A stretch of 50,686 nt of DNA from Sphingobacteriales bacterium (GCA_021297855.1 JAJTHM010000009.1:1-50686), one strand, 5' to 3'. Shown: positions 1 through 50,686, counted from the first letter of the stretch. Notes: a model not told the origin generated them from the letters alone. Made by a program: numbers and translations.

Positions 1-49
1 AAAATGGAGTAAAAAGAGTAATAAACGGTCAACTATAAATAACAATTAA

Positions 50-90
50 CTTTGTGTACTTTGTGAGAAACTTAGTGCCTTTGTGGTAAA
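50..90 (+). repeat. Dispersed ctttgtg-type intergenic repeat, copy 1
   Basis: Short tandem-like units (actttgtg, actttgtg, aaacttagtg, cctttgtggt) lie just upstream of the first gene. Related copies occur at 4985-5024, 7543-7588, 8346-8416, 22503-22535 and 35150-35212, always outside intact coding sequence. The family looks like a low-complexity intergenic repeat; its function is unknown. Confidence 0.6.
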
Positions 91-103
91 AAAATAACAA
101 CAT

Positions 104-1156
104 ATGACATACATCAAACCCAAATTCCGCCACCCAGAATTGCCAAAAAACAAACTAGGCTATACTTTAGACTATTATGAAGGATCCCTTTCTACGCTAT
201 GTGCGGGTTGTGGGCATGATAGTATAAGTGGTGCCATTATTCGCGCTTGCTTTGAAGCAAATATTGAACCTCATAAAGTAGCGAAGATGTCCGGTATCGG
301 CTGCTCGAGTAAGACGCCGGCTTATTTTCTTAGCAACTCTCATGGATTCAATTCCGTACATGGGCGTATGCCTTCTGTAGCTACAGGTGCGAATATGGCG
401 AATCGCGATTTGATTTACTTTGGAGTTTCTGGTGACGGAGATACCGCTAGTATCGGTATGGGTCAGTTTGTGCATGTGATACGCCGAAATCTGAACATGG
501 TCTATCTAGTGATGAATAACGGTTGCTATGGTTTAACTAAAGGGCAAGACTCCGCTACGGCAGATTGTGGCTCGAAGAATAAATCGGGTAATGTCAATTT
601 GTTTGAAGGGATAGATTTAGTGAGTTTAGGCTTAGAACTCGGTGCTGGATTTGTAGCACAGAGTTTTTCCGGAGATAAAGCTCAGTTAGTTCCGCTGATT
701 AAAGCAGCGATGAAGCACCCTGGTTTCGCTTTGATTAATGTGGTTTCCCCTTGTGTGACTTTTAATAATAATGTGGGCTCGACCAAATCCTATGATTATA
801 TCCGTGAGCATATAGAAGCTACCTCTACGTTTGATTTTGTGCCTGAAATGACAGAGATAAAAACAGATTATTCGGAAGGAGAAACCAAGCAAATCGCTAT
901 GCATGATGGGAGTTTGATTCAGCTGAATAAACTGACCAAAGACTGGGATCCTACCAATAGAAGTTCGGCGATGAATGCTATGCTAAATGCGAAAGAAAAT
1001 AATGAATTCCTAACAGGCTTGATTTATATCAACCCAGAAAGTGTAGAGACCCATGAATTGATTCAGACGAGTAAGACTCCTCTTAATCAGCTTAGTCAAT
1101 CAACATTATGCCCTGGCAATATGGCCTTGGCGGAAATTAATGCGGATTTGAGATAG
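104..1156 (+). CDS. korB: 2-oxoacid:ferredoxin oxidoreductase, beta subunit (KorB-like)
   Basis: This is the thiamine-diphosphate-binding beta subunit of a 2-oxoacid (probably 2-oxoglutarate):ferredoxin oxidoreductase. It acts in the cytoplasm and couples oxidative decarboxylation to CoA-ester formation and ferredoxin reduction. The 350-residue length fits the family. Visible signatures are the N-terminal CAGCGH motif (residues 33-38) and the TDP/Mg-binding stretch beginning GDGD at 110 and running to the paired Asn at 138-139, followed by YGLTKGQ. The alpha subunit normally lies just upstream and would be outside the window, since the window begins only 103 bases before this start. The start is an ATG with no Shine-Dalgarno, as is common here. 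Substrate preference (2-oxoglutarate versus another 2-oxoacid) cannot be read from this subunit alone. Confidence 0.9.
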   Translation: MTYIKPKFRHPELPKNKLGYTLDYYEGSLSTLCAGCGHDSISGAIIRACFEANIEPHKVAKMSGIGCSSKTPAYFLSNSHGFNSVHGRMPSVATGANMANRDLIYFGVSGDGDTASIGMGQFVHVIRRNLNMVYLVMNNGCYGLTKGQDSATADCGSKNKSGNVNLFEGIDLVSLGLELGAGFVAQSFSGDKAQLVPLIKAAMKHPGFALINVVSPCVTFNNNVGSTKSYDYIREHIEATSTFDFVPEMTEIKTDYSEGETKQIAMHDGSLIQLNKLTKDWDPTNRSSAMNAMLNAKENNEFLTGLIYINPESVETHELIQTSKTPLNQLSQSTLCPGNMALAEINADLR

Positions 1157-1216
1157 GAAAATTATTTTTCGCGAAATAGTATTCTAGTTTTCACGTTGTC
1201 ATTTAAATCGTAAAGT

Positions 1217-2413
1217 ATGAGAAAGATTCAGTTTTTGTTTATTGGTGGTGGTTTGCTTCTTAGTTTTTTCTTGGTGCAGTGCGCGAAGGATAGTCCAGCT
1301 AATAATAATTCATCTGCTAGCTACCCGAATGTTCTAGCTGCTTTTGGTAGTAGTATAGATTTAAATAATTTAGTAGATTATGCAGGGCAATCTAAGCCAA
1401 GCTACATAGTAAAAGACAATACAGGTAGTAACGGAATCACGAATGCAAAGGCTACCTTGGGTCGGGTGCTTTTTTATGATAAGCGATTGAGCATAGATAG
1501 TACTGTAGCATGCGCTAGTTGTCATATTCAACAATTTGCTTTTTCTGATACCGCTATAGCTAGTAGAGGTGTAGCCAGTGGATTGACGGGTAGACATTCC
1601 ATGCGGTTGGTTAATTCTCGATTTGCGGTAGAGACTAAATTTTTCTGGGACGAACGGGCTGCCACTTTGGAGGCTCAAACGACTAAGCCTATTCAAGATC
1701 ATGCTGAGATGGGTTTTAGCGGACAGTCTGGTAGACCGGGGCTCAATGATTTATTGACTCGATTAAGTTCTCTTGGCTATTACAATGAGCTTTTTCAGTT
1801 TGTATATGGAGATAAAGCAGTAACCGAAGCTAGATTGCAAGAATGCTTAGCGCAGTTTATTCGAAGTATTCAGTCATTCGACTCTAAATATGATGCAGGG
1901 AGAGCGCAGGTGACCAACGATAATGTGGATTTTCCGAACTTCACTGCTCAAGAGAATCAAGGCAAGAACCTATTTTTATCGCCACCAGTCTTTGATGCTA
2001 CCAGCACTAGAACTAGTGGTGGAGCTGGCTGCAATGGCTGTCATGGTGCTCCAGAGTTCGACATTGCTCCTAATTCTGGCAATAATGGAATCATAGGGAG
2101 TCTAGCTGGTGGTCAAGACCAGACGAATACACGAGCCCCTTCCTTGAGAGATCTGGCTAATCAATCTGGCACGCCAAATGGACCAATGATGCATACTGGG
2201 GTCATTGCAACTCTTCAGGCGGCTATAGGTCATTACGGTACTATAAATGCCAATCCGAATAATACGAGATTGGATCCTAAATTAAAGCCAAATGGGATAG
2301 GTCAAAAATTAAATTTAAATGCACAAGAAGTGAATGCGCTGATAGCATTTCTTAAGACACTTACTGGTAAGAACATCTACACAGACCCTAAATGGGGTAA
2401 TCCATTTAAATAA
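1217..2413 (+). CDS. Di-haem cytochrome c peroxidase family lipoprotein (MauG/CCP)
   Basis: The product is a predicted envelope lipoprotein: a hydrophobic N-terminus ends in a lipobox-like LVQC, with Cys at residue 22. Two canonical c-type haem sites are present, CASCH near residue 100 and CNGCH near residue 271, in the spacing expected for the bacterial di-haem cytochrome c peroxidase/MauG family. The motif LGRVLFYDKRLS before the first haem and the Met-containing segment MMHTGV in the second domain are typical. The family reduces hydrogen peroxide with electrons from small cytochromes or carries out MauG-like oxidations, and sequence alone does not separate these. It sits alone between korB and a convergent gene. 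Length (398 aa) is slightly above the usual 330-380 because of the N-terminal linker. Confidence 0.88.
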   Translation: MRKIQFLFIGGGLLLSFFLVQCAKDSPANNNSSASYPNVLAAFGSSIDLNNLVDYAGQSKPSYIVKDNTGSNGITNAKATLGRVLFYDKRLSIDSTVACASCHIQQFAFSDTAIASRGVASGLTGRHSMRLVNSRFAVETKFFWDERAATLEAQTTKPIQDHAEMGFSGQSGRPGLNDLLTRLSSLGYYNELFQFVYGDKAVTEARLQECLAQFIRSIQSFDSKYDAGRAQVTNDNVDFPNFTAQENQGKNLFLSPPVFDATSTRTSGGAGCNGCHGAPEFDIAPNSGNNGIIGSLAGGQDQTNTRAPSLRDLANQSGTPNGPMMHTGVIATLQAAIGHYGTINANPNNTRLDPKLKPNGIGQKLNLNAQEVNALIAFLKTLTGKNIYTDPKWGNPFK

Positions 2414-2444
2414 GGTGAGGTGAATGTGACTTTGGCGATTATAA

Positions 2445-3581
2445 TTATTTCGGAACTACAATAGATGTCTTACCTGTTCTAGTATCTATTTTATTCATTA
2501 TATATCCTGGAAGCCAACCAGCTTTATTATTCTTAATAAAACCAAATTTCTTGGTTCCATTCACGCGTTCAAATTTTTTCATAAGCCTCAGAAGGAGTCC
2601 ACTACCGCCAATCAAACTAGTTTGGTTAAATACTTTCTGAACTTGATATTTTTGATCAATGTAGAGTTGACTATATTCTCCACCAGTTAGTTTATCAAAA
2701 TTCTTGACCAATTGATTGTGAAATTTTTCTGTTTCACTAAAACTCAAGTCGATTATTTCTTCCTTAATCAAATCAGGTTTGGCTAGGGTAGCTGTAGCCC
2801 ATGCTATGCCTCCAGAAAATAAAATTTTAAAATCGTAGTTTGTAATTCCACATTTATCGACTGCCATCAGTATGTCATTCTCACTGATTTGATTGAGTTT
2901 TTTAGCCAACAAGGTGCTGAAATCATCAATAGAGCATGGTGAGTCACAAACTTTCTCTACCACATTAGTTGTGGACTTGGTACCCCATGGTATATTAAAG
3001 ACATTAAACACATTCGAGGAAATAAAATAACCCCCTTTTGTATTTCCACTTCCTATATCAATTATAATAGTAGTCATGTTTTCTGATGTGGGAATTATAC
3101 TTTTGTGGGTAAAAATGGATTCCTCATATACGCTCACCACTTCTACTTCTCGCTCAGGATCTTTAAGAACGGATTTGATGGAGGCTATTAGAAGATCGAT
3201 CTCATCAAGTTTTTTCTCTCTATGAGCCGTTTGATTTACCCCACTACTTATCGCCAAGAAAATATTTTTCGAGTTTACAGAATAGGTTTGATTAGCTATT
3301 ATGTATAATCTGAGAACAGCAAGAACTGTAGCATCACTTGTAGTAGGGCTAAATTTTATAAAATCAGAATTGATAGTAGTATCATAAACGACTTTTTTAG
3401 ATAATTCATTTGCAGGCAGCGATGGATTTAAAATGCACAATTTAACTCCTTTTGATCCTACTTCGATTCCAGCATAATAATCCTCTTTACTAGCTATAGC
3501 TTGGGTTTCTATTAGAACTAAACCTAATATAAGCAAGCATTTAATTGCTTTTTTCAAAATGATTTTTTTCTGCATTTTCAT
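2445..3581 (-). CDS. Exported Ppx/GppA-like (ASKHA-fold) protein
   Basis: This 378-residue protein resembles the Ppx/GppA branch of the actin/Hsp70/sugar-kinase fold. A phosphate-1-like loop, EVGSKGVKL, starts at residue 40, a clear phosphate-2 loop, DIGSGNTKGG, at 175, and a late SGG motif at 256. Instead of starting directly with the first strand, as cytoplasmic Ppx does, it has about 30 residues of Lys-rich then hydrophobic sequence ending near QAIAS, which looks like a signal peptide. The acidic residue usually opening the first loop (DxGSN) is Glu here. Role unknown: possibly a periplasmic polyphosphate or nucleotide-binding protein, or a scaffold. An ATG six bases downstream (3575) is an equally possible start. 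An exact TAnnTTTG element lies at 3602-3609. Fold confidence is moderate, function low. Confidence 0.6.
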   Translation of the reverse strand: MKMQKKIILKKAIKCLLILGLVLIETQAIASKEDYYAGIEVGSKGVKLCILNPSLPANELSKKVVYDTTINSDFIKFSPTTSDATVLAVLRLYIIANQTYSVNSKNIFLAISSGVNQTAHREKKLDEIDLLIASIKSVLKDPEREVEVVSVYEESIFTHKSIIPTSENMTTIIIDIGSGNTKGGYFISSNVFNVFNIPWGTKSTTNVVEKVCDSPCSIDDFSTLLAKKLNQISENDILMAVDKCGITNYDFKILFSGGIAWATATLAKPDLIKEEIIDLSFSETEKFHNQLVKNFDKLTGGEYSQLYIDQKYQVQKVFNQTSLIGGSGLLLRLMKKFERVNGTKKFGFIKNNKAGWLPGYIMNKIDTRTGKTSIVVPK

Positions 3582-3601
3582 TTTTACATTTACCTTGTTT
3601 A

Positions 3602-3609
3602 CAAAAATA
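3602..3609 (-). promoter_or_regulatory. Bacteroidota -7 element for the Ppx/GppA-like gene
   Basis: On the minus strand this reads TATTTTTG, an exact match to TAnnTTTG, about 20 bases before the start codon. No good -33 TTTG is obvious. Confidence 0.45.
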
Positions 3610-3850
3610 TACTAAGAGAAATAAAAATGTGAATAAAATGTCAATAGCGCTGAGGTGAGCCTAAATTGTATCCTGAAGATTTATAGTCTTAGTGCAGAGT
3701 AGAAATTTAATTTTACATCTAGTTTGAGAATATTTGTTTACTTTCGGCAGGTTTTAGTAAGATTTCGTATTCGTTATTTATAGATCAAATTTATTATAAG
3801 AATCAAGGATACAGTATGAAATCGGTCAACAATAAAAATAAATAGAACAC

Positions 3851-4975
3851 ATGAAAATAGGTGTAATAAAAGAAACTAAGGAATATGAAAAGCGTGTAGC
3901 CCTGACGCCAGACGTATGTAAAACATTGATAGGAAAAGGGTTTGAATGCCTAGTAGAAGATGGAGCGGGCACAGCATCTTTTCTCCCCAATCAGAGTTAT
4001 TCTGATGCCGGTGCTACCATTACAGATAAGAAAACGATAAGCACTTCATGTGATATCGTTTTGAAAGTAAATCCTTTTACCAAGGAGGAGATTGACGGAC
4101 TAGATAAAAAGGCTACTTGTATATCTCTTATGTATGCACAGACGCAGCCTGATATGATAGCAGCTATAGCAGCTAAAGGGTGCAGTGCATTTTCAGTAGA
4201 TGCCATACCTCGTATATCACGGGCTCAGAAAATGGACGTATTGAGTTCACAGGCAAATTTAGCTGGATATAAATCAGTTATAATCGGCGCTTATCATTTA
4301 GGAAAAATATTTCCATTACTTATGACAGCAGCAGGTACTATCAAGCCAGCTAAGGTTGTCATCATGGGAGCGGGTGTAGCAGGTTTGCAAGCCATTGCTA
4401 CTGCGAAGCGACTCGGCGCTATTGTTGAAGTTTCTGATATTCGACCTGAAACAAAGGAGCAAGTAGAATCACTCGGGGGAAGATTTATTGAAATGCCAAA
4501 AGATGATTCTGTCAAATTAGAGGGCGGTTATGTAAAAGGGGTATCGGATGATTTCTTGAAAAAACAACAAGAAGTTTTGAACAAGCATTTTTCTGAAGCG
4601 GATTTAGTGATTACGACCGCTTTAATTCCTGGTAGAAAAGCACCTGTATTGATTTCTGAAGAGCAAGTCTCCAAAATGAAAAATGGTGCAGTCATTTTAG
4701 ATATGGCGGTAGAACAAGGCGGTAACTGCGCATGCAGTGAATATGGAAAGATTGTTGTCAAAAATGGCGTAACAATCGTCGGCGAGCCGAATATCCCTTC
4801 GATGCTTCCATTAAATGCTTCAGATCTTTTTGCTAAAAACGTACTTGACTTTATTACCCACCTAGCTACAAAAGATGGATTTAAATGGGAACTAGATGAA
4901 GAAATCACCAAAGGATCACTGATGGTGCATAATGGTAAGGTCGTTCATTCTTCTTTAGTTCAGGTTGCTAAATAA
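3851..4975 (+). CDS. pntAA: NAD(P) transhydrogenase subunit alpha part 1 (NAD-binding domain I)
   Basis: This is the soluble NAD(H)-binding domain of proton-translocating nicotinamide nucleotide transhydrogenase, which uses proton motive force to reduce NADP+ with NADH. The 374-residue protein starts with the typical MKIGVIKET, continues with EKRVALTP, and carries the Rossmann fingerprint VIMGAGVAGLQAI near residue 170, followed by the RPETKEQVESLGG segment. The alanine-dehydrogenase/PNT architecture ends after this domain; the membrane part is a separate gene downstream, as in the three-subunit enzymes. It heads a compact operon with pntAB (90-base gap) and pntB. The 269-base upstream gap holds no exact TAnnTTTG close to the start; the nearest candidate (tactttcg, around 3739) has one mismatch. 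Confidence 0.95.
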   Translation: MKIGVIKETKEYEKRVALTPDVCKTLIGKGFECLVEDGAGTASFLPNQSYSDAGATITDKKTISTSCDIVLKVNPFTKEEIDGLDKKATCISLMYAQTQPDMIAAIAAKGCSAFSVDAIPRISRAQKMDVLSSQANLAGYKSVIIGAYHLGKIFPLLMTAAGTIKPAKVVIMGAGVAGLQAIATAKRLGAIVEVSDIRPETKEQVESLGGRFIEMPKDDSVKLEGGYVKGVSDDFLKKQQEVLNKHFSEADLVITTALIPGRKAPVLISEEQVSKMKNGAVILDMAVEQGGNCACSEYGKIVVKNGVTIVGEPNIPSMLPLNASDLFAKNVLDFITHLATKDGFKWELDEEITKGSLMVHNGKVVHSSLVQVAK

Positions 4976-4984
4976 AATATTATA

Positions 4985-5024
4985 ACCACAAAGAACACAA
5001 AGTTTTTTTCACATAGGTCACAAA
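4985..5024. repeat. Dispersed ctttgtg-type repeat, copy 2 (reverse orientation)
   Basis: The gap between pntAA and pntAB contains accacaaagaacacaaag followed by further cac-aa units, the reverse complement of the unit at 50-90. It lies inside a probable operon and so may be transcribed. Confidence 0.5.
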
Positions 5025-5065
5025 TAATATTCAACATTAAAAATTCATAATTCAACATTATTAAT

Positions 5066-5377
5066 ATGGAAATCTTTAGTTTTTTAGCCGAGCACATTGA
5101 GATGGTTTATATCGTCATTTTGTCGATATTTGTAGGAGTAGAATTAATCGAAAAAGTGCCCGCAGTCTTACATACGCCTCTGATGTCGGGAGCTAATGCT
5201 ATCCATGGGGTAGTTATCGTCGGAGCGATTATAGTCATGCTTCATATCGATGTGAATAACACAGTTGGTATGGTGCTGGGATTTCTTGCTGTAATTTTAG
5301 GTACGCTGAATGTGGTCGGAGGTTTTGTTGTTACAGATAGAATGCTCGAAATGTTTGGCAAAAAGAAAAAGAAATAA
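5066..5377 (+). CDS. pntAB: NAD(P) transhydrogenase subunit alpha part 2 (membrane domain)
   Basis: This 103-residue inner-membrane protein supplies the first helices of the transhydrogenase proton channel. Three hydrophobic segments are visible (about residues 12-28, 41-60 and 66-88), with the conserved VxHTPLMSGANAIHG sequence at about 34-48, a hallmark of the PntA C-terminal membrane domain. It ends in a basic KKKKK tail. It lies between the NAD-binding and NADP-binding subunit genes on the same strand. The ATG start places the N-terminus a few residues before the first helix, as in homologues. Confidence 0.95.
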   Translation: MEIFSFLAEHIEMVYIVILSIFVGVELIEKVPAVLHTPLMSGANAIHGVVIVGAIIVMLHIDVNNTVGMVLGFLAVILGTLNVVGGFVVTDRMLEMFGKKKKK

Positions 5378-5480
5378 ATCAGAAAATAGTATAGAGATAT
5401 GAGACTATAGACTTTTTAAAAATCTAGGTTTATGTCATATATCTCACATCTAAAAACTCACATATAATAATCTAATTAAA

Positions 5481-6863
5481 ATGAATACACTCCTCATACT
5501 CTCTTATCTTATAGGCTCAGTCACATTCGTGGTAGGTCTAAAAATGCTTAGCCACCCAGATACGGCTCGAAAAGGGAATCTCGTAGCCGCTTTTGGTATG
5601 CTAATTGCTATTCTAGCTACCATATTTCTTTATGGACATCATGGGGATGATTATTCTACGAAGCTTCTCTGGATTTTCGGTGGTATAGCTATAGGTACAA
5701 TTGCTGGATGGATAACTGCCATGCGAGTTGAAATGACGAAAATGCCTGAGCTAGTATGTTTGTTTAATGGAATGGGTGGTGCTTGTGCTGCCTTGATTGG
5801 CTTGATGGAATATGGTGCCAATGTCGGAAATACCATGAGTTTGGCGACCATAATAGCTGGTATGATTATTGGTTCTATTTCTTTTTCAGGTTCTATAGTG
5901 GCCTTCCTTAAATTGAATGGCACAATGAATAAGCCGATTCGTTTGCCATATTATAATATAATCAATTCGATTGTTATGGTAAGCGTCATTGCTATGGCTG
6001 TATGGGTAGTGATGACAGGTCAGCCAGAATCTATGGCATATGCCCTCTTCGGTTTAGCGGTAATCTATGGACTGCTTTTTGTCTTCCCTATCGGTGGAGC
6101 GGATATGCCCGTTGTTATTTCTTTGCTAAATTCATTTACAGGCTTAGCGGCCGCATTCGGAGGATTTCTATATGATAATCAAGTTATGCTAACAGGGGGT
6201 ATCCTTGTGGGTTCGGCAGGAACTATTTTGACTTTAGCTATGTGTAAAGCGATGAATCGACCATTGTCCAATGTTATTTTTGGAGCATTTGGAGGTGGTG
6301 CAGCAGGTGGTGCAGGGCAAGATATTGAGGGTAGCATCAAGGATATTTCTATTTATGACACTGCTGTATTATGCAACTATGCCAATAAAGTAACAATAGT
6401 TCCAGGTTATGGCCTTGCAGTAGCTCAGGCACAGCACATCATTCACGAATTGGAAAAAACATTGGAGGCGAATGGCGTGGAAGTGAAATATGCTATTCAC
6501 CCGGTGGCAGGTCGTATGCCAGGTCACATGAACGTGCTTTTAGCAGAATCTAATGTAGCCTATGAAAAATTAGTGGAGATGGATGATATCAATCCAGAAT
6601 TTCCAAATACAGACGTGGTTATCGTCGTAGGTGCAAATGATGTGGTAAACCCAGCAGCGAAGACAGACCCATCCTCTCCTATTTTCGGTATGCCTATTTT
6701 AGATGTAGAACAGGCCAAGCACATCATAGTCAATAAGCGTTCGATGAATGCAGGTTATGCGGGCATCGACAACCACCTCTTTTACAATCCTAAAACATCT
6801 ATGCTATTTGGTGATGCGAAGGATGTGCTGACTAAGTTGGTGGCGGAGTTGAAGGCGATGTAA
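5481..6863 (+). CDS. pntB: NAD(P) transhydrogenase subunit beta
   Basis: This is the beta subunit of the proton-translocating transhydrogenase, with multiple membrane helices in the first two-thirds and the soluble NADP(H)-binding domain III at the C-terminus. The 460-residue length is normal. The NADP domain shows VPGYGLAVAQAQH, then HPVAGRMPGHMNVLLAE, VVIVVGANDVVNPAA and GYAGIDNHLF, all diagnostic for PntB. It completes the pntAA-pntAB-pntB operon and probably provides NADPH for biosynthesis. The 103-base gap to pntAB is AT-rich without an evident separate promoter. Confidence 0.96.
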   Translation: MNTLLILSYLIGSVTFVVGLKMLSHPDTARKGNLVAAFGMLIAILATIFLYGHHGDDYSTKLLWIFGGIAIGTIAGWITAMRVEMTKMPELVCLFNGMGGACAALIGLMEYGANVGNTMSLATIIAGMIIGSISFSGSIVAFLKLNGTMNKPIRLPYYNIINSIVMVSVIAMAVWVVMTGQPESMAYALFGLAVIYGLLFVFPIGGADMPVVISLLNSFTGLAAAFGGFLYDNQVMLTGGILVGSAGTILTLAMCKAMNRPLSNVIFGAFGGGAAGGAGQDIEGSIKDISIYDTAVLCNYANKVTIVPGYGLAVAQAQHIIHELEKTLEANGVEVKYAIHPVAGRMPGHMNVLLAESNVAYEKLVEMDDINPEFPNTDVVIVVGANDVVNPAAKTDPSSPIFGMPILDVEQAKHIIVNKRSMNAGYAGIDNHLFYNPKTSMLFGDAKDVLTKLVAELKAM

Positions 6864-7020
6864 GAAATAGTTTAAAGTAGAAAGGAAAAAGTTAAAAGTC
6901 TGAACAACTAATGTTTAGGTTTTTTGTTATTTTACATTAAGTCTTGTAATTATGAATCATTAAAATTATAGCTACTTGAGAAAGTGTAGCTTGTTAAAAA
7001 AATCCGTGTAAAATCTAAAT

Positions 7021-7514
7021 ATGAAACCAATTGAAGTAAAATTCAGTGTACAACTTATATATATTTTTTTGTTTTTTTTATATAGCTGTAATTTAATAGA
7101 AGAGCGAAACTTAGCAACTAATAAAACTGTTAGGACATCGTGCAATTGCGATAGTCTACAAAAAGAAGTGATCTATAATAGAAGTGTTAATGCATATTCA
7201 AGTATCATTACTAACAGTATCTATGATAAACCAGATGTAGTATCTGATATTTTTGTTTCGCAAAAGATTTGCTGAAGGAAATGCTTCAGCTTGCTTTAAT
7301 TGTTATAGCGCATACAGTTATTATGTATTCGGCAATAATGAATAGTATCTTGAAGAAAATTTTTATATAAAGGATAGTTTTAATGATGTGTTACTATCTT
7401 ATTAAGTCATTTGAGTTAGACTCTACAGTTGCCGATGCTATTGTTAAACATAGATTTAATAAAAAATTGCCTAAATCAGATAGCCTGTATCTACAAATCT
7501 CTAGACTTAAATAA
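7021..7514 (+). pseudogene. Decayed lipoprotein gene (two frameshifts and an in-frame stop)
   Basis: An open frame from 7021 gives an 84-residue product with a lipoprotein-type N-terminus (hydrophobic stretch then FLYSCN) and stops at 7273. A coding-like sequence continues in the +1 frame from about 7268 (FAEGNASACFNCYSAYSYY), meets a TAG at 7343, resumes in the same frame (YLEENFYIKDSF) and then in the third frame from about 7389 (CYYLIKSFELDS to SLYLQISRLK), ending with TAA at 7512-7514. Joined together these would make roughly 160 residues. The family is not recognised. Three separate lesions in a short stretch favour genuine decay over a single sequencing error. Confidence 0.55.
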
Positions 7515-7770
7515 ATAAGATACGGGGAAGAAGATTAAATTTTCCTTTGCGAAACTTTGTGCCAACCTTTGTGGAACTTTGTGTTAAAGAAAAAATTAAC
7601 AAGACACTTAGGTTACGAAATAGATAAAATACATTTAACTAGAGTTCTTTCAAAGTATAATAAAAATGCCGCAAAGAATTATTGAAGTCAAATATTTTAT
7701 CCCTTTACTTTATTTAAAATAACTTAACTTAGCCTAAGTTTAAGAATTAAAATCATGAGCTAATTTTATT
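7515..7770. other. Intergenic region between the pseudogene and the TerB-like gene
   Basis: There is no open reading frame of note. It contains the ctttgtg repeat at 7543-7588. The rest is AT-rich. No terminator hairpin or exact TAnnTTTG element was found near the following start. Confidence 0.5.
7543..7588 (+). repeat. Dispersed ctttgtg-type repeat, copy 3
   Basis: Units cctttgcgaaactttgtg, cctttgtgg and aactttgtg follow one another, in the same orientation as the copy at 50-90. Confidence 0.6.
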
Positions 7771-8187
7771 ATGAACCAAGAAGATATCACAGACATTAAA
7801 ACAAGAGCTTATCAGCAGATAGGGAAATTATTTTTTGCAGTAGCTTTTGCAGATAGAAAGATACATGCGAATGAAGTGAAGCAACTACAAGATACCTATC
7901 GAAAAGCTTGGCTGCACCAAGACCATTCATCGGACGAGTACGGCGAAGAGGCTACCCATCAAATAGAAATTGTATTTGATTATTTGGTGGAGGAGCATGA
8001 CGAAATCAATAGTTTTGAAATCCTAGAAGAGTTCGATGAATTTAAATCTGCTCATCCTAGTTTTTTTACTAAGGCACTCAACAAGAGAATCATGGACTCG
8101 GCTATAGCGATTGCAGATTCTTATGCAGGGGTCAATAAGTCAGAAATGGTCACTATCTCAAAGATAAGTGAGATTCTGAAGGATTAA
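7771..8187 (+). CDS. TerB-like domain protein
   Basis: A 138-residue, all-helical, acidic cytoplasmic protein with the pattern of the TerB/DjlA-like fold: an N-terminal helix with LFFAVAFADRKIHANEVKQL (about 22-41), where a conserved acidic/helix-capping segment follows an Ala-rich helix, and a second, internally similar unit near the C-terminus, MDSAIAIADSYAGVNKSEMV. Family members range from tellurite-resistance proteins to uncharacterised housekeeping proteins, and no other ter gene is nearby, so tellurite resistance should not be inferred. It appears to be monocistronic. There is no signal peptide. Confidence 0.6.
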   Translation: MNQEDITDIKTRAYQQIGKLFFAVAFADRKIHANEVKQLQDTYRKAWLHQDHSSDEYGEEATHQIEIVFDYLVEEHDEINSFEILEEFDEFKSAHPSFFTKALNKRIMDSAIAIADSYAGVNKSEMVTISKISEILKD

Positions 8188-8231
8188 TCTAGCCAATTTT
8201 ACAACAGCGCTCGAGATTTCGTTGTTGAATT

Positions 8232-8426
8232 ATGAAAATTCAAGCAATTTTGCTTTTTTGTAGCATTTTATTTTCATGCAAGAGGTCTTCGCATTTTGAT
8301 TATGAAAAAAATGTCTGTCGTGTGAAGTGTCAACCAAAATTTATCTTCTGTGAATTCAGTATCTCTGTGAGATTTAAAAGATACAACTCTCCGTCCTTTG
8401 GGTCTTTGCGGTTAAATTATAATTAG
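8232..8426 (+). pseudogene. Truncated lipoprotein gene start running into an intergenic repeat
   Basis: A 64-codon open frame begins with a convincing lipoprotein signal (MKIQAILLFCSILFSC, lipobox ending LFSC) but from about residue 38 is encoded by the ctttgtg-type repeat and has no protein-like character. The likeliest reading is a lipoprotein gene truncated when repeat-containing DNA replaced its body. It could instead be a small real lipoprotein. No promoter motif was identified. Confidence 0.3.
8346..8416 (+). repeat. Dispersed ctttgtg-type repeat, copy 4 (diverged)
   Basis: Units tctgtgaattc, tctctgtgaga, cgtcctttggg and tctttgcggttaaa recur at similar spacing to the other copies, in the forward orientation. 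They form the 3' half of the small open frame at 8232-8426. Confidence 0.45.
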
Positions 8427-8435
8427 TCCACAAAA

Positions 8436-8459
8436 AAGCCCATTCTTTCGAACGGGCTT
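8436..8459 (-). terminator. Rho-independent terminator after rplS
   Basis: The minus strand has aagcccgttc and gaatgggctt arms (ten pairs, one mismatch) around a four-base loop, followed by a run of T (plus-strand aaaaaa at 8432-8437). It lies about 35 bases after the rplS stop. Confidence 0.75.
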
Positions 8460-8493
8460 ATTAACCAAAAACTTAAAATACAGTTATGAAATT

Positions 8494-8853
8494 CTATTTC
8501 TCTACTGATCTTTTTTCTTTAATTCTCATCGCCTTACCTTTCAGCTCTCTGATATAGTATATTTTTGATCTTCTAACGCTACCAGATTTATTGAGCTCAA
8601 TTTTTTCAATCATAGGAGAGTTTAATGGGAATACACGCTCTACGCCTACGCCATTGCTTAATTTTCTAACACAAAATGTCTGAGTGAGGCCAGTGCCACA
8701 TTTATAGATGACATCGCCTCTATATATCTGGATTCTTTCCTTATTTCCTTCAATAATTTTATAGTGAACGTTGATGTTATCACCTATGTTGAATTCTGGA
8801 TTTTCCTTTTTTGGGATTAATATTTCCTTAATCTCTGCTATTATATTACTCAT
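8494..8853 (-). CDS. rplS: 50S ribosomal protein L19
   Basis: This is a large-subunit ribosomal protein located at the 30S-50S interface. The 119-residue length is normal. The family core is visible: FNIGDNINVHYKIIEGNKERIQIYRGDVI, then the GVGVERVFPLNSPMIEKIEL segment and the basic C-terminus SGSVRRSKIYYIRELKGKAMRIKEK. It is monocistronic with its own exact TAnnTTTG promoter element (8879-8886) and terminator (8436-8459), whereas many other bacteria have rplS in an rpsP-rimM-trmD operon. Confidence 0.97.
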   Translation of the reverse strand: MSNIIAEIKEILIPKKENPEFNIGDNINVHYKIIEGNKERIQIYRGDVIYKCGTGLTQTFCVRKLSNGVGVERVFPLNSPMIEKIELNKSGSVRRSKIYYIRELKGKAMRIKEKRSVEK

Positions 8854-8878
8854 GACTTTTTCTTAAAAAATTGGACTG

Positions 8879-8886
8879 CAAAGATA
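8879..8886 (-). promoter_or_regulatory. Bacteroidota -7 element for rplS
   Basis: The minus strand reads TATCTTTG, an exact TAnnTTTG, about 26 bases before the ATG. A strong promoter is expected for a ribosomal protein gene. The -33 region reads TTTA rather than TTTG and is closer than usual. Confidence 0.6.
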
Positions 8887-8986
8887 AATAGAATTTTTTA
8901 TAAAGCGACTGAATTTTTATACTTACTCCCTCAACTATTGAGAATCAGTACAGAATGATTCTTTCCTAGGGTATTTTTAACTTTAG

Positions 8987-8994
8987 TATATTTG
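8987..8994 (+). promoter_or_regulatory. Bacteroidota -7 element for the glycosyltransferase gene
   Basis: TATATTTG, an exact TAnnTTTG, ends 20 bases before the TTG start at 9015. It supports that start, because no upstream in-frame start would be transcribed from here. Confidence 0.5.
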
Positions 8995-9014
8995 CCATTA
9001 CATCTTATTAACTC

Positions 9015-10160
9015 TTGAAAATCCTGGTTTTATGCAAAAAAGTGCCCTTCCCACCCACAGATGGGGAGAGCATTGTTATCATGAATGATATACGCGTATT
9101 GAAAGAACTAGGCCATGAAGTATTCCTTTTTTGTCTCAATACGAAAAAGCATTGGGTAGATACTCTCCACTATGAAAAAGAGAAGTATTGGAATGGATTC
9201 CAATCTGAGGAAATAAACACCAATAGCATATCGAGTTTGGTAAGCGCCTTGTTTAGCTCCTATCCGCTGCAAATAGCGAGATTTTATTCTAAAGAAATAG
9301 ATAATTCAATCCATGAACTGGTGGATGGCCATAAATTAGATTGTGTTATATATCAAGGACTTGCCACTACGCAGTACCTTAGAAATAACCAAATAAGAAA
9401 AATTTATCGCGCGCATAATTTGGAGTATAGGATATGGGAAAATTTGCAACCTGGCGCCAATATATTGAAGAAACTATTTTATACCAGTATGTCAGCATCT
9501 TTATTTAAGTATGAAGGTGAGTCTTTATCTTTTCTATCGGCTATCGTTACGCTATCTACAGAGGAGTGTACTGCCTATAGAAAACGCTACTCTGCGCAAA
9601 CTATTGCCAGCATTCCAATTTCGATAGACAGATTAATTAGACAAACGTATTCCTCAAACAAGAAGGGGTTATTGTTTATTGGCAGTCTTGATTGGCAGCC
9701 AAATAGAGAGGGTCTAGATTGGTTTTTGAGCGAGGTTTATCCCTCCATAAGTCATATACCGCTGACTATCGCAGGTAAGGGAAACTATAAATGTGATTTG
9801 ACAAATGTAAACATTATATCAAATTATGAAAGTACGGACGACTTATTAGCAAGTCATCGACTGATGATTGTTCCGCTCTTATCAGGAGCTGGAATCCGAA
9901 TAAAAATACTCGAAGGAATGAAATTTGGCATGCCCATGATTTCTACTTCTATGGGTGCAGAGGGCATCGAGAGTGAGCAAGAATCCTTGTTGATAGAAAA
10001 TTCTGCTCAAAATTGGGTGAAACAAATTCAAGAAATTTACAATCAAAGCAATAGACTAGAAGGGTTATCCGAAAGATTAAAATCGTCCTACGATATATAT
10101 TATTCCGATGAGGTCATTTCCTCAAAGTGGAAGACCTTTCTCGCTCATGTGTTGGCATAA
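9015..10160 (+). CDS. Glycosyltransferase, GT4-like (GT-B fold)
   Basis: A 381-residue cytoplasmic or membrane-associated glycosyltransferase. The N-terminal domain opens MKILVLCKKVPFPPTDG, the typical acceptor-domain start with the glycine loop. The C-terminal donor domain shows LLFIGSLDWQPNREGLDWF, then the acidic segment SGAGIRIKILEGMKFGMPMISTSMGAEGIE, equivalent to the nucleotide-sugar-binding E-x7-E region of GT4 enzymes. The start codon is TTG: the encoded motif begins exactly there and an exact promoter element lies just upstream. Its sugar and acceptor are unknown and no other polysaccharide genes adjoin. It ends at a strong bidirectional terminator shared with the convergent TonB receptor gene. 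Confidence 0.82.
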   Translation: MKILVLCKKVPFPPTDGESIVIMNDIRVLKELGHEVFLFCLNTKKHWVDTLHYEKEKYWNGFQSEEINTNSISSLVSALFSSYPLQIARFYSKEIDNSIHELVDGHKLDCVIYQGLATTQYLRNNQIRKIYRAHNLEYRIWENLQPGANILKKLFYTSMSASLFKYEGESLSFLSAIVTLSTEECTAYRKRYSAQTIASIPISIDRLIRQTYSSNKKGLLFIGSLDWQPNREGLDWFLSEVYPSISHIPLTIAGKGNYKCDLTNVNIISNYESTDDLLASHRLMIVPLLSGAGIRIKILEGMKFGMPMISTSMGAEGIESEQESLLIENSAQNWVKQIQEIYNQSNRLEGLSERLKSSYDIYYSDEVISSKWKTFLAHVLA

Positions 10161-10191
10161 AAAAACCCGCTTCATCGAAGCGGGTTTTTTG
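10159..10191. terminator. Bidirectional rho-independent terminator
   Basis: cccgcttc (10166-10173) and gaagcggg (10177-10184) form a perfect eight-pair stem with a three-base loop, flanked by A-run and T-run on the two sides. It serves both the glycosyltransferase (plus) and the TonB receptor (minus). Confidence 0.9.
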
Positions 10192-10216
10192 TTTTAGGTA
10201 ATAAACTAGTATAAAA

Positions 10217-13054
10217 TTACTTCACACCAAACGTATGAAGAACTTTAAATAAAGCGACTCTTCCGATAGCGGAAGTTAATGGGAAGAACTGATGTCTGTG
10301 GTCAAATACGTTATTCACAGTCAAGGAGAATACCGTATTCTGCGAAGACTTCAATCTATAGGATAAACCTAAATCTACCATATTCATTGCATTGACTCTT
10401 CCTATATATACGGCTGAGTTTGCATCAAACTTATCCATCCATCTCCATCCTACACGTGCAGAAAGGTTATTGTCGAATGGCATTTTATAGTCTAGACTTA
10501 GAGCAGATTTATATTGAGGGGCATTTAAGCTCACAAATCCACCCGCGGCGCCTTCGAGAGGTATTCTATCCTTATTAACAAAGGAAAACGCACCTTCTAT
10601 GTTTAATAACTTAGAAGCCATATAGCTAAAATTTAAGTCAGCACCTGCTACATCCACTGTACCTAGGTTTAAATAGGTAAGTATGATATCTCTTTGCGTA
10701 TTTGTATTGTCTGGTGCTATTACACCACCTGCCAAGGTTCCTAATTGACCTATTAATGTAGCATATCCTGTTACTAATTCAGCATTTGTAGGATTTGTTT
10801 TCCCTGTCAATAAGGCTAGTAGTTGGGCTCTGCTTGATGCCGGCATGGGAGTTAGTAGTACATTTGAAACCATTTGAGCTTGTACAGCAGGATTCGCAAA
10901 ATATACCGGGTTAAACTGTGTATTAAAGGTAGACATAGTCAATGGGGAAGAAAAGTTTTCAATTCGAGTGTAGTATAAGTCTATACCTACGGACAACTTA
11001 TCCATTACAAAACCTTTATAACCAGCTTCAAAAGTTTGGGTTACAGTACTCTTAACTGATTCTTTATTTGAAATACCATTGACATCCATTACAGTATTAT
11101 TTACTAGATCTTTCAGTTGAACATCAGGATTGATTCCATTAAAGAGCAAACTAACTGTAGAAGGGATAGCGGCAGCTGGCAATTTGCCTGTTAAAGAAGA
11201 TGTTAGAGCAGCCATAGCGCTTGATCTCGCGACATTGCCAGCTAAGAACTGATTGTAAGGCATGTTTGTTATGCCATCAGCCAAAGTTATCATTGGAGAA
11301 CTAGCTCCACCAAAGGTTCCCATATCATATCGGATTCCACTAGCATTACCAAATGCTCGTACATTCTGTCTTGTAGGCAGTAATCCGTTATTGACATCAA
11401 GGAAAAAGTTAAGTGCAGTTGGTGCAGAGAAGGCTCTGTTGTAAGTTAATCTGAATGTATGATTGTCTTTTGGCTTATAAACTAAGGCAGCTCTTGGAGA
11501 GAACATCGTCTCATTAATGGCGTCTTGATAGTCCACACGAAATGCTCCAGTGAATGACCATTGCTTGTTAAATTTATAATCACCTTGTAAATATCCACCA
11601 TATTGATTTATGTCAGCAATGCCATCGAATCTACCATATACGTTCCCCGAAGGTCTTGTCATGAATAAATCTGCACCATAAACTAAGTTTAATTTCTTAT
11701 TAGCTAATTGACTGGAATGCTGAATTTGAGCAGAATGCAATTCAGACGTTTCCTTTAAGTAGGTAAATGTCGATTGAGCAGGATTTTGAGGAATTAAAAA
11801 CGTATTGCCAGAATTTGTCATATTGACAAAGTATTGTGCATAGAATCGATCTTTCTTAAATTGAGCTTGGAAATAGTTTGAAGTCCAACCAACAGCCTGA
11901 GCACCACCAAGTCCAGTCAATTCCACATTCGTATTATTAGCGTAGCCTGTAGAGAAGTTAAATTCAGTATTGACTGCTGGTCTCCAATCTATTCTAGCAT
12001 CTCCCGCGAGTTTTCTTATTCTAAAATCTCTATTGAAAGTGATAGGAGCTGATCCATCAGATGCCCATGGAGTACCTGCTGCTTGATTGCCAAATCGCAC
12101 ATTTTTGCCATTTGGCTCCCTTGCGTCAAAGAAAGCAAAATCAGAACCAGACATATAGTTCCCTGAAACTTTTATGCCGAGTGTCTTAGATAATTTTCCA
12201 GCGATTCTTATTTCAGGATTGAATATTCCAAGATTTTCTAAGTTATTGTTTGCTTTGAAGCCAAAAGCTGCATTATCATCATCTCCAGCTCTGACACCAG
12301 CCGTAACCCCAAGAGTAACCTCCATTCTGTTCTCCATATCAAGTGGAGACTTTGTATATACAGCCATAACACCATTCGCTGCGAATGGACCATATAACGC
12401 TGAAGCTGGACCTCTTACCAACTCCATGGAGCGGATGTCTGTATTCGCAGTTGGAACCAATTGGAATGCATTCACTCTTAATGATGGCACACTTGCTATT
12501 CTATTATCTACCATGTAAAGAGTGGCTCCTGAGAAGATATTATTAAAGCCTCTTATAACCATGTTGTTTGATACCAGACCTGTAGGCATAGCATCTACAG
12601 CAGCTATTCTCCGCACATTATCTATTACAGATAGTGCTGTATTTTGCTGAATTCTCGCCTCAGATAAAATGGATACCGAAGCAGGTGCATTAAGGATTTT
12701 TTCTGATTTTTTCGAAGCAGATACGACCACTTCATTGAGTTGTTTAGTGTTAGATCCAATAGAAGGACTAAAATTGACAGCACTTTCAGTGCCATCTACA
12801 GCCGTCTCTGTTGACCCATATCCTACAGATCTCACCATCACTGTAGCGGGCAATCTATTGGCAGGAATTGTGATAGAATAAGTTCCATCAGATTTAGTTT
12901 TTACAGCATTGGTCGTCCCTTTTTCCATGACGAGTGCTCCTGAAATTGCATTTCCATTTGCATCACTGACGTTACCAGATACTGTTACATCTTGAGCTAG
13001 AGCCACCATAGAAATTGAGGCCGTTGCTAAAAAAGAAAGTAATTTTTTTAACAT
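10217..13054 (-). CDS. TonB-dependent outer-membrane receptor with CarboxypepD_reg-like N-terminus
   Basis: The 945-residue product has a signal peptide (MLKKLLSFLATASISMVALAQ). A beta-sandwich CarboxypepD_reg-like domain follows at roughly 22-100 (VTVSGNVSDANGNAISGA), then a plug domain at about 105-240 (NEVVVSASKKSEKILNAPASVS to MELVRGPASALYGPFAANGV) and a long 22-strand barrel ending in HTFGVK. The LNAPASVSIL and VRGPASALYG sequences are classic TonB-receptor plug motifs. No SusD partner adjoins, so it is not a polysaccharide-utilisation pair. The substrate is unknown; siderophore, cobalamin or peptide are all possible. It has an exact promoter element at 13076-13083 and is divergent from the cyclase gene. 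Confidence 0.92.
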   Translation of the reverse strand: MLKKLLSFLATASISMVALAQDVTVSGNVSDANGNAISGALVMEKGTTNAVKTKSDGTYSITIPANRLPATVMVRSVGYGSTETAVDGTESAVNFSPSIGSNTKQLNEVVVSASKKSEKILNAPASVSILSEARIQQNTALSVIDNVRRIAAVDAMPTGLVSNNMVIRGFNNIFSGATLYMVDNRIASVPSLRVNAFQLVPTANTDIRSMELVRGPASALYGPFAANGVMAVYTKSPLDMENRMEVTLGVTAGVRAGDDDNAAFGFKANNNLENLGIFNPEIRIAGKLSKTLGIKVSGNYMSGSDFAFFDAREPNGKNVRFGNQAAGTPWASDGSAPITFNRDFRIRKLAGDARIDWRPAVNTEFNFSTGYANNTNVELTGLGGAQAVGWTSNYFQAQFKKDRFYAQYFVNMTNSGNTFLIPQNPAQSTFTYLKETSELHSAQIQHSSQLANKKLNLVYGADLFMTRPSGNVYGRFDGIADINQYGGYLQGDYKFNKQWSFTGAFRVDYQDAINETMFSPRAALVYKPKDNHTFRLTYNRAFSAPTALNFFLDVNNGLLPTRQNVRAFGNASGIRYDMGTFGGASSPMITLADGITNMPYNQFLAGNVARSSAMAALTSSLTGKLPAAAIPSTVSLLFNGINPDVQLKDLVNNTVMDVNGISNKESVKSTVTQTFEAGYKGFVMDKLSVGIDLYYTRIENFSSPLTMSTFNTQFNPVYFANPAVQAQMVSNVLLTPMPASSRAQLLALLTGKTNPTNAELVTGYATLIGQLGTLAGGVIAPDNTNTQRDIILTYLNLGTVDVAGADLNFSYMASKLLNIEGAFSFVNKDRIPLEGAAGGFVSLNAPQYKSALSLDYKMPFDNNLSARVGWRWMDKFDANSAVYIGRVNAMNMVDLGLSYRLKSSQNTVFSLTVNNVFDHRHQFFPLTSAIGRVALFKVLHTFGVK

Positions 13055-13075
13055 AATTATTAGATTTAGTTAAGC

Positions 13076-13083
13076 AAATATAA
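13076..13083 (-). promoter_or_regulatory. Bacteroidota -7 element for the TonB receptor gene
   Basis: The minus strand reads TATATTTG, an exact TAnnTTTG, about 22 bases before the start codon. A weak -33 (ATTG) lies 18 bases further upstream. Confidence 0.55.
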
Positions 13084-13121
13084 TGTTAATTAATAATTAA
13101 CAATGAATAATTTATTGTAAA

Positions 13122-13129
13122 TACATTTG
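13122..13129 (+). promoter_or_regulatory. Bacteroidota -7 element for the cyclase-family gene
   Basis: TACATTTG is an exact TAnnTTTG about 40 bases before the ATG at 13169. It overlaps the apparent TTG start at 13127, which argues that the longer open frame is not the real protein start. Confidence 0.5.
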
Positions 13130-13168
13130 GATATATATTTCGTTCACCTAATACTAAAACAGTATATA

Positions 13169-13909
13169 ATGATCTTTCAGATAGACAATTTAAAGTTTGA
13201 GCTATCCTCTCCGTTTGATATTTCTATCGGCATGCACAGTGGATTCGGACAAGTCAATGCGTGGTATGCACCACCATTTCGAATCTCGCCAGTAAAAATG
13301 GAAGGCTTTGTTGGTTCGACAAAATTAGGCGGCTCTGTTAACTTTATGAATTTTCAATGCAATCCGCATGGAAATGGAACCCATACAGAGTGCCTCGGCC
13401 ACATAACTAAAGAAGATTACTTTGTCAATGAGTGTGTTAAAGAATATTTCTATCTGGCAGAAGTGATTTCAGTTTACCCAACTCTATTAGAGAATGGAGA
13501 TAAGATAATAGACGCAAAGCATATTGAGGCCATGGTATCTCATCAGGGCACTGCTAGAGGCATAGTTATCCGCACTTTGCCCAATGATGGGGAAAAAATG
13601 GCAAGGCAATACACGGAGACCAACCCTCCATATATAACCACAGAGGCTATGCAGCTTATTGTAGATTATGGATTTGACCACCTTATGATTGATACCCCCA
13701 GTGTAGATAGAGAAAAGGATGAGGGAAAACTCGCTTGCCATCATATTTTTTGGAATTACCCTAACCATCCTCAAACGCATCGATCTATCACAGAACTCAT
13801 CTACGTGCCAGATTCGGTGAAAGATGGTCTATACCTCCTCCAAAATCAAATAGTCAATATCAGAATGGATGCAGTACCGAGCAGACCTTTATTATATAAG
13901 CCTTTATAG
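13169..13909 (+). CDS. Cyclase-family hydrolase (arylformamidase-like)
   Basis: This 246-residue protein belongs to the metal-dependent cyclase/kynurenine-formamidase (KynB) superfamily. The metal-binding signature is clear: HGNGTHTECLGH, with His67, His72, Glu74 and His78 corresponding to the family's HxGTHxDxPxH. A second motif, FDHLMIDTPSVDRE followed by ACHHIFW, supplies the C-terminal acidic and His residues. Because a tryptophan 2,3-dioxygenase is encoded elsewhere in the window (32148-33098), formylkynurenine hydrolysis is an attractive but unproven role; the genes are about 19 kb apart. I chose the ATG at 13169 over the TTG at 13127 because the latter lies in the predicted promoter. 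Confidence 0.78.
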   Translation: MIFQIDNLKFELSSPFDISIGMHSGFGQVNAWYAPPFRISPVKMEGFVGSTKLGGSVNFMNFQCNPHGNGTHTECLGHITKEDYFVNECVKEYFYLAEVISVYPTLLENGDKIIDAKHIEAMVSHQGTARGIVIRTLPNDGEKMARQYTETNPPYITTEAMQLIVDYGFDHLMIDTPSVDREKDEGKLACHHIFWNYPNHPQTHRSITELIYVPDSVKDGLYLLQNQIVNIRMDAVPSRPLLYKPL

Positions 13910-13918
13910 ACACAAAAA

Positions 13919-13938
13919 AACCAGCCCGAGGGCTGGTT
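13919..13938 (-). terminator. Terminator after the cold-shock gene, shared with the convergent cyclase gene
   Basis: aaccagccc and gggctggtt form a nine-pair inverted repeat with a very short centre. On the minus strand it is followed by a T-run (plus-strand aaaaaaa before 13919), so it best serves the cold-shock gene and may also stop plus-strand transcription. Confidence 0.75.
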
Positions 13939-13995
13939 CATTCAAAAAACTTTATATATAACTCAGTATACTATTAAAATTTTGTGATGGGGGGA

Positions 13996-14190
13996 CTAGG
14001 CTACTCTTTTTACATTGACGGCGTTAAGTCCTTTTTTTCCTTGTTGAACTTCAAAAGTTACTTCATCTTTTTCCTGAATCTCGTGAACAAGACCAGAAAC
14101 GTGAACAAAATACTCTTCGTTGGTTTCAACATCTTTAATAAAACCAAATCCTTTGGTTGAATTAAAGAATTTTACGATTCCTTTTTTCAT
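13996..14190 (-). CDS. Cold-shock-domain protein
   Basis: A 64-residue single cold-shock domain that binds single-stranded RNA/DNA in the cytoplasm. RNP1 is KGFGFIK (13-19) and RNP2 is YFVHV (27-31). The length is normal for CspA-family proteins. An exact TAnnTTTG lies at 14213-14220, giving a predicted short leader rather than the long structured leader of E. coli cspA, so cold-induction by that mechanism is not indicated. Confidence 0.95.
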   Translation of the reverse strand: MKKGIVKFFNSTKGFGFIKDVETNEEYFVHVSGLVHEIQEKDEVTFEVQQGKKGLNAVNVKRVA

Positions 14191-14212
14191 TGTTGTAATT
14201 TAAAATAAAGCG

Positions 14213-14220
14213 CAAAACTA
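14213..14220 (-). promoter_or_regulatory. Bacteroidota -7 element for the cold-shock gene
   Basis: The minus strand reads TAGTTTTG, an exact TAnnTTTG, about 23 bases before the ATG. A partial -33 (GTTG) lies about 18 bases upstream of it. Confidence 0.55.
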
Positions 14221-14369
14221 AGCTTTTCTATTTTAAATCAACATTAAATCAATAAATTATACAAAAAACTGTTCCTTTAACTTCACATCTCTATGAAATG
14301 ATTGTCTGATATGGGGTAGAAAATTATAACCGGAATGTAGGGGAAGGTTCAGTAAAACTAAGGCTTGTA

Positions 14370-14837
14370 TCAATCAATTAAATCCTTTGAACTAAATGCT
14401 AGAGGCAGCAAAGTATCTATTCCATGGAATGCATATACCTGAGAGTTCCCTACGAGCAGATAATCAAATTTTTTATTCATTCTTGTCTCATATTCCTTGA
14501 ATGACTGACGACAGAATCCACAAGGGGAAGCAGGTGTTTCTAGCGGAACATGAATAGCCACTTTGTCAATTTTTATATTTGGATGCTGGGTGGCTACAGC
14601 AGCCAAGGTAGAACCTTCGGCGCATAAACACATGGGGTAGGAAGCATTTTCTTGATTTGCACCTAAGACTATTATCTGATTTTCCAAACTAATAGCACAG
14701 CCCACCTTAAATTTGGAATATGGAGCGTGAGACAGATTTAATGCCTCTTTGCTTGCTTGAGCGAGCTTTTTGTCTTCGGAATTCAATTCATCAAAACTAA
14801 GCTGGGTGAGCTCTGTACGTATTTCTAATTTATTCAA
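14370..14837 (-). CDS. cdd: Cytidine deaminase
   Basis: This zinc-dependent enzyme deaminates cytidine/deoxycytidine to uridine/deoxyuridine in pyrimidine salvage. The 155-residue length fits the homotetrameric class. Motifs: APYSKFKVGCAI near 38-49, NQENASYP at 61-68, CAEG with Cys72 and catalytic Glu74, and PCGFCRQ with Cys106 and Cys109 completing the zinc site. Neither codon 1 nor any nearby codon is ATG, so the start appears to be TTG at 14837; the true start is therefore uncertain by a few residues. It is monocistronic and divergent from batD. Confidence 0.93.
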   Translation of the reverse strand: MNKLEIRTELTQLSFDELNSEDKKLAQASKEALNLSHAPYSKFKVGCAISLENQIIVLGANQENASYPMCLCAEGSTLAAVATQHPNIKIDKVAIHVPLETPASPCGFCRQSFKEYETRMNKKFDYLLVGNSQVYAFHGIDTLLPLAFSSKDLID

Positions 14838-14953
14838 GAGAATATGTTTGTCACAAATAAATGAAAAAATCCTCTAATAATCTTTAAAAAATTGGTCTGA
14901 TGTAAGAAAATAGGTGATTTTTGTTGAGCTGAATATAAACATTTGAGCCAATA

Positions 14954-16882
14954 ATGAAGATTTCCATTTTAGTCCTTTTTTGTATTCTCGCATTTGAATC
15001 CCTGCTCTATTCACAAAAGGGTATAGAAATACAAATTAGTAGTAAAAAAGTCGAGGCAGGTGAGCCTTTAATGGTGACCTACTCCCTTTCTAATTATAAC
15101 GAAAGAGATTTAGTGAGAAAAGGTTTTAATCCCTTCGAACTGATAGGGGGTCCTTTGGTGTCCAGAAGTATGAATACTAGTTACATTAATGGAAATATGT
15201 CAAGTTCGCAAACGAATTCATATGTAATTTATCTTGTTTGCAAAAAATTAGGCAAGCAATTGGTGCCAAAACAGACTTTTCAGCTTGCTGATGGAAGTCT
15301 TATTGAAACGCAAGCTATAGAAATTGAGGTAGTGAAGCCAGGAATATTGCCAAAACCGCCTCCACAGCAAAGACAGCCAGATCCATTCGATCCTTTTGCA
15401 GCGTTTAATGATCCATACGATCCTTTCGCTGGACCTCCTATAGGCAGGCAACCACAGCAGCAGAGCCAAGGCGGAGTATATAGAGAGGAAAAGGATATCA
15501 ATTTGTCCAAGGATATATTCGCACGTATTCATGTAAATAAAAGTAAAGTGTACGTAGGGGAGCCAGTAAGCGCCAGTATAAAAATTTATACTTCATTAAA
15601 CAGTAAAGGATTTGAAGCTGAGAAAGTACCTAACTTTAATGGTTTTTGGACCCAAGACATACCGTTGCCAGAAAAGCTGGAAATGAAACGCGAAGTCATC
15701 AATGGAAAAGAATTTGTCGCTGTGGAGATAAAGAAAATTTTACTCTTTCCTACGAAAGCTGGCACTTTAGAAATTACGCCTTTAAAAATGAAAACCATAG
15801 CTTTGGTTCCGATCATGCGACAGCGGCAAGGGAATAACCGTCAACCGCGCGATCTGATGGAGGCCATCCTGATGTCTATGGGGATGACAATGAATACTAT
15901 GGGAGTCGAATTTAAAGAGATTCCTTATTCTTTTTCATCTGGTACAGAGAAAATCACCGTTATGCCCTTACCTGAGAATGCCCCCGCTTCTTTCACTGGG
16001 GGTGTTGGTAAGTTCTCATTTAACGCATATGCTGATAAAAAAGCATTGAAAACAGATGAGGCACTAAATTACAAAGTAGAGCTTACAGGTTCAGGTAATA
16101 TGCCTTTAATAGAGCCTCCTAAAAATATTTGGGATGAAGATATTGAAGTATATGACCCTATTCTGAAAGAAAACTACAATGTCCAGCCAAGCTTTAGCGG
16201 AACTAAGACATGGAATTATGTGGCGATTCCCCATGCACCAGGAAGCTACACTACGCCTAATATTGAGTTTTCGTATTTTGATTTAGTACAGAAAAAATAT
16301 GTAACCCTTACTGCGCCGTCCACAAACCTTACCATTGTAGGTAAACCTACCAAAGATAAGGAGAAAGGAAAAAAATATGGCGAGTTCAATTATGCCAAAC
16401 AAAAAATTAGGGAGTCCAAAGTATATGCAACTTCATCGAATTTATCGAATGGCATTTTTTATGGATTGGGCTTGTTGCCACTTGCGATAGCCTTTGGTAT
16501 AGGTTTATTGCCGAAATACGAGAAAGCCGAAGACAGGTTTATATCTGGAAAGAAAATTTCTGAAAGAGTCATCCAACAGATGAAACAAGCAGAGGTTTAT
16601 CTCAATGAAAATAATAAAGAAGCATTTTATCAGGAGCTGACCAGGACATACTGGAATTATTTAAGTCATAAATTTAGACTGGAGACCTCGGATTTAACTA
16701 GGAGCAATATAGCCGAAAAGCTAAGAGAAAAGGATGTGAGCAATGAACTTATCACCAAAATGATCAATCTGATAGACAATAGTGAAATGGGCTTATATAC
16801 TTCTTATGGCTCACAAGCTATGCGAGAAATTTACGAAAATAGTCTAGTTATTCTCAATGATATTGATAGACAAATAGTTTAA
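14954..16882 (+). CDS. batD: BatD-family protein
   Basis: A 642-residue envelope protein of the Bacteroides aerotolerance (Bat) family. It has a signal peptide (MKISILVLFCILAFESLLYSQ), a long periplasmic part made of immunoglobulin-like beta domains, a low-complexity Pro/Gln-rich linker at about 133-177, and one transmembrane helix near 497-515 (FYGLGLLPLAIAFGIGLL) followed by a helical cytoplasmic tail of about 125 residues. The Bat proteins are linked to MoxR ATPases and von Willebrand domain proteins and may form an envelope-stress complex. Here batD is followed two bases later by batE, while batA, batB and batC are not adjacent: the upstream neighbour is cdd on the other strand. Confidence 0.88.
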   Translation: MKISILVLFCILAFESLLYSQKGIEIQISSKKVEAGEPLMVTYSLSNYNERDLVRKGFNPFELIGGPLVSRSMNTSYINGNMSSSQTNSYVIYLVCKKLGKQLVPKQTFQLADGSLIETQAIEIEVVKPGILPKPPPQQRQPDPFDPFAAFNDPYDPFAGPPIGRQPQQQSQGGVYREEKDINLSKDIFARIHVNKSKVYVGEPVSASIKIYTSLNSKGFEAEKVPNFNGFWTQDIPLPEKLEMKREVINGKEFVAVEIKKILLFPTKAGTLEITPLKMKTIALVPIMRQRQGNNRQPRDLMEAILMSMGMTMNTMGVEFKEIPYSFSSGTEKITVMPLPENAPASFTGGVGKFSFNAYADKKALKTDEALNYKVELTGSGNMPLIEPPKNIWDEDIEVYDPILKENYNVQPSFSGTKTWNYVAIPHAPGSYTTPNIEFSYFDLVQKKYVTLTAPSTNLTIVGKPTKDKEKGKKYGEFNYAKQKIRESKVYATSSNLSNGIFYGLGLLPLAIAFGIGLLPKYEKAEDRFISGKKISERVIQQMKQAEVYLNENNKEAFYQELTRTYWNYLSHKFRLETSDLTRSNIAEKLREKDVSNELITKMINLIDNSEMGLYTSYGSQAMREIYENSLVILNDIDRQIV

Positions 16883-16884
16883 GT

Positions 16885-17607
16885 ATGCGGTATTACATTT
16901 TAATAGCTTGGTTTTTTGGCTCTAATATGATGCAGGCTCAGTTTGCTTCAAAAGCCTTGAAAGCATATGAGAGTGGGGACTATGCAAATTCTATTTTATT
17001 CTGGGATCAAGAATTGAAATCGGATAAATGCAACAAAGAACAAGCCTATTTTTTGCTGGGGAATGCCCATTTTAAGAATAAAAATTATGCTTACGCAATA
17101 GCTAATTATGAAAAGTCTCTGAGAGAAAATTATAACCAAGAGGATGTGAAGTTTAATATTAAAGTAGTCAGAGCTAAACTAGGATTGGATACAGAGAATA
17201 AAATTCTTTTTACCAATGATATTTTGCGGAAAATTTGTTTTTTCTTCTCTGAATTCACCCTAAAGTTATTCGTTGTTTTCCTATCCATGATACTAGTAGC
17301 ATACAGTATATTTCGATATTTCAAAGGAGATATTAAATTGGGTTTTCTCAGACATTATCTTTTTGCACTCACATTTATCTTAGCTATTTTATTTTTCTTG
17401 CAGCAATACTTTAAAAGTCAGTCAGGCCCTGCGGTCATATCAATAGAGTCGACTGGATTTGAAAATATTAATTTGAAAGGAGAATCCAAAACTTTGCGAG
17501 AGGGCGAGATTGTGCAAATCCTAGATGAAGTAGGCGAGACGATTCAAGTAGAAACCGAAGCAAATAAAATTTATTGGATTCAAAAATCCAATGTTATTTA
17601 CATATAA
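16885..17607 (+). CDS. batE: BatE-like protein with TPR repeats and SH3-like tail
   Basis: The 240-residue product has an N-terminal signal, two TPR-like helical pairs (ALKAYESGDYANSILFW and AYFLLGNAHFKNKNYAYAIANYEKSL) and two transmembrane helices (about 119-147 and 157-175). A C-terminal bacterial-SH3-like beta domain ends VETEANKIYWIQKSNVIYI. This order is typical of BatE, which functions with BatD. It is translationally close to batD (two-base gap), and its 3' end overlaps the open frame of the following radical SAM gene by 17 bases, so a single transcript is likely. Confidence 0.85.
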   Translation: MRYYILIAWFFGSNMMQAQFASKALKAYESGDYANSILFWDQELKSDKCNKEQAYFLLGNAHFKNKNYAYAIANYEKSLRENYNQEDVKFNIKVVRAKLGLDTENKILFTNDILRKICFFFSEFTLKLFVVFLSMILVAYSIFRYFKGDIKLGFLRHYLFALTFILAILFFLQQYFKSQSGPAVISIESTGFENINLKGESKTLREGEIVQILDEVGETIQVETEANKIYWIQKSNVIYI

Positions 17608-18637
17608 TATTTTGATTTCAGATAATGAATTAAAGCGCTTTTTGAGAATATTAACTATTCGAAAGTTGGGAAATTTTTTTCTATGCTATTTTTCTTACTA
17701 CCTATCCTTAGTTGTCAAAAATCCTATAGTTCTTCATCGTCCATTTACGCTTAGTTTCGAGCCTACGACGAAGTGCAACCTCTCCTGTCCTGAGTGTCCC
17801 AGCGGACTGAAGAGTTTTACTCGAGAGACTGGAAATGCTGCACTGAAAGATTATGAAACTATATTGAAGAAGGTAAAAAAGGATTTGATATTTCTCTACC
17901 TCTATTTTCAGGGAGAGCCTTTTATTCATAAAGATTTCACAGAAATGATTCGCTTAGCCAAGAAGCATAGGCTCTATACCATCACCAGCACCAATGCCCA
18001 TTACCTGACTCCAACCAAGTGTGAAGAGACGATTCTGAGCGGTTTGGATCGAATATTAATTTCTATAGATGGCAGTACGCAAGATGTTTATGAAAAGTAT
18101 CGCAAAGATGGAACACTTTTAAAAGTGATTGAAGGAACGAAGAATTTGGTCGCTGCAAGAAGTCGTTTATCGAAATCAAATCCAGAAATCATTTTTCAAA
18201 TGCTGGTAGTAAAGCCGAATGAACATCAAATAGACGAAGTCTATCAACTAGCCAACGAACTAGGTGTGGACAAAGTCGTTTTGAAAACAGCACAAATCTA
18301 TGACTTCGAAAATGGGAGTGAATTGATACCTAGTATTGACAAGTATTCGAGATATAAAAAAACGGCTCAAGGAAAATGGATAATCAAAAACGACTTGAAG
18401 AATCAATGCTGGAAGCTCTGGCACTCTGCTGTCTCTACTTGGGATGGACATCTCATTCCCTGCTGTTTTGACAAAGATGCCAAATATAAAATGGGAAACC
18501 TACTTGAACAAGATTTAGATACTATCTGGCATAGTGATGCATACTTAAATTTTAGAACTTCGATTCTTAAATCTCGAAAAGAAATCGATATCTGTAAGAA
18601 CTGTAGCGAAGGAACAAAGGTGTGGGAGACGGTTTAA
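17591..18637 (+). CDS. Radical SAM/SPASM protein
   Basis: A 348-residue radical S-adenosylmethionine enzyme. The [4Fe-4S] motif is CNLSCPEC with Cys62, Cys66 and Cys69 (CX3CX2C), preceded by LSFEPTTK. A C-terminal SPASM-type domain for auxiliary clusters is indicated by CWKLWHSAV, GHLIPCCFDKD, MGNLLEQDLDTIW and the final CKNC. Such proteins modify peptides or act in cofactor and envelope pathways; the substrate here is unknown and no precursor peptide gene is evident. The ATG at 17591 overlaps batE; the first 45 residues are hydrophobic and weakly conserved-looking, so a later start is possible. Confidence 0.85.
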   Translation: MLFTYNILISDNELKRFLRILTIRKLGNFFLCYFSYYLSLVVKNPIVLHRPFTLSFEPTTKCNLSCPECPSGLKSFTRETGNAALKDYETILKKVKKDLIFLYLYFQGEPFIHKDFTEMIRLAKKHRLYTITSTNAHYLTPTKCEETILSGLDRILISIDGSTQDVYEKYRKDGTLLKVIEGTKNLVAARSRLSKSNPEIIFQMLVVKPNEHQIDEVYQLANELGVDKVVLKTAQIYDFENGSELIPSIDKYSRYKKTAQGKWIIKNDLKNQCWKLWHSAVSTWDGHLIPCCFDKDAKYKMGNLLEQDLDTIWHSDAYLNFRTSILKSRKEIDICKNCSEGTKVWETV

Positions 18638-18666
18638 GTTTTCTGTAATCTCTATGAGTTAGTTAT

Positions 18667-18674
18667 TAACTTTG
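18667..18674 (+). promoter_or_regulatory. Bacteroidota -7 element for the Fic gene
   Basis: TAACTTTG is an exact TAnnTTTG ending seven bases before the ATG at 18681, which predicts a leaderless or nearly leaderless mRNA. It overlaps the TTG at 18672, arguing against that longer start. Confidence 0.5.
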
Positions 18675-18680
18675 TCTTCA

Positions 18681-19469
18681 ATGAAAAAACTAACTGATAT
18701 CTATTTTGATTCGTATTCCTCGACCCTTAGTGTGAATCTAAGCAAGGAATTAAATGAGCTATCAGAAAGGGAATGGACGAGTAAAAATTTTATTTTTGCT
18801 ACGGCGGTCTCTGTTATGTCTTCGTCAAGGATTGAAGGAGAAACATTAGAAGTAGATAGCTATGTTAAGTATAAAATGCTAGATGTAGAGTACCTGCCAA
18901 ATCTTACTGAAAAGCCAAATGATTTGTATATGGCCTACGAATTCGCAAGAGACAATAAACTAACAGTAAATAATTTTTCAAAAGCGCATTCCATAGCTAC
19001 AGAGCATTTATTAGCTGCGTCCCAAAGAGGGGTAGTGAGAAAAGGCAATATGCTGGTGATGGAACAAAAAACGAATCGCGTGCAGTATGAAGCGGCCAAT
19101 AGTTTTATTGTACAAAGTGAATACGAATCTTTTTGGCAAGAACTCTCCGAACTTATAGAACAAGAGTTGAGTATCGAAGAAGTTTTTTATTATGCTTCTT
19201 TGATTCATCTTGTTTTTGTAAATATACATCCCTTCAATGATGGAAATGGAAGAACAGCTCGGTTATTGGAGAAATGGTTTTTAGCTTCTAAACTAGGAAA
19301 TAAAGCCTGGTTTATTCCAAGTGAAAACTATTACTATCAAAATTTAAGCGATTACTATGCTAACCTAGCGCGGGTGGGATTGTTTTATGATGACTTGGAT
19401 TATGAGAAGGGGTTGTCGTTTTTGTTGATGCTGCCAAATGCATTTTATATCAATAAGTCAAATGATTAA
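18681..19469 (+). CDS. Fic-domain protein with an N-terminal inhibitory motif
   Basis: This 262-residue Fic protein is a probable AMP-transferase. The catalytic motif is HPFNDGNGRTAR starting near residue 183. An inhibitory helix motif of the (S/T)xxxE(G/N) type is present in the N-terminal part, SSRIEG with Ser48, Glu52 and Gly53, so it belongs to the class in which the autoinhibitory helix precedes the Fic core. The likely target loop and flap lie in the VEQ-rich segment before the motif. Targets cannot be predicted. No wing-helix DNA-binding extension is evident at the C-terminus. The next gene starts six bases after the stop and may be co-transcribed. The ATG at 18681 was chosen because a promoter element occupies the upstream TTG. 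Confidence 0.85.
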   Translation: MKKLTDIYFDSYSSTLSVNLSKELNELSEREWTSKNFIFATAVSVMSSSRIEGETLEVDSYVKYKMLDVEYLPNLTEKPNDLYMAYEFARDNKLTVNNFSKAHSIATEHLLAASQRGVVRKGNMLVMEQKTNRVQYEAANSFIVQSEYESFWQELSELIEQELSIEEVFYYASLIHLVFVNIHPFNDGNGRTARLLEKWFLASKLGNKAWFIPSENYYYQNLSDYYANLARVGLFYDDLDYEKGLSFLLMLPNAFYINKSND

Positions 19470-19475
19470 ACATAA

Positions 19476-19943
19476 ATGAAAAGTTTATTAATAAAATTAA
19501 TCTTGCCATTAACCATAATTAGTTTTACATTATTTACTAAATGGTGGTATGCTCTACCTGTTGACGCACCAGATACTATCTACATTGGGTTCCCTTTGAT
19601 TTTTCAAGGCCCAGGATGGCATACATCTATGTCATTACAAATTTTTTGGTTAGAATTTATTGTGGACTTTATAGTTTATTTTTTGTTTTTATTTTTTATG
19701 TTATTTATAGTAAAGCATTTTTTTTCAATATTGTCAATTCCAAAAATTCTTACAGTAATACTTTGGGGCATTTCTAGCAGCATAATTGCTATTGCGCTTT
19801 TACAATGTATGATTGCTGATAATGCCTATCATTTAAAAAGACCATATGATGTAAAAATACTAGAAACTGGATACTCTTTTATATGGCAAGACATTGAACG
19901 CCCCGATTATTATAAATATTTTCCTGAAGAAAAGAAAAACTAA
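19476..19943 (+). CDS. Small integral membrane protein, unrecognised
   Basis: A 155-residue protein of unknown family. Three hydrophobic segments are visible: about 4-22, about 58-80 (very Phe-rich) and about 87-112. A periplasmic or extracytoplasmic loop rich in Pro, Gly and aromatic residues connects the first two, and the C-terminal 35 residues are polar with Tyr and Lys. It sits six bases after the Fic gene and converges on murF-alr with only five bases between stops. Co-transcription with the Fic gene is likely, but no functional link can be shown. Confidence 0.6.
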   Translation: MKSLLIKLILPLTIISFTLFTKWWYALPVDAPDTIYIGFPLIFQGPGWHTSMSLQIFWLEFIVDFIVYFLFLFFMLFIVKHFFSILSIPKILTVILWGISSSIIAIALLQCMIADNAYHLKRPYDVKILETGYSFIWQDIERPDYYKYFPEEKKN

Positions 19944-19948
19944 GACTC

Positions 19949-22423
19949 TTAATCCTCCCAATAAACCCTCTGCACTCGATTCGAAATGGAAGTGAGGATT
20001 TCATAGGAAATAGTATTCGCTTTGGCGGCTAAGTCAGCGGCGGAGATATGGGCACCTATGAGTTCTACTTCATCGCCTTCTTCTATATTTTTGCAGTCCG
20101 TAATGTCTATCATGATCATATCCATACACACATTGCCAATAGTAGGTGCATACTGTCCTTTGATATAGACTTGTGCCAGCCCGTTTCCAAAATTTCTAAA
20201 ATAACCATCGGCATAACCTAGATTAATAATCCCTATTCTAGTGTCTCGCGATGTCTGGCCTTTTCGAGAATAGCCCACCGTATCTCCAGCAGAAACTGTT
20301 TTTATCTGAGCGATTCGAGAGAGGAGAGAAATCGTATTTTGCAATTGTGGTTGAACTACTCCAGTGCTATCAAATCCAAACAAACCGATACCCAGGCGAA
20401 CCATATCCATCTGATGGGCACTATGTTTAATGATGCCTCCTGTGTTGAGCACATGACGTTTGATTTTATAACCGAGTGCTTTTTCGATATGATCGGCTAG
20501 TGAAGAAAATTTAGAAATTTGTTCTTCTGTAAAAGCATCCAAAATCGATTCATCGCTTGCTGCAAGATGCGTCATCAAGTACTTAACTTGAATATGAGAA
20601 TTCGCTTTGAGCAAGGCTATGACTTCATTCATTTCTTCTTTGGTAATACCTAATCGGTGCATTCCTGTTTCCAGTTTCAGATGAATAGATATCGAAGGGT
20701 TGTTGAGCGTGTTTAACTCATCAATCAATTTTTTCAAAATCCCTAGACTATAAATCTCAGGCTCTAGGTGATGCTCCAATAATTTCGGTAAAGCTTCTAT
20801 TTCAGGATTGAGAACCAAAATAGGTTTTTGTATGCCTACATTTCTGAGTTCTATTCCTTCATCCGTATAGGCGACTGCATAATAATCGACGCGCTCGCCT
20901 TCCAATTGTTTGGCTAATTCTATACTGCCTAGCCCATATCCAGAGGCTTTGAGCATGAGCATGATTTTTGTTTCTGGTTTCAGCAATTTTGTAAACACAC
21001 GTAAATTATTTTTCAGTGCATTGAGATGTACTTTCAGATACGTCGTATGCGTTTTTTTTCGATAGAGCTGAACAATCTTTTCTAATTGAAATCTCCTCGC
21101 TCCTTTGATGAGCAGAGTATGTTGTTTAAACTGCGAGGCGTCTTGATACTTTATAAAATCTTCTGATGACGTGTAGAACGAAATTTTTTCAGTTCGCAGT
21201 TTTTTAAACAAGTTGGCAGCATCGATAAAAGATTGACCAATCAAAACGAGGTGTGATATGTCTTTGTCTTTTAAAATTTCGCAAATTTTTTGCTGTGAGG
21301 CTTCACCACTTTGTTGTATCTCTGAGAGGATAATTGATTTTTTAGTTTGCGGTGCTTGCGCAAATAAATATTGTACTGCTATCATCAACGAATCTAAATC
21401 GGCATTATAGGTATCGTTGATAATAGTCATATCTTGTATTCCTTCGATCAATTCCAGTCTCATCTCTATGCCAGAAAGAATAGAGAGCTTAGAAGAATAT
21501 TTTTCTAAATCATATCCTAGAACTAGAATGGTCAGTACACAGTGAACTAAATTTTCAAGATAAGAAGTCTCTGTTTGAATTAAACTAATTTGATATTCGT
21601 TTCCTTTAAATTTTAATTGTAGTTTCCTATTTTTCGTATCTAACTGAATGTGTGCATCCGCTCCCTCTTTCTGGGACCATTGAATAAGTTTTAAATTAGG
21701 ATTAAAAGTTTGTAGTTGAGAAAAGGATGTTTTATACGTTTCTATCAGCTCCTTACGAACAATCAAAAATTTTGAATGGACGAAAAGTTTTAATTTCTCA
21801 GCAACTTTTTCTTCCAAATTTTGAAAATTAATTTGATGGGCATCACCTATATTGGTCAATATACCTATAGTTGGAGCAATTATTTTCTCTAGCTTTTCCA
21901 TTTCATTTGGCTTGGAAATGCCTGCTTCAAATATACCTAAATCATTTTTTTCATCTAATCCCCAGACAGATAATGGAACACCGATTTGTGAATTGTAACT
22001 CTTCGGATTTTTACAAATTGAATAGTTGGATGATAGTAATTGAAACAACCACTCTTTGATGATGGTTTTTCCATTAGAGCCCGTGATGCCGATTACTGGA
22101 AATGAGTATTCTTTCCTCTTAAATGCAACTATAGATTGCCATGCAGAAAGAGTATTAGAAACAAAGAAGAACTGAGCTTTCAAAGGAGCACATTTATTGC
22201 GATATTTTTCATCTACAATAAAATGTCCAACGCCTCTTTCTATTAAATCAGGAATAAAATTAGCCCCCGCAGATTTAGCTCCATCCAAGGCGACAAACAA
22301 AGTTGTTTTGGGAAAGACAATATTGCGACTATCGATTTCTATGCGCTCAATAACTTGTATAGGAATATTTCCAGCCAAACTAAGGTTTAAAATATTTGCT
22401 ATCTCGTGATTAGTGGTCTGCAT
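19949..22423 (-). CDS. murF-alr: Bifunctional MurF ligase / alanine racemase
   Basis: An 824-residue fusion of two peptidoglycan enzymes. The first 450 residues form UDP-N-acetylmuramoyl-tripeptide:D-Ala-D-Ala ligase, with the ATP loop ITGSNGKT at 113-120 and the NDTYNAD segment of the central domain. The remainder is a PLP-dependent alanine racemase, with the PLP lysine in MLKASGYGLG near residue 491 and the catalytic-tyrosine region VGYSRKGQTSRDTRIGI, plus GNVCMDMIMIDITD near the end. It therefore makes D-alanine and attaches D-Ala-D-Ala to the stem peptide. This fusion is known in Bacteroidota. It has its own exact promoter element at 22434-22441. Confidence 0.95.
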   Translation of the reverse strand: MQTTNHEIANILNLSLAGNIPIQVIERIEIDSRNIVFPKTTLFVALDGAKSAGANFIPDLIERGVGHFIVDEKYRNKCAPLKAQFFFVSNTLSAWQSIVAFKRKEYSFPVIGITGSNGKTIIKEWLFQLLSSNYSICKNPKSYNSQIGVPLSVWGLDEKNDLGIFEAGISKPNEMEKLEKIIAPTIGILTNIGDAHQINFQNLEEKVAEKLKLFVHSKFLIVRKELIETYKTSFSQLQTFNPNLKLIQWSQKEGADAHIQLDTKNRKLQLKFKGNEYQISLIQTETSYLENLVHCVLTILVLGYDLEKYSSKLSILSGIEMRLELIEGIQDMTIINDTYNADLDSLMIAVQYLFAQAPQTKKSIILSEIQQSGEASQQKICEILKDKDISHLVLIGQSFIDAANLFKKLRTEKISFYTSSEDFIKYQDASQFKQHTLLIKGARRFQLEKIVQLYRKKTHTTYLKVHLNALKNNLRVFTKLLKPETKIMLMLKASGYGLGSIELAKQLEGERVDYYAVAYTDEGIELRNVGIQKPILVLNPEIEALPKLLEHHLEPEIYSLGILKKLIDELNTLNNPSISIHLKLETGMHRLGITKEEMNEVIALLKANSHIQVKYLMTHLAASDESILDAFTEEQISKFSSLADHIEKALGYKIKRHVLNTGGIIKHSAHQMDMVRLGIGLFGFDSTGVVQPQLQNTISLLSRIAQIKTVSAGDTVGYSRKGQTSRDTRIGIINLGYADGYFRNFGNGLAQVYIKGQYAPTIGNVCMDMIMIDITDCKNIEEGDEVELIGAHISAADLAAKANTISYEILTSISNRVQRVYWED

Positions 22424-22433
22424 ATTGTAGATA

Positions 22434-22441
22434 CAAATTTA
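22434..22441 (-). promoter_or_regulatory. Bacteroidota -7 element for murF-alr
   Basis: The minus strand reads TAAATTTG, an exact TAnnTTTG, only about ten bases before the ATG, implying a very short 5' leader. Confidence 0.5.
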
Positions 22442-22502
22442 GGGTTTTAATACGAACCTGTGCTGATTATTCGTCAGCATTCTCGGATAAAGAATAAATA
22501 AT

Positions 22503-22535
22503 TTCACCGCAAAGGCGCAAAGGACGCAAAGCCTT
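22503..22535. repeat. Dispersed ctttgtg-type repeat, copy 5 (reverse orientation)
   Basis: tttcaccgcaaaggcgcaaa followed by ggacgcaaag is the reverse-oriented, cleaner version of the family (cgcaaag units repeated every nine to ten bases). It lies between rlmH and murF-alr. Confidence 0.6.
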
Positions 22536-22577
22536 TTTAAATCATCTCATCGTCATATCTTCACATTATCACATCAA

Positions 22578-23048
22578 CTACTCATGATGATAAGGCAAAT
22601 GATGCAAAATAGCAAAGCCTCTATATAGCTGCTCTAGAAATATCAAGCGAATCATTTGATGCGAGAAGGTCATCGAAGCGAGTGAAATTTTTTCATTGGC
22701 GCGCTGATAGATGGATTCATCAAAACCGAAAGAACCACCTACGACAAAAACTAATCGCTTGACACCGCTCAATTGTTTTTTATTGATAAATTCTGAAAAG
22801 TCATAGCTGGACTTGAATGTCTTGCCTCGCTCGTCCAATAAAATGACAATATCTGAATCTTCTAAATGCTGAAGTAAAAGTTCGGCATCTATTTTCTTAG
22901 AAAGGTCCGGCAGTTCACTCTTTTTTTTCGGCACTAATTCCTGCCATTCAAAATCGCAAAAATGTTTTATTTTATGGTGAAAAAATGCAATGCCTTCTTT
23001 TATAAAATCAGGGTTGGATTTGCCGATAGAGAGGACTTTGATTTTCAT
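22578..23048 (-). CDS. rlmH: 23S rRNA pseudouridine-1915 N3-methyltransferase
   Basis: A SPOUT-class methyltransferase of 156 residues that methylates pseudouridine 1915 in helix 69 of 23S rRNA on the assembled ribosome. The start MKIKVLSIGKS, the SAM-binding knot VFVVGGSFGFDESIYQRA, the SLASMTFSHQMIRLIFLEQLYRG helix and the C-terminal HLPYHHE are all diagnostic. It is monocistronic with an exact promoter element at 23063-23070. Confidence 0.96.
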   Translation of the reverse strand: MKIKVLSIGKSNPDFIKEGIAFFHHKIKHFCDFEWQELVPKKKSELPDLSKKIDAELLLQHLEDSDIVILLDERGKTFKSSYDFSEFINKKQLSGVKRLVFVVGGSFGFDESIYQRANEKISLASMTFSHQMIRLIFLEQLYRGFAILHHLPYHHE

Positions 23049-23062
23049 TTGTCAAATTTCCT

Positions 23063-23070
23063 CAAATATA
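23063..23070 (-). promoter_or_regulatory. Bacteroidota -7 element for rlmH
   Basis: The minus strand reads TATATTTG, an exact TAnnTTTG, about 14 bases before the ATG. Confidence 0.5.
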
Positions 23071-23104
23071 TTTCGAATATTGGGTGTGAATGCTAAAAAA
23101 AGTC

Positions 23105-23112
23105 TAACTTTG
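23105..23112 (+). promoter_or_regulatory. Bacteroidota -7 element for the metal-efflux operon
   Basis: TAACTTTG is an exact TAnnTTTG ending seven bases before the ATG at 23120, predicting a leaderless or nearly leaderless transcript for the efflux operon. No operator palindrome for a metal sensor was recognised in the short gap. Confidence 0.5.
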
Positions 23113-23119
23113 CCATTAG

Positions 23120-23485
23120 ATGAAGTTTTTGATTAGTTTCATTTTATTTATTTATGTCTTTGTTTCAACCCCTTTGTTGGAGTTGGTCAAGTTGCCTCAG
23201 CTATACACTCACTATATAGAACATAAAAAAGAGAACCATCAGTTGTCCTTCGCAGGGTTTCTATGCCTGCACTATGGGGATGAGGCTCACGCAGAAAATC
23301 ATCATAACGGTTTGCCTTTCAAATCTTGCAATTATATCTATGTTCTCATTCTCGAAATGCCTGCAAATGTAATTGCAGTGAAATGGCAGGAGATTCAAAA
23401 AAAGATCTATACGCCCCTGTGCTATATTTACGAATCCCGATACATTTTTCAGTATCTCGATGCCATTTGGCAGCCGCCAAGGTAG
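23120..23485 (+). CDS. Small His-rich exported protein at the head of a metal-efflux operon
   Basis: A 121-residue protein with an N-terminal hydrophobic segment (residues 1-20, signal peptide or anchor). It then carries two His-rich patches, YTHYIEHKKENH and LHYGDEAHAENHHNGLPFKSC, and an aromatic C-terminus ending DAIWQPPR. The His cluster followed by Cys suggests metal binding in the periplasm. Similar small proteins head RND metal-efflux operons in Bacteroidota, as I recall; I cannot name a domain. It is followed by a DUF2231-like gene and the CzcA-type pump on the same strand. Confidence 0.6.
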   Translation: MKFLISFILFIYVFVSTPLLELVKLPQLYTHYIEHKKENHQLSFAGFLCLHYGDEAHAENHHNGLPFKSCNYIYVLILEMPANVIAVKWQEIQKKIYTPLCYIYESRYIFQYLDAIWQPPR

Positions 23486-23557
23486 TTTAGCCATTTTATT
23501 TTGTATCAAAAACATTGATACCTTTCCCTTATTTTTTTAATAGTTAAATTCATTCAT

Positions 23558-24040
23558 ATGAATAATGCACATTATCATTTAGTGGTCAACCACTTACCTA
23601 TCATTACACCTCTTTTAGGAGCTTTGATCCTTTTAGGAGGAATCATCTTAAAAAACAATACAGTAAGAAAGACTGCGTTGCTTGTTTTTATTTTTGGGTC
23701 TTTTACAGCTTTTCTAGCTATGTACACCGGCGAAGGTGCGGAAGAAGTCGTAGAAAAAATCCAAGGAGTCAGTGAAGATTTGATTAAAAATCATGAAGAA
23801 CTTGCGGAGAGATTTGCACTTGCCAATTACTTTCTAGGTTTGGTGTCTCTTATCGGATTATGGATAGGTTGGAAAAAAGAATCTTTTTTTAATTCAATTT
23901 CTATTTTAGTTTTAGTCATTTCATTCGTCGTTCTCTTTCTCGCAAAGCAAACGGGGACTAGCGGCGGAGAAATTATGCATTCAGAAATAAGAGCCGATTT
24001 TTCTCCTCAAATGAATCCAGCAGAAGGAGAAGAAGATTGA
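23558..24040 (+). CDS. DUF2231-like four-helix membrane protein
   Basis: A 160-residue inner-membrane protein with four hydrophobic helices (about 15-32, 38-55, 88-104 and 110-128) and a short acidic tail. The early sequence HYHLVVNHLPIITPLLGAL, with several His at the membrane edge, resembles the DUF2231 family, in which such residues may bind haem or metal. It lies 18 bases upstream of the RND pump gene and is almost certainly co-transcribed with it, so a role in metal homeostasis is inferred from context only. Confidence 0.65.
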   Translation: MNNAHYHLVVNHLPIITPLLGALILLGGIILKNNTVRKTALLVFIFGSFTAFLAMYTGEGAEEVVEKIQGVSEDLIKNHEELAERFALANYFLGLVSLIGLWIGWKKESFFNSISILVLVISFVVLFLAKQTGTSGGEIMHSEIRADFSPQMNPAEGEED

Positions 24041-24058
24041 TTTCAATTTACCATAATT

Positions 24059-27000
24059 ATGCTACACAAAATAATTGATTTTTCAGTAAAGAACAAGTTG
24101 ATCGTTGCCCTGATGGTGGCGGCGATGGCGCTTTATGGAATTTATGAGACGACAAGGCTCCCTATAGATGCCGTGCCAGATATCACCAATAATCAAGTGC
24201 AAGTCATTACCCAAGCTCCTTCCTATGGGGCATTGGATATAGAGCGATTGGTGACTTTTCCTGTAGAGCAGAGTTGCACAAATATTCAGGGATTGAAGGA
24301 AATTCGAAGTTTTTCTCGATTTGGATTGTCCCTGGTCACGATCGTCTTTGAGGACAATGTGGATGTTTATTGGGCGCGACAGCAGGTGTCAGAGCGACTG
24401 ACCAACGCAAAAAATGTTATACCCGATTATATTGGAGTCCCAGAGCTAGGGCCAATTTCGACAGGATTGGGTGAAATTTATCAATATGTAATCAGACCTA
24501 AAAAGGGATACGAACATAAATATGATATCACAGAATTGCGGACGATTCAAGATTGGATGGTTCGTCGGCAGCTACTCGGCGTCAAAGGTATCGCTGAAGT
24601 AAGCAGCTTTGGAGGGAAATTGAAACAATATCAAATCTCGATCATACCCGAAAAACTTCAAGCACTAAATTTATCGATAGAGGAAGTGTTTTCTGCCCTC
24701 GAGCGAAACAATCAGAATACTGGAGGCGGTTATATTGAGAAGGGTCCCAATGTGATTTTTATCCGCAGTGAAGGCCTCGTAAAGAATACGCAAGATATTG
24801 AAAATATAGCAATCGCCCGAAAAGATGGTTCACAAATAATGATTCGCGATATAGCCGAAGTCAAAATAGGCAGTGCGACTCGCTATGGCGCCATGTGCTA
24901 CAACGATGAAGGGGAAGTCTCAGGTGCTATCGTTATGATGCTCAAAGGAGCCAATAGCAGTGAGGTTATCGATCTCATAAAGAAGAAAGTAGAACTCATT
25001 CAGAAAACACTTCCAGAAGGTGTCTTGATTGAGCCTTTTCTCGATCGGACGAAAATGGTCAATAACGCAATACACACTGTCCGAAACAATTTGATCGAAG
25101 GAGCTTTGATTGTGCTTTTTGTATTGGTATTATTTCTTGGAAATTTTAGAGCAGGACTTTTGGTCGCTTCTGTCATACCGCTTTCCCTCTTGTTTGCGAT
25201 TATCATGATGAACTTATTTGGTGTCAGTGGAAATTTAATGAGCCTCGGTGCGCTGGATTTTGGACTGATAGTCGATGGGGCAGTCATAATCGTGGAAGCC
25301 GTCGTGCATAAACTTTCGCATAGTATCAATAAAGCGCATTCTGGTCCAGATTATGTCAATGAAACTGTCGTCAAGACAAGCGATCGAATGATGAAGTCTG
25401 CCATATTTGGGCAGTTGATTATTTTAATGGTTTATTTGCCGATTTTCTCTCTCGAGGGCATAGAGGGCAAGATGTTTAAGCCTATGGCGCAGACCGTGAG
25501 TTTTGCCTTGCTCGGTGCGTTTTTATTGTCATTGACTTATGTCCCAATGATGAGTGCGTGGCTGCTCAATACCAAAATGAATGCCTTTGATTTTTCTGAA
25601 AAATGGATTTTAAAATTGGATAATTATTATCTAAAAAATCTGCACAAAGCGATGAATCATTCTCGCAAAATTATTATCGGAACGATAGTGATTTTCATCG
25701 TATCGGTGACACTGATGATGCAGCTCGGAGGTGAATTTATTCCTACTTTGGAAGAAGGCGATTTTGCAGTGGATACGCGAGTATTGACAGGTAGTAATCT
25801 CAAGACCACCATAGAATACACACAGAAAGCGGCGCATGCTTTGAAGAAAAATTTTCCAGAAGTAGAAAAAGTCGTGACCAAAATAGGAAGCGGCGAAGTG
25901 CCCACCGACCCAATGCCCATGGAGGCCAGTGATATGATGGTCATACTCAAAGATAAAAAAGAATGGACTTCCGCAGAGACCTTTGATGAGTTGGCAGAGA
26001 AAATGAGTGCTAAATTGAAAGAGATTCCTGGGTTGTCTTATGGATTTCAATATCCTGTGCAGATGCGATTCAATGAACTCATGACAGGCGCGCGGCAAGA
26101 TGTCGTTTTGAAATTATTTGGAGAAAATCTCGACACGCTTGCTCATTATGCGGCTCATTTGGGCAAACTGTCCGCTCCTATCGAAGGCGTCGAGAGTATC
26201 TATGTAGAGCCAATCTCGGGTATGCCACAAGTGGTCATACACTACGATAGACAACAGCTGGCGTACCTTAATCTCACAATAAGCGAAGTGAATCAAATCG
26301 TCAATACAGCGATGGCTGGACGAAGTGCAGGGATGGTTTTTGAAGATGAGAAGCGATTTGATCTCGTGGTGAAACTATCGGAAGAGAAACGAGATTTAGA
26401 AAATATAGAAAATCTAATGATCCCCACACCAAATGGCAACCAAGTGCAGCTGAGACAACTCGCCGAAGTCCAAGTTGTGAATGGTCCCAATCAAATCCAA
26501 CGCGAGGATGCGAAGCGAAGAATTGTCGTGGGATTCAATGTGAGAAATCGAGACGTGCAATCCGTCGTAGCTGAATTAAAATCGAGCATTGATCAATCAA
26601 TCAATCTTCCTTCTGGATATTATATTCACTATGGAGGGGCTTTCGAAAATTTAGAAAAAGCGACGCAAAGATTGATGATTGTCGTTCCAATTTCATTGTT
26701 AATGATATTTGTTATGCTCTATTTTGCCTTTGGACAAGTGCGCTTGGCATTGATGATTTATTCAGCTATACCGCTCTCAGCTATCGGGGGAATATGGTTT
26801 CTCGCATTGCGTGGAATGCCATTTAGTATCAGCGCAGGCATTGGTTTTATCGCACTATTTGGTGTGGCAGTGTTGAATGGAATCGTCTTGATTTCAGAGT
26901 TCAACCGCTTGAAACTGGAAGGCGAAACGGATATCTATAAAATCGTATTTAATGGAGCTAAAGTGAGACTGCGACCTGTGCTGATGACGGCATTAGTCGC

Positions 27001-28372
27001 TTCCTTGGGATTTTTTCCCATGGCATTTAGCAATGGATCGGGAGCGGAAGTTCAGCGCCCCTTGGCTACCGTCGTCATTGGAGGTTTGGTCGTGGCTACA
27101 TTTCTTACCTTATTTATTTTACCCATAATTTATGTCCTATTTGAATCGAAAAATATGAAGAAAATGGCTGTTGTATTTCTCGGATTTTTACTCCTACAAA
27201 ATTCGAGTGTAGCTCAAAATTCTATAACGCTTACCACTGCGATTGACACGGCAATTGTAAAAAATAAACTCATTCGGAATGCCTCGCAGAAAGCTAAAAT
27301 AAAACAAGAATTAATCAAATCTGGATCGAATATTCCAAAGACCCAAGTTCAATTGGATTATGGTCGATTTAATTCCAATTTTTTAGACAATAAAATTTCC
27401 ATAAGCCAGGGAATTCCTTTTCCAAGTTCGATGTCGAGTGTGAAGCAAGTCAAACTATCAGATTACAACCTAGCGCTCATAGATAAAGAAATCACGGCTT
27501 TAAATTTGAAAAAAGAAGTTGCCAAAATATACGCCCAATATGTGCTGCTCAAAAAGAAGGAACAGCTCTGGCGACAGATGGATACCTTGCTCCATTTATT
27601 CGTTCAAAAAACGGAACTCAAATTTGCCAAAGGCGATGCGAATTTGCTAGAAAAAACTTCCGCTGTTCAACATAGAAATTTGATTAAAATGGAACTGGAT
27701 AAAATCATTCAAGAGATTGAATTTTCAAAGCAGTATTTCAATTATTTACTCAATTCAGAAACTGCTTACATTCCTGCCATGCAAGATTTTGAGAGGTTGG
27801 AGGTGAATCCAAATTTAGCTAAACTCTCCCATCCTATGCTGAACTATCAAAAAGAGCTCATTAAAAATTCTGAATATCAATCCAAAAGTTTGAGGGCTCA
27901 AAAAACACCTGATTTTGTACTAGGACTTTCGTCCACCACGATTCAGGGTTTCGGTGCAGATAATATCGAATACACCAGTGGCAAACGATTTAACGCTTTG
28001 ACCTTTGGACTTCAAGTTCCTCTTTTCACCCAGGGAATCAATGCCCAAATTCGCTCTTCCAAATTGAATCAAAAATTGGCAGAAAATGAACTTGAGATCA
28101 AACAAAATGATATGGAAATTCACTATAAATATATTTACAATCAGTTTACACTGTATAAGGAAATCGTCATGAAATATGAACAAACAGAATTAATCAATGC
28201 GCATACTATTTTGAGTCTGGGCAATAGGCAATTGCTCGCAGGGGAGATCAATTATCTCGAATGGTCTATGTTAGCGCAGCAGTCGATTCAGACCAAATTC
28301 AATTATATCGATGCGCTCACGATGCTTTATCAAAACTATATCAATCTTCAATTTTTTACTTTGGAAAAATAA
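24059..28372 (+). CDS. czcA: CzcA-type heavy-metal RND pump fused to a TolC-like outer-membrane factor
   Basis: A 1437-residue fusion. Residues 1-1030 are a heavy-metal-efflux RND transporter with 12 expected membrane helices. The fourth-helix signature reads DFGLIVDGAVIIVE (from about 399), matching the DFGxxxDGAxxxVE pattern of CzcA-like exporters of divalent ions (Zn, Co, Cd, Ni) and not the AMVDAA pattern of Cu/Ag pumps such as CusA. From about 1033 a Lys-rich hydrophobic segment, MKKMAVVFLGFLLLQNSSVAQ, looks exactly like a retained signal peptide, and the remaining 380 residues are helical coiled coil typical of TolC/CzcC. The segment would act as an extra membrane crossing delivering the TolC-like part to the periplasm. 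Such fusions occur in other Bacteroidota. The adaptor gene follows after six bases. Confidence 0.9.
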   Translation: MLHKIIDFSVKNKLIVALMVAAMALYGIYETTRLPIDAVPDITNNQVQVITQAPSYGALDIERLVTFPVEQSCTNIQGLKEIRSFSRFGLSLVTIVFEDNVDVYWARQQVSERLTNAKNVIPDYIGVPELGPISTGLGEIYQYVIRPKKGYEHKYDITELRTIQDWMVRRQLLGVKGIAEVSSFGGKLKQYQISIIPEKLQALNLSIEEVFSALERNNQNTGGGYIEKGPNVIFIRSEGLVKNTQDIENIAIARKDGSQIMIRDIAEVKIGSATRYGAMCYNDEGEVSGAIVMMLKGANSSEVIDLIKKKVELIQKTLPEGVLIEPFLDRTKMVNNAIHTVRNNLIEGALIVLFVLVLFLGNFRAGLLVASVIPLSLLFAIIMMNLFGVSGNLMSLGALDFGLIVDGAVIIVEAVVHKLSHSINKAHSGPDYVNETVVKTSDRMMKSAIFGQLIILMVYLPIFSLEGIEGKMFKPMAQTVSFALLGAFLLSLTYVPMMSAWLLNTKMNAFDFSEKWILKLDNYYLKNLHKAMNHSRKIIIGTIVIFIVSVTLMMQLGGEFIPTLEEGDFAVDTRVLTGSNLKTTIEYTQKAAHALKKNFPEVEKVVTKIGSGEVPTDPMPMEASDMMVILKDKKEWTSAETFDELAEKMSAKLKEIPGLSYGFQYPVQMRFNELMTGARQDVVLKLFGENLDTLAHYAAHLGKLSAPIEGVESIYVEPISGMPQVVIHYDRQQLAYLNLTISEVNQIVNTAMAGRSAGMVFEDEKRFDLVVKLSEEKRDLENIENLMIPTPNGNQVQLRQLAEVQVVNGPNQIQREDAKRRIVVGFNVRNRDVQSVVAELKSSIDQSINLPSGYYIHYGGAFENLEKATQRLMIVVPISLLMIFVMLYFAFGQVRLALMIYSAIPLSAIGGIWFLALRGMPFSISAGIGFIALFGVAVLNGIVLISEFNRLKLEGETDIYKIVFNGAKVRLRPVLMTALVASLGFFPMAFSNGSGAEVQRPLATVVIGGLVVATFLTLFILPIIYVLFESKNMKKMAVVFLGFLLLQNSSVAQNSITLTTAIDTAIVKNKLIRNASQKAKIKQELIKSGSNIPKTQVQLDYGRFNSNFLDNKISISQGIPFPSSMSSVKQVKLSDYNLALIDKEITALNLKKEVAKIYAQYVLLKKKEQLWRQMDTLLHLFVQKTELKFAKGDANLLEKTSAVQHRNLIKMELDKIIQEIEFSKQYFNYLLNSETAYIPAMQDFERLEVNPNLAKLSHPMLNYQKELIKNSEYQSKSLRAQKTPDFVLGLSSTTIQGFGADNIEYTSGKRFNALTFGLQVPLFTQGINAQIRSSKLNQKLAENELEIKQNDMEIHYKYIYNQFTLYKEIVMKYEQTELINAHTILSLGNRQLLAGEINYLEWSMLAQQSIQTKFNYIDALTMLYQNYINLQFFTLEK

Positions 28373-28378
28373 ATTAAT

Positions 28379-29515
28379 ATGAATCATTATAAATTTCAAA
28401 TCGCACTTATTTATTTAGTTTTCAGTATGGGTTGTCATACCAAAACCAACAAAGAATCTGAAGCTACGCAAGCACCCTCGGATGCCAATGTGATTAGCCT
28501 AGATGCTATGCAAGACAAGAATGCAGGAATTCAGCTGGGCGCTATCTCCAATTCAAAACTATCCAGTACACTCCGTGTTTATGGGCGAACATTTTTTCCT
28601 CCCGAAAACATGCTCACGGTCACCTCTCCCTATGGAGGAATTGTCAAATCCATTCAGGTGATTCAGGGACAATCCATTTCCAAAGGTCAGACCATAGCCA
28701 TACTCGAAGATCCTCGATTTATAGATTTGCAGCAGGATTATCTGATGACAAAATCTAAACTCAAACTAGCGCAATTGGACTACGATCGTCAGAAAGATCT
28801 CAACCAAGCCAAAGCCAATAGCGACAAGGTCTATCAGATAGCAGAAAACGAGTATCGAACGAATCAGATACTACTCAAATCCCTTTCCGAAAAGCTAAAA
28901 TTGCTCGGAATCAATCCACAAAACTTAACTGAAAATTCAATTACTAGAACCGTGGTCATACGATCTAGTGCTTCAGGATTGGTCTCGAATGTCAACGCCA
29001 ATATGGGAAAATATATTATGCCATCGGAGAGTATCGTCGATATCATCAATCAGACCAATCCCTATCTCAAACTCAAAATCTACGAAAAAGATTTACAGTT
29101 TATTCAAAAAGGGCTGCGACTCACGGCCTATTCCAACTCAGATACGACGGTGCAATATTCCTGTGAAGTGCGCAGTATCAACCCACAAGTGGCGCAAGAT
29201 GGAAGCGCGGAAGTAGTATGCAGTTTTATCAATATGCACAAGACAATCTACCAAAATATGAATCTCATCGCTCAAGTAGAATTATCCAACAATCAAGCCA
29301 CAAGCCTGCCAGATGAAGCCATAGTAGATTTTGAGGGTCAAGCCTATGTCTTTTTATTTATAAAGAATGGACAATACAAAATGATACCCATTCAAAAAGG
29401 AAACTCAGAAAATGGCCGAACCGAAATCCTCAATCCCACCGAACTTCTCTCTCAAAAAGTCGTCACCAAAGGCGCTTATACGCTGCTGATGGCTATGAAG
29501 AATAAGGAGGAGTAG
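28379..29515 (+). CDS. RND efflux periplasmic adaptor lipoprotein (CzcB-like)
   Basis: This 378-residue membrane-fusion protein couples the RND pump to its outer-membrane channel. Its N-terminus has a lipobox (VFSMGC), so it should be membrane-anchored by lipid. Then come the barrel-sandwich (lipoyl-like) halves, TVTSPYGGIVKSIQVIQGQSI and IRSSASGLVSNVNANMGKYI, separated by a helical hairpin at about 120-180, and a beta-barrel domain. It is the last gene of the efflux operon and ends at a strong inverted repeat. No Met/His-rich N-terminal metal-chaperone extension is seen. Confidence 0.9.
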   Translation: MNHYKFQIALIYLVFSMGCHTKTNKESEATQAPSDANVISLDAMQDKNAGIQLGAISNSKLSSTLRVYGRTFFPPENMLTVTSPYGGIVKSIQVIQGQSISKGQTIAILEDPRFIDLQQDYLMTKSKLKLAQLDYDRQKDLNQAKANSDKVYQIAENEYRTNQILLKSLSEKLKLLGINPQNLTENSITRTVVIRSSASGLVSNVNANMGKYIMPSESIVDIINQTNPYLKLKIYEKDLQFIQKGLRLTAYSNSDTTVQYSCEVRSINPQVAQDGSAEVVCSFINMHKTIYQNMNLIAQVELSNNQATSLPDEAIVDFEGQAYVFLFIKNGQYKMIPIQKGNSENGRTEILNPTELLSQKVVTKGAYTLLMAMKNKEE

Positions 29516-29531
29516 ATGTAATCTAGTAGAA

Positions 29532-29572
29532 TTAACCCAAAATCCGCTTTTCTAATGCGGATTTTAGGTTAA
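29532..29572. terminator. Bidirectional terminator between the efflux operon and the FAD protein gene
   Basis: ttaacccaaaatccgc (29532-29547) and gcggattttaggttaa (29557-29572) form a 16-pair stem with one mismatch and a nine-base loop. It overlaps the stop codon of the convergent FAD protein gene. Confidence 0.8.
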
Positions 29573-30993
29573 AAGTTCTTTTTCAATTGTCTTTCAACCT
29601 GATTTAGCTCGGAGAGGATGACTTTGGATACAGAATCTGCTTGCTGTCTTAATTCATTAACAGCAGTTGTTTCCCATAGTTCTCCCTTTAGATTAGAACC
29701 AAGTGTATATATATTTCGAATCTCTATTCCTTCCTTGGTATAAAGTTTGAAATTCTCTATATTGGTTTTGAGTCCTAATCTCAATTCATCTTGCGAGAAC
29801 AGTCCTTCTTGAATGCATTGACTAATAAAATTATTTTCCATCTTACTTAAATCAGTCTCAGGCCCAGTACAATTAATTACTCTGGATACTTGTATGGTTT
29901 GTGAAGTATGCAGTTTTTTGTCATAATATGTTACTTCAATCACATCATTTTCTTCTTCTATACTGATTAGATTGCCAGATTGTATATGTAGTTTTCCATC
30001 TATTCTCAATTTTTGAATTTTATCGTAAATATGCAATGGAATTCTATGACGTGCCACCCCGAATAAATGTCGTAATCTCGTCATAAATATAGCTTTTTCA
30101 GCTTTCGATAAACCTCTCCATATCTTATGGGACAATGGTCTTAATGCATCTATTATTGGTTCTGCAGACACTCCGAAATTACGGACAATTTTAATATGTT
30201 TATTCAATACTCGCACTAACTCATTCAATGGCATTCCGTCATAAATTTCATCTATATGCGATGTATACTGCATACCTGTATGTCTATGAGGGAGTATATT
30301 AAATCCGTTGGGTGAAATGGAATAAATTTCTCCTTTGAAATTCTGTTCCTTTAATCCTATAATAGTATCCACCATAGTCAATCCATTGCCAACAATAAGT
30401 ACTGGCAACTCTGATTTTACATTTAAAACAGAATCCTTAATCCATGGATTTTGAAAGTAATTTGAACTTTGGTAAAATGCTAAATTATTTATCCTTGGAT
30501 TTTTAGGAATTTGATTTCCCGTAGCTATTATACAAACATCTACTTCCACCTTTTGAGCGAATTTAAAGGATAAGGATATTTTATGTTGTATATATTGCAA
30601 ACTGGCTACAGTATCATTGATTTCTACAATTTGAATATTTTTTTTCTCTGCCTCCATCAAGGCCTCCCTCCATAATTCGCATAGATAATCCCCATAAAGA
30701 TTTCTGGATAAAAAAGAATTTGCCAAAAGTGTTTTATCAAGATACTTATAAGGATCTTTAGTCATAACCCAATCTAAAAAATGATCTGGCTTATCGGGAA
30801 AAGCACTCATTTTTTTTGCAATGACATTGAGAATATGATGGTCGGAATAGGAATTATATGCAATTCCTCTGTTTAGGTCTTCCTTTTCGCTGATAATATA
30901 AATACTAAATGGCTCTTCGGCATTTTTTATAAGTTGAATGGCAGTCATAGTTCCAGAAAATCCGCCACCTATTATCCCAACAATTTTACTCAT
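29569..30993 (-). CDS. FAD/NAD(P)-binding protein
   Basis: A 474-residue flavoprotein of the FAD-NAD(P)-binding family (NAD_binding_9 type). The N-terminal dinucleotide fingerprint is GIIGGGFSGTMTA (6-18), followed by GIAYNSYSDHHILNV, and a second nucleotide-binding segment VLIVGNGLTMVDT occurs near 200. A late RVINCTGPETD motif is typical of the fold. Substrate unknown. It is the last gene of the minus-strand run that begins with hmgA and follows a desaturase gene by 34 bases, so it might supply or accept electrons in lipid or aromatic metabolism. There is no signal peptide. Confidence 0.75.
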   Translation of the reverse strand: MSKIVGIIGGGFSGTMTAIQLIKNAEEPFSIYIISEKEDLNRGIAYNSYSDHHILNVIAKKMSAFPDKPDHFLDWVMTKDPYKYLDKTLLANSFLSRNLYGDYLCELWREALMEAEKKNIQIVEINDTVASLQYIQHKISLSFKFAQKVEVDVCIIATGNQIPKNPRINNLAFYQSSNYFQNPWIKDSVLNVKSELPVLIVGNGLTMVDTIIGLKEQNFKGEIYSISPNGFNILPHRHTGMQYTSHIDEIYDGMPLNELVRVLNKHIKIVRNFGVSAEPIIDALRPLSHKIWRGLSKAEKAIFMTRLRHLFGVARHRIPLHIYDKIQKLRIDGKLHIQSGNLISIEEENDVIEVTYYDKKLHTSQTIQVSRVINCTGPETDLSKMENNFISQCIQEGLFSQDELRLGLKTNIENFKLYTKEGIEIRNIYTLGSNLKGELWETTAVNELRQQADSVSKVILSELNQVERQLKKNF

Positions 30994-31027
30994 TTGCTCG
31001 ATGATTTAATTTTAATGCAAATATCGA

Positions 31028-32128
31028 TTAATTTTCAGAATAGTCCTTAGGCAAATTAGTTTGAGGTAAATACTTTCCCGTTTTCTTAAAAGGCTCTACA
31101 TAAAATTTTAGAAACTCTGCTTTATTATCTCTATAGGAGCTCACTCCACCTAAAAAATGTAATAACTTCACGTACAAAAATGGTAAATCCAACTGATAAG
31201 GCAGAAATCCAGCTCTTGCGCTCGTCCCATAGACATGGTGATTGTTATGCCATTCGCCTGCTACGAAACCTGGCCAAAGTTGATTGATAGAATAATCACC
31301 GCGGAAATAATCTGAATCACCCCAAGCTTTTTTTCCTTTGCCTGCCCCATGGCCGCCATAATTAAAAGTGCGAATACCAATCGCCCACACAAAGGTGCCA
31401 GAAAACATAGCTGTCACTAATGCCCAGCCTCCTCCTGCGACAGGTATCCACTCTCCTAGAAAATAAAACAATGCTCCCCAGAAAGTCCAATTTAAAATCC
31501 AGCTTAAGAAAATATACATCGGGGAAACAATTGTTCCATATTTTCGATAAGCTTCATAAGAGTTAATTTTACAGCCTGTATGCTCCATCATTTTAGAAGC
31601 CGTTTTATAATCCTCGGGAGAAAGATTTCGATTCATCAATTGGTGATTGGTATCTGCGAGAAAACAATACAAAAATCCTCCAAAAGCATTGTATGGATCC
31701 CCAGGCCTATCGGATCGATCATGATGAATATGGTGCGAAACAACATAGAGTTCTTCTGGAATCATTTTGATCACCATATGCTGACTGATAAATCTCCAAA
31801 AACTATTTTTAAAAACAAATGCACTGTGCGTCGAATATCGATGATACCACATGGTGCCATGGCTCGCCATCAAAACCAAACCATAGAAGAATGCCGCTAT
31901 GGCTAAGCCTATAGTGAAATATTTAAAAATGAATATTAGAAAAACAGGGACTAAAATCAAAACTAAAAACCATGCAAAAAATGGGAACCAGTTTTTAGAA
32001 TCTCGAATGAAATTCATCCGATAAAAAAATTCGGATAAAATTTCTCCACTGGAGGGTTTTACAAATTCGCCTTTCTCATCTGTCCACTTATAGCGTGGTT
32101 CTATCAATATATAATCGAGTAATTTCAT
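31028..32128 (-). CDS. Membrane fatty-acid (acyl-CoA type) desaturase
   Basis: A 366-residue membrane di-iron desaturase that should introduce a double bond, probably delta-9, into saturated acyl chains. The three histidine boxes are present: HRYSTH, HHIHHDRSD and WHNNHH. Hydrophobic segments flank them (about 45-75 and 195-250). The order box 1, box 2, membrane hairpin and box 3 matches stearoyl-CoA desaturase-like enzymes of bacteria. There is no cytochrome b5 fusion, so an external ferredoxin or flavoprotein donor is needed; the FAD protein immediately downstream is a candidate by context only. It is 19 bases after the tryptophan dioxygenase stop. Confidence 0.88.
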   Translation of the reverse strand: MKLLDYILIEPRYKWTDEKGEFVKPSSGEILSEFFYRMNFIRDSKNWFPFFAWFLVLILVPVFLIFIFKYFTIGLAIAAFFYGLVLMASHGTMWYHRYSTHSAFVFKNSFWRFISQHMVIKMIPEELYVVSHHIHHDRSDRPGDPYNAFGGFLYCFLADTNHQLMNRNLSPEDYKTASKMMEHTGCKINSYEAYRKYGTIVSPMYIFLSWILNWTFWGALFYFLGEWIPVAGGGWALVTAMFSGTFVWAIGIRTFNYGGHGAGKGKKAWGDSDYFRGDYSINQLWPGFVAGEWHNNHHVYGTSARAGFLPYQLDLPFLYVKLLHFLGGVSSYRDNKAEFLKFYVEPFKKTGKYLPQTNLPKDYSEN

Positions 32129-32147
32129 TTGTAAGTAAATTTATGTT

Positions 32148-33098
32148 TTAACAATCCATTCCCCAGCTCGCAATTTCTTCCTCAGACCATAGCGAAGGGA
32201 AAAAAATGCGCCGTTGATATTTCGGATGCATATATTTCTGCCAATGACTACCTCCTGTAGCCGCTCCATCACCTAGATATTTCGCTGCTGCATTGTAGTG
32301 CGCCATCACCCATTCTATATTTACGGTATAATCAAAGTGGCGCATCATGGCTATGAGCGCAGGATTAATCTGTGCCTCATTAGATAATGAAAGAAACTTC
32401 GCATATAAGTTATTTACCCTCCCATTTTCAATATCTTCTACTAATTGCTTTTTATACTTTTTTTCAAACAATTTAATCAAAAGCGATTTTTCCCCTGTGG
32501 TATAATCCTTGCCTGCTGCCTGCCAATAAAGGTGTTCGTAAATATCTTCTGAACTTCTATTCGGATCAAAATCTTTTCTAAAGCGATTATCTATTAAATT
32601 TATAGCATTGGTAGAGGCTAATTCTATCTGCCTATATTGACAGCTTTGGAAACCACTCGCTGGAGTTAATGTATTTCTGAATTTTTCGTACTGCGCTTTT
32701 TCCATCCCATCGCCCATCACATCGAAGGAAGACGAAAGCATATCGAAATAGCGACTGATTCGTTTCAGCTTTTCGATAAAGAAATTTTCGTTGATGGACT
32801 CGTTTTCGAATACTTGATTGATCTCCCACAGTATCATTTTAAAAAGGAGTTCATTGATCTGGTGATAGCCTATAAAGACCATCTCATCTGGAAGCGTTGT
32901 TCGCTGTATTTGTAGATTTAACAAACTATCGGTCATCACATAATCCCAGTATGTAATAGGCTTGCTCCATAGCAGTCCCTCCATGTACACATCAGGATTT
33001 TGCCCCAATTTTTGATATTTATCTGTGATGCGTTCAATCATCGGCTTATCATCGATACAGCCACAGTTTGCACAATCTTTATTGCAACTCACTCCCAT
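32148..33098 (-). CDS. kynA: Tryptophan 2,3-dioxygenase with a Cys-rich N-terminus
   Basis: This haem enzyme opens the indole ring of L-tryptophan to give N-formylkynurenine. The 316-residue protein shows the family motifs IGYHQINELLFKM, RISRYFDML and LTPASGFQSCQYRQIE, and the C-terminal GDGAATGGSHWQKYM that closes over the substrate. The haem-ligand His lies in the MRHFDYTVNIEW region. The N-terminus is odd: it carries CNKDCANCGC (Cys5, 9, 12, 14) ahead of the conserved part, which could hold a metal or disulphides. The start ATG is unambiguous. It lies in the aromatic amino-acid catabolic run, 74 bases after hpd. Confidence 0.9.
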   Translation of the reverse strand: MGVSCNKDCANCGCIDDKPMIERITDKYQKLGQNPDVYMEGLLWSKPITYWDYVMTDSLLNLQIQRTTLPDEMVFIGYHQINELLFKMILWEINQVFENESINENFFIEKLKRISRYFDMLSSSFDVMGDGMEKAQYEKFRNTLTPASGFQSCQYRQIELASTNAINLIDNRFRKDFDPNRSSEDIYEHLYWQAAGKDYTTGEKSLLIKLFEKKYKKQLVEDIENGRVNNLYAKFLSLSNEAQINPALIAMMRHFDYTVNIEWVMAHYNAAAKYLGDGAATGGSHWQKYMHPKYQRRIFFPSLWSEEEIASWGMDC

Positions 33099-33172
33099 TT
33101 TTTTTTGTTGATAGCTTGAGATTTATAAATTCTAATAGTTAAAATTACTAACAATCAATTGCTCATTATTAA

Positions 33173-34324
33173 TCATAAAGTTCCTCTTCTTTCTTGCTCT
33201 GCTTCTATACTTTCGAAGAGTGCTTGAAAGTTTCCTTTTCCGAAAGATTTCGCTCCTTTTCGCTGAATAATTTCAAAGAAAAGTGTCGGTCTATCTTCTA
33301 CTGGTTTAGTAAAAATCTGAAGTAAATAGCCATCTTCATCTCTATCGACCATGATTCCAAGAGATTTCAAAATAGCCAAATCCTCTGCAATAGTGCCTAC
33401 TCTAGCCGCCACAGTATCATAATATGTACCTGGAACATGGAGAAATTCCACGCCCGATTTTCTCATTTCTGAAATCGTGAAAACGATATCATCTGTAGCT
33501 ACTGCTATATGCTGGCAGCCTGGACCACCATAGAAATCAAGATATTCTTCTACTTGCGACTTTTTCAAACCCTTGGCTGGCTCGTTAATTGGAAATTTGA
33601 TTCTTCCATTCCCATTGGTCATTACCTTGCTCATCAAAGCGGTGTATTGCGTAGAAATATCTTTGTCATCAAATGTAATCAAATTGGCGAAGCCCATGGT
33701 ATTCGCATAGAAGTTAGCCCATTTGTTCATTTCTCCTAGACCTACGTTGCCCACCATATGATCTATAAATTTCAACCCCTTGGTGCCAGGATTGTATTCA
33801 CTTTCCCATCTTTCAAATCCCGGCATGAATACTCCGTTGTAATTTTTTCTTTCTACAAATGTGTGAATCGCATCGCCATAGGTTTTAATCGAAGCTTTGA
33901 CAATTTCTCCATTTTCATCCTTCATAACGGTAGGCTCCATGACGACTTCAGCGCCACGTTTGGTTGTTTCTTCAAATGCTTTTCGAGCATCGTCAACCCA
34001 AAGGGCTATTACTTTTACGCCATCTCCATGTCTACGGATGTGATGCGAAATTTCACTATCGGGATTGAATGGCGAGGTGAGAACTAATTTTATTTTGTCT
34101 TGTTTGACGACATAAGAACAAAACTCTTTATTGCCAGTTTCTAGCCCGCAATAAGCATAGCTTTCAAATCCAAAAGCAGTCTTGTAATAATGCGCAGCTT
34201 GCTTTGCGTTGCCTACATAGAGTTCTACGAAATCCGTACCATTGATAGGCAAGAAATCTTGTGCTTCTTCAAATATTTTTTCTATTCCGTAGTCGAAATT
34301 TTTTACTTGAGTTAAATTTTCCAT
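33173..34324 (-). CDS. hpd: 4-hydroxyphenylpyruvate dioxygenase
   Basis: This Fe(II) enzyme converts 4-hydroxyphenylpyruvate to homogentisate in tyrosine catabolism. The 383-residue length is typical. The N-terminal half begins FVELYVGNAKQAAHYY, a vicinal-oxygen-chelate fold. The metal-binding half has FIDHMVGNV (first His), GCQHIAVATDDI (second His) and LFFEIIQRKG (Glu), ending in the NFQALFESIEAEQERRG helix that gates the active site. It lies 21 bases after the phhA stop and shares a transcript direction with hmgA and phhA, forming a phenylalanine-tyrosine-homogentisate pathway. Confidence 0.96.
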   Translation of the reverse strand: MENLTQVKNFDYGIEKIFEEAQDFLPINGTDFVELYVGNAKQAAHYYKTAFGFESYAYCGLETGNKEFCSYVVKQDKIKLVLTSPFNPDSEISHHIRRHGDGVKVIALWVDDARKAFEETTKRGAEVVMEPTVMKDENGEIVKASIKTYGDAIHTFVERKNYNGVFMPGFERWESEYNPGTKGLKFIDHMVGNVGLGEMNKWANFYANTMGFANLITFDDKDISTQYTALMSKVMTNGNGRIKFPINEPAKGLKKSQVEEYLDFYGGPGCQHIAVATDDIVFTISEMRKSGVEFLHVPGTYYDTVAARVGTIAEDLAILKSLGIMVDRDEDGYLLQIFTKPVEDRPTLFFEIIQRKGAKSFGKGNFQALFESIEAEQERRGTL

Positions 34325-34345
34325 ATTGATAATTTTAGATTTTAG

Positions 34346-35131
34346 TTATACAGTTTGCGTTAGTTCACGATTGATTCGTTCTGTAAATACAGCATTCGGT
34401 TCTACATAGATACCTTTGTCCACATAGGCTTTGATTTTTTCAGCGATCTCTGGAATACTCTCTGCCAACTGCTGATAAGATTCTAACACAAAATATTTCT
34501 CTTGAAATTTTTCTTTGATATAATAGGATTCTAAGACATCATCTACATTAAATGGATATCTCACAGCATCATCGCTCAAGCAAAATCTTGACTCTCCTGG
34601 AGAGGATAAAATTCCAGCACCGTAGATTCTCAAATTGCCATTTTCTTTTATTAAACCAAATTCCACCGTGTACCAATAGATTCTTGAAATCAATTCCAGT
34701 GCTGAAGGATTATCGATATACTTCAATCCAATTGCGCTCATGCCTTCGAGAAAATTACAAAAAAATTGTTCGCTCAAAAGTGGTACATGTCCAAATACAT
34801 CATGAAACATATCGGGCTCTACGATATAGTCAAACTTGGACATATCGCGAAGCCATGTTGTCACAGGAAATTCCTTGCGACCTAAATGTGAAAAGAAAGG
34901 ATAATTATCTACATAGCCTGGCACTACATAGACTGTCCATCCTGTGAGATTTTTAAGTGCTTCGTTGACTTCGGTAAATCGCGGCACTTCATGAGATTTG
35001 AAACCAACTTTTTTTATACCTTCCATAAATGCTCTAGTAGCCATATTGGGCAATTGTTTCATTTGCTCATCATAGAGCATAGACCATACCTTATGGTCAT
35101 TTTCTGTGTATTTGTCGTATTCTTGATTCAT
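34346..35131 (-). CDS. phhA: Phenylalanine 4-hydroxylase
   Basis: A pterin-dependent non-haem iron enzyme that converts phenylalanine to tyrosine. The 261-residue length matches the compact bacterial form without an ACT regulatory domain. The iron site is HDVFGH (His110, His115) with Glu157 in YWYTVEFGL. Other family segments are VEPDMFHDVFGHVPLL and AGILSSPGESRFCLSD. The longer open frame to 35173 is encoded partly by the ctttgtg-type repeat, so the ATG at 35131 is preferred. It sits between hmgA and hpd and feeds tyrosine into that pathway. No pterin recycling gene (phhB) is adjacent. Confidence 0.95.
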   Translation of the reverse strand: MNQEYDKYTENDHKVWSMLYDEQMKQLPNMATRAFMEGIKKVGFKSHEVPRFTEVNEALKNLTGWTVYVVPGYVDNYPFFSHLGRKEFPVTTWLRDMSKFDYIVEPDMFHDVFGHVPLLSEQFFCNFLEGMSAIGLKYIDNPSALELISRIYWYTVEFGLIKENGNLRIYGAGILSSPGESRFCLSDDAVRYPFNVDDVLESYYIKEKFQEKYFVLESYQQLAESIPEIAEKIKAYVDKGIYVEPNAVFTERINRELTQTV

Positions 35132-35149
35132 ATTTTTAAGTTTTAATCT

Positions 35150-35212
35150 TGACACAAAGGCGCTAAGACTCAACGAGTTTTTCTATATTTTTTTTGTGTC
35201 TTCGTGTCTATA
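35150..35212. repeat. Dispersed ctttgtg-type repeat, copy 6 (inverted pair)
   Basis: Between hmgA and phhA, gacacaaaggcgctaagac at one end and gtgtcttcgtgtc at the other give opposing units of the repeat family with an AT-rich centre. It could form a hairpin in the transcript between the two genes. Confidence 0.5.
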
Positions 35213-35216
35213 AAAA

Positions 35217-36384
35217 TTACTTTTCATTTTCTTCCAACCATGATTTGTAGTAATCCTCCACTTGGATTTTTACCGCTTCCTCAGTAATCATGACTGGGGC
35301 AAAAGGATCAATCATTACTGCTAACTCTCCAGTCTCTTTTTTACCAATACTTCGCTCAATGGCTCCTGGGTGAGGACCATGGGGAAGTCCGCCAGGGTGT
35401 AGGGTGATTTGACCTTTTTCGATATTATTTCTACTCATAAAATCGCCATCGACATAATACAATAATTCATCACTATCGATATTGCTATGGTGATAAGGAG
35501 CAGGAATCGCTTCTGGGTGATAGTCGTAAAGACGTGGCACGAAGGAACAAATAACGAAGTTAGCATTTTCAAACGTTTGATGAATAGGAGGCGGCATGTG
35601 GATACGACCCGTAATCGGCTCGAAATTGAAAATAGAAAAAATATAAGGATAGTGATAGCCATCCCAGCCTGCCACATCAAATGGATGATTGGCATATACA
35701 TAAGGATACATCATGCCTTTTTTCTTGATATAAATATCAAACTCTCCCTGCTCATCGAAGGTCTTTAGATTTTTTGGGCGCACGATATCGCGCTCACAGA
35801 AAGGGGAATGCTCTAATAACTGCCCAAATTGATTTCGATATCTACTAGGCGTAAATATGGGGGGAGAAACTCTCTACATACAACAGTCTATTTTTATCCG
35901 TATCAAAATTGATTTTATAAACCGTCCCTCTTGGGATAATAATATAATCACCATATTTGAAATTCAGTTCGCCATACATAGTGAATAACGCACCTGAACC
36001 TTCATGGACAAAAATCATTTCGTCTGCATCGGCATTTTTGTAAAAGTAGGGAGTGCTCTCCATCGGCGCAGCCAGACCTATATGCATTCCACTATTGACG
36101 AAAAGCGTTTTTCTGCTCTTGATATAATCTTTTTCTGGCTGAAGGTTGAAGCCTTTGAAGCTCATGCAGTCCAGACTATGTTCGCTAGCGATCTTTGGCG
36201 CTACCGAATAGGCCTTGTCCTTTTGCTTCACTCGAGTCGGTGGATATAAATGATACACCAAGGAAGACATCCCAGCGAAGCCTTGTGTTCCGACAAGTTC
36301 TTCGTGATACAATTTGCCATTTTCTTGACGGCTTACAATATGTCTTTTGTACGGGACTTTTCCTAGTTCATGATAAATGGGCAT
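35217..36384 (-). pseudogene. hmgA: Homogentisate 1,2-dioxygenase, interrupted by a one-base frameshift
   Basis: Homogentisate dioxygenase opens homogentisate to maleylacetoacetate. The N-terminal 179 codons (36384 down to 35845) run in one frame and end prematurely after SFSPHIYA. The conserved continuation PIFTPSRYRNQFGQLLEHSP and then FCERDIVRPKN is encoded in the adjacent frame and carries on to 35217, including the metal-site region LHPGGLPHGPHPGA. The switch falls at a run of six G on the plus strand (35859-35864); five would keep the frame and give about 388 residues, the family's usual length. All other parts look intact. It could be a real recent mutation, a phase-variable tract or a sequencing error. 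It is the first gene of the phhA-hpd run, with an exact promoter element at 36409-36416. Confidence 0.9.
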
Positions 36385-36408
36385 ATACTTTTCGTTTTTT
36401 TTCTAAAC

Positions 36409-36416
36409 CAAAAGTA
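36409..36416 (-). promoter_or_regulatory. Bacteroidota -7 element for hmgA
   Basis: The minus strand reads TACTTTTG, an exact TAnnTTTG, about 25 bases before the hmgA ATG. It probably drives the aromatic catabolic run. Confidence 0.6.
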
Positions 36417-36437
36417 AGCGTATAGGAAAAAGAAAAA

Positions 36438-36453
36438 TGTGCGCTAGGTCACA
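36438..36453. promoter_or_regulatory. CRP-type palindrome upstream of hmgA
   Basis: TGTGC-GCTAGG-TCACA matches the TGTGA-N6-TCACA consensus of CRP sites at nine of ten half-site bases, with flanking AA/TT extending the symmetry (AATGTG and CACATT). Its centre is roughly 41 bases upstream of the transcription start predicted from the -7 element at 36409-36416, the position used by activators that touch RNA polymerase. It overlaps the stop codon of the adjacent Crp/Fnr gene. Function is inferred. Confidence 0.5.
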
Positions 36454-37127
36454 TTAAAGATAGATTTATCTAGAATGGTAATTTTTTTACCGGAAAGAAG
36501 TATCAAATTATCATTTTGCAGATTATAAAGCTGTCGCGTGATGGTTTCCCTAGAAGACCCAACTAAATCAGCTAAATCCTGTCGTTTGATTTGTGCATTT
36601 ATCGTCACAGAGTCCCTCATGTATCCATAAGTCTCTGTTAAGTTCTTTAAAGCGCCTATCAATCTATCGCGAACGGAATCCTGAGCCAAGTGCGTTATCG
36701 CGCTCTCAGCCTCTCTTAGTTCCTTGGCGAGCAACTTGGCTACAGCCCAAACAATTTCCGGATTTTTTTTAGCTACCTCTTCCATTCCTTTTTTAGGAAT
36801 AAAACATATATGCACATTTTCAAGGGCTATAGCCGAGCCACTATATTTTTCATCTCCAAAAAGTGCTCTATGGCCTAGATTCTGACCTGCATGAATTAAG
36901 TGGGTAATTTGCTCCTTACCATCTGCCCCTATTTTAGAGACTTTGATTTTACCAGCACGCAGACAAAACATTCCTGTTGGATTGTCGCCCTCATGAAAAA
37001 GGTAATCCCCTTTTTCATAAAACTTACAGAGCTTTAAATCATTAATTACTTGTAACTCATTTGAATCTATTCCAGCAAAGATAGATTCAGAGAGTACGGT
37101 ACAATTTTGACAATTAAAATGACGCAT
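36444..37127 (-). CDS. Crp/Fnr-family transcriptional regulator
   Basis: A 227-residue regulator with an N-terminal cyclic-nucleotide-type beta-barrel (about 20-120), a dimerisation helix and a C-terminal winged helix. The recognition helix RQDLADLVGSSRETITRQL keeps Arg193-Glu194-Thr195 and Arg198, the same R-E-T-x-x-R spacing with which E. coli CRP reads TGTGA. The effector pocket GHRALFGDEKYSGSA lacks the Arg-Ser/Thr that binds the cAMP phosphate, so cAMP is unlikely to be the signal. Two Cys (6 and 9) near the N-terminus are fewer than the four ligands of FNR. It follows the TPM genes by 12 bases and precedes hmgA, whose promoter region carries a matching palindrome. Confidence 0.88.
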   Translation of the reverse strand: MRHFNCQNCTVLSESIFAGIDSNELQVINDLKLCKFYEKGDYLFHEGDNPTGMFCLRAGKIKVSKIGADGKEQITHLIHAGQNLGHRALFGDEKYSGSAIALENVHICFIPKKGMEEVAKKNPEIVWAVAKLLAKELREAESAITHLAQDSVRDRLIGALKNLTETYGYMRDSVTINAQIKRQDLADLVGSSRETITRQLYNLQNDNLILLSGKKITILDKSIFNVT

Positions 37128-37139
37128 ATATTATAATTA

Positions 37140-37934
37140 CTACCAGCTGCCTCCAGCTCCACCACCTCCAAAACTTCCACCTCCGAAGCTTCCCCCTCCA
37201 AAACTACCTCCTGAGGAGCCGCCGCCCCAAGAACTTCCACCACCGCCCCAGAAGCCACCGCCGCCCCATCCATCTCTATAACCTTTTCCAGAATATGTTT
37301 CCCCGTAATTTACGACCTTAGACAATTTGCCTAAAAACCAAAAAACTAGAAACATTATAAGGATAATGAGTAGCAATACCTTAATGGAAATTTCTCCACC
37401 TTGTGAAACACTTTCTTCGTCAGCTTCAAAGGTTCCACTCAGTCTATTTACTATTTGCAGAACTCCTTGACGCACTCCAGCATAATAGTTTCCACTTTTA
37501 AACTCCGGCAATATATAGTTGTCTCTGATTCTTCCAAGGAAAACATCCGTTAGCTTTTCTTCAGTGCCTCGACCTGCGGCTATAAACATTTTTCTATCCA
37601 GAGGAGCTACCAAGAAAAGGACTCCATTATCCTTAGATGCCTTGCCTACTCCCCATTTCTCACCCAGTTCCGTAGCGTATTGGGAAGCATCCATGCCTTC
37701 CAAGGAATTTATAGTCACCACTACAATTTGAGTTGAAGTAGAATCATGATAGTCAACCAACATAGTTTCTAGCTCCAAGCGTTGTTGGTCTTGAAATATA
37801 TTAGCCAAATCATTGACATAGACTGCTGGCTCTGGTTTGGATGGATAATTTTGTCCTAGAACGTTGAAGCTAAATAGGACAAGAAGTTTTGAGAAAAAAA
37901 CAATGCGCTTAAATCTTCCCATAGCTAATTTCAT
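37140..37934 (-). CDS. TPM-domain (YgcG-like) membrane protein with Gly-rich tail
   Basis: A 264-residue protein with a signal peptide (cleavage near FNVLGQ), a TPM_phosphatase domain at about 35-160 (VNDLANIFQ, VVVTINSLEGMDA, VGKASKDNGVLFLVAP, RKMFIAAGRG), one transmembrane helix near 188-204 and a C-terminal tail of Gly/Ser/Phe/Trp repeats (SGGSFGGGSFGGG type). This matches the YgcG/MSCRAMM-like family of unknown function found with LemA. The tail's DNA is a short-period repeat and could vary in length between strains. The gene overlaps the upstream TPM gene by 26 bases, indicating a tightly coupled operon. Confidence 0.85.
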   Translation of the reverse strand: MKLAMGRFKRIVFFSKLLVLFSFNVLGQNYPSKPEPAVYVNDLANIFQDQQRLELETMLVDYHDSTSTQIVVVTINSLEGMDASQYATELGEKWGVGKASKDNGVLFLVAPLDRKMFIAAGRGTEEKLTDVFLGRIRDNYILPEFKSGNYYAGVRQGVLQIVNRLSGTFEADEESVSQGGEISIKVLLLIILIMFLVFWFLGKLSKVVNYGETYSGKGYRDGWGGGGFWGGGGSSWGGGSSGGSFGGGSFGGGSFGGGGAGGSW

Positions 37935-38343
37935 TGCTTAATTCATTTTCTGGCTTTCTCACCTCAGGGAAATGTTCTTTTAGTTTTTCCCCCACTTCTA
38001 AAACACCGTACATAACCCCAGCATAAATAGATTCATGCGTAAATTTCTCCTTCATTTCTACCATAATATGATTCCAAAAATTATCTCCTACTATGCTATG
38101 AATTCCCTTGTCACCTATGATGGCTAATTTGTGGTCCTCTGTTGCAATATATATGAGCACCCCTGTTTTTTGGGAGGTATTAAACATTCCCAATTTATTG
38201 AAAATTTCAATAGCTCTATCTAATGGAGATGCTTCACATAAGTCTTCTATATGAATTCTCAATTCACCTATGGTAGATGCTTCAATATGATCTATAGCTT
38301 TTACTATAGCCTCTGACTCATGTTCAGCAAAAAAATGGCTCAT
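37909..38343 (-). CDS. TPM-domain protein
   Basis: A 144-residue protein consisting of a TPM_phosphatase domain without a signal peptide. Motifs are AIDHIEASTIGELRIHIED, TSQKTGVLIYIATEDHKLAIIGDKGIH and YAGVMYGVLEVGEKLKEHFP. The open frame extends upstream into lemA, but the ATG at 38343 places the start at the domain boundary and just 26 bases after the lemA stop, so it is preferred. It is the middle gene of the lemA-TPM-TPM set. Function unknown. Confidence 0.85.
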   Translation of the reverse strand: MSHFFAEHESEAIVKAIDHIEASTIGELRIHIEDLCEASPLDRAIEIFNKLGMFNTSQKTGVLIYIATEDHKLAIIGDKGIHSIVGDNFWNHIMVEMKEKFTHESIYAGVMYGVLEVGEKLKEHFPEVRKPENELSNEISYGKI

Positions 38344-38368
38344 TTCTTGACTTATAATATGGGAAATA

Positions 38369-38965
38369 CTATTTTTTCTCTGTACCGAAATCGACTTTGG
38401 GTGCAGTAGCCGCTGCTGCATCTGCTTGAAAAGGGGTACGAGGTGCAAATCCGAACCAACCAGCGTAAATATTTTGTGGAATAGACTTTATGAGCGTATT
38501 GTACTCTGCGACCACTTCATTGAATCTATTTCTCTCCGTGTTGATTCTATTCTCTGTACCCTCTAGTTGATCTCGCAAATCTCTAAAGCCTTGATTCGCC
38601 TGCAGATTTGGATAATTTTCCGAAATAGAAATTAATCGTCCTAATGCCGCGCCTAATTGCCCCTGTGCCTGCTGCCATTGCATCATTTGTTCAGGAGTTG
38701 CGGTAGATACATCTAATTTCATTTGTGTAGCACTGGCTCTAGCTTCGACCACTTTGGTCAATGTTTCTTGTTCAAAATTAGCCTCCCCTTTTACTGTAGA
38801 AACTAAATTAGGAATCAAATCTAATCTTCTTTGGTAAGCTGACTGGACGTTGGCCCATGCCTTATCTACGCCTTCACGTTTGGCTACCATATCATTATAG
38901 CCACATGATGTCATAAGCATTTGGAACGATGCTGCTAAGAGCAAAAATAGTGTTGTTTTTTTCAT
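38369..38965 (-). CDS. lemA: LemA-family lipoprotein
   Basis: A 198-residue LemA protein with a lipoprotein-like N-terminus (LLLAASFQMLMTSCG). The family core is the helical bundle beginning GVDKAWANVQSAYQRRLDLIPNLVSTVKG, then the heptad-rich segment LISISENYPNLQANQGF and RNRFNEVVAEYNTLIKSIPQN, ending in a Pro/Ala-rich tail. LemA proteins are membrane-associated, of unknown molecular function, and commonly co-occur with TPM-domain genes, as here. It is the first gene of the operon leading to the Crp-family regulator. Confidence 0.92.
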   Translation of the reverse strand: MKKTTLFLLLAASFQMLMTSCGYNDMVAKREGVDKAWANVQSAYQRRLDLIPNLVSTVKGEANFEQETLTKVVEARASATQMKLDVSTATPEQMMQWQQAQGQLGAALGRLISISENYPNLQANQGFRDLRDQLEGTENRINTERNRFNEVVAEYNTLIKSIPQNIYAGWFGFAPRTPFQADAAAATAPKVDFGTEKK

Positions 38966-39024
38966 TTTTCTGATATTTTAAGTTTGAATATTAAACGAAA
39001 TATTTAGAGATAAGTTCTGAATGT

Positions 39025-39792
39025 TTAGAATTTCACTTCCAATTCTGAAGAATTTATCTTAGGATTAAATTGAATGGACTTGACAGTAGCTTCGCCAAAA
39101 ACCGTAGTAAAACTTTCTGGATAATGGTACCCCTGCGGTGAGAGAAGAGTTTTCCCATAAATAACAACTTCTTTCTTTTCTATTCCGTTTTCAAAATATC
39201 GGGTTTCTATTTTTGATACCATACTATTTTTCATATCGTAATAAAAACTGTGAGACATATCATTAAAGGGCAAAAATTGCACATATTTTTTTATGGAAAG
39301 ATCCGCCTCCTCCTGAACAGGTTTTGTGGGTTCATCTACTGTCGCGGTGGCTACAGAAACCCCACCATTCATATCCATTCCTAGCTGCACTTCAGTAATG
39401 GGCGATTCAGCCTTATTATGTAAAAAGGGATAAAAATTTAGCCAGATTTTCTTCCTAAAATGCAATTCAGAATTCGCTTCTGATTGTTTCTTTTCTTTCA
39501 TATCTGATGAAAAAAGTAAATATTTTGATGGGTCAATAAACTCGATAGATTTCCCATTTTTCTCTTGCATTTCCAGTTTATATATCATATTCTCCATCAA
39601 CCATAAGGTGGCAGGAAACTTGCCATCTTTGGTCGAGATTTCCAAGGTCATTTTAACAGATAAAAAGGGCGTTAGCTTTTTTTCATCAAACAATTTCATC
39701 TTGTACATACTAATCATCTGATGGGCTTCTTGAGACCAATACTGATTGAAAATAAACATAGAAAATAATAATACCCAATATTTTTGCTTCAT
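39025..39792 (-). CDS. Exported protein of unknown function (possibly LolA-like fold)
   Basis: A 255-residue protein with a probable signal peptide (MKQKYWVLLFSMFIFNQYWSQ) and mostly beta-strand character. The pattern of alternating strands with a late YPESFTTVFGEATVKSIQFNPKINSSELEVKF resembles the C-terminal strand of outer-membrane lipoprotein-sorting/DUF4292-like folds, but I do not recognise a family with confidence. An exact TAnnTTTG (39822-39829) lies 30 bases upstream, so it has its own promoter. Confidence 0.5.
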   Translation of the reverse strand: MKQKYWVLLFSMFIFNQYWSQEAHQMISMYKMKLFDEKKLTPFLSVKMTLEISTKDGKFPATLWLMENMIYKLEMQEKNGKSIEFIDPSKYLLFSSDMKEKKQSEANSELHFRKKIWLNFYPFLHNKAESPITEVQLGMDMNGGVSVATATVDEPTKPVQEEADLSIKKYVQFLPFNDMSHSFYYDMKNSMVSKIETRYFENGIEKKEVVIYGKTLLSPQGYHYPESFTTVFGEATVKSIQFNPKINSSELEVKF

Positions 39793-39821
39793 TTTTTGAC
39801 TTAATTTATTTATTCGATGGA

Positions 39822-39829
39822 CAAATTTA
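39822..39829 (-). promoter_or_regulatory. Bacteroidota -7 element for the exported protein gene
   Basis: The minus strand reads TAAATTTG, an exact TAnnTTTG, 30 bases before the start codon. Confidence 0.5.
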
Positions 39830-39878
39830 ATTGAAATAAGTTATTGCCTTTATCATAAAAATCGGAAAAGGAGCTTAT

Positions 39879-40961
39879 CTAATGCATGTGACTCATAATA
39901 ATATGATGATCAGACAAGGAGTTTTCAATCTTTTTGTAAGAGTTGATATCAATACTAGGCGAGGCGAATATATAATCTATTCGATAAACTGGAAAACCAA
40001 CGGAGATGGTATTGGATAATCCAAATCCTTTCTTTCTAAATGCATCCTGATAGTTTTTTGACAATGCATGATAGGCATAGGATGCAGGTATATCATTTAG
40101 ATCGCAACACAAGATGACATTTTCATCTTTATTTTGTTCAGCAAGCAATTTTTCCACTTGTTGGGTTCTACTTTTATATGCAGTTAAAATCTTATACATG
40201 ATTCTCCAAGACTTAATCTTATCCATAAATGACCATTCTTTTTTCACGCCTTCTATATAGTCGAGATCCTCATAATCGAGATGAATGGATTGTAAATGCG
40301 CATTATAAATAGAATAAATCTTTCCCTTATAATTCAATTTGGCACTGACACATTGATTAATTGAAGACTTTTTAGGATTCAGAGCAATTGCACGACTATT
40401 CTCCAATTTATACTTAGAAAAAATTGCCAACCCCCATTGGCTGCCGTCTTTTTGCTTATAAGCAGGGTTGAAACTAAAATATGGATAGCCTAGTTTTTTC
40501 AGGGCTGTCACATTATCATGCCCATCTTTATCCGTATAAAACTCCTGAAGACAAAGCAAATCGGGACTTGCAGAATCTATTATTGCAAACATTCTTTTTC
40601 TAGTTTCTTGATTTTTAGTCCAGTTGTATAAGTCAAAATTCTTAACATTCCAAGACATGACTTTTAGCCCCGTTTCCTTTTGATTGAAATTGATAGAAAA
40701 TGTGCCTGCTAGGAATTGCAGTGACATGGTTATTAGGAAAAATGAGACCAAGGAAATCCATTTATTCCTTCTAAGATAGATAATGCCTACAAAAAGTGTA
40801 GCAAGAAGAAGCGGGATAAACCCCAAGCCAAAAGGAGCAAAAACGATGGTTATATTTGGAGATATAATGTGAGCCAACATACTAAATCCGAATGCGACAA
40901 ATTGTACAAAAACCAAGATGTTTTTTATTCGTTTGAAAAAGCTATAAATCCTCCCCCACAT
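39879..40961 (-). CDS. Endonuclease/exonuclease/phosphatase-family membrane protein
   Basis: A 360-residue protein with three hydrophobic helices at about 12-85 followed by an EEP (DNase I-like) catalytic domain. Motifs: MSWNVKNFD (Asn site), LLCLQEFY (metal Glu), CCDLNDIP (catalytic Asp-x-Asn) and SDHHI (catalytic His). The membrane anchor suggests an extracytoplasmic phosphodiesterase acting on a lipid head group or nucleotide; the substrate is unknown. It starts four bases after the rhomboid gene stop and is the last gene of the mutL-rhomboid-EEP operon. Confidence 0.85.
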   Translation of the reverse strand: MWGRIYSFFKRIKNILVFVQFVAFGFSMLAHIISPNITIVFAPFGLGFIPLLLATLFVGIIYLRRNKWISLVSFFLITMSLQFLAGTFSINFNQKETGLKVMSWNVKNFDLYNWTKNQETRKRMFAIIDSASPDLLCLQEFYTDKDGHDNVTALKKLGYPYFSFNPAYKQKDGSQWGLAIFSKYKLENSRAIALNPKKSSINQCVSAKLNYKGKIYSIYNAHLQSIHLDYEDLDYIEGVKKEWSFMDKIKSWRIMYKILTAYKSRTQQVEKLLAEQNKDENVILCCDLNDIPASYAYHALSKNYQDAFRKKGFGLSNTISVGFPVYRIDYIFASPSIDINSYKKIENSLSDHHIIMSHMH

Positions 40962-40965
40962 GGCT

Positions 40966-41640
40966 TTAATAAAATCTCCGTTTATCTTTGTTTATATATT
41001 TTGTCAGTACATACCCTGTAATAATCCCTCCTAGGTGGGCAAAGTGCGCCACATTATCGCCTTGAAAATTTGCCAAACCTAGAATTATACTAATAGTAAC
41101 TGCTGCTATTAATAAATATTTTGCTTTGATAGGAAAAGGGATGAAAAAAACAAAGAATTCTGAATTGGGAAACAGCAGAGCTACGGCTGCAAAAAGCCCA
41201 AAGACCGCACCTGAAGCGCCTACTGCCGGTGTCCCCACAATATGTCCTACCACATCTAATTCCTCATTGCTTGGAATAAAATGCCCTATTTCATTCCATA
41301 CCATAACTGCTTGAATCGCCATATAAAAAAAACTAGCTCCTAGGCCACAAATAAGGTAGAAATTCAACACTCGTTTTGCACCCCAGTAGCGCTCTAATAG
41401 ACTACCAATCGAAAAAAGTGAGATCATGTTAAAAGCTAAATGCGCTATACTCGCATGCATAAAAAAATGCGTAAAAAACTGATATGGTTGAAAATATGGG
41501 TGAGAGAAATAGTATAAAGCTAATTTTTCATTTAACCTGAACCCAATATTGGGAAATAACTCAGGAAGCATAAATCCCGCCAGAAATAAAACTACATTGA
41601 TGATAATCAAATTCTTGACAGTAGGTGTTAAATTATTCAT
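40966..41640 (-). CDS. Rhomboid intramembrane serine protease
   Basis: A 224-residue six-helix intramembrane protease. The catalytic serine is in GASGAVFG (Ser143), the catalytic His is in AHFAHLGG (His202), and the oxyanion-type HLAFN motif is in helix 2 (His67, Asn71). It cleaves single-pass membrane proteins; substrates cannot be predicted. Its start overlaps the mutL stop by eight bases and it is followed closely by the EEP gene. There is no N-terminal zinc-ribbon. Confidence 0.92.
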   Translation of the reverse strand: MNNLTPTVKNLIIINVVLFLAGFMLPELFPNIGFRLNEKLALYYFSHPYFQPYQFFTHFFMHASIAHLAFNMISLFSIGSLLERYWGAKRVLNFYLICGLGASFFYMAIQAVMVWNEIGHFIPSNEELDVVGHIVGTPAVGASGAVFGLFAAVALLFPNSEFFVFFIPFPIKAKYLLIAAVTISIILGLANFQGDNVAHFAHLGGIITGYVLTKYINKDKRRFY

Positions 41641-43465
41641 GAAAATATTTTTCTATTTCTTGATAAGGAAGGGTATAATAAATCGGTTTGCCACTGGGTG
41701 TGGTTTGAAAATTTTCTCGCTGAAATATATGCAAAGACAAGTAATCAACCTCTTCTGAAGTCAAGCTCTGACTGCGTTTGACGCTTGATATTTTACATAT
41801 GGCAATAAGTAGTGTCTCTTTTTTCGAATTTTTCGCTTTAAAGTTGTTCTTAAAATTTTCAACCAATTCAACCAAAAGTTCTTTTTCATTCCCACTTGGT
41901 AAATCTGCCGGTATGCCCTGTATGGCAAAAACCTGATTGCCCATTGGGCTAATGTCAAATCCCAAATGCTGCAAATCGGTCATAATCTCCTCGAGTACGA
42001 AACTATCTTGGATTGAAAAATCAACGCAAATGGGAAACAGTAATCGCTGACTCGCTATTTTTTCTTTTAACGATAGACGAAGCATCTCATCAAATAAAAT
42101 ACGCTCATGGGCTCTTCGCTGGTCGAGTAAAAGTAGCCCTTGATTGGTCGGCAAAACAATATACTTACTCAGTATTTGTGTAGGTTTACCTACTATTTCT
42201 ATTTCTTGTTTTTTAAAGGGGAGCTCATCAATATTTTCCTGATTTCTATCTATACTTTTTAACTCCCCAGAATAATATTCTTCTTGCAGCGACTGGGAGA
42301 AAATGGCCTCCCAGTTCTTTTCGTTTTGCTTGGCAAAGGTAAATCCTGCACGACCATTGCTTGTGGAGCTAGTATTGGTTATTTCCACGCCCTTTTTCAT
42401 AGCACTCGGATTGGCTACTGCATCCATGTTATGAAATACGCTATCTATACTGAAATCAATTGAAGGCGCTATATTAAACTGCATGAGCGAACGCCGAATA
42501 CTTGCATTGACAAAACCATAAATTAGCTGCTCATCTTCAAATTTTATTTCTTGCTTGGTGGGATGCACATTGATATCTATCAGCCTCGGATCAATGTCAA
42601 TGAAGATGACATAGTAAGGGAAATCCCCTGGTTGAATCAATTCTTTGTATGCTGAATAAATAGCATGCTGAATATACTGACTTTTGATAAATCGCTTATT
42701 GACATAAAGGTATTGCTTGCCTTTCGATTTAGAATTTGCGGCATTTGGTTTACATACAAATCCATACACTTTTAAAATATCCGTCTCTTCCTCAATGGGT
42801 ACAAATTTTTCATTATAGCTCTTGCCAAAAATATCCGTAATTCTGCCCAGGGTACTAGCAGGCAAGAGTCGGTAAAGCTCATTATCATTGTGATATAGCG
42901 AAAATTCAATGGCTGGATAGGCTATAGCCAATCGACTAAATTCAGCTATGATGAGCGACATTTCTTGCGTATCCGATTTCAAAAAATTCCGGCGAGCAGG
43001 CACATTATAGAAAAGATTTTTCATGGAGAAATGCGTTCCCTGAGGCAAGCTTATGGGTTCTTGACTCACCACTTGACTATTTTCTATCACTATTTTGGTA
43101 CCATACTCATCTATATCGCGCTTTGTTTTCATCTCTACCTGAGATACGGCCGCTATAGAAGCCAGTGCTTCTCCTCGAAAGCCATTGGAGTGTATTTTAA
43201 ACAAATCATCAATGGTACGTATTTTAGAAGTGGCGTGTTTTTCAAAACAAAGTCGGGCATCCGTTACACTCATCCCTAGTCCATTGTCTATGACCTGAAT
43301 CAATGACTTTCCTGCTTCTTTGACTATAAGTGAAATCTTAGTTGCCTTCGCGTCAATAGCATTTTCGATCAACTCCTTGACTGCACTGGCTGGGCGCTGA
43401 ATCACCTCACCCGCAGCTATTTGGTTGGAAATATGGTCGGGAAGAAGTTGAATTATGTCTTGCAT
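41633..43465 (-). CDS. mutL: DNA mismatch repair protein MutL
   Basis: A 610-residue mismatch-repair ATPase. N-terminal GHKL motifs are complete: QIAAGEVIQRPASAVKELIE, DNGLGMS and FRGEALASIAAVS. The C-terminal dimerisation domain shows DQRRAHERILFDE at about 446-458 where endonuclease-type MutL has DQHA(x)2E(x)4E; the His is Arg, and the usual CPHGRP near the end is TPSGKP, so endonuclease activity is doubtful. The ATG at 43465 (MQDIIQLLPD) is the conserved family start; the frame extends upstream only by chance. A rhomboid gene overlaps its end. No mutS is nearby. Confidence 0.95.
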   Translation of the reverse strand: MQDIIQLLPDHISNQIAAGEVIQRPASAVKELIENAIDAKATKISLIVKEAGKSLIQVIDNGLGMSVTDARLCFEKHATSKIRTIDDLFKIHSNGFRGEALASIAAVSQVEMKTKRDIDEYGTKIVIENSQVVSQEPISLPQGTHFSMKNLFYNVPARRNFLKSDTQEMSLIIAEFSRLAIAYPAIEFSLYHNDNELYRLLPASTLGRITDIFGKSYNEKFVPIEEETDILKVYGFVCKPNAANSKSKGKQYLYVNKRFIKSQYIQHAIYSAYKELIQPGDFPYYVIFIDIDPRLIDINVHPTKQEIKFEDEQLIYGFVNASIRRSLMQFNIAPSIDFSIDSVFHNMDAVANPSAMKKGVEITNTSSTSNGRAGFTFAKQNEKNWEAIFSQSLQEEYYSGELKSIDRNQENIDELPFKKQEIEIVGKPTQILSKYIVLPTNQGLLLLDQRRAHERILFDEMLRLSLKEKIASQRLLFPICVDFSIQDSFVLEEIMTDLQHLGFDISPMGNQVFAIQGIPADLPSGNEKELLVELVENFKNNFKAKNSKKETLLIAICKISSVKRSQSLTSEEVDYLSLHIFQRENFQTTPSGKPIYYTLPYQEIEKYFHE

Positions 43466-43518
43466 GATAAAAAATTGAGCGTTAGATATTACCCTCAATT
43501 TCATTTTAATTTCTTAAA

Positions 43519-43526
43519 CAAAAATA
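43519..43526 (-). promoter_or_regulatory. Bacteroidota -7 element for mutL
   Basis: The minus strand reads TATTTTTG, an exact TAnnTTTG, about 54 bases before the mutL ATG, just after the rhodanese gene stop. Confidence 0.45.
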
Positions 43527-43530
43527 AGAA

Positions 43531-43839
43531 TTATTCCCTAGTTCCTTGCCAATTCATCATTCCGCCTTTAAGGTTATAGACATTGTCAAAACCTTGAGAT
43601 TGAAGAAATAGGCAAGCTTGCATACTTCTATTGCCGCTACGGCAGATAAAAAGATAGGATTTTTCAGGGTCTAGCTGATCGAAATTGTCATGAAACTCAC
43701 CACTATTCCAGTCATAACCTATCTCAGCTTGGGGTATTTTACCTTCTTCTATTTCGGCTTGACTGCGTACGTCGATCGGAATGACACCCTCTGATATCAG
43801 CTTATTAAACTCCTCTACCGTTGAAATTTCTTTTAGCAT
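43531..43839 (-). CDS. Single-domain rhodanese-like protein
   Basis: A 102-residue rhodanese domain. The active-site loop is CRSGNRS with Cys66, and the strand-helix order (PIDVRSQAEIEEGKIPQAE, then YLFICRSGNRSM, then LKGGMMNW) is standard. Such proteins carry persulphide or act as sulphurtransferases or redox sensors in the cytoplasm. It follows the zinc peptidase gene by ten bases and is probably co-transcribed with it. Confidence 0.92.
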   Translation of the reverse strand: MLKEISTVEEFNKLISEGVIPIDVRSQAEIEEGKIPQAEIGYDWNSGEFHDNFDQLDPEKSYLFICRSGNRSMQACLFLQSQGFDNVYNLKGGMMNWQGTRE

Positions 43840-43849
43840 AATCTAGAAT

Positions 43850-44521
43850 TTAGCCTCTTCTATTATTAAGAATAGATAGATAGTATAGTAAATTAAGCAC
43901 GGAAGCCACTGCATTGACAACATAGGTCATGGCTGCCCACTTCAAACCATCTTTGGCCTTATCGTAGGTTTCTCCCTGCATTCCCTTGGTATCGAGCCAA
44001 GCCAACGCTCGATTTGATGCATCAAATTCCACAGGAAGGGTGACTAGCGCAAATAAAGTAGTTAAGCCATAAAGAGCGATACCGATAATCAAGGGAAACG
44101 TAATTCCCGAGCGCAATAAAAGAAAACCTCCCATGATGACGAATGGCATAATCTTATTGGTAATGTTGAGGACAGGGACTAATTGACTCCTAAATCCTAA
44201 CATACTGTACGCTGTAGCGTGTTGAACTGCATGTCCACACTCATGAGCGGATACTGCTGCCGCCGTTATGCTATTCGATTCGTAAACTAACTCAGAGAGA
44301 TTGACCGTCTTATCCGTAGGGTTGTAATGATCGGTCAATTGTCCAGGTGTACTAATCACTTTTACATCAAATATACCGTTCTCTTTGAGCATTTTCTCGG
44401 CTATTTCCTTTCCAGTCAATCCCAAGGGATTCACCTCTTGTGAATAGCTGTTCATTTTGTTCTTCAACATCATTTGAATGATGAAGCCGGCACCCATGGC
44501 CAAAATAATTAATATTGTCAT
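43850..44521 (-). CDS. Membrane neutral zinc metallopeptidase
   Basis: A 223-residue membrane protease of the Zn_peptidase_2 (YugP-like) family. The zinc motif is HECGH (His93, Glu94, His97). An N-terminal hydrophobic helix (1-18) and two or three more membrane segments (about 120-170 and 200-216) flank the soluble part, and LPVEFDASNRALAWL is a second family signature. Substrates are unknown. It is upstream of the rhodanese gene on the same strand. Confidence 0.9.
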   Translation of the reverse strand: MTILIILAMGAGFIIQMMLKNKMNSYSQEVNPLGLTGKEIAEKMLKENGIFDVKVISTPGQLTDHYNPTDKTVNLSELVYESNSITAAAVSAHECGHAVQHATAYSMLGFRSQLVPVLNITNKIMPFVIMGGFLLLRSGITFPLIIGIALYGLTTLFALVTLPVEFDASNRALAWLDTKGMQGETYDKAKDGLKWAAMTYVVNAVASVLNLLYYLSILNNRRG

Positions 44522-44591
44522 ATATCTTATCTTATTATTTGACCTAATAACATAGCATACCCCGAAATGGTTTCAAAAAAAAACTTAACAA

Positions 44592-44948
44592 TTAATTATC
44601 TGGACCACATGCGTCTACCCAAGACTTGACCTTAGTCAAAATACTGTCTGGAAGCTTAGTGGCAGATTTCGGCATAGAACCGCTAGCCATTACAGTATAA
44701 AAATGTCCATGGTCAACGGCTTCCTTCACGCCTGCATGGGTAGTAAATTGATGACCTCCTGCATTACTTGCTACACTATGGCATCCCGAACTATTGCATG
44801 ATGTGGTCATTAATGGGGCGATGAAACTTTTGTATGAAACCGTTGTAGTCATAGTTGACGTGCAAGGATTATGGCTATGGTCGTCTTTAGAACAACTTAA
44901 TACAGTTATTAAAACTATTACTAGAGTAAAATAGGTGATTTTGCTCAT
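44592..44948 (-). CDS. Cytochrome c-like lipoprotein with a CX4CH motif (paralogue A)
   Basis: A 118-residue lipoprotein (lipobox VLSC, Cys19) with a class-I-cytochrome-like layout: CNSSGCH at 51-57, then ASGSMPK with Met92 as possible second haem ligand, then an amphipathic helix ending KVKSWVDACGPDN. The haem motif has four residues between the cysteines (CX4CH) instead of two. An extra Cys near the C-terminus may pair with Cys29. The open frame starts at a TTG (44963), but the ATG at 44948 begins a standard lipoprotein signal and is preferred. It is the last gene of the YceI-DUF5777 cluster. Confidence 0.7.
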   Translation of the reverse strand: MSKITYFTLVIVLITVLSCSKDDHSHNPCTSTMTTTVSYKSFIAPLMTTSCNSSGCHSVASNAGGHQFTTHAGVKEAVDHGHFYTVMASGSMPKSATKLPDSILTKVKSWVDACGPDN

Positions 44949-45014
44949 ATGTTTAAATTTCAAGTTGGTGACTAGATTATGTTTTTAATTTGGGCACGTG
45001 AAATATCCCTAAGA

Positions 45015-45350
45015 TTAATTATTAGGAGAACACGCATCTATCCATGAAAATAATTTATTTCTTTCATCCGTAGTAAGAGCGGGAGATCCTGCGGGTGGCA
45101 TTGAATTATTATTTACTTTGGTTCTAATGTTGGAACTTTTGTCTTTTACAGTATTGTAATTAGTTAAATTCAAGCCTCCTGCTGCACTCGAATTATGGCA
45201 TCCACTAGTATTGCATTTATTATTTAGTACGACACTGATATCGGTAGTATACTTATAGGTGGTAGTGCCACAGTTTGATGTAGTATCTTTCGTACAACTT
45301 AAAACTGTAATTAAAGTGACCATACCAATAACAAGAAACGCTTTTTTCAT
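45015..45350 (-). CDS. Cytochrome c-like lipoprotein with a CX4CH motif (paralogue B)
   Basis: A 111-residue lipoprotein (lipobox VLSC, Cys19) paralogous to the next gene. It has CNTSGCH at 46-52, SMPPAGSPALT with Met84, and the closing helix LFSWIDACSPNN. The MPP-x-LT-x-E-x-W-I pattern matches the C-terminal half of small c-type cytochromes, supporting haem binding by His52 and Met84 despite the CX4CH spacing. It lies between the DUF5777 barrel gene and paralogue A. It probably faces the periplasm or cell surface from the outer membrane. Confidence 0.7.
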   Translation of the reverse strand: MKKAFLVIGMVTLITVLSCTKDTTSNCGTTTYKYTTDISVVLNNKCNTSGCHNSSAAGGLNLTNYNTVKDKSSNIRTKVNNNSMPPAGSPALTTDERNKLFSWIDACSPNN

Positions 45351-45372
45351 ACTTTATAAATTTAGAAGTTAA

Positions 45373-46305
45373 TTATTTATCTTTGATAATAGTAAATACT
45401 CTAGAAATATTAAACCCAAATCTAACCTGACCTGCTGTAAATTTAGCAGTGTTATTTGGTAAAAACTGGCTCTCCATCAATCCGGTATTAGTGCTAAACA
45501 GGGCATGGAATACGTGACCTCCTGTTTCGAGTTCAAATCCAAGTCCAATGGGCATTTGATGTCCAATCAATTTCTGAAAATTACTGACATTTAGAACCTG
45601 ATAATAATCTGCAATAATTGCGGCACGCTTACTTATCTTGAATCTGGCACCAGCTGCTATAGCGAAATGGGTATTGTTGTCTCCTAAAAATACAAGATTT
45701 CTATGAACTATGGTAGGCGCAATGATAAATGAAAATTGATCATTCATTTTTCTAGCAATCAATATCTGACCAAAATAATTAAAACGATGCGCGGTACTTC
45801 GATTGAAATTATTAATATCCGATAAGACGCCAGAAGATTGCATCGAAGTAAACGTCAAACCTCCAAACAGGGATATGGCTAGAGGAAATCCATTCTTCTT
45901 TTGTTGGGCCAATTTAAACTTCGAATTTAAATCAAAGACCTGAGAAGTACTATATCCACCTTTACTTCTACCTATTCCTATCTGCCATACGTCGAAAATA
46001 CCATAGTCGAAAGAAAACCGTATGTCGGAGACATTATCAAATCCAAAAAAAGTAGAAGCGCCTCCTGCACTACCTGCAATATCTCCAAATCTATGGGCTA
46101 TACGGAAATCTAACTCACCTCTTTTCACTTGTTCTATTGTCGTCAAATTAATTAAACGGGTAGTCTTGAAACTGGCTATAACTTTGTCATCAATCGTAGA
46201 ATCTGTTTGACTATTGACTAAACTAGCCAATTCATCGTCTTGAGCTGCAAGGCGCATACCTAATAACAGAATACCTGATAATAGAATAATCTTAAAGCAA
46301 TTCAT
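45373..46305 (-). CDS. DUF5777-family outer-membrane beta-barrel protein
   Basis: A 310-residue protein with a signal peptide (MNCFKIILLSGILLLGMRLAAQ), an acidic linker and then an all-beta barrel. The sequence TTRLINLTTIEQVKRGELDFRIAHRFGDIA, GFDNVSDIRFSFDYGIFD and the terminal GQVRFGFNISRVFTI are characteristic of DUF5777. The ATG at 46305 follows the upstream YceI stop by four bases and starts the signal peptide; the longer frame to 46353 overlaps that YceI gene. The function of DUF5777 is unknown; the neighbours suggest a redox or lipid-binding complex. Confidence 0.82.
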   Translation of the reverse strand: MNCFKIILLSGILLLGMRLAAQDDELASLVNSQTDSTIDDKVIASFKTTRLINLTTIEQVKRGELDFRIAHRFGDIAGSAGGASTFFGFDNVSDIRFSFDYGIFDVWQIGIGRSKGGYSTSQVFDLNSKFKLAQQKKNGFPLAISLFGGLTFTSMQSSGVLSDINNFNRSTAHRFNYFGQILIARKMNDQFSFIIAPTIVHRNLVFLGDNNTHFAIAAGARFKISKRAAIIADYYQVLNVSNFQKLIGHQMPIGLGFELETGGHVFHALFSTNTGLMESQFLPNNTAKFTAGQVRFGFNISRVFTIIKDK

Positions 46306-46309
46306 ATAT

Positions 46310-46870
46310 TTATTTTTTACTAGGTTTAAACTCTGCGAGTATAGCAATTTCAATTTCTTCGGCTATGTTTTTAACCACCAATTTGGGTATTTCGATATTA
46401 TAATCAGCACACTTGACTTTGAAACTTGACTTTCCTATCACGCCTTTATTTGAAACAATGATAGTAGCTGGAATCACAACTTCTCTTTTCACTCCATGAA
46501 TGGTGAGCGTTCCTTTGAGGCTCACCTGACTGGTACCATTGACATTGAAATTTGGCAAATCCTGAATAATTCCATCAAAATCTGCAGTAGGAAACTTATC
46601 CGATTCTAGATAGTTTTCGTTGAAGTGCTCCTGCATCAATTTTCTTGGAAAAACGAAACTTTTAATTTGAATTTTCACAAGTATTTTTGCTGTCTTTTCA
46701 TTCAAGGCAGCAACTCCTGTCTCCGTTTTGGCTTCAATATCTTCCATGGGAGTTTCCGAAAAGAGTTTTACGGTTACATTCTTCGATAACCATATTTGTC
46801 CATAACTCAATCCTGGCGATAAGCCTAACAGAAAAATACCAATAATGATTGTCCCTCTTATACTAAACAT
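46310..46870 (-). CDS. YceI-family periplasmic protein (copy 2)
   Basis: A 186-residue lipocalin-like YceI protein with a signal peptide ending LSPGLSYGQ. Family features are the strand pattern ETGVAALNEKTAKILVKIQIKSF, LMQEHFNENYLESDKFPTADFDGII and the late strands GTLTIHGVKREVVIPATI. YceI proteins bind long isoprenoid lipids, including quinones, in the periplasm. It is a close paralogue of the gene just upstream, and the DUF5777 gene follows after four bases. GTG at 46876 is an alternative start two codons earlier. Confidence 0.9.
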   Translation of the reverse strand: MFSIRGTIIIGIFLLGLSPGLSYGQIWLSKNVTVKLFSETPMEDIEAKTETGVAALNEKTAKILVKIQIKSFVFPRKLMQEHFNENYLESDKFPTADFDGIIQDLPNFNVNGTSQVSLKGTLTIHGVKREVVIPATIIVSNKGVIGKSSFKVKCADYNIEIPKLVVKNIAEEIEIAILAEFKPSKK

Positions 46871-46916
46871 TTTCACCTTAGATTTTGTAATTGTCGATGG
46901 GTATGATTAAATAAAA

Positions 46917-47465
46917 TTAGGACTTGGCAGTAAAATTAGCCAATATTGTTACCTCTATGTTGTCCGAAATATTCTTGCGTGTGATTGACGGTATTTTTAT
47001 ATTATGATCTTGGCAAGGTACAAGAAATATTGACTTTGCTTCTATTTTTCCATTTGTCACTCTAAAGGTTGCCTTAATATCTCTTGGTACTTTGGTGGCA
47101 TGCAATAACAAGCTCCCTTTGATCATTAACTCATAATTTCCATCTTTGGTAAAATCTGGTATATTTTGGATAATTCCATCAAACTCTGCACTCGGATACT
47201 TATCTGACTCTATATAATTTTCATTAAAATGTTCTTCCATAAGCGCTTTTTCAAATTTAAAAGACTTCATCATCACTTTAAAAAAAATACGACCCGTTTT
47301 TGTGTTTAAGGCTCCCGCAGCATAGTTGCTCGCTGCCTCGATATCTTCTAAAGGGGTTTTAGAAAAAAACCGGATTTTGGCATTTTTTGACAGCCAAACC
47401 TGTGCCTGTGCATTCGAAGAAGCTATAGCAATAACTAAAATAATTATTTTAAGTATAATTTTCAA
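46917..47465 (-). CDS. YceI-family periplasmic protein (copy 1)
   Basis: A 182-residue YceI lipocalin-like protein with a signal peptide ending SSNAQAQ. It shares with copy 2 the segments VWLSKNAKIRFF, LMEEHFNENYIESDKYPSAEFDGII and the late strand block, so the pair arose by duplication. The open frame begins at a TTG at 47486, but this TTG is part of an exact TAnnTTTG element (47484-47491); I therefore choose the TTG at 47465, which still gives a complete signal peptide. It is the first gene of the five-gene cluster. Confidence 0.88.
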   Translation of the reverse strand: MKIILKIIILVIAIASSNAQAQVWLSKNAKIRFFSKTPLEDIEAASNYAAGALNTKTGRIFFKVMMKSFKFEKALMEEHFNENYIESDKYPSAEFDGIIQNIPDFTKDGNYELMIKGSLLLHATKVPRDIKATFRVTNGKIEAKSIFLVPCQDHNIKIPSITRKNISDNIEVTILANFTAKS

Positions 47466-47483
47466 TTTTTCAATTTTAAATAC

Positions 47484-47491
47484 CAAATGTA
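47484..47491 (-). promoter_or_regulatory. Bacteroidota -7 element for the YceI-DUF5777-cytochrome cluster
   Basis: The minus strand reads TACATTTG, an exact TAnnTTTG, overlapping the first possible TTG codon and about 20 bases before the preferred start at 47465. Confidence 0.5.
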
Positions 47492-47514
47492 GTCCAATTT
47501 ATGTTTGCGAGAAA

Positions 47515-48648
47515 CTAATATTTGTTAACCTTTGATAAAACTATATATCCTAAAATAGCTGAGATTGTGGAGGCAAGAAGTATAGCCAATTTCGATTGGT
47601 TAACGAGATGGACATCGTCAAATGCTAAAAATGAAACGAAAATAGACATAGTAAATCCTATGCCACCGAGACAACCCGCACCTAGAATATGTTTCCAACA
47701 AACGGAGGATGATAATTTAGACCAACCCAAAGAGACCACGAAAAACGAAAATAACATTATACCAAGAGGTTTACCGAGCACCAAACCCAGAATAATTCCC
47801 AGATCTAAGGAACTTGAAATAGTCGCCAAAGAAAATTTCTCAATCACAAAAGCGGTGTTGGCCAAGGCAAAAATGGGTATGATAAACAAGGCGACAGGAA
47901 AATGTAAAAATTTCTCTAATTTATTGGAAATGCTTTTCTCGTCCCCACTACCAAAAGGAATAACAAAAGCTAGCAGAACTCCACTGATAGACGCGTGAAC
48001 TCCCGACTTCAGCATACAGAACCATAAAAATAGTCCACCAACAAGATAAGGCCATAGTAGATATACTTTTTTTCTATTCAAGGTAAAAAGAAAAAGCATG
48101 ATAGCAGCGGCACCAATTAGATACTGCCATGACACCGTCTTTGTATAAAATATTGCTATTATTATGATAGCCCCAAGATCATCAATCACTGCTAAGGCTG
48201 TCAAGAAAACTTTAAGTGCGAGAGGCACACGATTGCCGAGTAGCGATAAAATGCCTAAAGCAAAGGCGATATCTGTGGCCATAGGTATGCCTACACCAGA
48301 CTGACTGACCTGACCTCTATTAATAAAAAAGAAAATAAATGCTGGCATTATCATGCCGCCCAATGCAGCACTAAACGGCAAAAGAGCTTCTTTAAAATTA
48401 GAAAGTTCTCCATTGTACACTTCTCGCTCTAGTTCTAATCCGACCATGAGAAAGAATATGGCCATTAAACCATCATTTATCCAATGCTCAAGAGACATTC
48501 CCCCAATATTCATATGCCAGAGAGCCATATAATCATGACCAATTAGCGAGTTAGAAATCCCTAAGGAAAATATAGTACAGCCAATTAGTATCAGTCCTGC
48601 TGATTTCTCACTCTCAAAAAAATTAGTAAATAGTTTTGTGATACGCAT
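47515..48648 (-). CDS. nhaA: Na+/H+ antiporter NhaA
   Basis: A 377-residue inner-membrane antiporter that exchanges protons for sodium to regulate pH and salinity. Diagnostic segments are TDIAFALGIL and AVIDDLGAIIIIA, the latter holding the paired Asp that bind Na+ (equivalent to Asp163/164), with MVGLELEREVY in the N-terminal domain and GCLGGIGFTMSIFVSFLAF near the end. Its length is normal. It is monocistronic; no nhaR-type regulator adjoins. Confidence 0.97.
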   Translation of the reverse strand: MRITKLFTNFFESEKSAGLILIGCTIFSLGISNSLIGHDYMALWHMNIGGMSLEHWINDGLMAIFFLMVGLELEREVYNGELSNFKEALLPFSAALGGMIMPAFIFFFINRGQVSQSGVGIPMATDIAFALGILSLLGNRVPLALKVFLTALAVIDDLGAIIIIAIFYTKTVSWQYLIGAAAIMLFLFTLNRKKVYLLWPYLVGGLFLWFCMLKSGVHASISGVLLAFVIPFGSGDEKSISNKLEKFLHFPVALFIIPIFALANTAFVIEKFSLATISSSLDLGIILGLVLGKPLGIMLFSFFVVSLGWSKLSSSVCWKHILGAGCLGGIGFTMSIFVSFLAFDDVHLVNQSKLAILLASTISAILGYIVLSKVNKY

Positions 48649-48774
48649 TCCACCTTATTACCGTGCTAAATTGAGAATAAACTTTTCGCCCTTGGTTGTT
48701 TTAGGAAATTTTAGGATTTAAACTAGTCATGCAACATTAGAAAAGTATGGATTAGCCAACTACATTTTTTTTTA

Positions 48775-48782
48775 TAAGTTTG
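48775..48782 (+). promoter_or_regulatory. Bacteroidota -7 element for the aminotransferase gene
   Basis: TAAGTTTG is an exact TAnnTTTG about 30 bases before the GTG start at 48813. Confidence 0.5.
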
Positions 48783-48812
48783 CCCTTTGATTTAAGTTAA
48801 AGAATAGTATTT

Positions 48813-49940
48813 GTGAGAAAAATAGAAATGGTGGACCTAAAAAGTCAGTACCAAAAAATAAAAAATGAAGTTGACAAGGCTGTCATCGAGGTGATGGAAA
48901 ATGCCAGTTTTATAAATGGCCCAGCTGTCAAGGAATTCTGCGATGATTTGGCGGTTTTTTCCGGTTCAAATTTTGTCATACCTTGCGCCAATGGCACGGA
49001 TGCTATCCAAGTAGCTATGATGGCTATGGATTTGCAGCCAGGTGACGAGGTCATTGTGCCTGTGTGGACTTATGTAGCTACTGCAGAGGTCATAGCCTTG
49101 CTGAAATTGAAACCTGTTTTTGCTGAAGTAAATCCAAATACTTTCTGTATAGATGTCGATCAGTTAGAAAAGAAAATTTCTCCAAAAACCAAAGCTATTG
49201 TTCCCGTTCACCTCTATGGTCAATGTTCCGATATGGAACCCATAATGAAAATAGCAACAAAATATAATGTATACGTTATAGAAGACACAGCGCAGGCTAT
49301 AGGAGCGGTTTATACATTTTCAGATGGCACGAAAAAACAAGCAGGTACTATAGGTCATGTTGGTACGACTTCTTTTTTTCCTTCAAAAAATCTAGGTTGT
49401 TATGGCGATGGAGGTGCTATCTATACACAGGATGAAGAGCTAGCTAAGAAAATGAAGATGATAGCGCACCATGGGGAGCGGATAAAATATTATCACGATG
49501 TTATAGGTTGCAATTCTAGATTAGATACGATGCAGGCTGTTGTGCTAAAGATTAAATTGAAGCATTTAAAAGATTATGAGAAAAATAGAAATGCCGTAGC
49601 CAACTTTTATGATAAAGCTTTTGAAGGTCATCCTAATATTGCAACTCCATATAGATCTTCAAACTCGACCCATGTTTTTCACCAATATACATTGAAACTA
49701 ATTAATGCTGATAGAGATGCACTAAAGGAATTTTTGGCTTCCAAAAATATTCCTTCTATGATTTATTACCCTGTGCCCCTGCATCATCAGCTAGCCTATA
49801 AAGATAATTTACAGCCAGGTGATTCTTTCGAAATATCAGAATTATTAGCTAAATCTGTCATTTCTCTACCTATTCATACAGAGATGGATGAAGAACAATT
49901 AAACTATATTGCTGAAACCGTTAAATCTTTTTTCTTATGA
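48813..49940 (+). CDS. DegT/DnrJ/EryC1/StrS sugar aminotransferase (WbpE-like)
   Basis: A 375-residue PLP enzyme that would aminate a nucleotide-linked keto sugar. The start MVDLKSQY region, then GTDAIQVAMMAMDLQPGDEV, EDTAQAIGA and SFFPSKNLGCYGDGGAI, with the PLP lysine near residue 192, are typical. Together with the overlapping hexapeptide acetyltransferase it matches the WbpE-WbpD pair that makes di-N-acetylated uronic-acid sugars for surface polysaccharide. The start is GTG (48813); an in-frame ATG five codons later is possible. Oxidase and dehydrogenase partners are not in the window. Confidence 0.92.
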   Translation: MRKIEMVDLKSQYQKIKNEVDKAVIEVMENASFINGPAVKEFCDDLAVFSGSNFVIPCANGTDAIQVAMMAMDLQPGDEVIVPVWTYVATAEVIALLKLKPVFAEVNPNTFCIDVDQLEKKISPKTKAIVPVHLYGQCSDMEPIMKIATKYNVYVIEDTAQAIGAVYTFSDGTKKQAGTIGHVGTTSFFPSKNLGCYGDGGAIYTQDEELAKKMKMIAHHGERIKYYHDVIGCNSRLDTMQAVVLKIKLKHLKDYEKNRNAVANFYDKAFEGHPNIATPYRSSNSTHVFHQYTLKLINADRDALKEFLASKNIPSMIYYPVPLHHQLAYKDNLQPGDSFEISELLAKSVISLPIHTEMDEEQLNYIAETVKSFFL

Positions 49941-50512
49941 CCCAAGAAGGTGTTTTTTGCCATGAATCGTCGTACATAGATCAGCCATGCAAAATAGGCA
50001 GCGGCACTAAGGTTTGGCATTTCAGTCATATCATGAAGGACTGCGAAATAGGGGATAACTGCAATATAGGTCAGAACGTAGTCATCAGTCCTGGTGTAAA
50101 ATTAGGTCAGCGAGTCAAAATTCAAAATAATGTATCTGTATACACAGGTGTAGTGTGCGAAGATGATGTGTTTTTAGGCCCATCTTGCGTATTTACAAAC
50201 GTCATAAATCCACGCAGCGCAGTGAATCGCAAAGAGGAGTACGCTAGAACCCTAGTAAAAAAGGGGGCATCTATTGGCGCTAATGCCACCATAGTGTGTG
50301 GTGTCACCCTTGGTGAGTTTTGTTTTGTCGGGGCAGGAAGCGTCGTAACCAAAGATGTAGATCCTTATGCATTAGTTGTTGGCAATCCTGCTGTGCAGAA
50401 AGGATGGTATAGCGAGAAAGGTCATAGATTAAAATTTGACGATAAGGGTCAGGCGCACTGCCCTAGCGGAGACATTTATGAGTTTCGAGAAGGCAAAGTG
50501 GTGAAGGTTTAA
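49937..50512 (+). CDS. Hexapeptide-repeat N-acetyltransferase (WbpD/WlbB-like)
   Basis: A 191-residue left-handed beta-helix acetyltransferase. The hexapeptide pattern runs through IGSGTKVWHFSHIMKDCEIGDNCNIGQN and IGANATIVCGVTLGEFCFVGAGSVVT, and the C-terminus HCPSGDIYEFREGKVV is characteristic of the WbpD/WlbB group that N-acetylates UDP-3-amino sugars. Its start overlaps the aminotransferase stop by four bases, so the two genes are translationally coupled. Confidence 0.92.
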   Translation: MTQEGVFCHESSYIDQPCKIGSGTKVWHFSHIMKDCEIGDNCNIGQNVVISPGVKLGQRVKIQNNVSVYTGVVCEDDVFLGPSCVFTNVINPRSAVNRKEEYARTLVKKGASIGANATIVCGVTLGEFCFVGAGSVVTKDVDPYALVVGNPAVQKGWYSEKGHRLKFDDKGQAHCPSGDIYEFREGKVVKV

Positions 50513-50532
50513 ACTAGACACTTTGGACCCAA

Positions 50533-50593
50533 AATCAGAACCAGCGACCCTCTGATTAATCCCGCACGTGCGGGACTCTAACCAACTGAGCTA
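50533..50593 (-). other. Aberrant tRNA-like/hairpin sequence
   Basis: Read on the minus strand, TAGCTCAGTTGGTTAGAG (50576-50593) is a textbook tRNA D-arm. It is followed by the perfect 16-base palindrome TCCCGCACGTGCGGGA (50560-50575) where an anticodon arm should be, and then by AATCAGA and TCTGATT (50551-50557 and 50533-50539) as a second inverted repeat around a stretch containing GGTCGCTGGTTC, resembling a variable-loop/T-arm. No 7-bp acceptor stem, U33-containing anticodon loop or CCA is visible. It may be a tRNA relic rebuilt by an inserted palindrome or an unknown structured RNA. Confidence 0.4.
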
Positions 50594-50619
50594 AACTATC
50601 AGTTGGGATATAATTTGGA

Positions 50620-50686
50620 TTAATTAATTTCTCTATCAATTTTCTTGTTTTCTGCTTCTTGATGAATTTTTCTAATACCATGGCGT
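50620..50686 (-). CDS. C-terminal end of a gene cut by the window edge
   Basis: On the minus strand an open frame enters from beyond 50686 and ends at a TAA at 50620-50622, giving the last 21 residues (RHGIRKIHQEAENKKIDREI then N). The piece is charged and helical. No family can be assigned from it. Confidence 0.4.
   Translation of the reverse strand, partial: RHGIRKIHQEAENKKIDREIN

Follow-up and report, generated by a model that had tools for sequence, protein, structure and literature searches.

The five minus-strand genes at 44592-47486 of the window, the whole stretch of 50,686 nucleotides from a Sphingobacteriales bacterium that was analysed here, are one copy of a gene set that is conserved across Bacteroidota and constitutes a redox module of the outer envelope. 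Its parts are a YceI lipocalin, lipoproteins with haem motifs or Rieske proteins, and an outer-membrane β-barrel of the DUF5777 family. We put the probability at about 0.5 that a YceI quinone carrier, the redox lipoproteins and the DUF5777 barrel together pass electrons to an acceptor in the outer membrane or at the cell surface. The first-pass annotation of the window had proposed a redox function of this kind, and the theme has been strengthened by the exchange of cytochromes for Rieske proteins, by a fusion of a cytochrome domain with DUF5777, and by haem-motif neighbours that carry sorting domains of the T9SS type. The literature searched, including combinations of YceI with Bacteroidetes or Flavobacteria and cytochrome, yielded no description of the module or of DUF5777. 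In the following, labels such as L002 or L119 refer to loci read around the genes in sampled genomes.

All five open reading frames that had been claimed for the cluster were found; they are listed here together with a putative promoter element:

46917-47486, minus strand: YceI-A, an exported YceI lipocalin, lineage-specific second copy (PF04264, E 3.3e-8)
46310-46876, minus strand: YceI-B, the conserved YceI of the module, directly before DUF5777 (PF04264, E 8.1e-17)
45373-46305, minus strand: DUF5777 outer-membrane β-barrel, the core of the module (PF19089, E 3.6e-78)
45015-45350, minus strand: Cyt-lipo1, predicted monohaem cytochrome c lipoprotein with CX4CH (CNTSGCH) and SMPP (family alignment)
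44592-44963, minus strand: Cyt-lipo2, lipoprotein with CX4CH (CNSSGCH), SMPK and the mature N-terminus C-S-K-D-D-H (family alignment, LES match)
47484-47491, minus strand: TACATTTG, a -7-like element at the head of the cluster, not significant alone

The gene identities hold up under profile searches: both YceI proteins, which are 50% identical to each other, pass the PF04264 cut-off of 23.7 bits (62.4 and 34.5 bits), and the DUF5777 protein scores 262.7 bits against a PF19089 cut-off of 23.1, covering profile positions 1-247. The two lipoproteins possess the lipoboxes (...VLSC), the CX4CH motifs and the downstream Met described for them (CNTSGCH...SMPP and CNSSGCH...SMPK), this Met being a candidate distal haem ligand, and, at 39% mutual identity, they are paralogs. 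The proposed promoter fared less well. TACATTTG is present, but it lacks the TTTG at -33, and the two-part pattern is not above chance, with 2 occurrences seen in the window against 2.3 expected. Because TACATTTG overlaps the TTG start of YceI-A at 47486, this protein may instead start at the TTG at 47465. Likewise, the five genes do not form a cluster of their own on this strand, as the same-strand run extends beyond them on both sides: a gene for NhaA ends 28 bp upstream, and the downstream genes encode a zinc peptidase, a rhodanese and MutL. The order NhaA-YceI-DUF5777-cytochrome-cytochrome-zinc peptidase-rhodanese-MutL (window 41633-48648) is retained in L002 and L003, and the module may therefore share transcription with housekeeping genes in the lineage of the window.

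DUF5777 is present in 220 of the 247 genomes sampled from the class to which the window belongs and in 82 of the 198 genomes of a phylum-wide sample, where it extends to other classes of the phylum; it was found in none of 14 control genomes, one of them a Bacteroides. To gauge the conservation of its neighbourhood, which had been set beforehand as the test on which the proposal could fail, the surroundings of 99 DUF5777 genes were read, in 96 genomes that represent 80 genera and 48 families. The arrangement is kept across the sampled families. Of these 99 loci, 92 encode a cytochrome c lipoprotein or a Rieske protein at a distance of up to 3.5 kb and 72 encode YceI at up to 3 kb, in each case on the strand of DUF5777, and 69 encode both, percentages that may be overstated since most of the loci were chosen among the DUF5777 matches with the highest scores. 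The median gap between YceI and DUF5777 is 2.5 bp, with less than 60 bp in 65 of the 72 cases, and YceI matches fall off abruptly with distance from DUF5777, from 75 at less than 2 kb to one at 2-4 kb and one at 4-6 kb. A search of the complete genome of the window, which missed the weaker YceI-A, recovered just two YceI genes, of which one belongs to the cluster, so that adjacency by chance would have a probability far below 1%.

Elsewhere, the genes usually run from a two-motif lipoprotein through a one-motif lipoprotein and an OB-fold protein (PF12869) to YceI and DUF5777, whereas in the lineage of the window the lipoproteins sit downstream of DUF5777. The OB-fold protein, of the ‘tRNA_anti-like’ type, is encoded close to the module in 29 loci (e.g. 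L037:5295-5729), often between the cytochromes and YceI. The association also holds in named genomes: the order is Rieske-DUF5777-YceI-cytochrome c in Emticicia oligotrophica, and a haem-motif lipoprotein, annotated as ‘hypothetical protein’, precedes YceI in Hymenobacter and Persicobacter. The double YceI of the window is a local duplication outside the module core, because its close relatives L002, L003 and L004 and nearly all other loci have a single YceI; that of L002 is 61% identical to YceI-B and 47% to YceI-A. YceI proteins bind isoprenoids, with ubiquinone-8 found in some structures (PMC9113575, PMC8981238), and a sequence search of the PDB returned weak YceI matches for YceI-B.

The assignment of the two lipoproteins rests on a family alignment, since neither reaches a Pfam cut-off: no Pfam cytochrome model scored above its cut-off in either of them, the closest being Cytochrome_CBB3 on Cyt-lipo1 (19.5 bits against a cut-off of 27, E 0.0012), and none matched Cyt-lipo2. 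In an alignment of 71 homologous sequences, CXXCH and CX4CH of single-motif members occupy one column, and the aligned haem motif is followed by MP and by W-I-x-x-G-A-x-N-N. As the two spacings exchange at one aligned site, CX4CH represents the haem site by homology, and the window lipoproteins are predicted monohaem c-type cytochromes. Published surveys likewise include CX4CH among the haem sites (PMC5566968). Among 124 module cytochromes, the motifs are spaced as CXXCH in 85 cases, CX4CH in 62 and CX3CH in 3, and Met-Pro or Met-Ala follows the last haem motif in 121. Longer relatives score far above Pfam cut-offs, for example that of L103 with 66.4 bits for PSCyt1. In an AF2 model of Cyt-lipo1 (pLDDT 66), the helices are positioned as in class I cytochromes; the best match of the cytochrome model in VIA-align was a weak one to cytochrome c peroxidase (Z 4.9), and Foldseek gave no significant match for it. 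At the place of Cyt-lipo1, L002:10955-11305 and L003:5747-6097 have LSPP for SMPP and thus no Met, and the sixth haem ligand of these cytochromes may differ. Module cytochromes are often labelled ‘hypothetical protein’ in annotations, probably because short CX4CH domains score below profile cut-offs. A two-motif cytochrome adjoins DUF5777 in seven loci. The neighbourhood of the module is occasionally suggestive in itself: at L036:9384-12809 it lies beside a caa3-type oxidase (COX2-cytochrome c, COX1) and at L121:6907-10449 beside a gene set of the 4Fe-4S ferredoxin type, which hints at links with respiration.

For DUF5777, a domain of about 250 residues, the barrel assignment rests on Pfam, since a test for alternating hydrophobicity was not clearly above shuffled columns (0.33 of sequence windows, against a null mean of 0.22 and a null maximum of 0.36). 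Across 81 sequences, H71, H264, F73, F266, G88, G297, F298 and R302 are invariant. A sequence search of the PDB found no match, profile and PDB sequence searches gave no known enzyme family, and an AF2 model from four sequences (pLDDT 31) was kept out of fold searches. In seven loci, a Rieske protein adjoins DUF5777, mostly instead of the cytochrome. A Rieske protein can thus stand in for the cytochrome or accompany it; the two proteins differ in their chemistry but would have the same one-electron role. In L119, a Bacteroidota genome outside the class of the window, a CX4CH cytochrome domain and DUF5777 (PF19089, residues 171-418, E 1.5e-44) are united in one protein of 421 residues with a C-terminal Phe (6072-7337, minus strand), whose gene is adjoined by that of a second CX4CH lipoprotein. 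Given this fusion, contact between the haem protein and the DUF5777 barrel is likely.

Some of the redox proteins bear marks of the cell surface. The surface-export signal of lipoproteins (LES) is C-X-K-(D/E)2 at the mature N-terminus (PMC5080379); the mature end of Cyt-lipo2, C-S-K-D-D-H, matches C-X-K-(D/E)2-X exactly, while that of Cyt-lipo1, CTKDTT, fails the pattern. This strict signal is confined to Cyt-lipo2 and its two close orthologs in L002 and L003, and in most of the other module cytochromes the end is rich in acidic residues, as in CYYDNEEELYP, and only LES-like. In nine loci, a minority (L035:3301-4128, L039, L128, L135, L148, L152, L155, L111:6997-8631 and L113), a nearby gene on the same strand encodes a CXXCH, CX3CH or CX4CH protein that ends in a C-terminal sorting domain of the T9SS type, an assignment for which the profile test covered some of the nine. 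Their single haem motif is close to the N-terminus, and the sorting domain is of the Reeler/choice-of-anchor V or the Temptin_C type. Among the matches listed, choice_anch_V lies within 5 kb of DUF5777 in 6 of 155 cases, against 0.58 expected (P 3e-5), so that chance co-location is rejected. With choice_anch_V in 172 of the 247 genomes of the window's class, the T9SS-sorted haem-motif proteins seem to form a class of secreted monohaem proteins that is widespread.

The mechanism we consider would run as follows. Most likely, the lipid held by the periplasmic lipocalin YceI is menaquinone, an isoprenoid quinone, or something similar; YceI would carry it across the periplasm and exchange electrons with haem or Rieske lipoproteins anchored in the outer membrane, assuming that the former are loaded with haem. 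DUF5777 would then dock the lipoproteins and hand the electrons to an acceptor that lies either in the outer membrane or on it, if it conducts them and if they flow in this direction; in some genomes, a surface cytochrome secreted by the T9SS is probably part of the acceptor side. The barrels of Cyc2 and MtrB have 16 and 26 strands, respectively. DUF5777 is smaller than either, and a cytochrome may not fit inside, so that an insertion in the style of Mtr is doubtful and docking likelier than the threading of a cytochrome through the barrel.

By analogy, the module would combine the workings of a YceI-redox pair with those of a split, minimal cytochrome-porin, but judging from its sequences it is no member of the BcnA-LcoA, Cyc2 or MtrCAB systems. 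With BcnA-LcoA (PMC9113575) it shares a YceI lipocalin gene beside a dedicated envelope redox partner; there, however, the partner is an inner-membrane cytochrome b561, whereas here it consists of lipoproteins with c-type haem motifs or Rieske proteins and an outer-membrane barrel, and there is no cytochrome b561 gene among the window neighbours of YceI (NhaA, DUF5777, the lipoproteins, the zinc peptidase). Like Cyc2 (PMC8406198), the L119 fusion has an N-terminal domain of the monohaem type followed by an outer-membrane barrel, but the barrel family is PF19089, the motif is CX4CH, the genes are mostly separate and YceI is joined to them. The signature AXPXFAR[Q/K][T/Y] upstream of CXXCH, which marks Cyc2 with its fused porin (PMC8406198), is absent from the window proteins and from the L119 fusion. 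MtrCAB and MtoAB also combine a barrel with cytochromes at the outer membrane, but theirs are a 26-stranded barrel and decahaem cytochromes, compared here with a small barrel and with lipoproteins whose haem motifs number one to three (one in each window lipoprotein), and no homology to the module was detected. Finally, Cbp2D and Cbp2E of Cellvibrio japonicus (PMC8981238) likewise link a YceI-like quinone-binding domain to a c-type cytochrome, but as a single secreted multidomain protein with a cellulose-binding module and no barrel.

The main rival to electron transfer towards the surface is an antioxidant function, which we regard as possible but rather doubtful. In this case, peroxyl radicals of outer-membrane lipids would be quenched by a reduced quinone on YceI; re-reduction of the quinone would fall to the haem or Rieske lipoproteins, and DUF5777 would give access to the lipids, making the module the Bacteroidota counterpart of BcnA-LcoA. 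In both systems the YceI gene adjoins a redox partner, and bcnA or lcoA mutants show raised lipid peroxidation (PMC9113575). The absence of DUF5777 from the 14 control genomes, Bacteroides included, fits this explanation, as does the fact that, among the matches listed for the phylum sample, no genome lacking COX1 has DUF5777, a weak argument given that COX1 is nearly universal (189 of 198). Yet no cytochrome b561 was encountered next to the module, either in the window or in the named loci with annotation, and T9SS surface cytochromes and neighbours with two haem motifs are unexpected for a purely protective system.

It appears unlikely that the module serves lipid chemistry, with DUF5777 as a transporter or an outer-membrane lipid enzyme, YceI as a lipid chaperone and cytochromes that power a step such as isoprenoid or lipid oxidation, and no conduit at all. 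The two invariant His and the invariant Arg of DUF5777 suggest a specific site over a plain pore, and isoprenoid binding by YceI would agree with this, but DUF5777 matches no known enzyme family and the neighbourhoods that were read show no recurrent biosynthetic gene. Quite improbable, to our mind, is a supply of electrons to secreted oxidative enzymes. It has been proposed, with LPMOs as the recipients, for YceI-cytochrome proteins such as Cbp2D: there, a YceI-like domain that binds UQ-8 is united with c-type cytochrome domains, and LPMOs are reduced by one of these (PMC8981238). T9SS-sorted redox proteins do adjoin the module in some genomes; however, no extracellular oxidase recurs near it in the loci read, and any single enzyme of this kind is probably much rarer than the module. 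That the genes are mere neighbours with no joint function is hardly credible: in the window they do lie amid unrelated housekeeping genes (NhaA, MutL), but they are conserved over many families despite changing surroundings, nearly overlap, and have been fused.

Electron transfer to the outer membrane or surface is thus the reading we prefer. Tentatively, it might amount to a new phylum-wide route across the outer membrane, in which a periplasmic quinone shuttle on the lipocalin, monohaem or Rieske lipoproteins and a small dedicated barrel would co-operate, with surface lipoproteins or T9SS-secreted cytochromes at the end of the route and with parts unrelated to those of Mtr, Cyc2 and other porin-cytochromes. 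The DUF5777 module is widespread, occurring in most sampled Bacteroidia and in other classes, and appears to be without a described function. Bacteroidota are major polymer degraders in seas and soils; if electrons do pass to the outer membrane or the surface, a redox output at the cell surface would be widespread among these bacteria.
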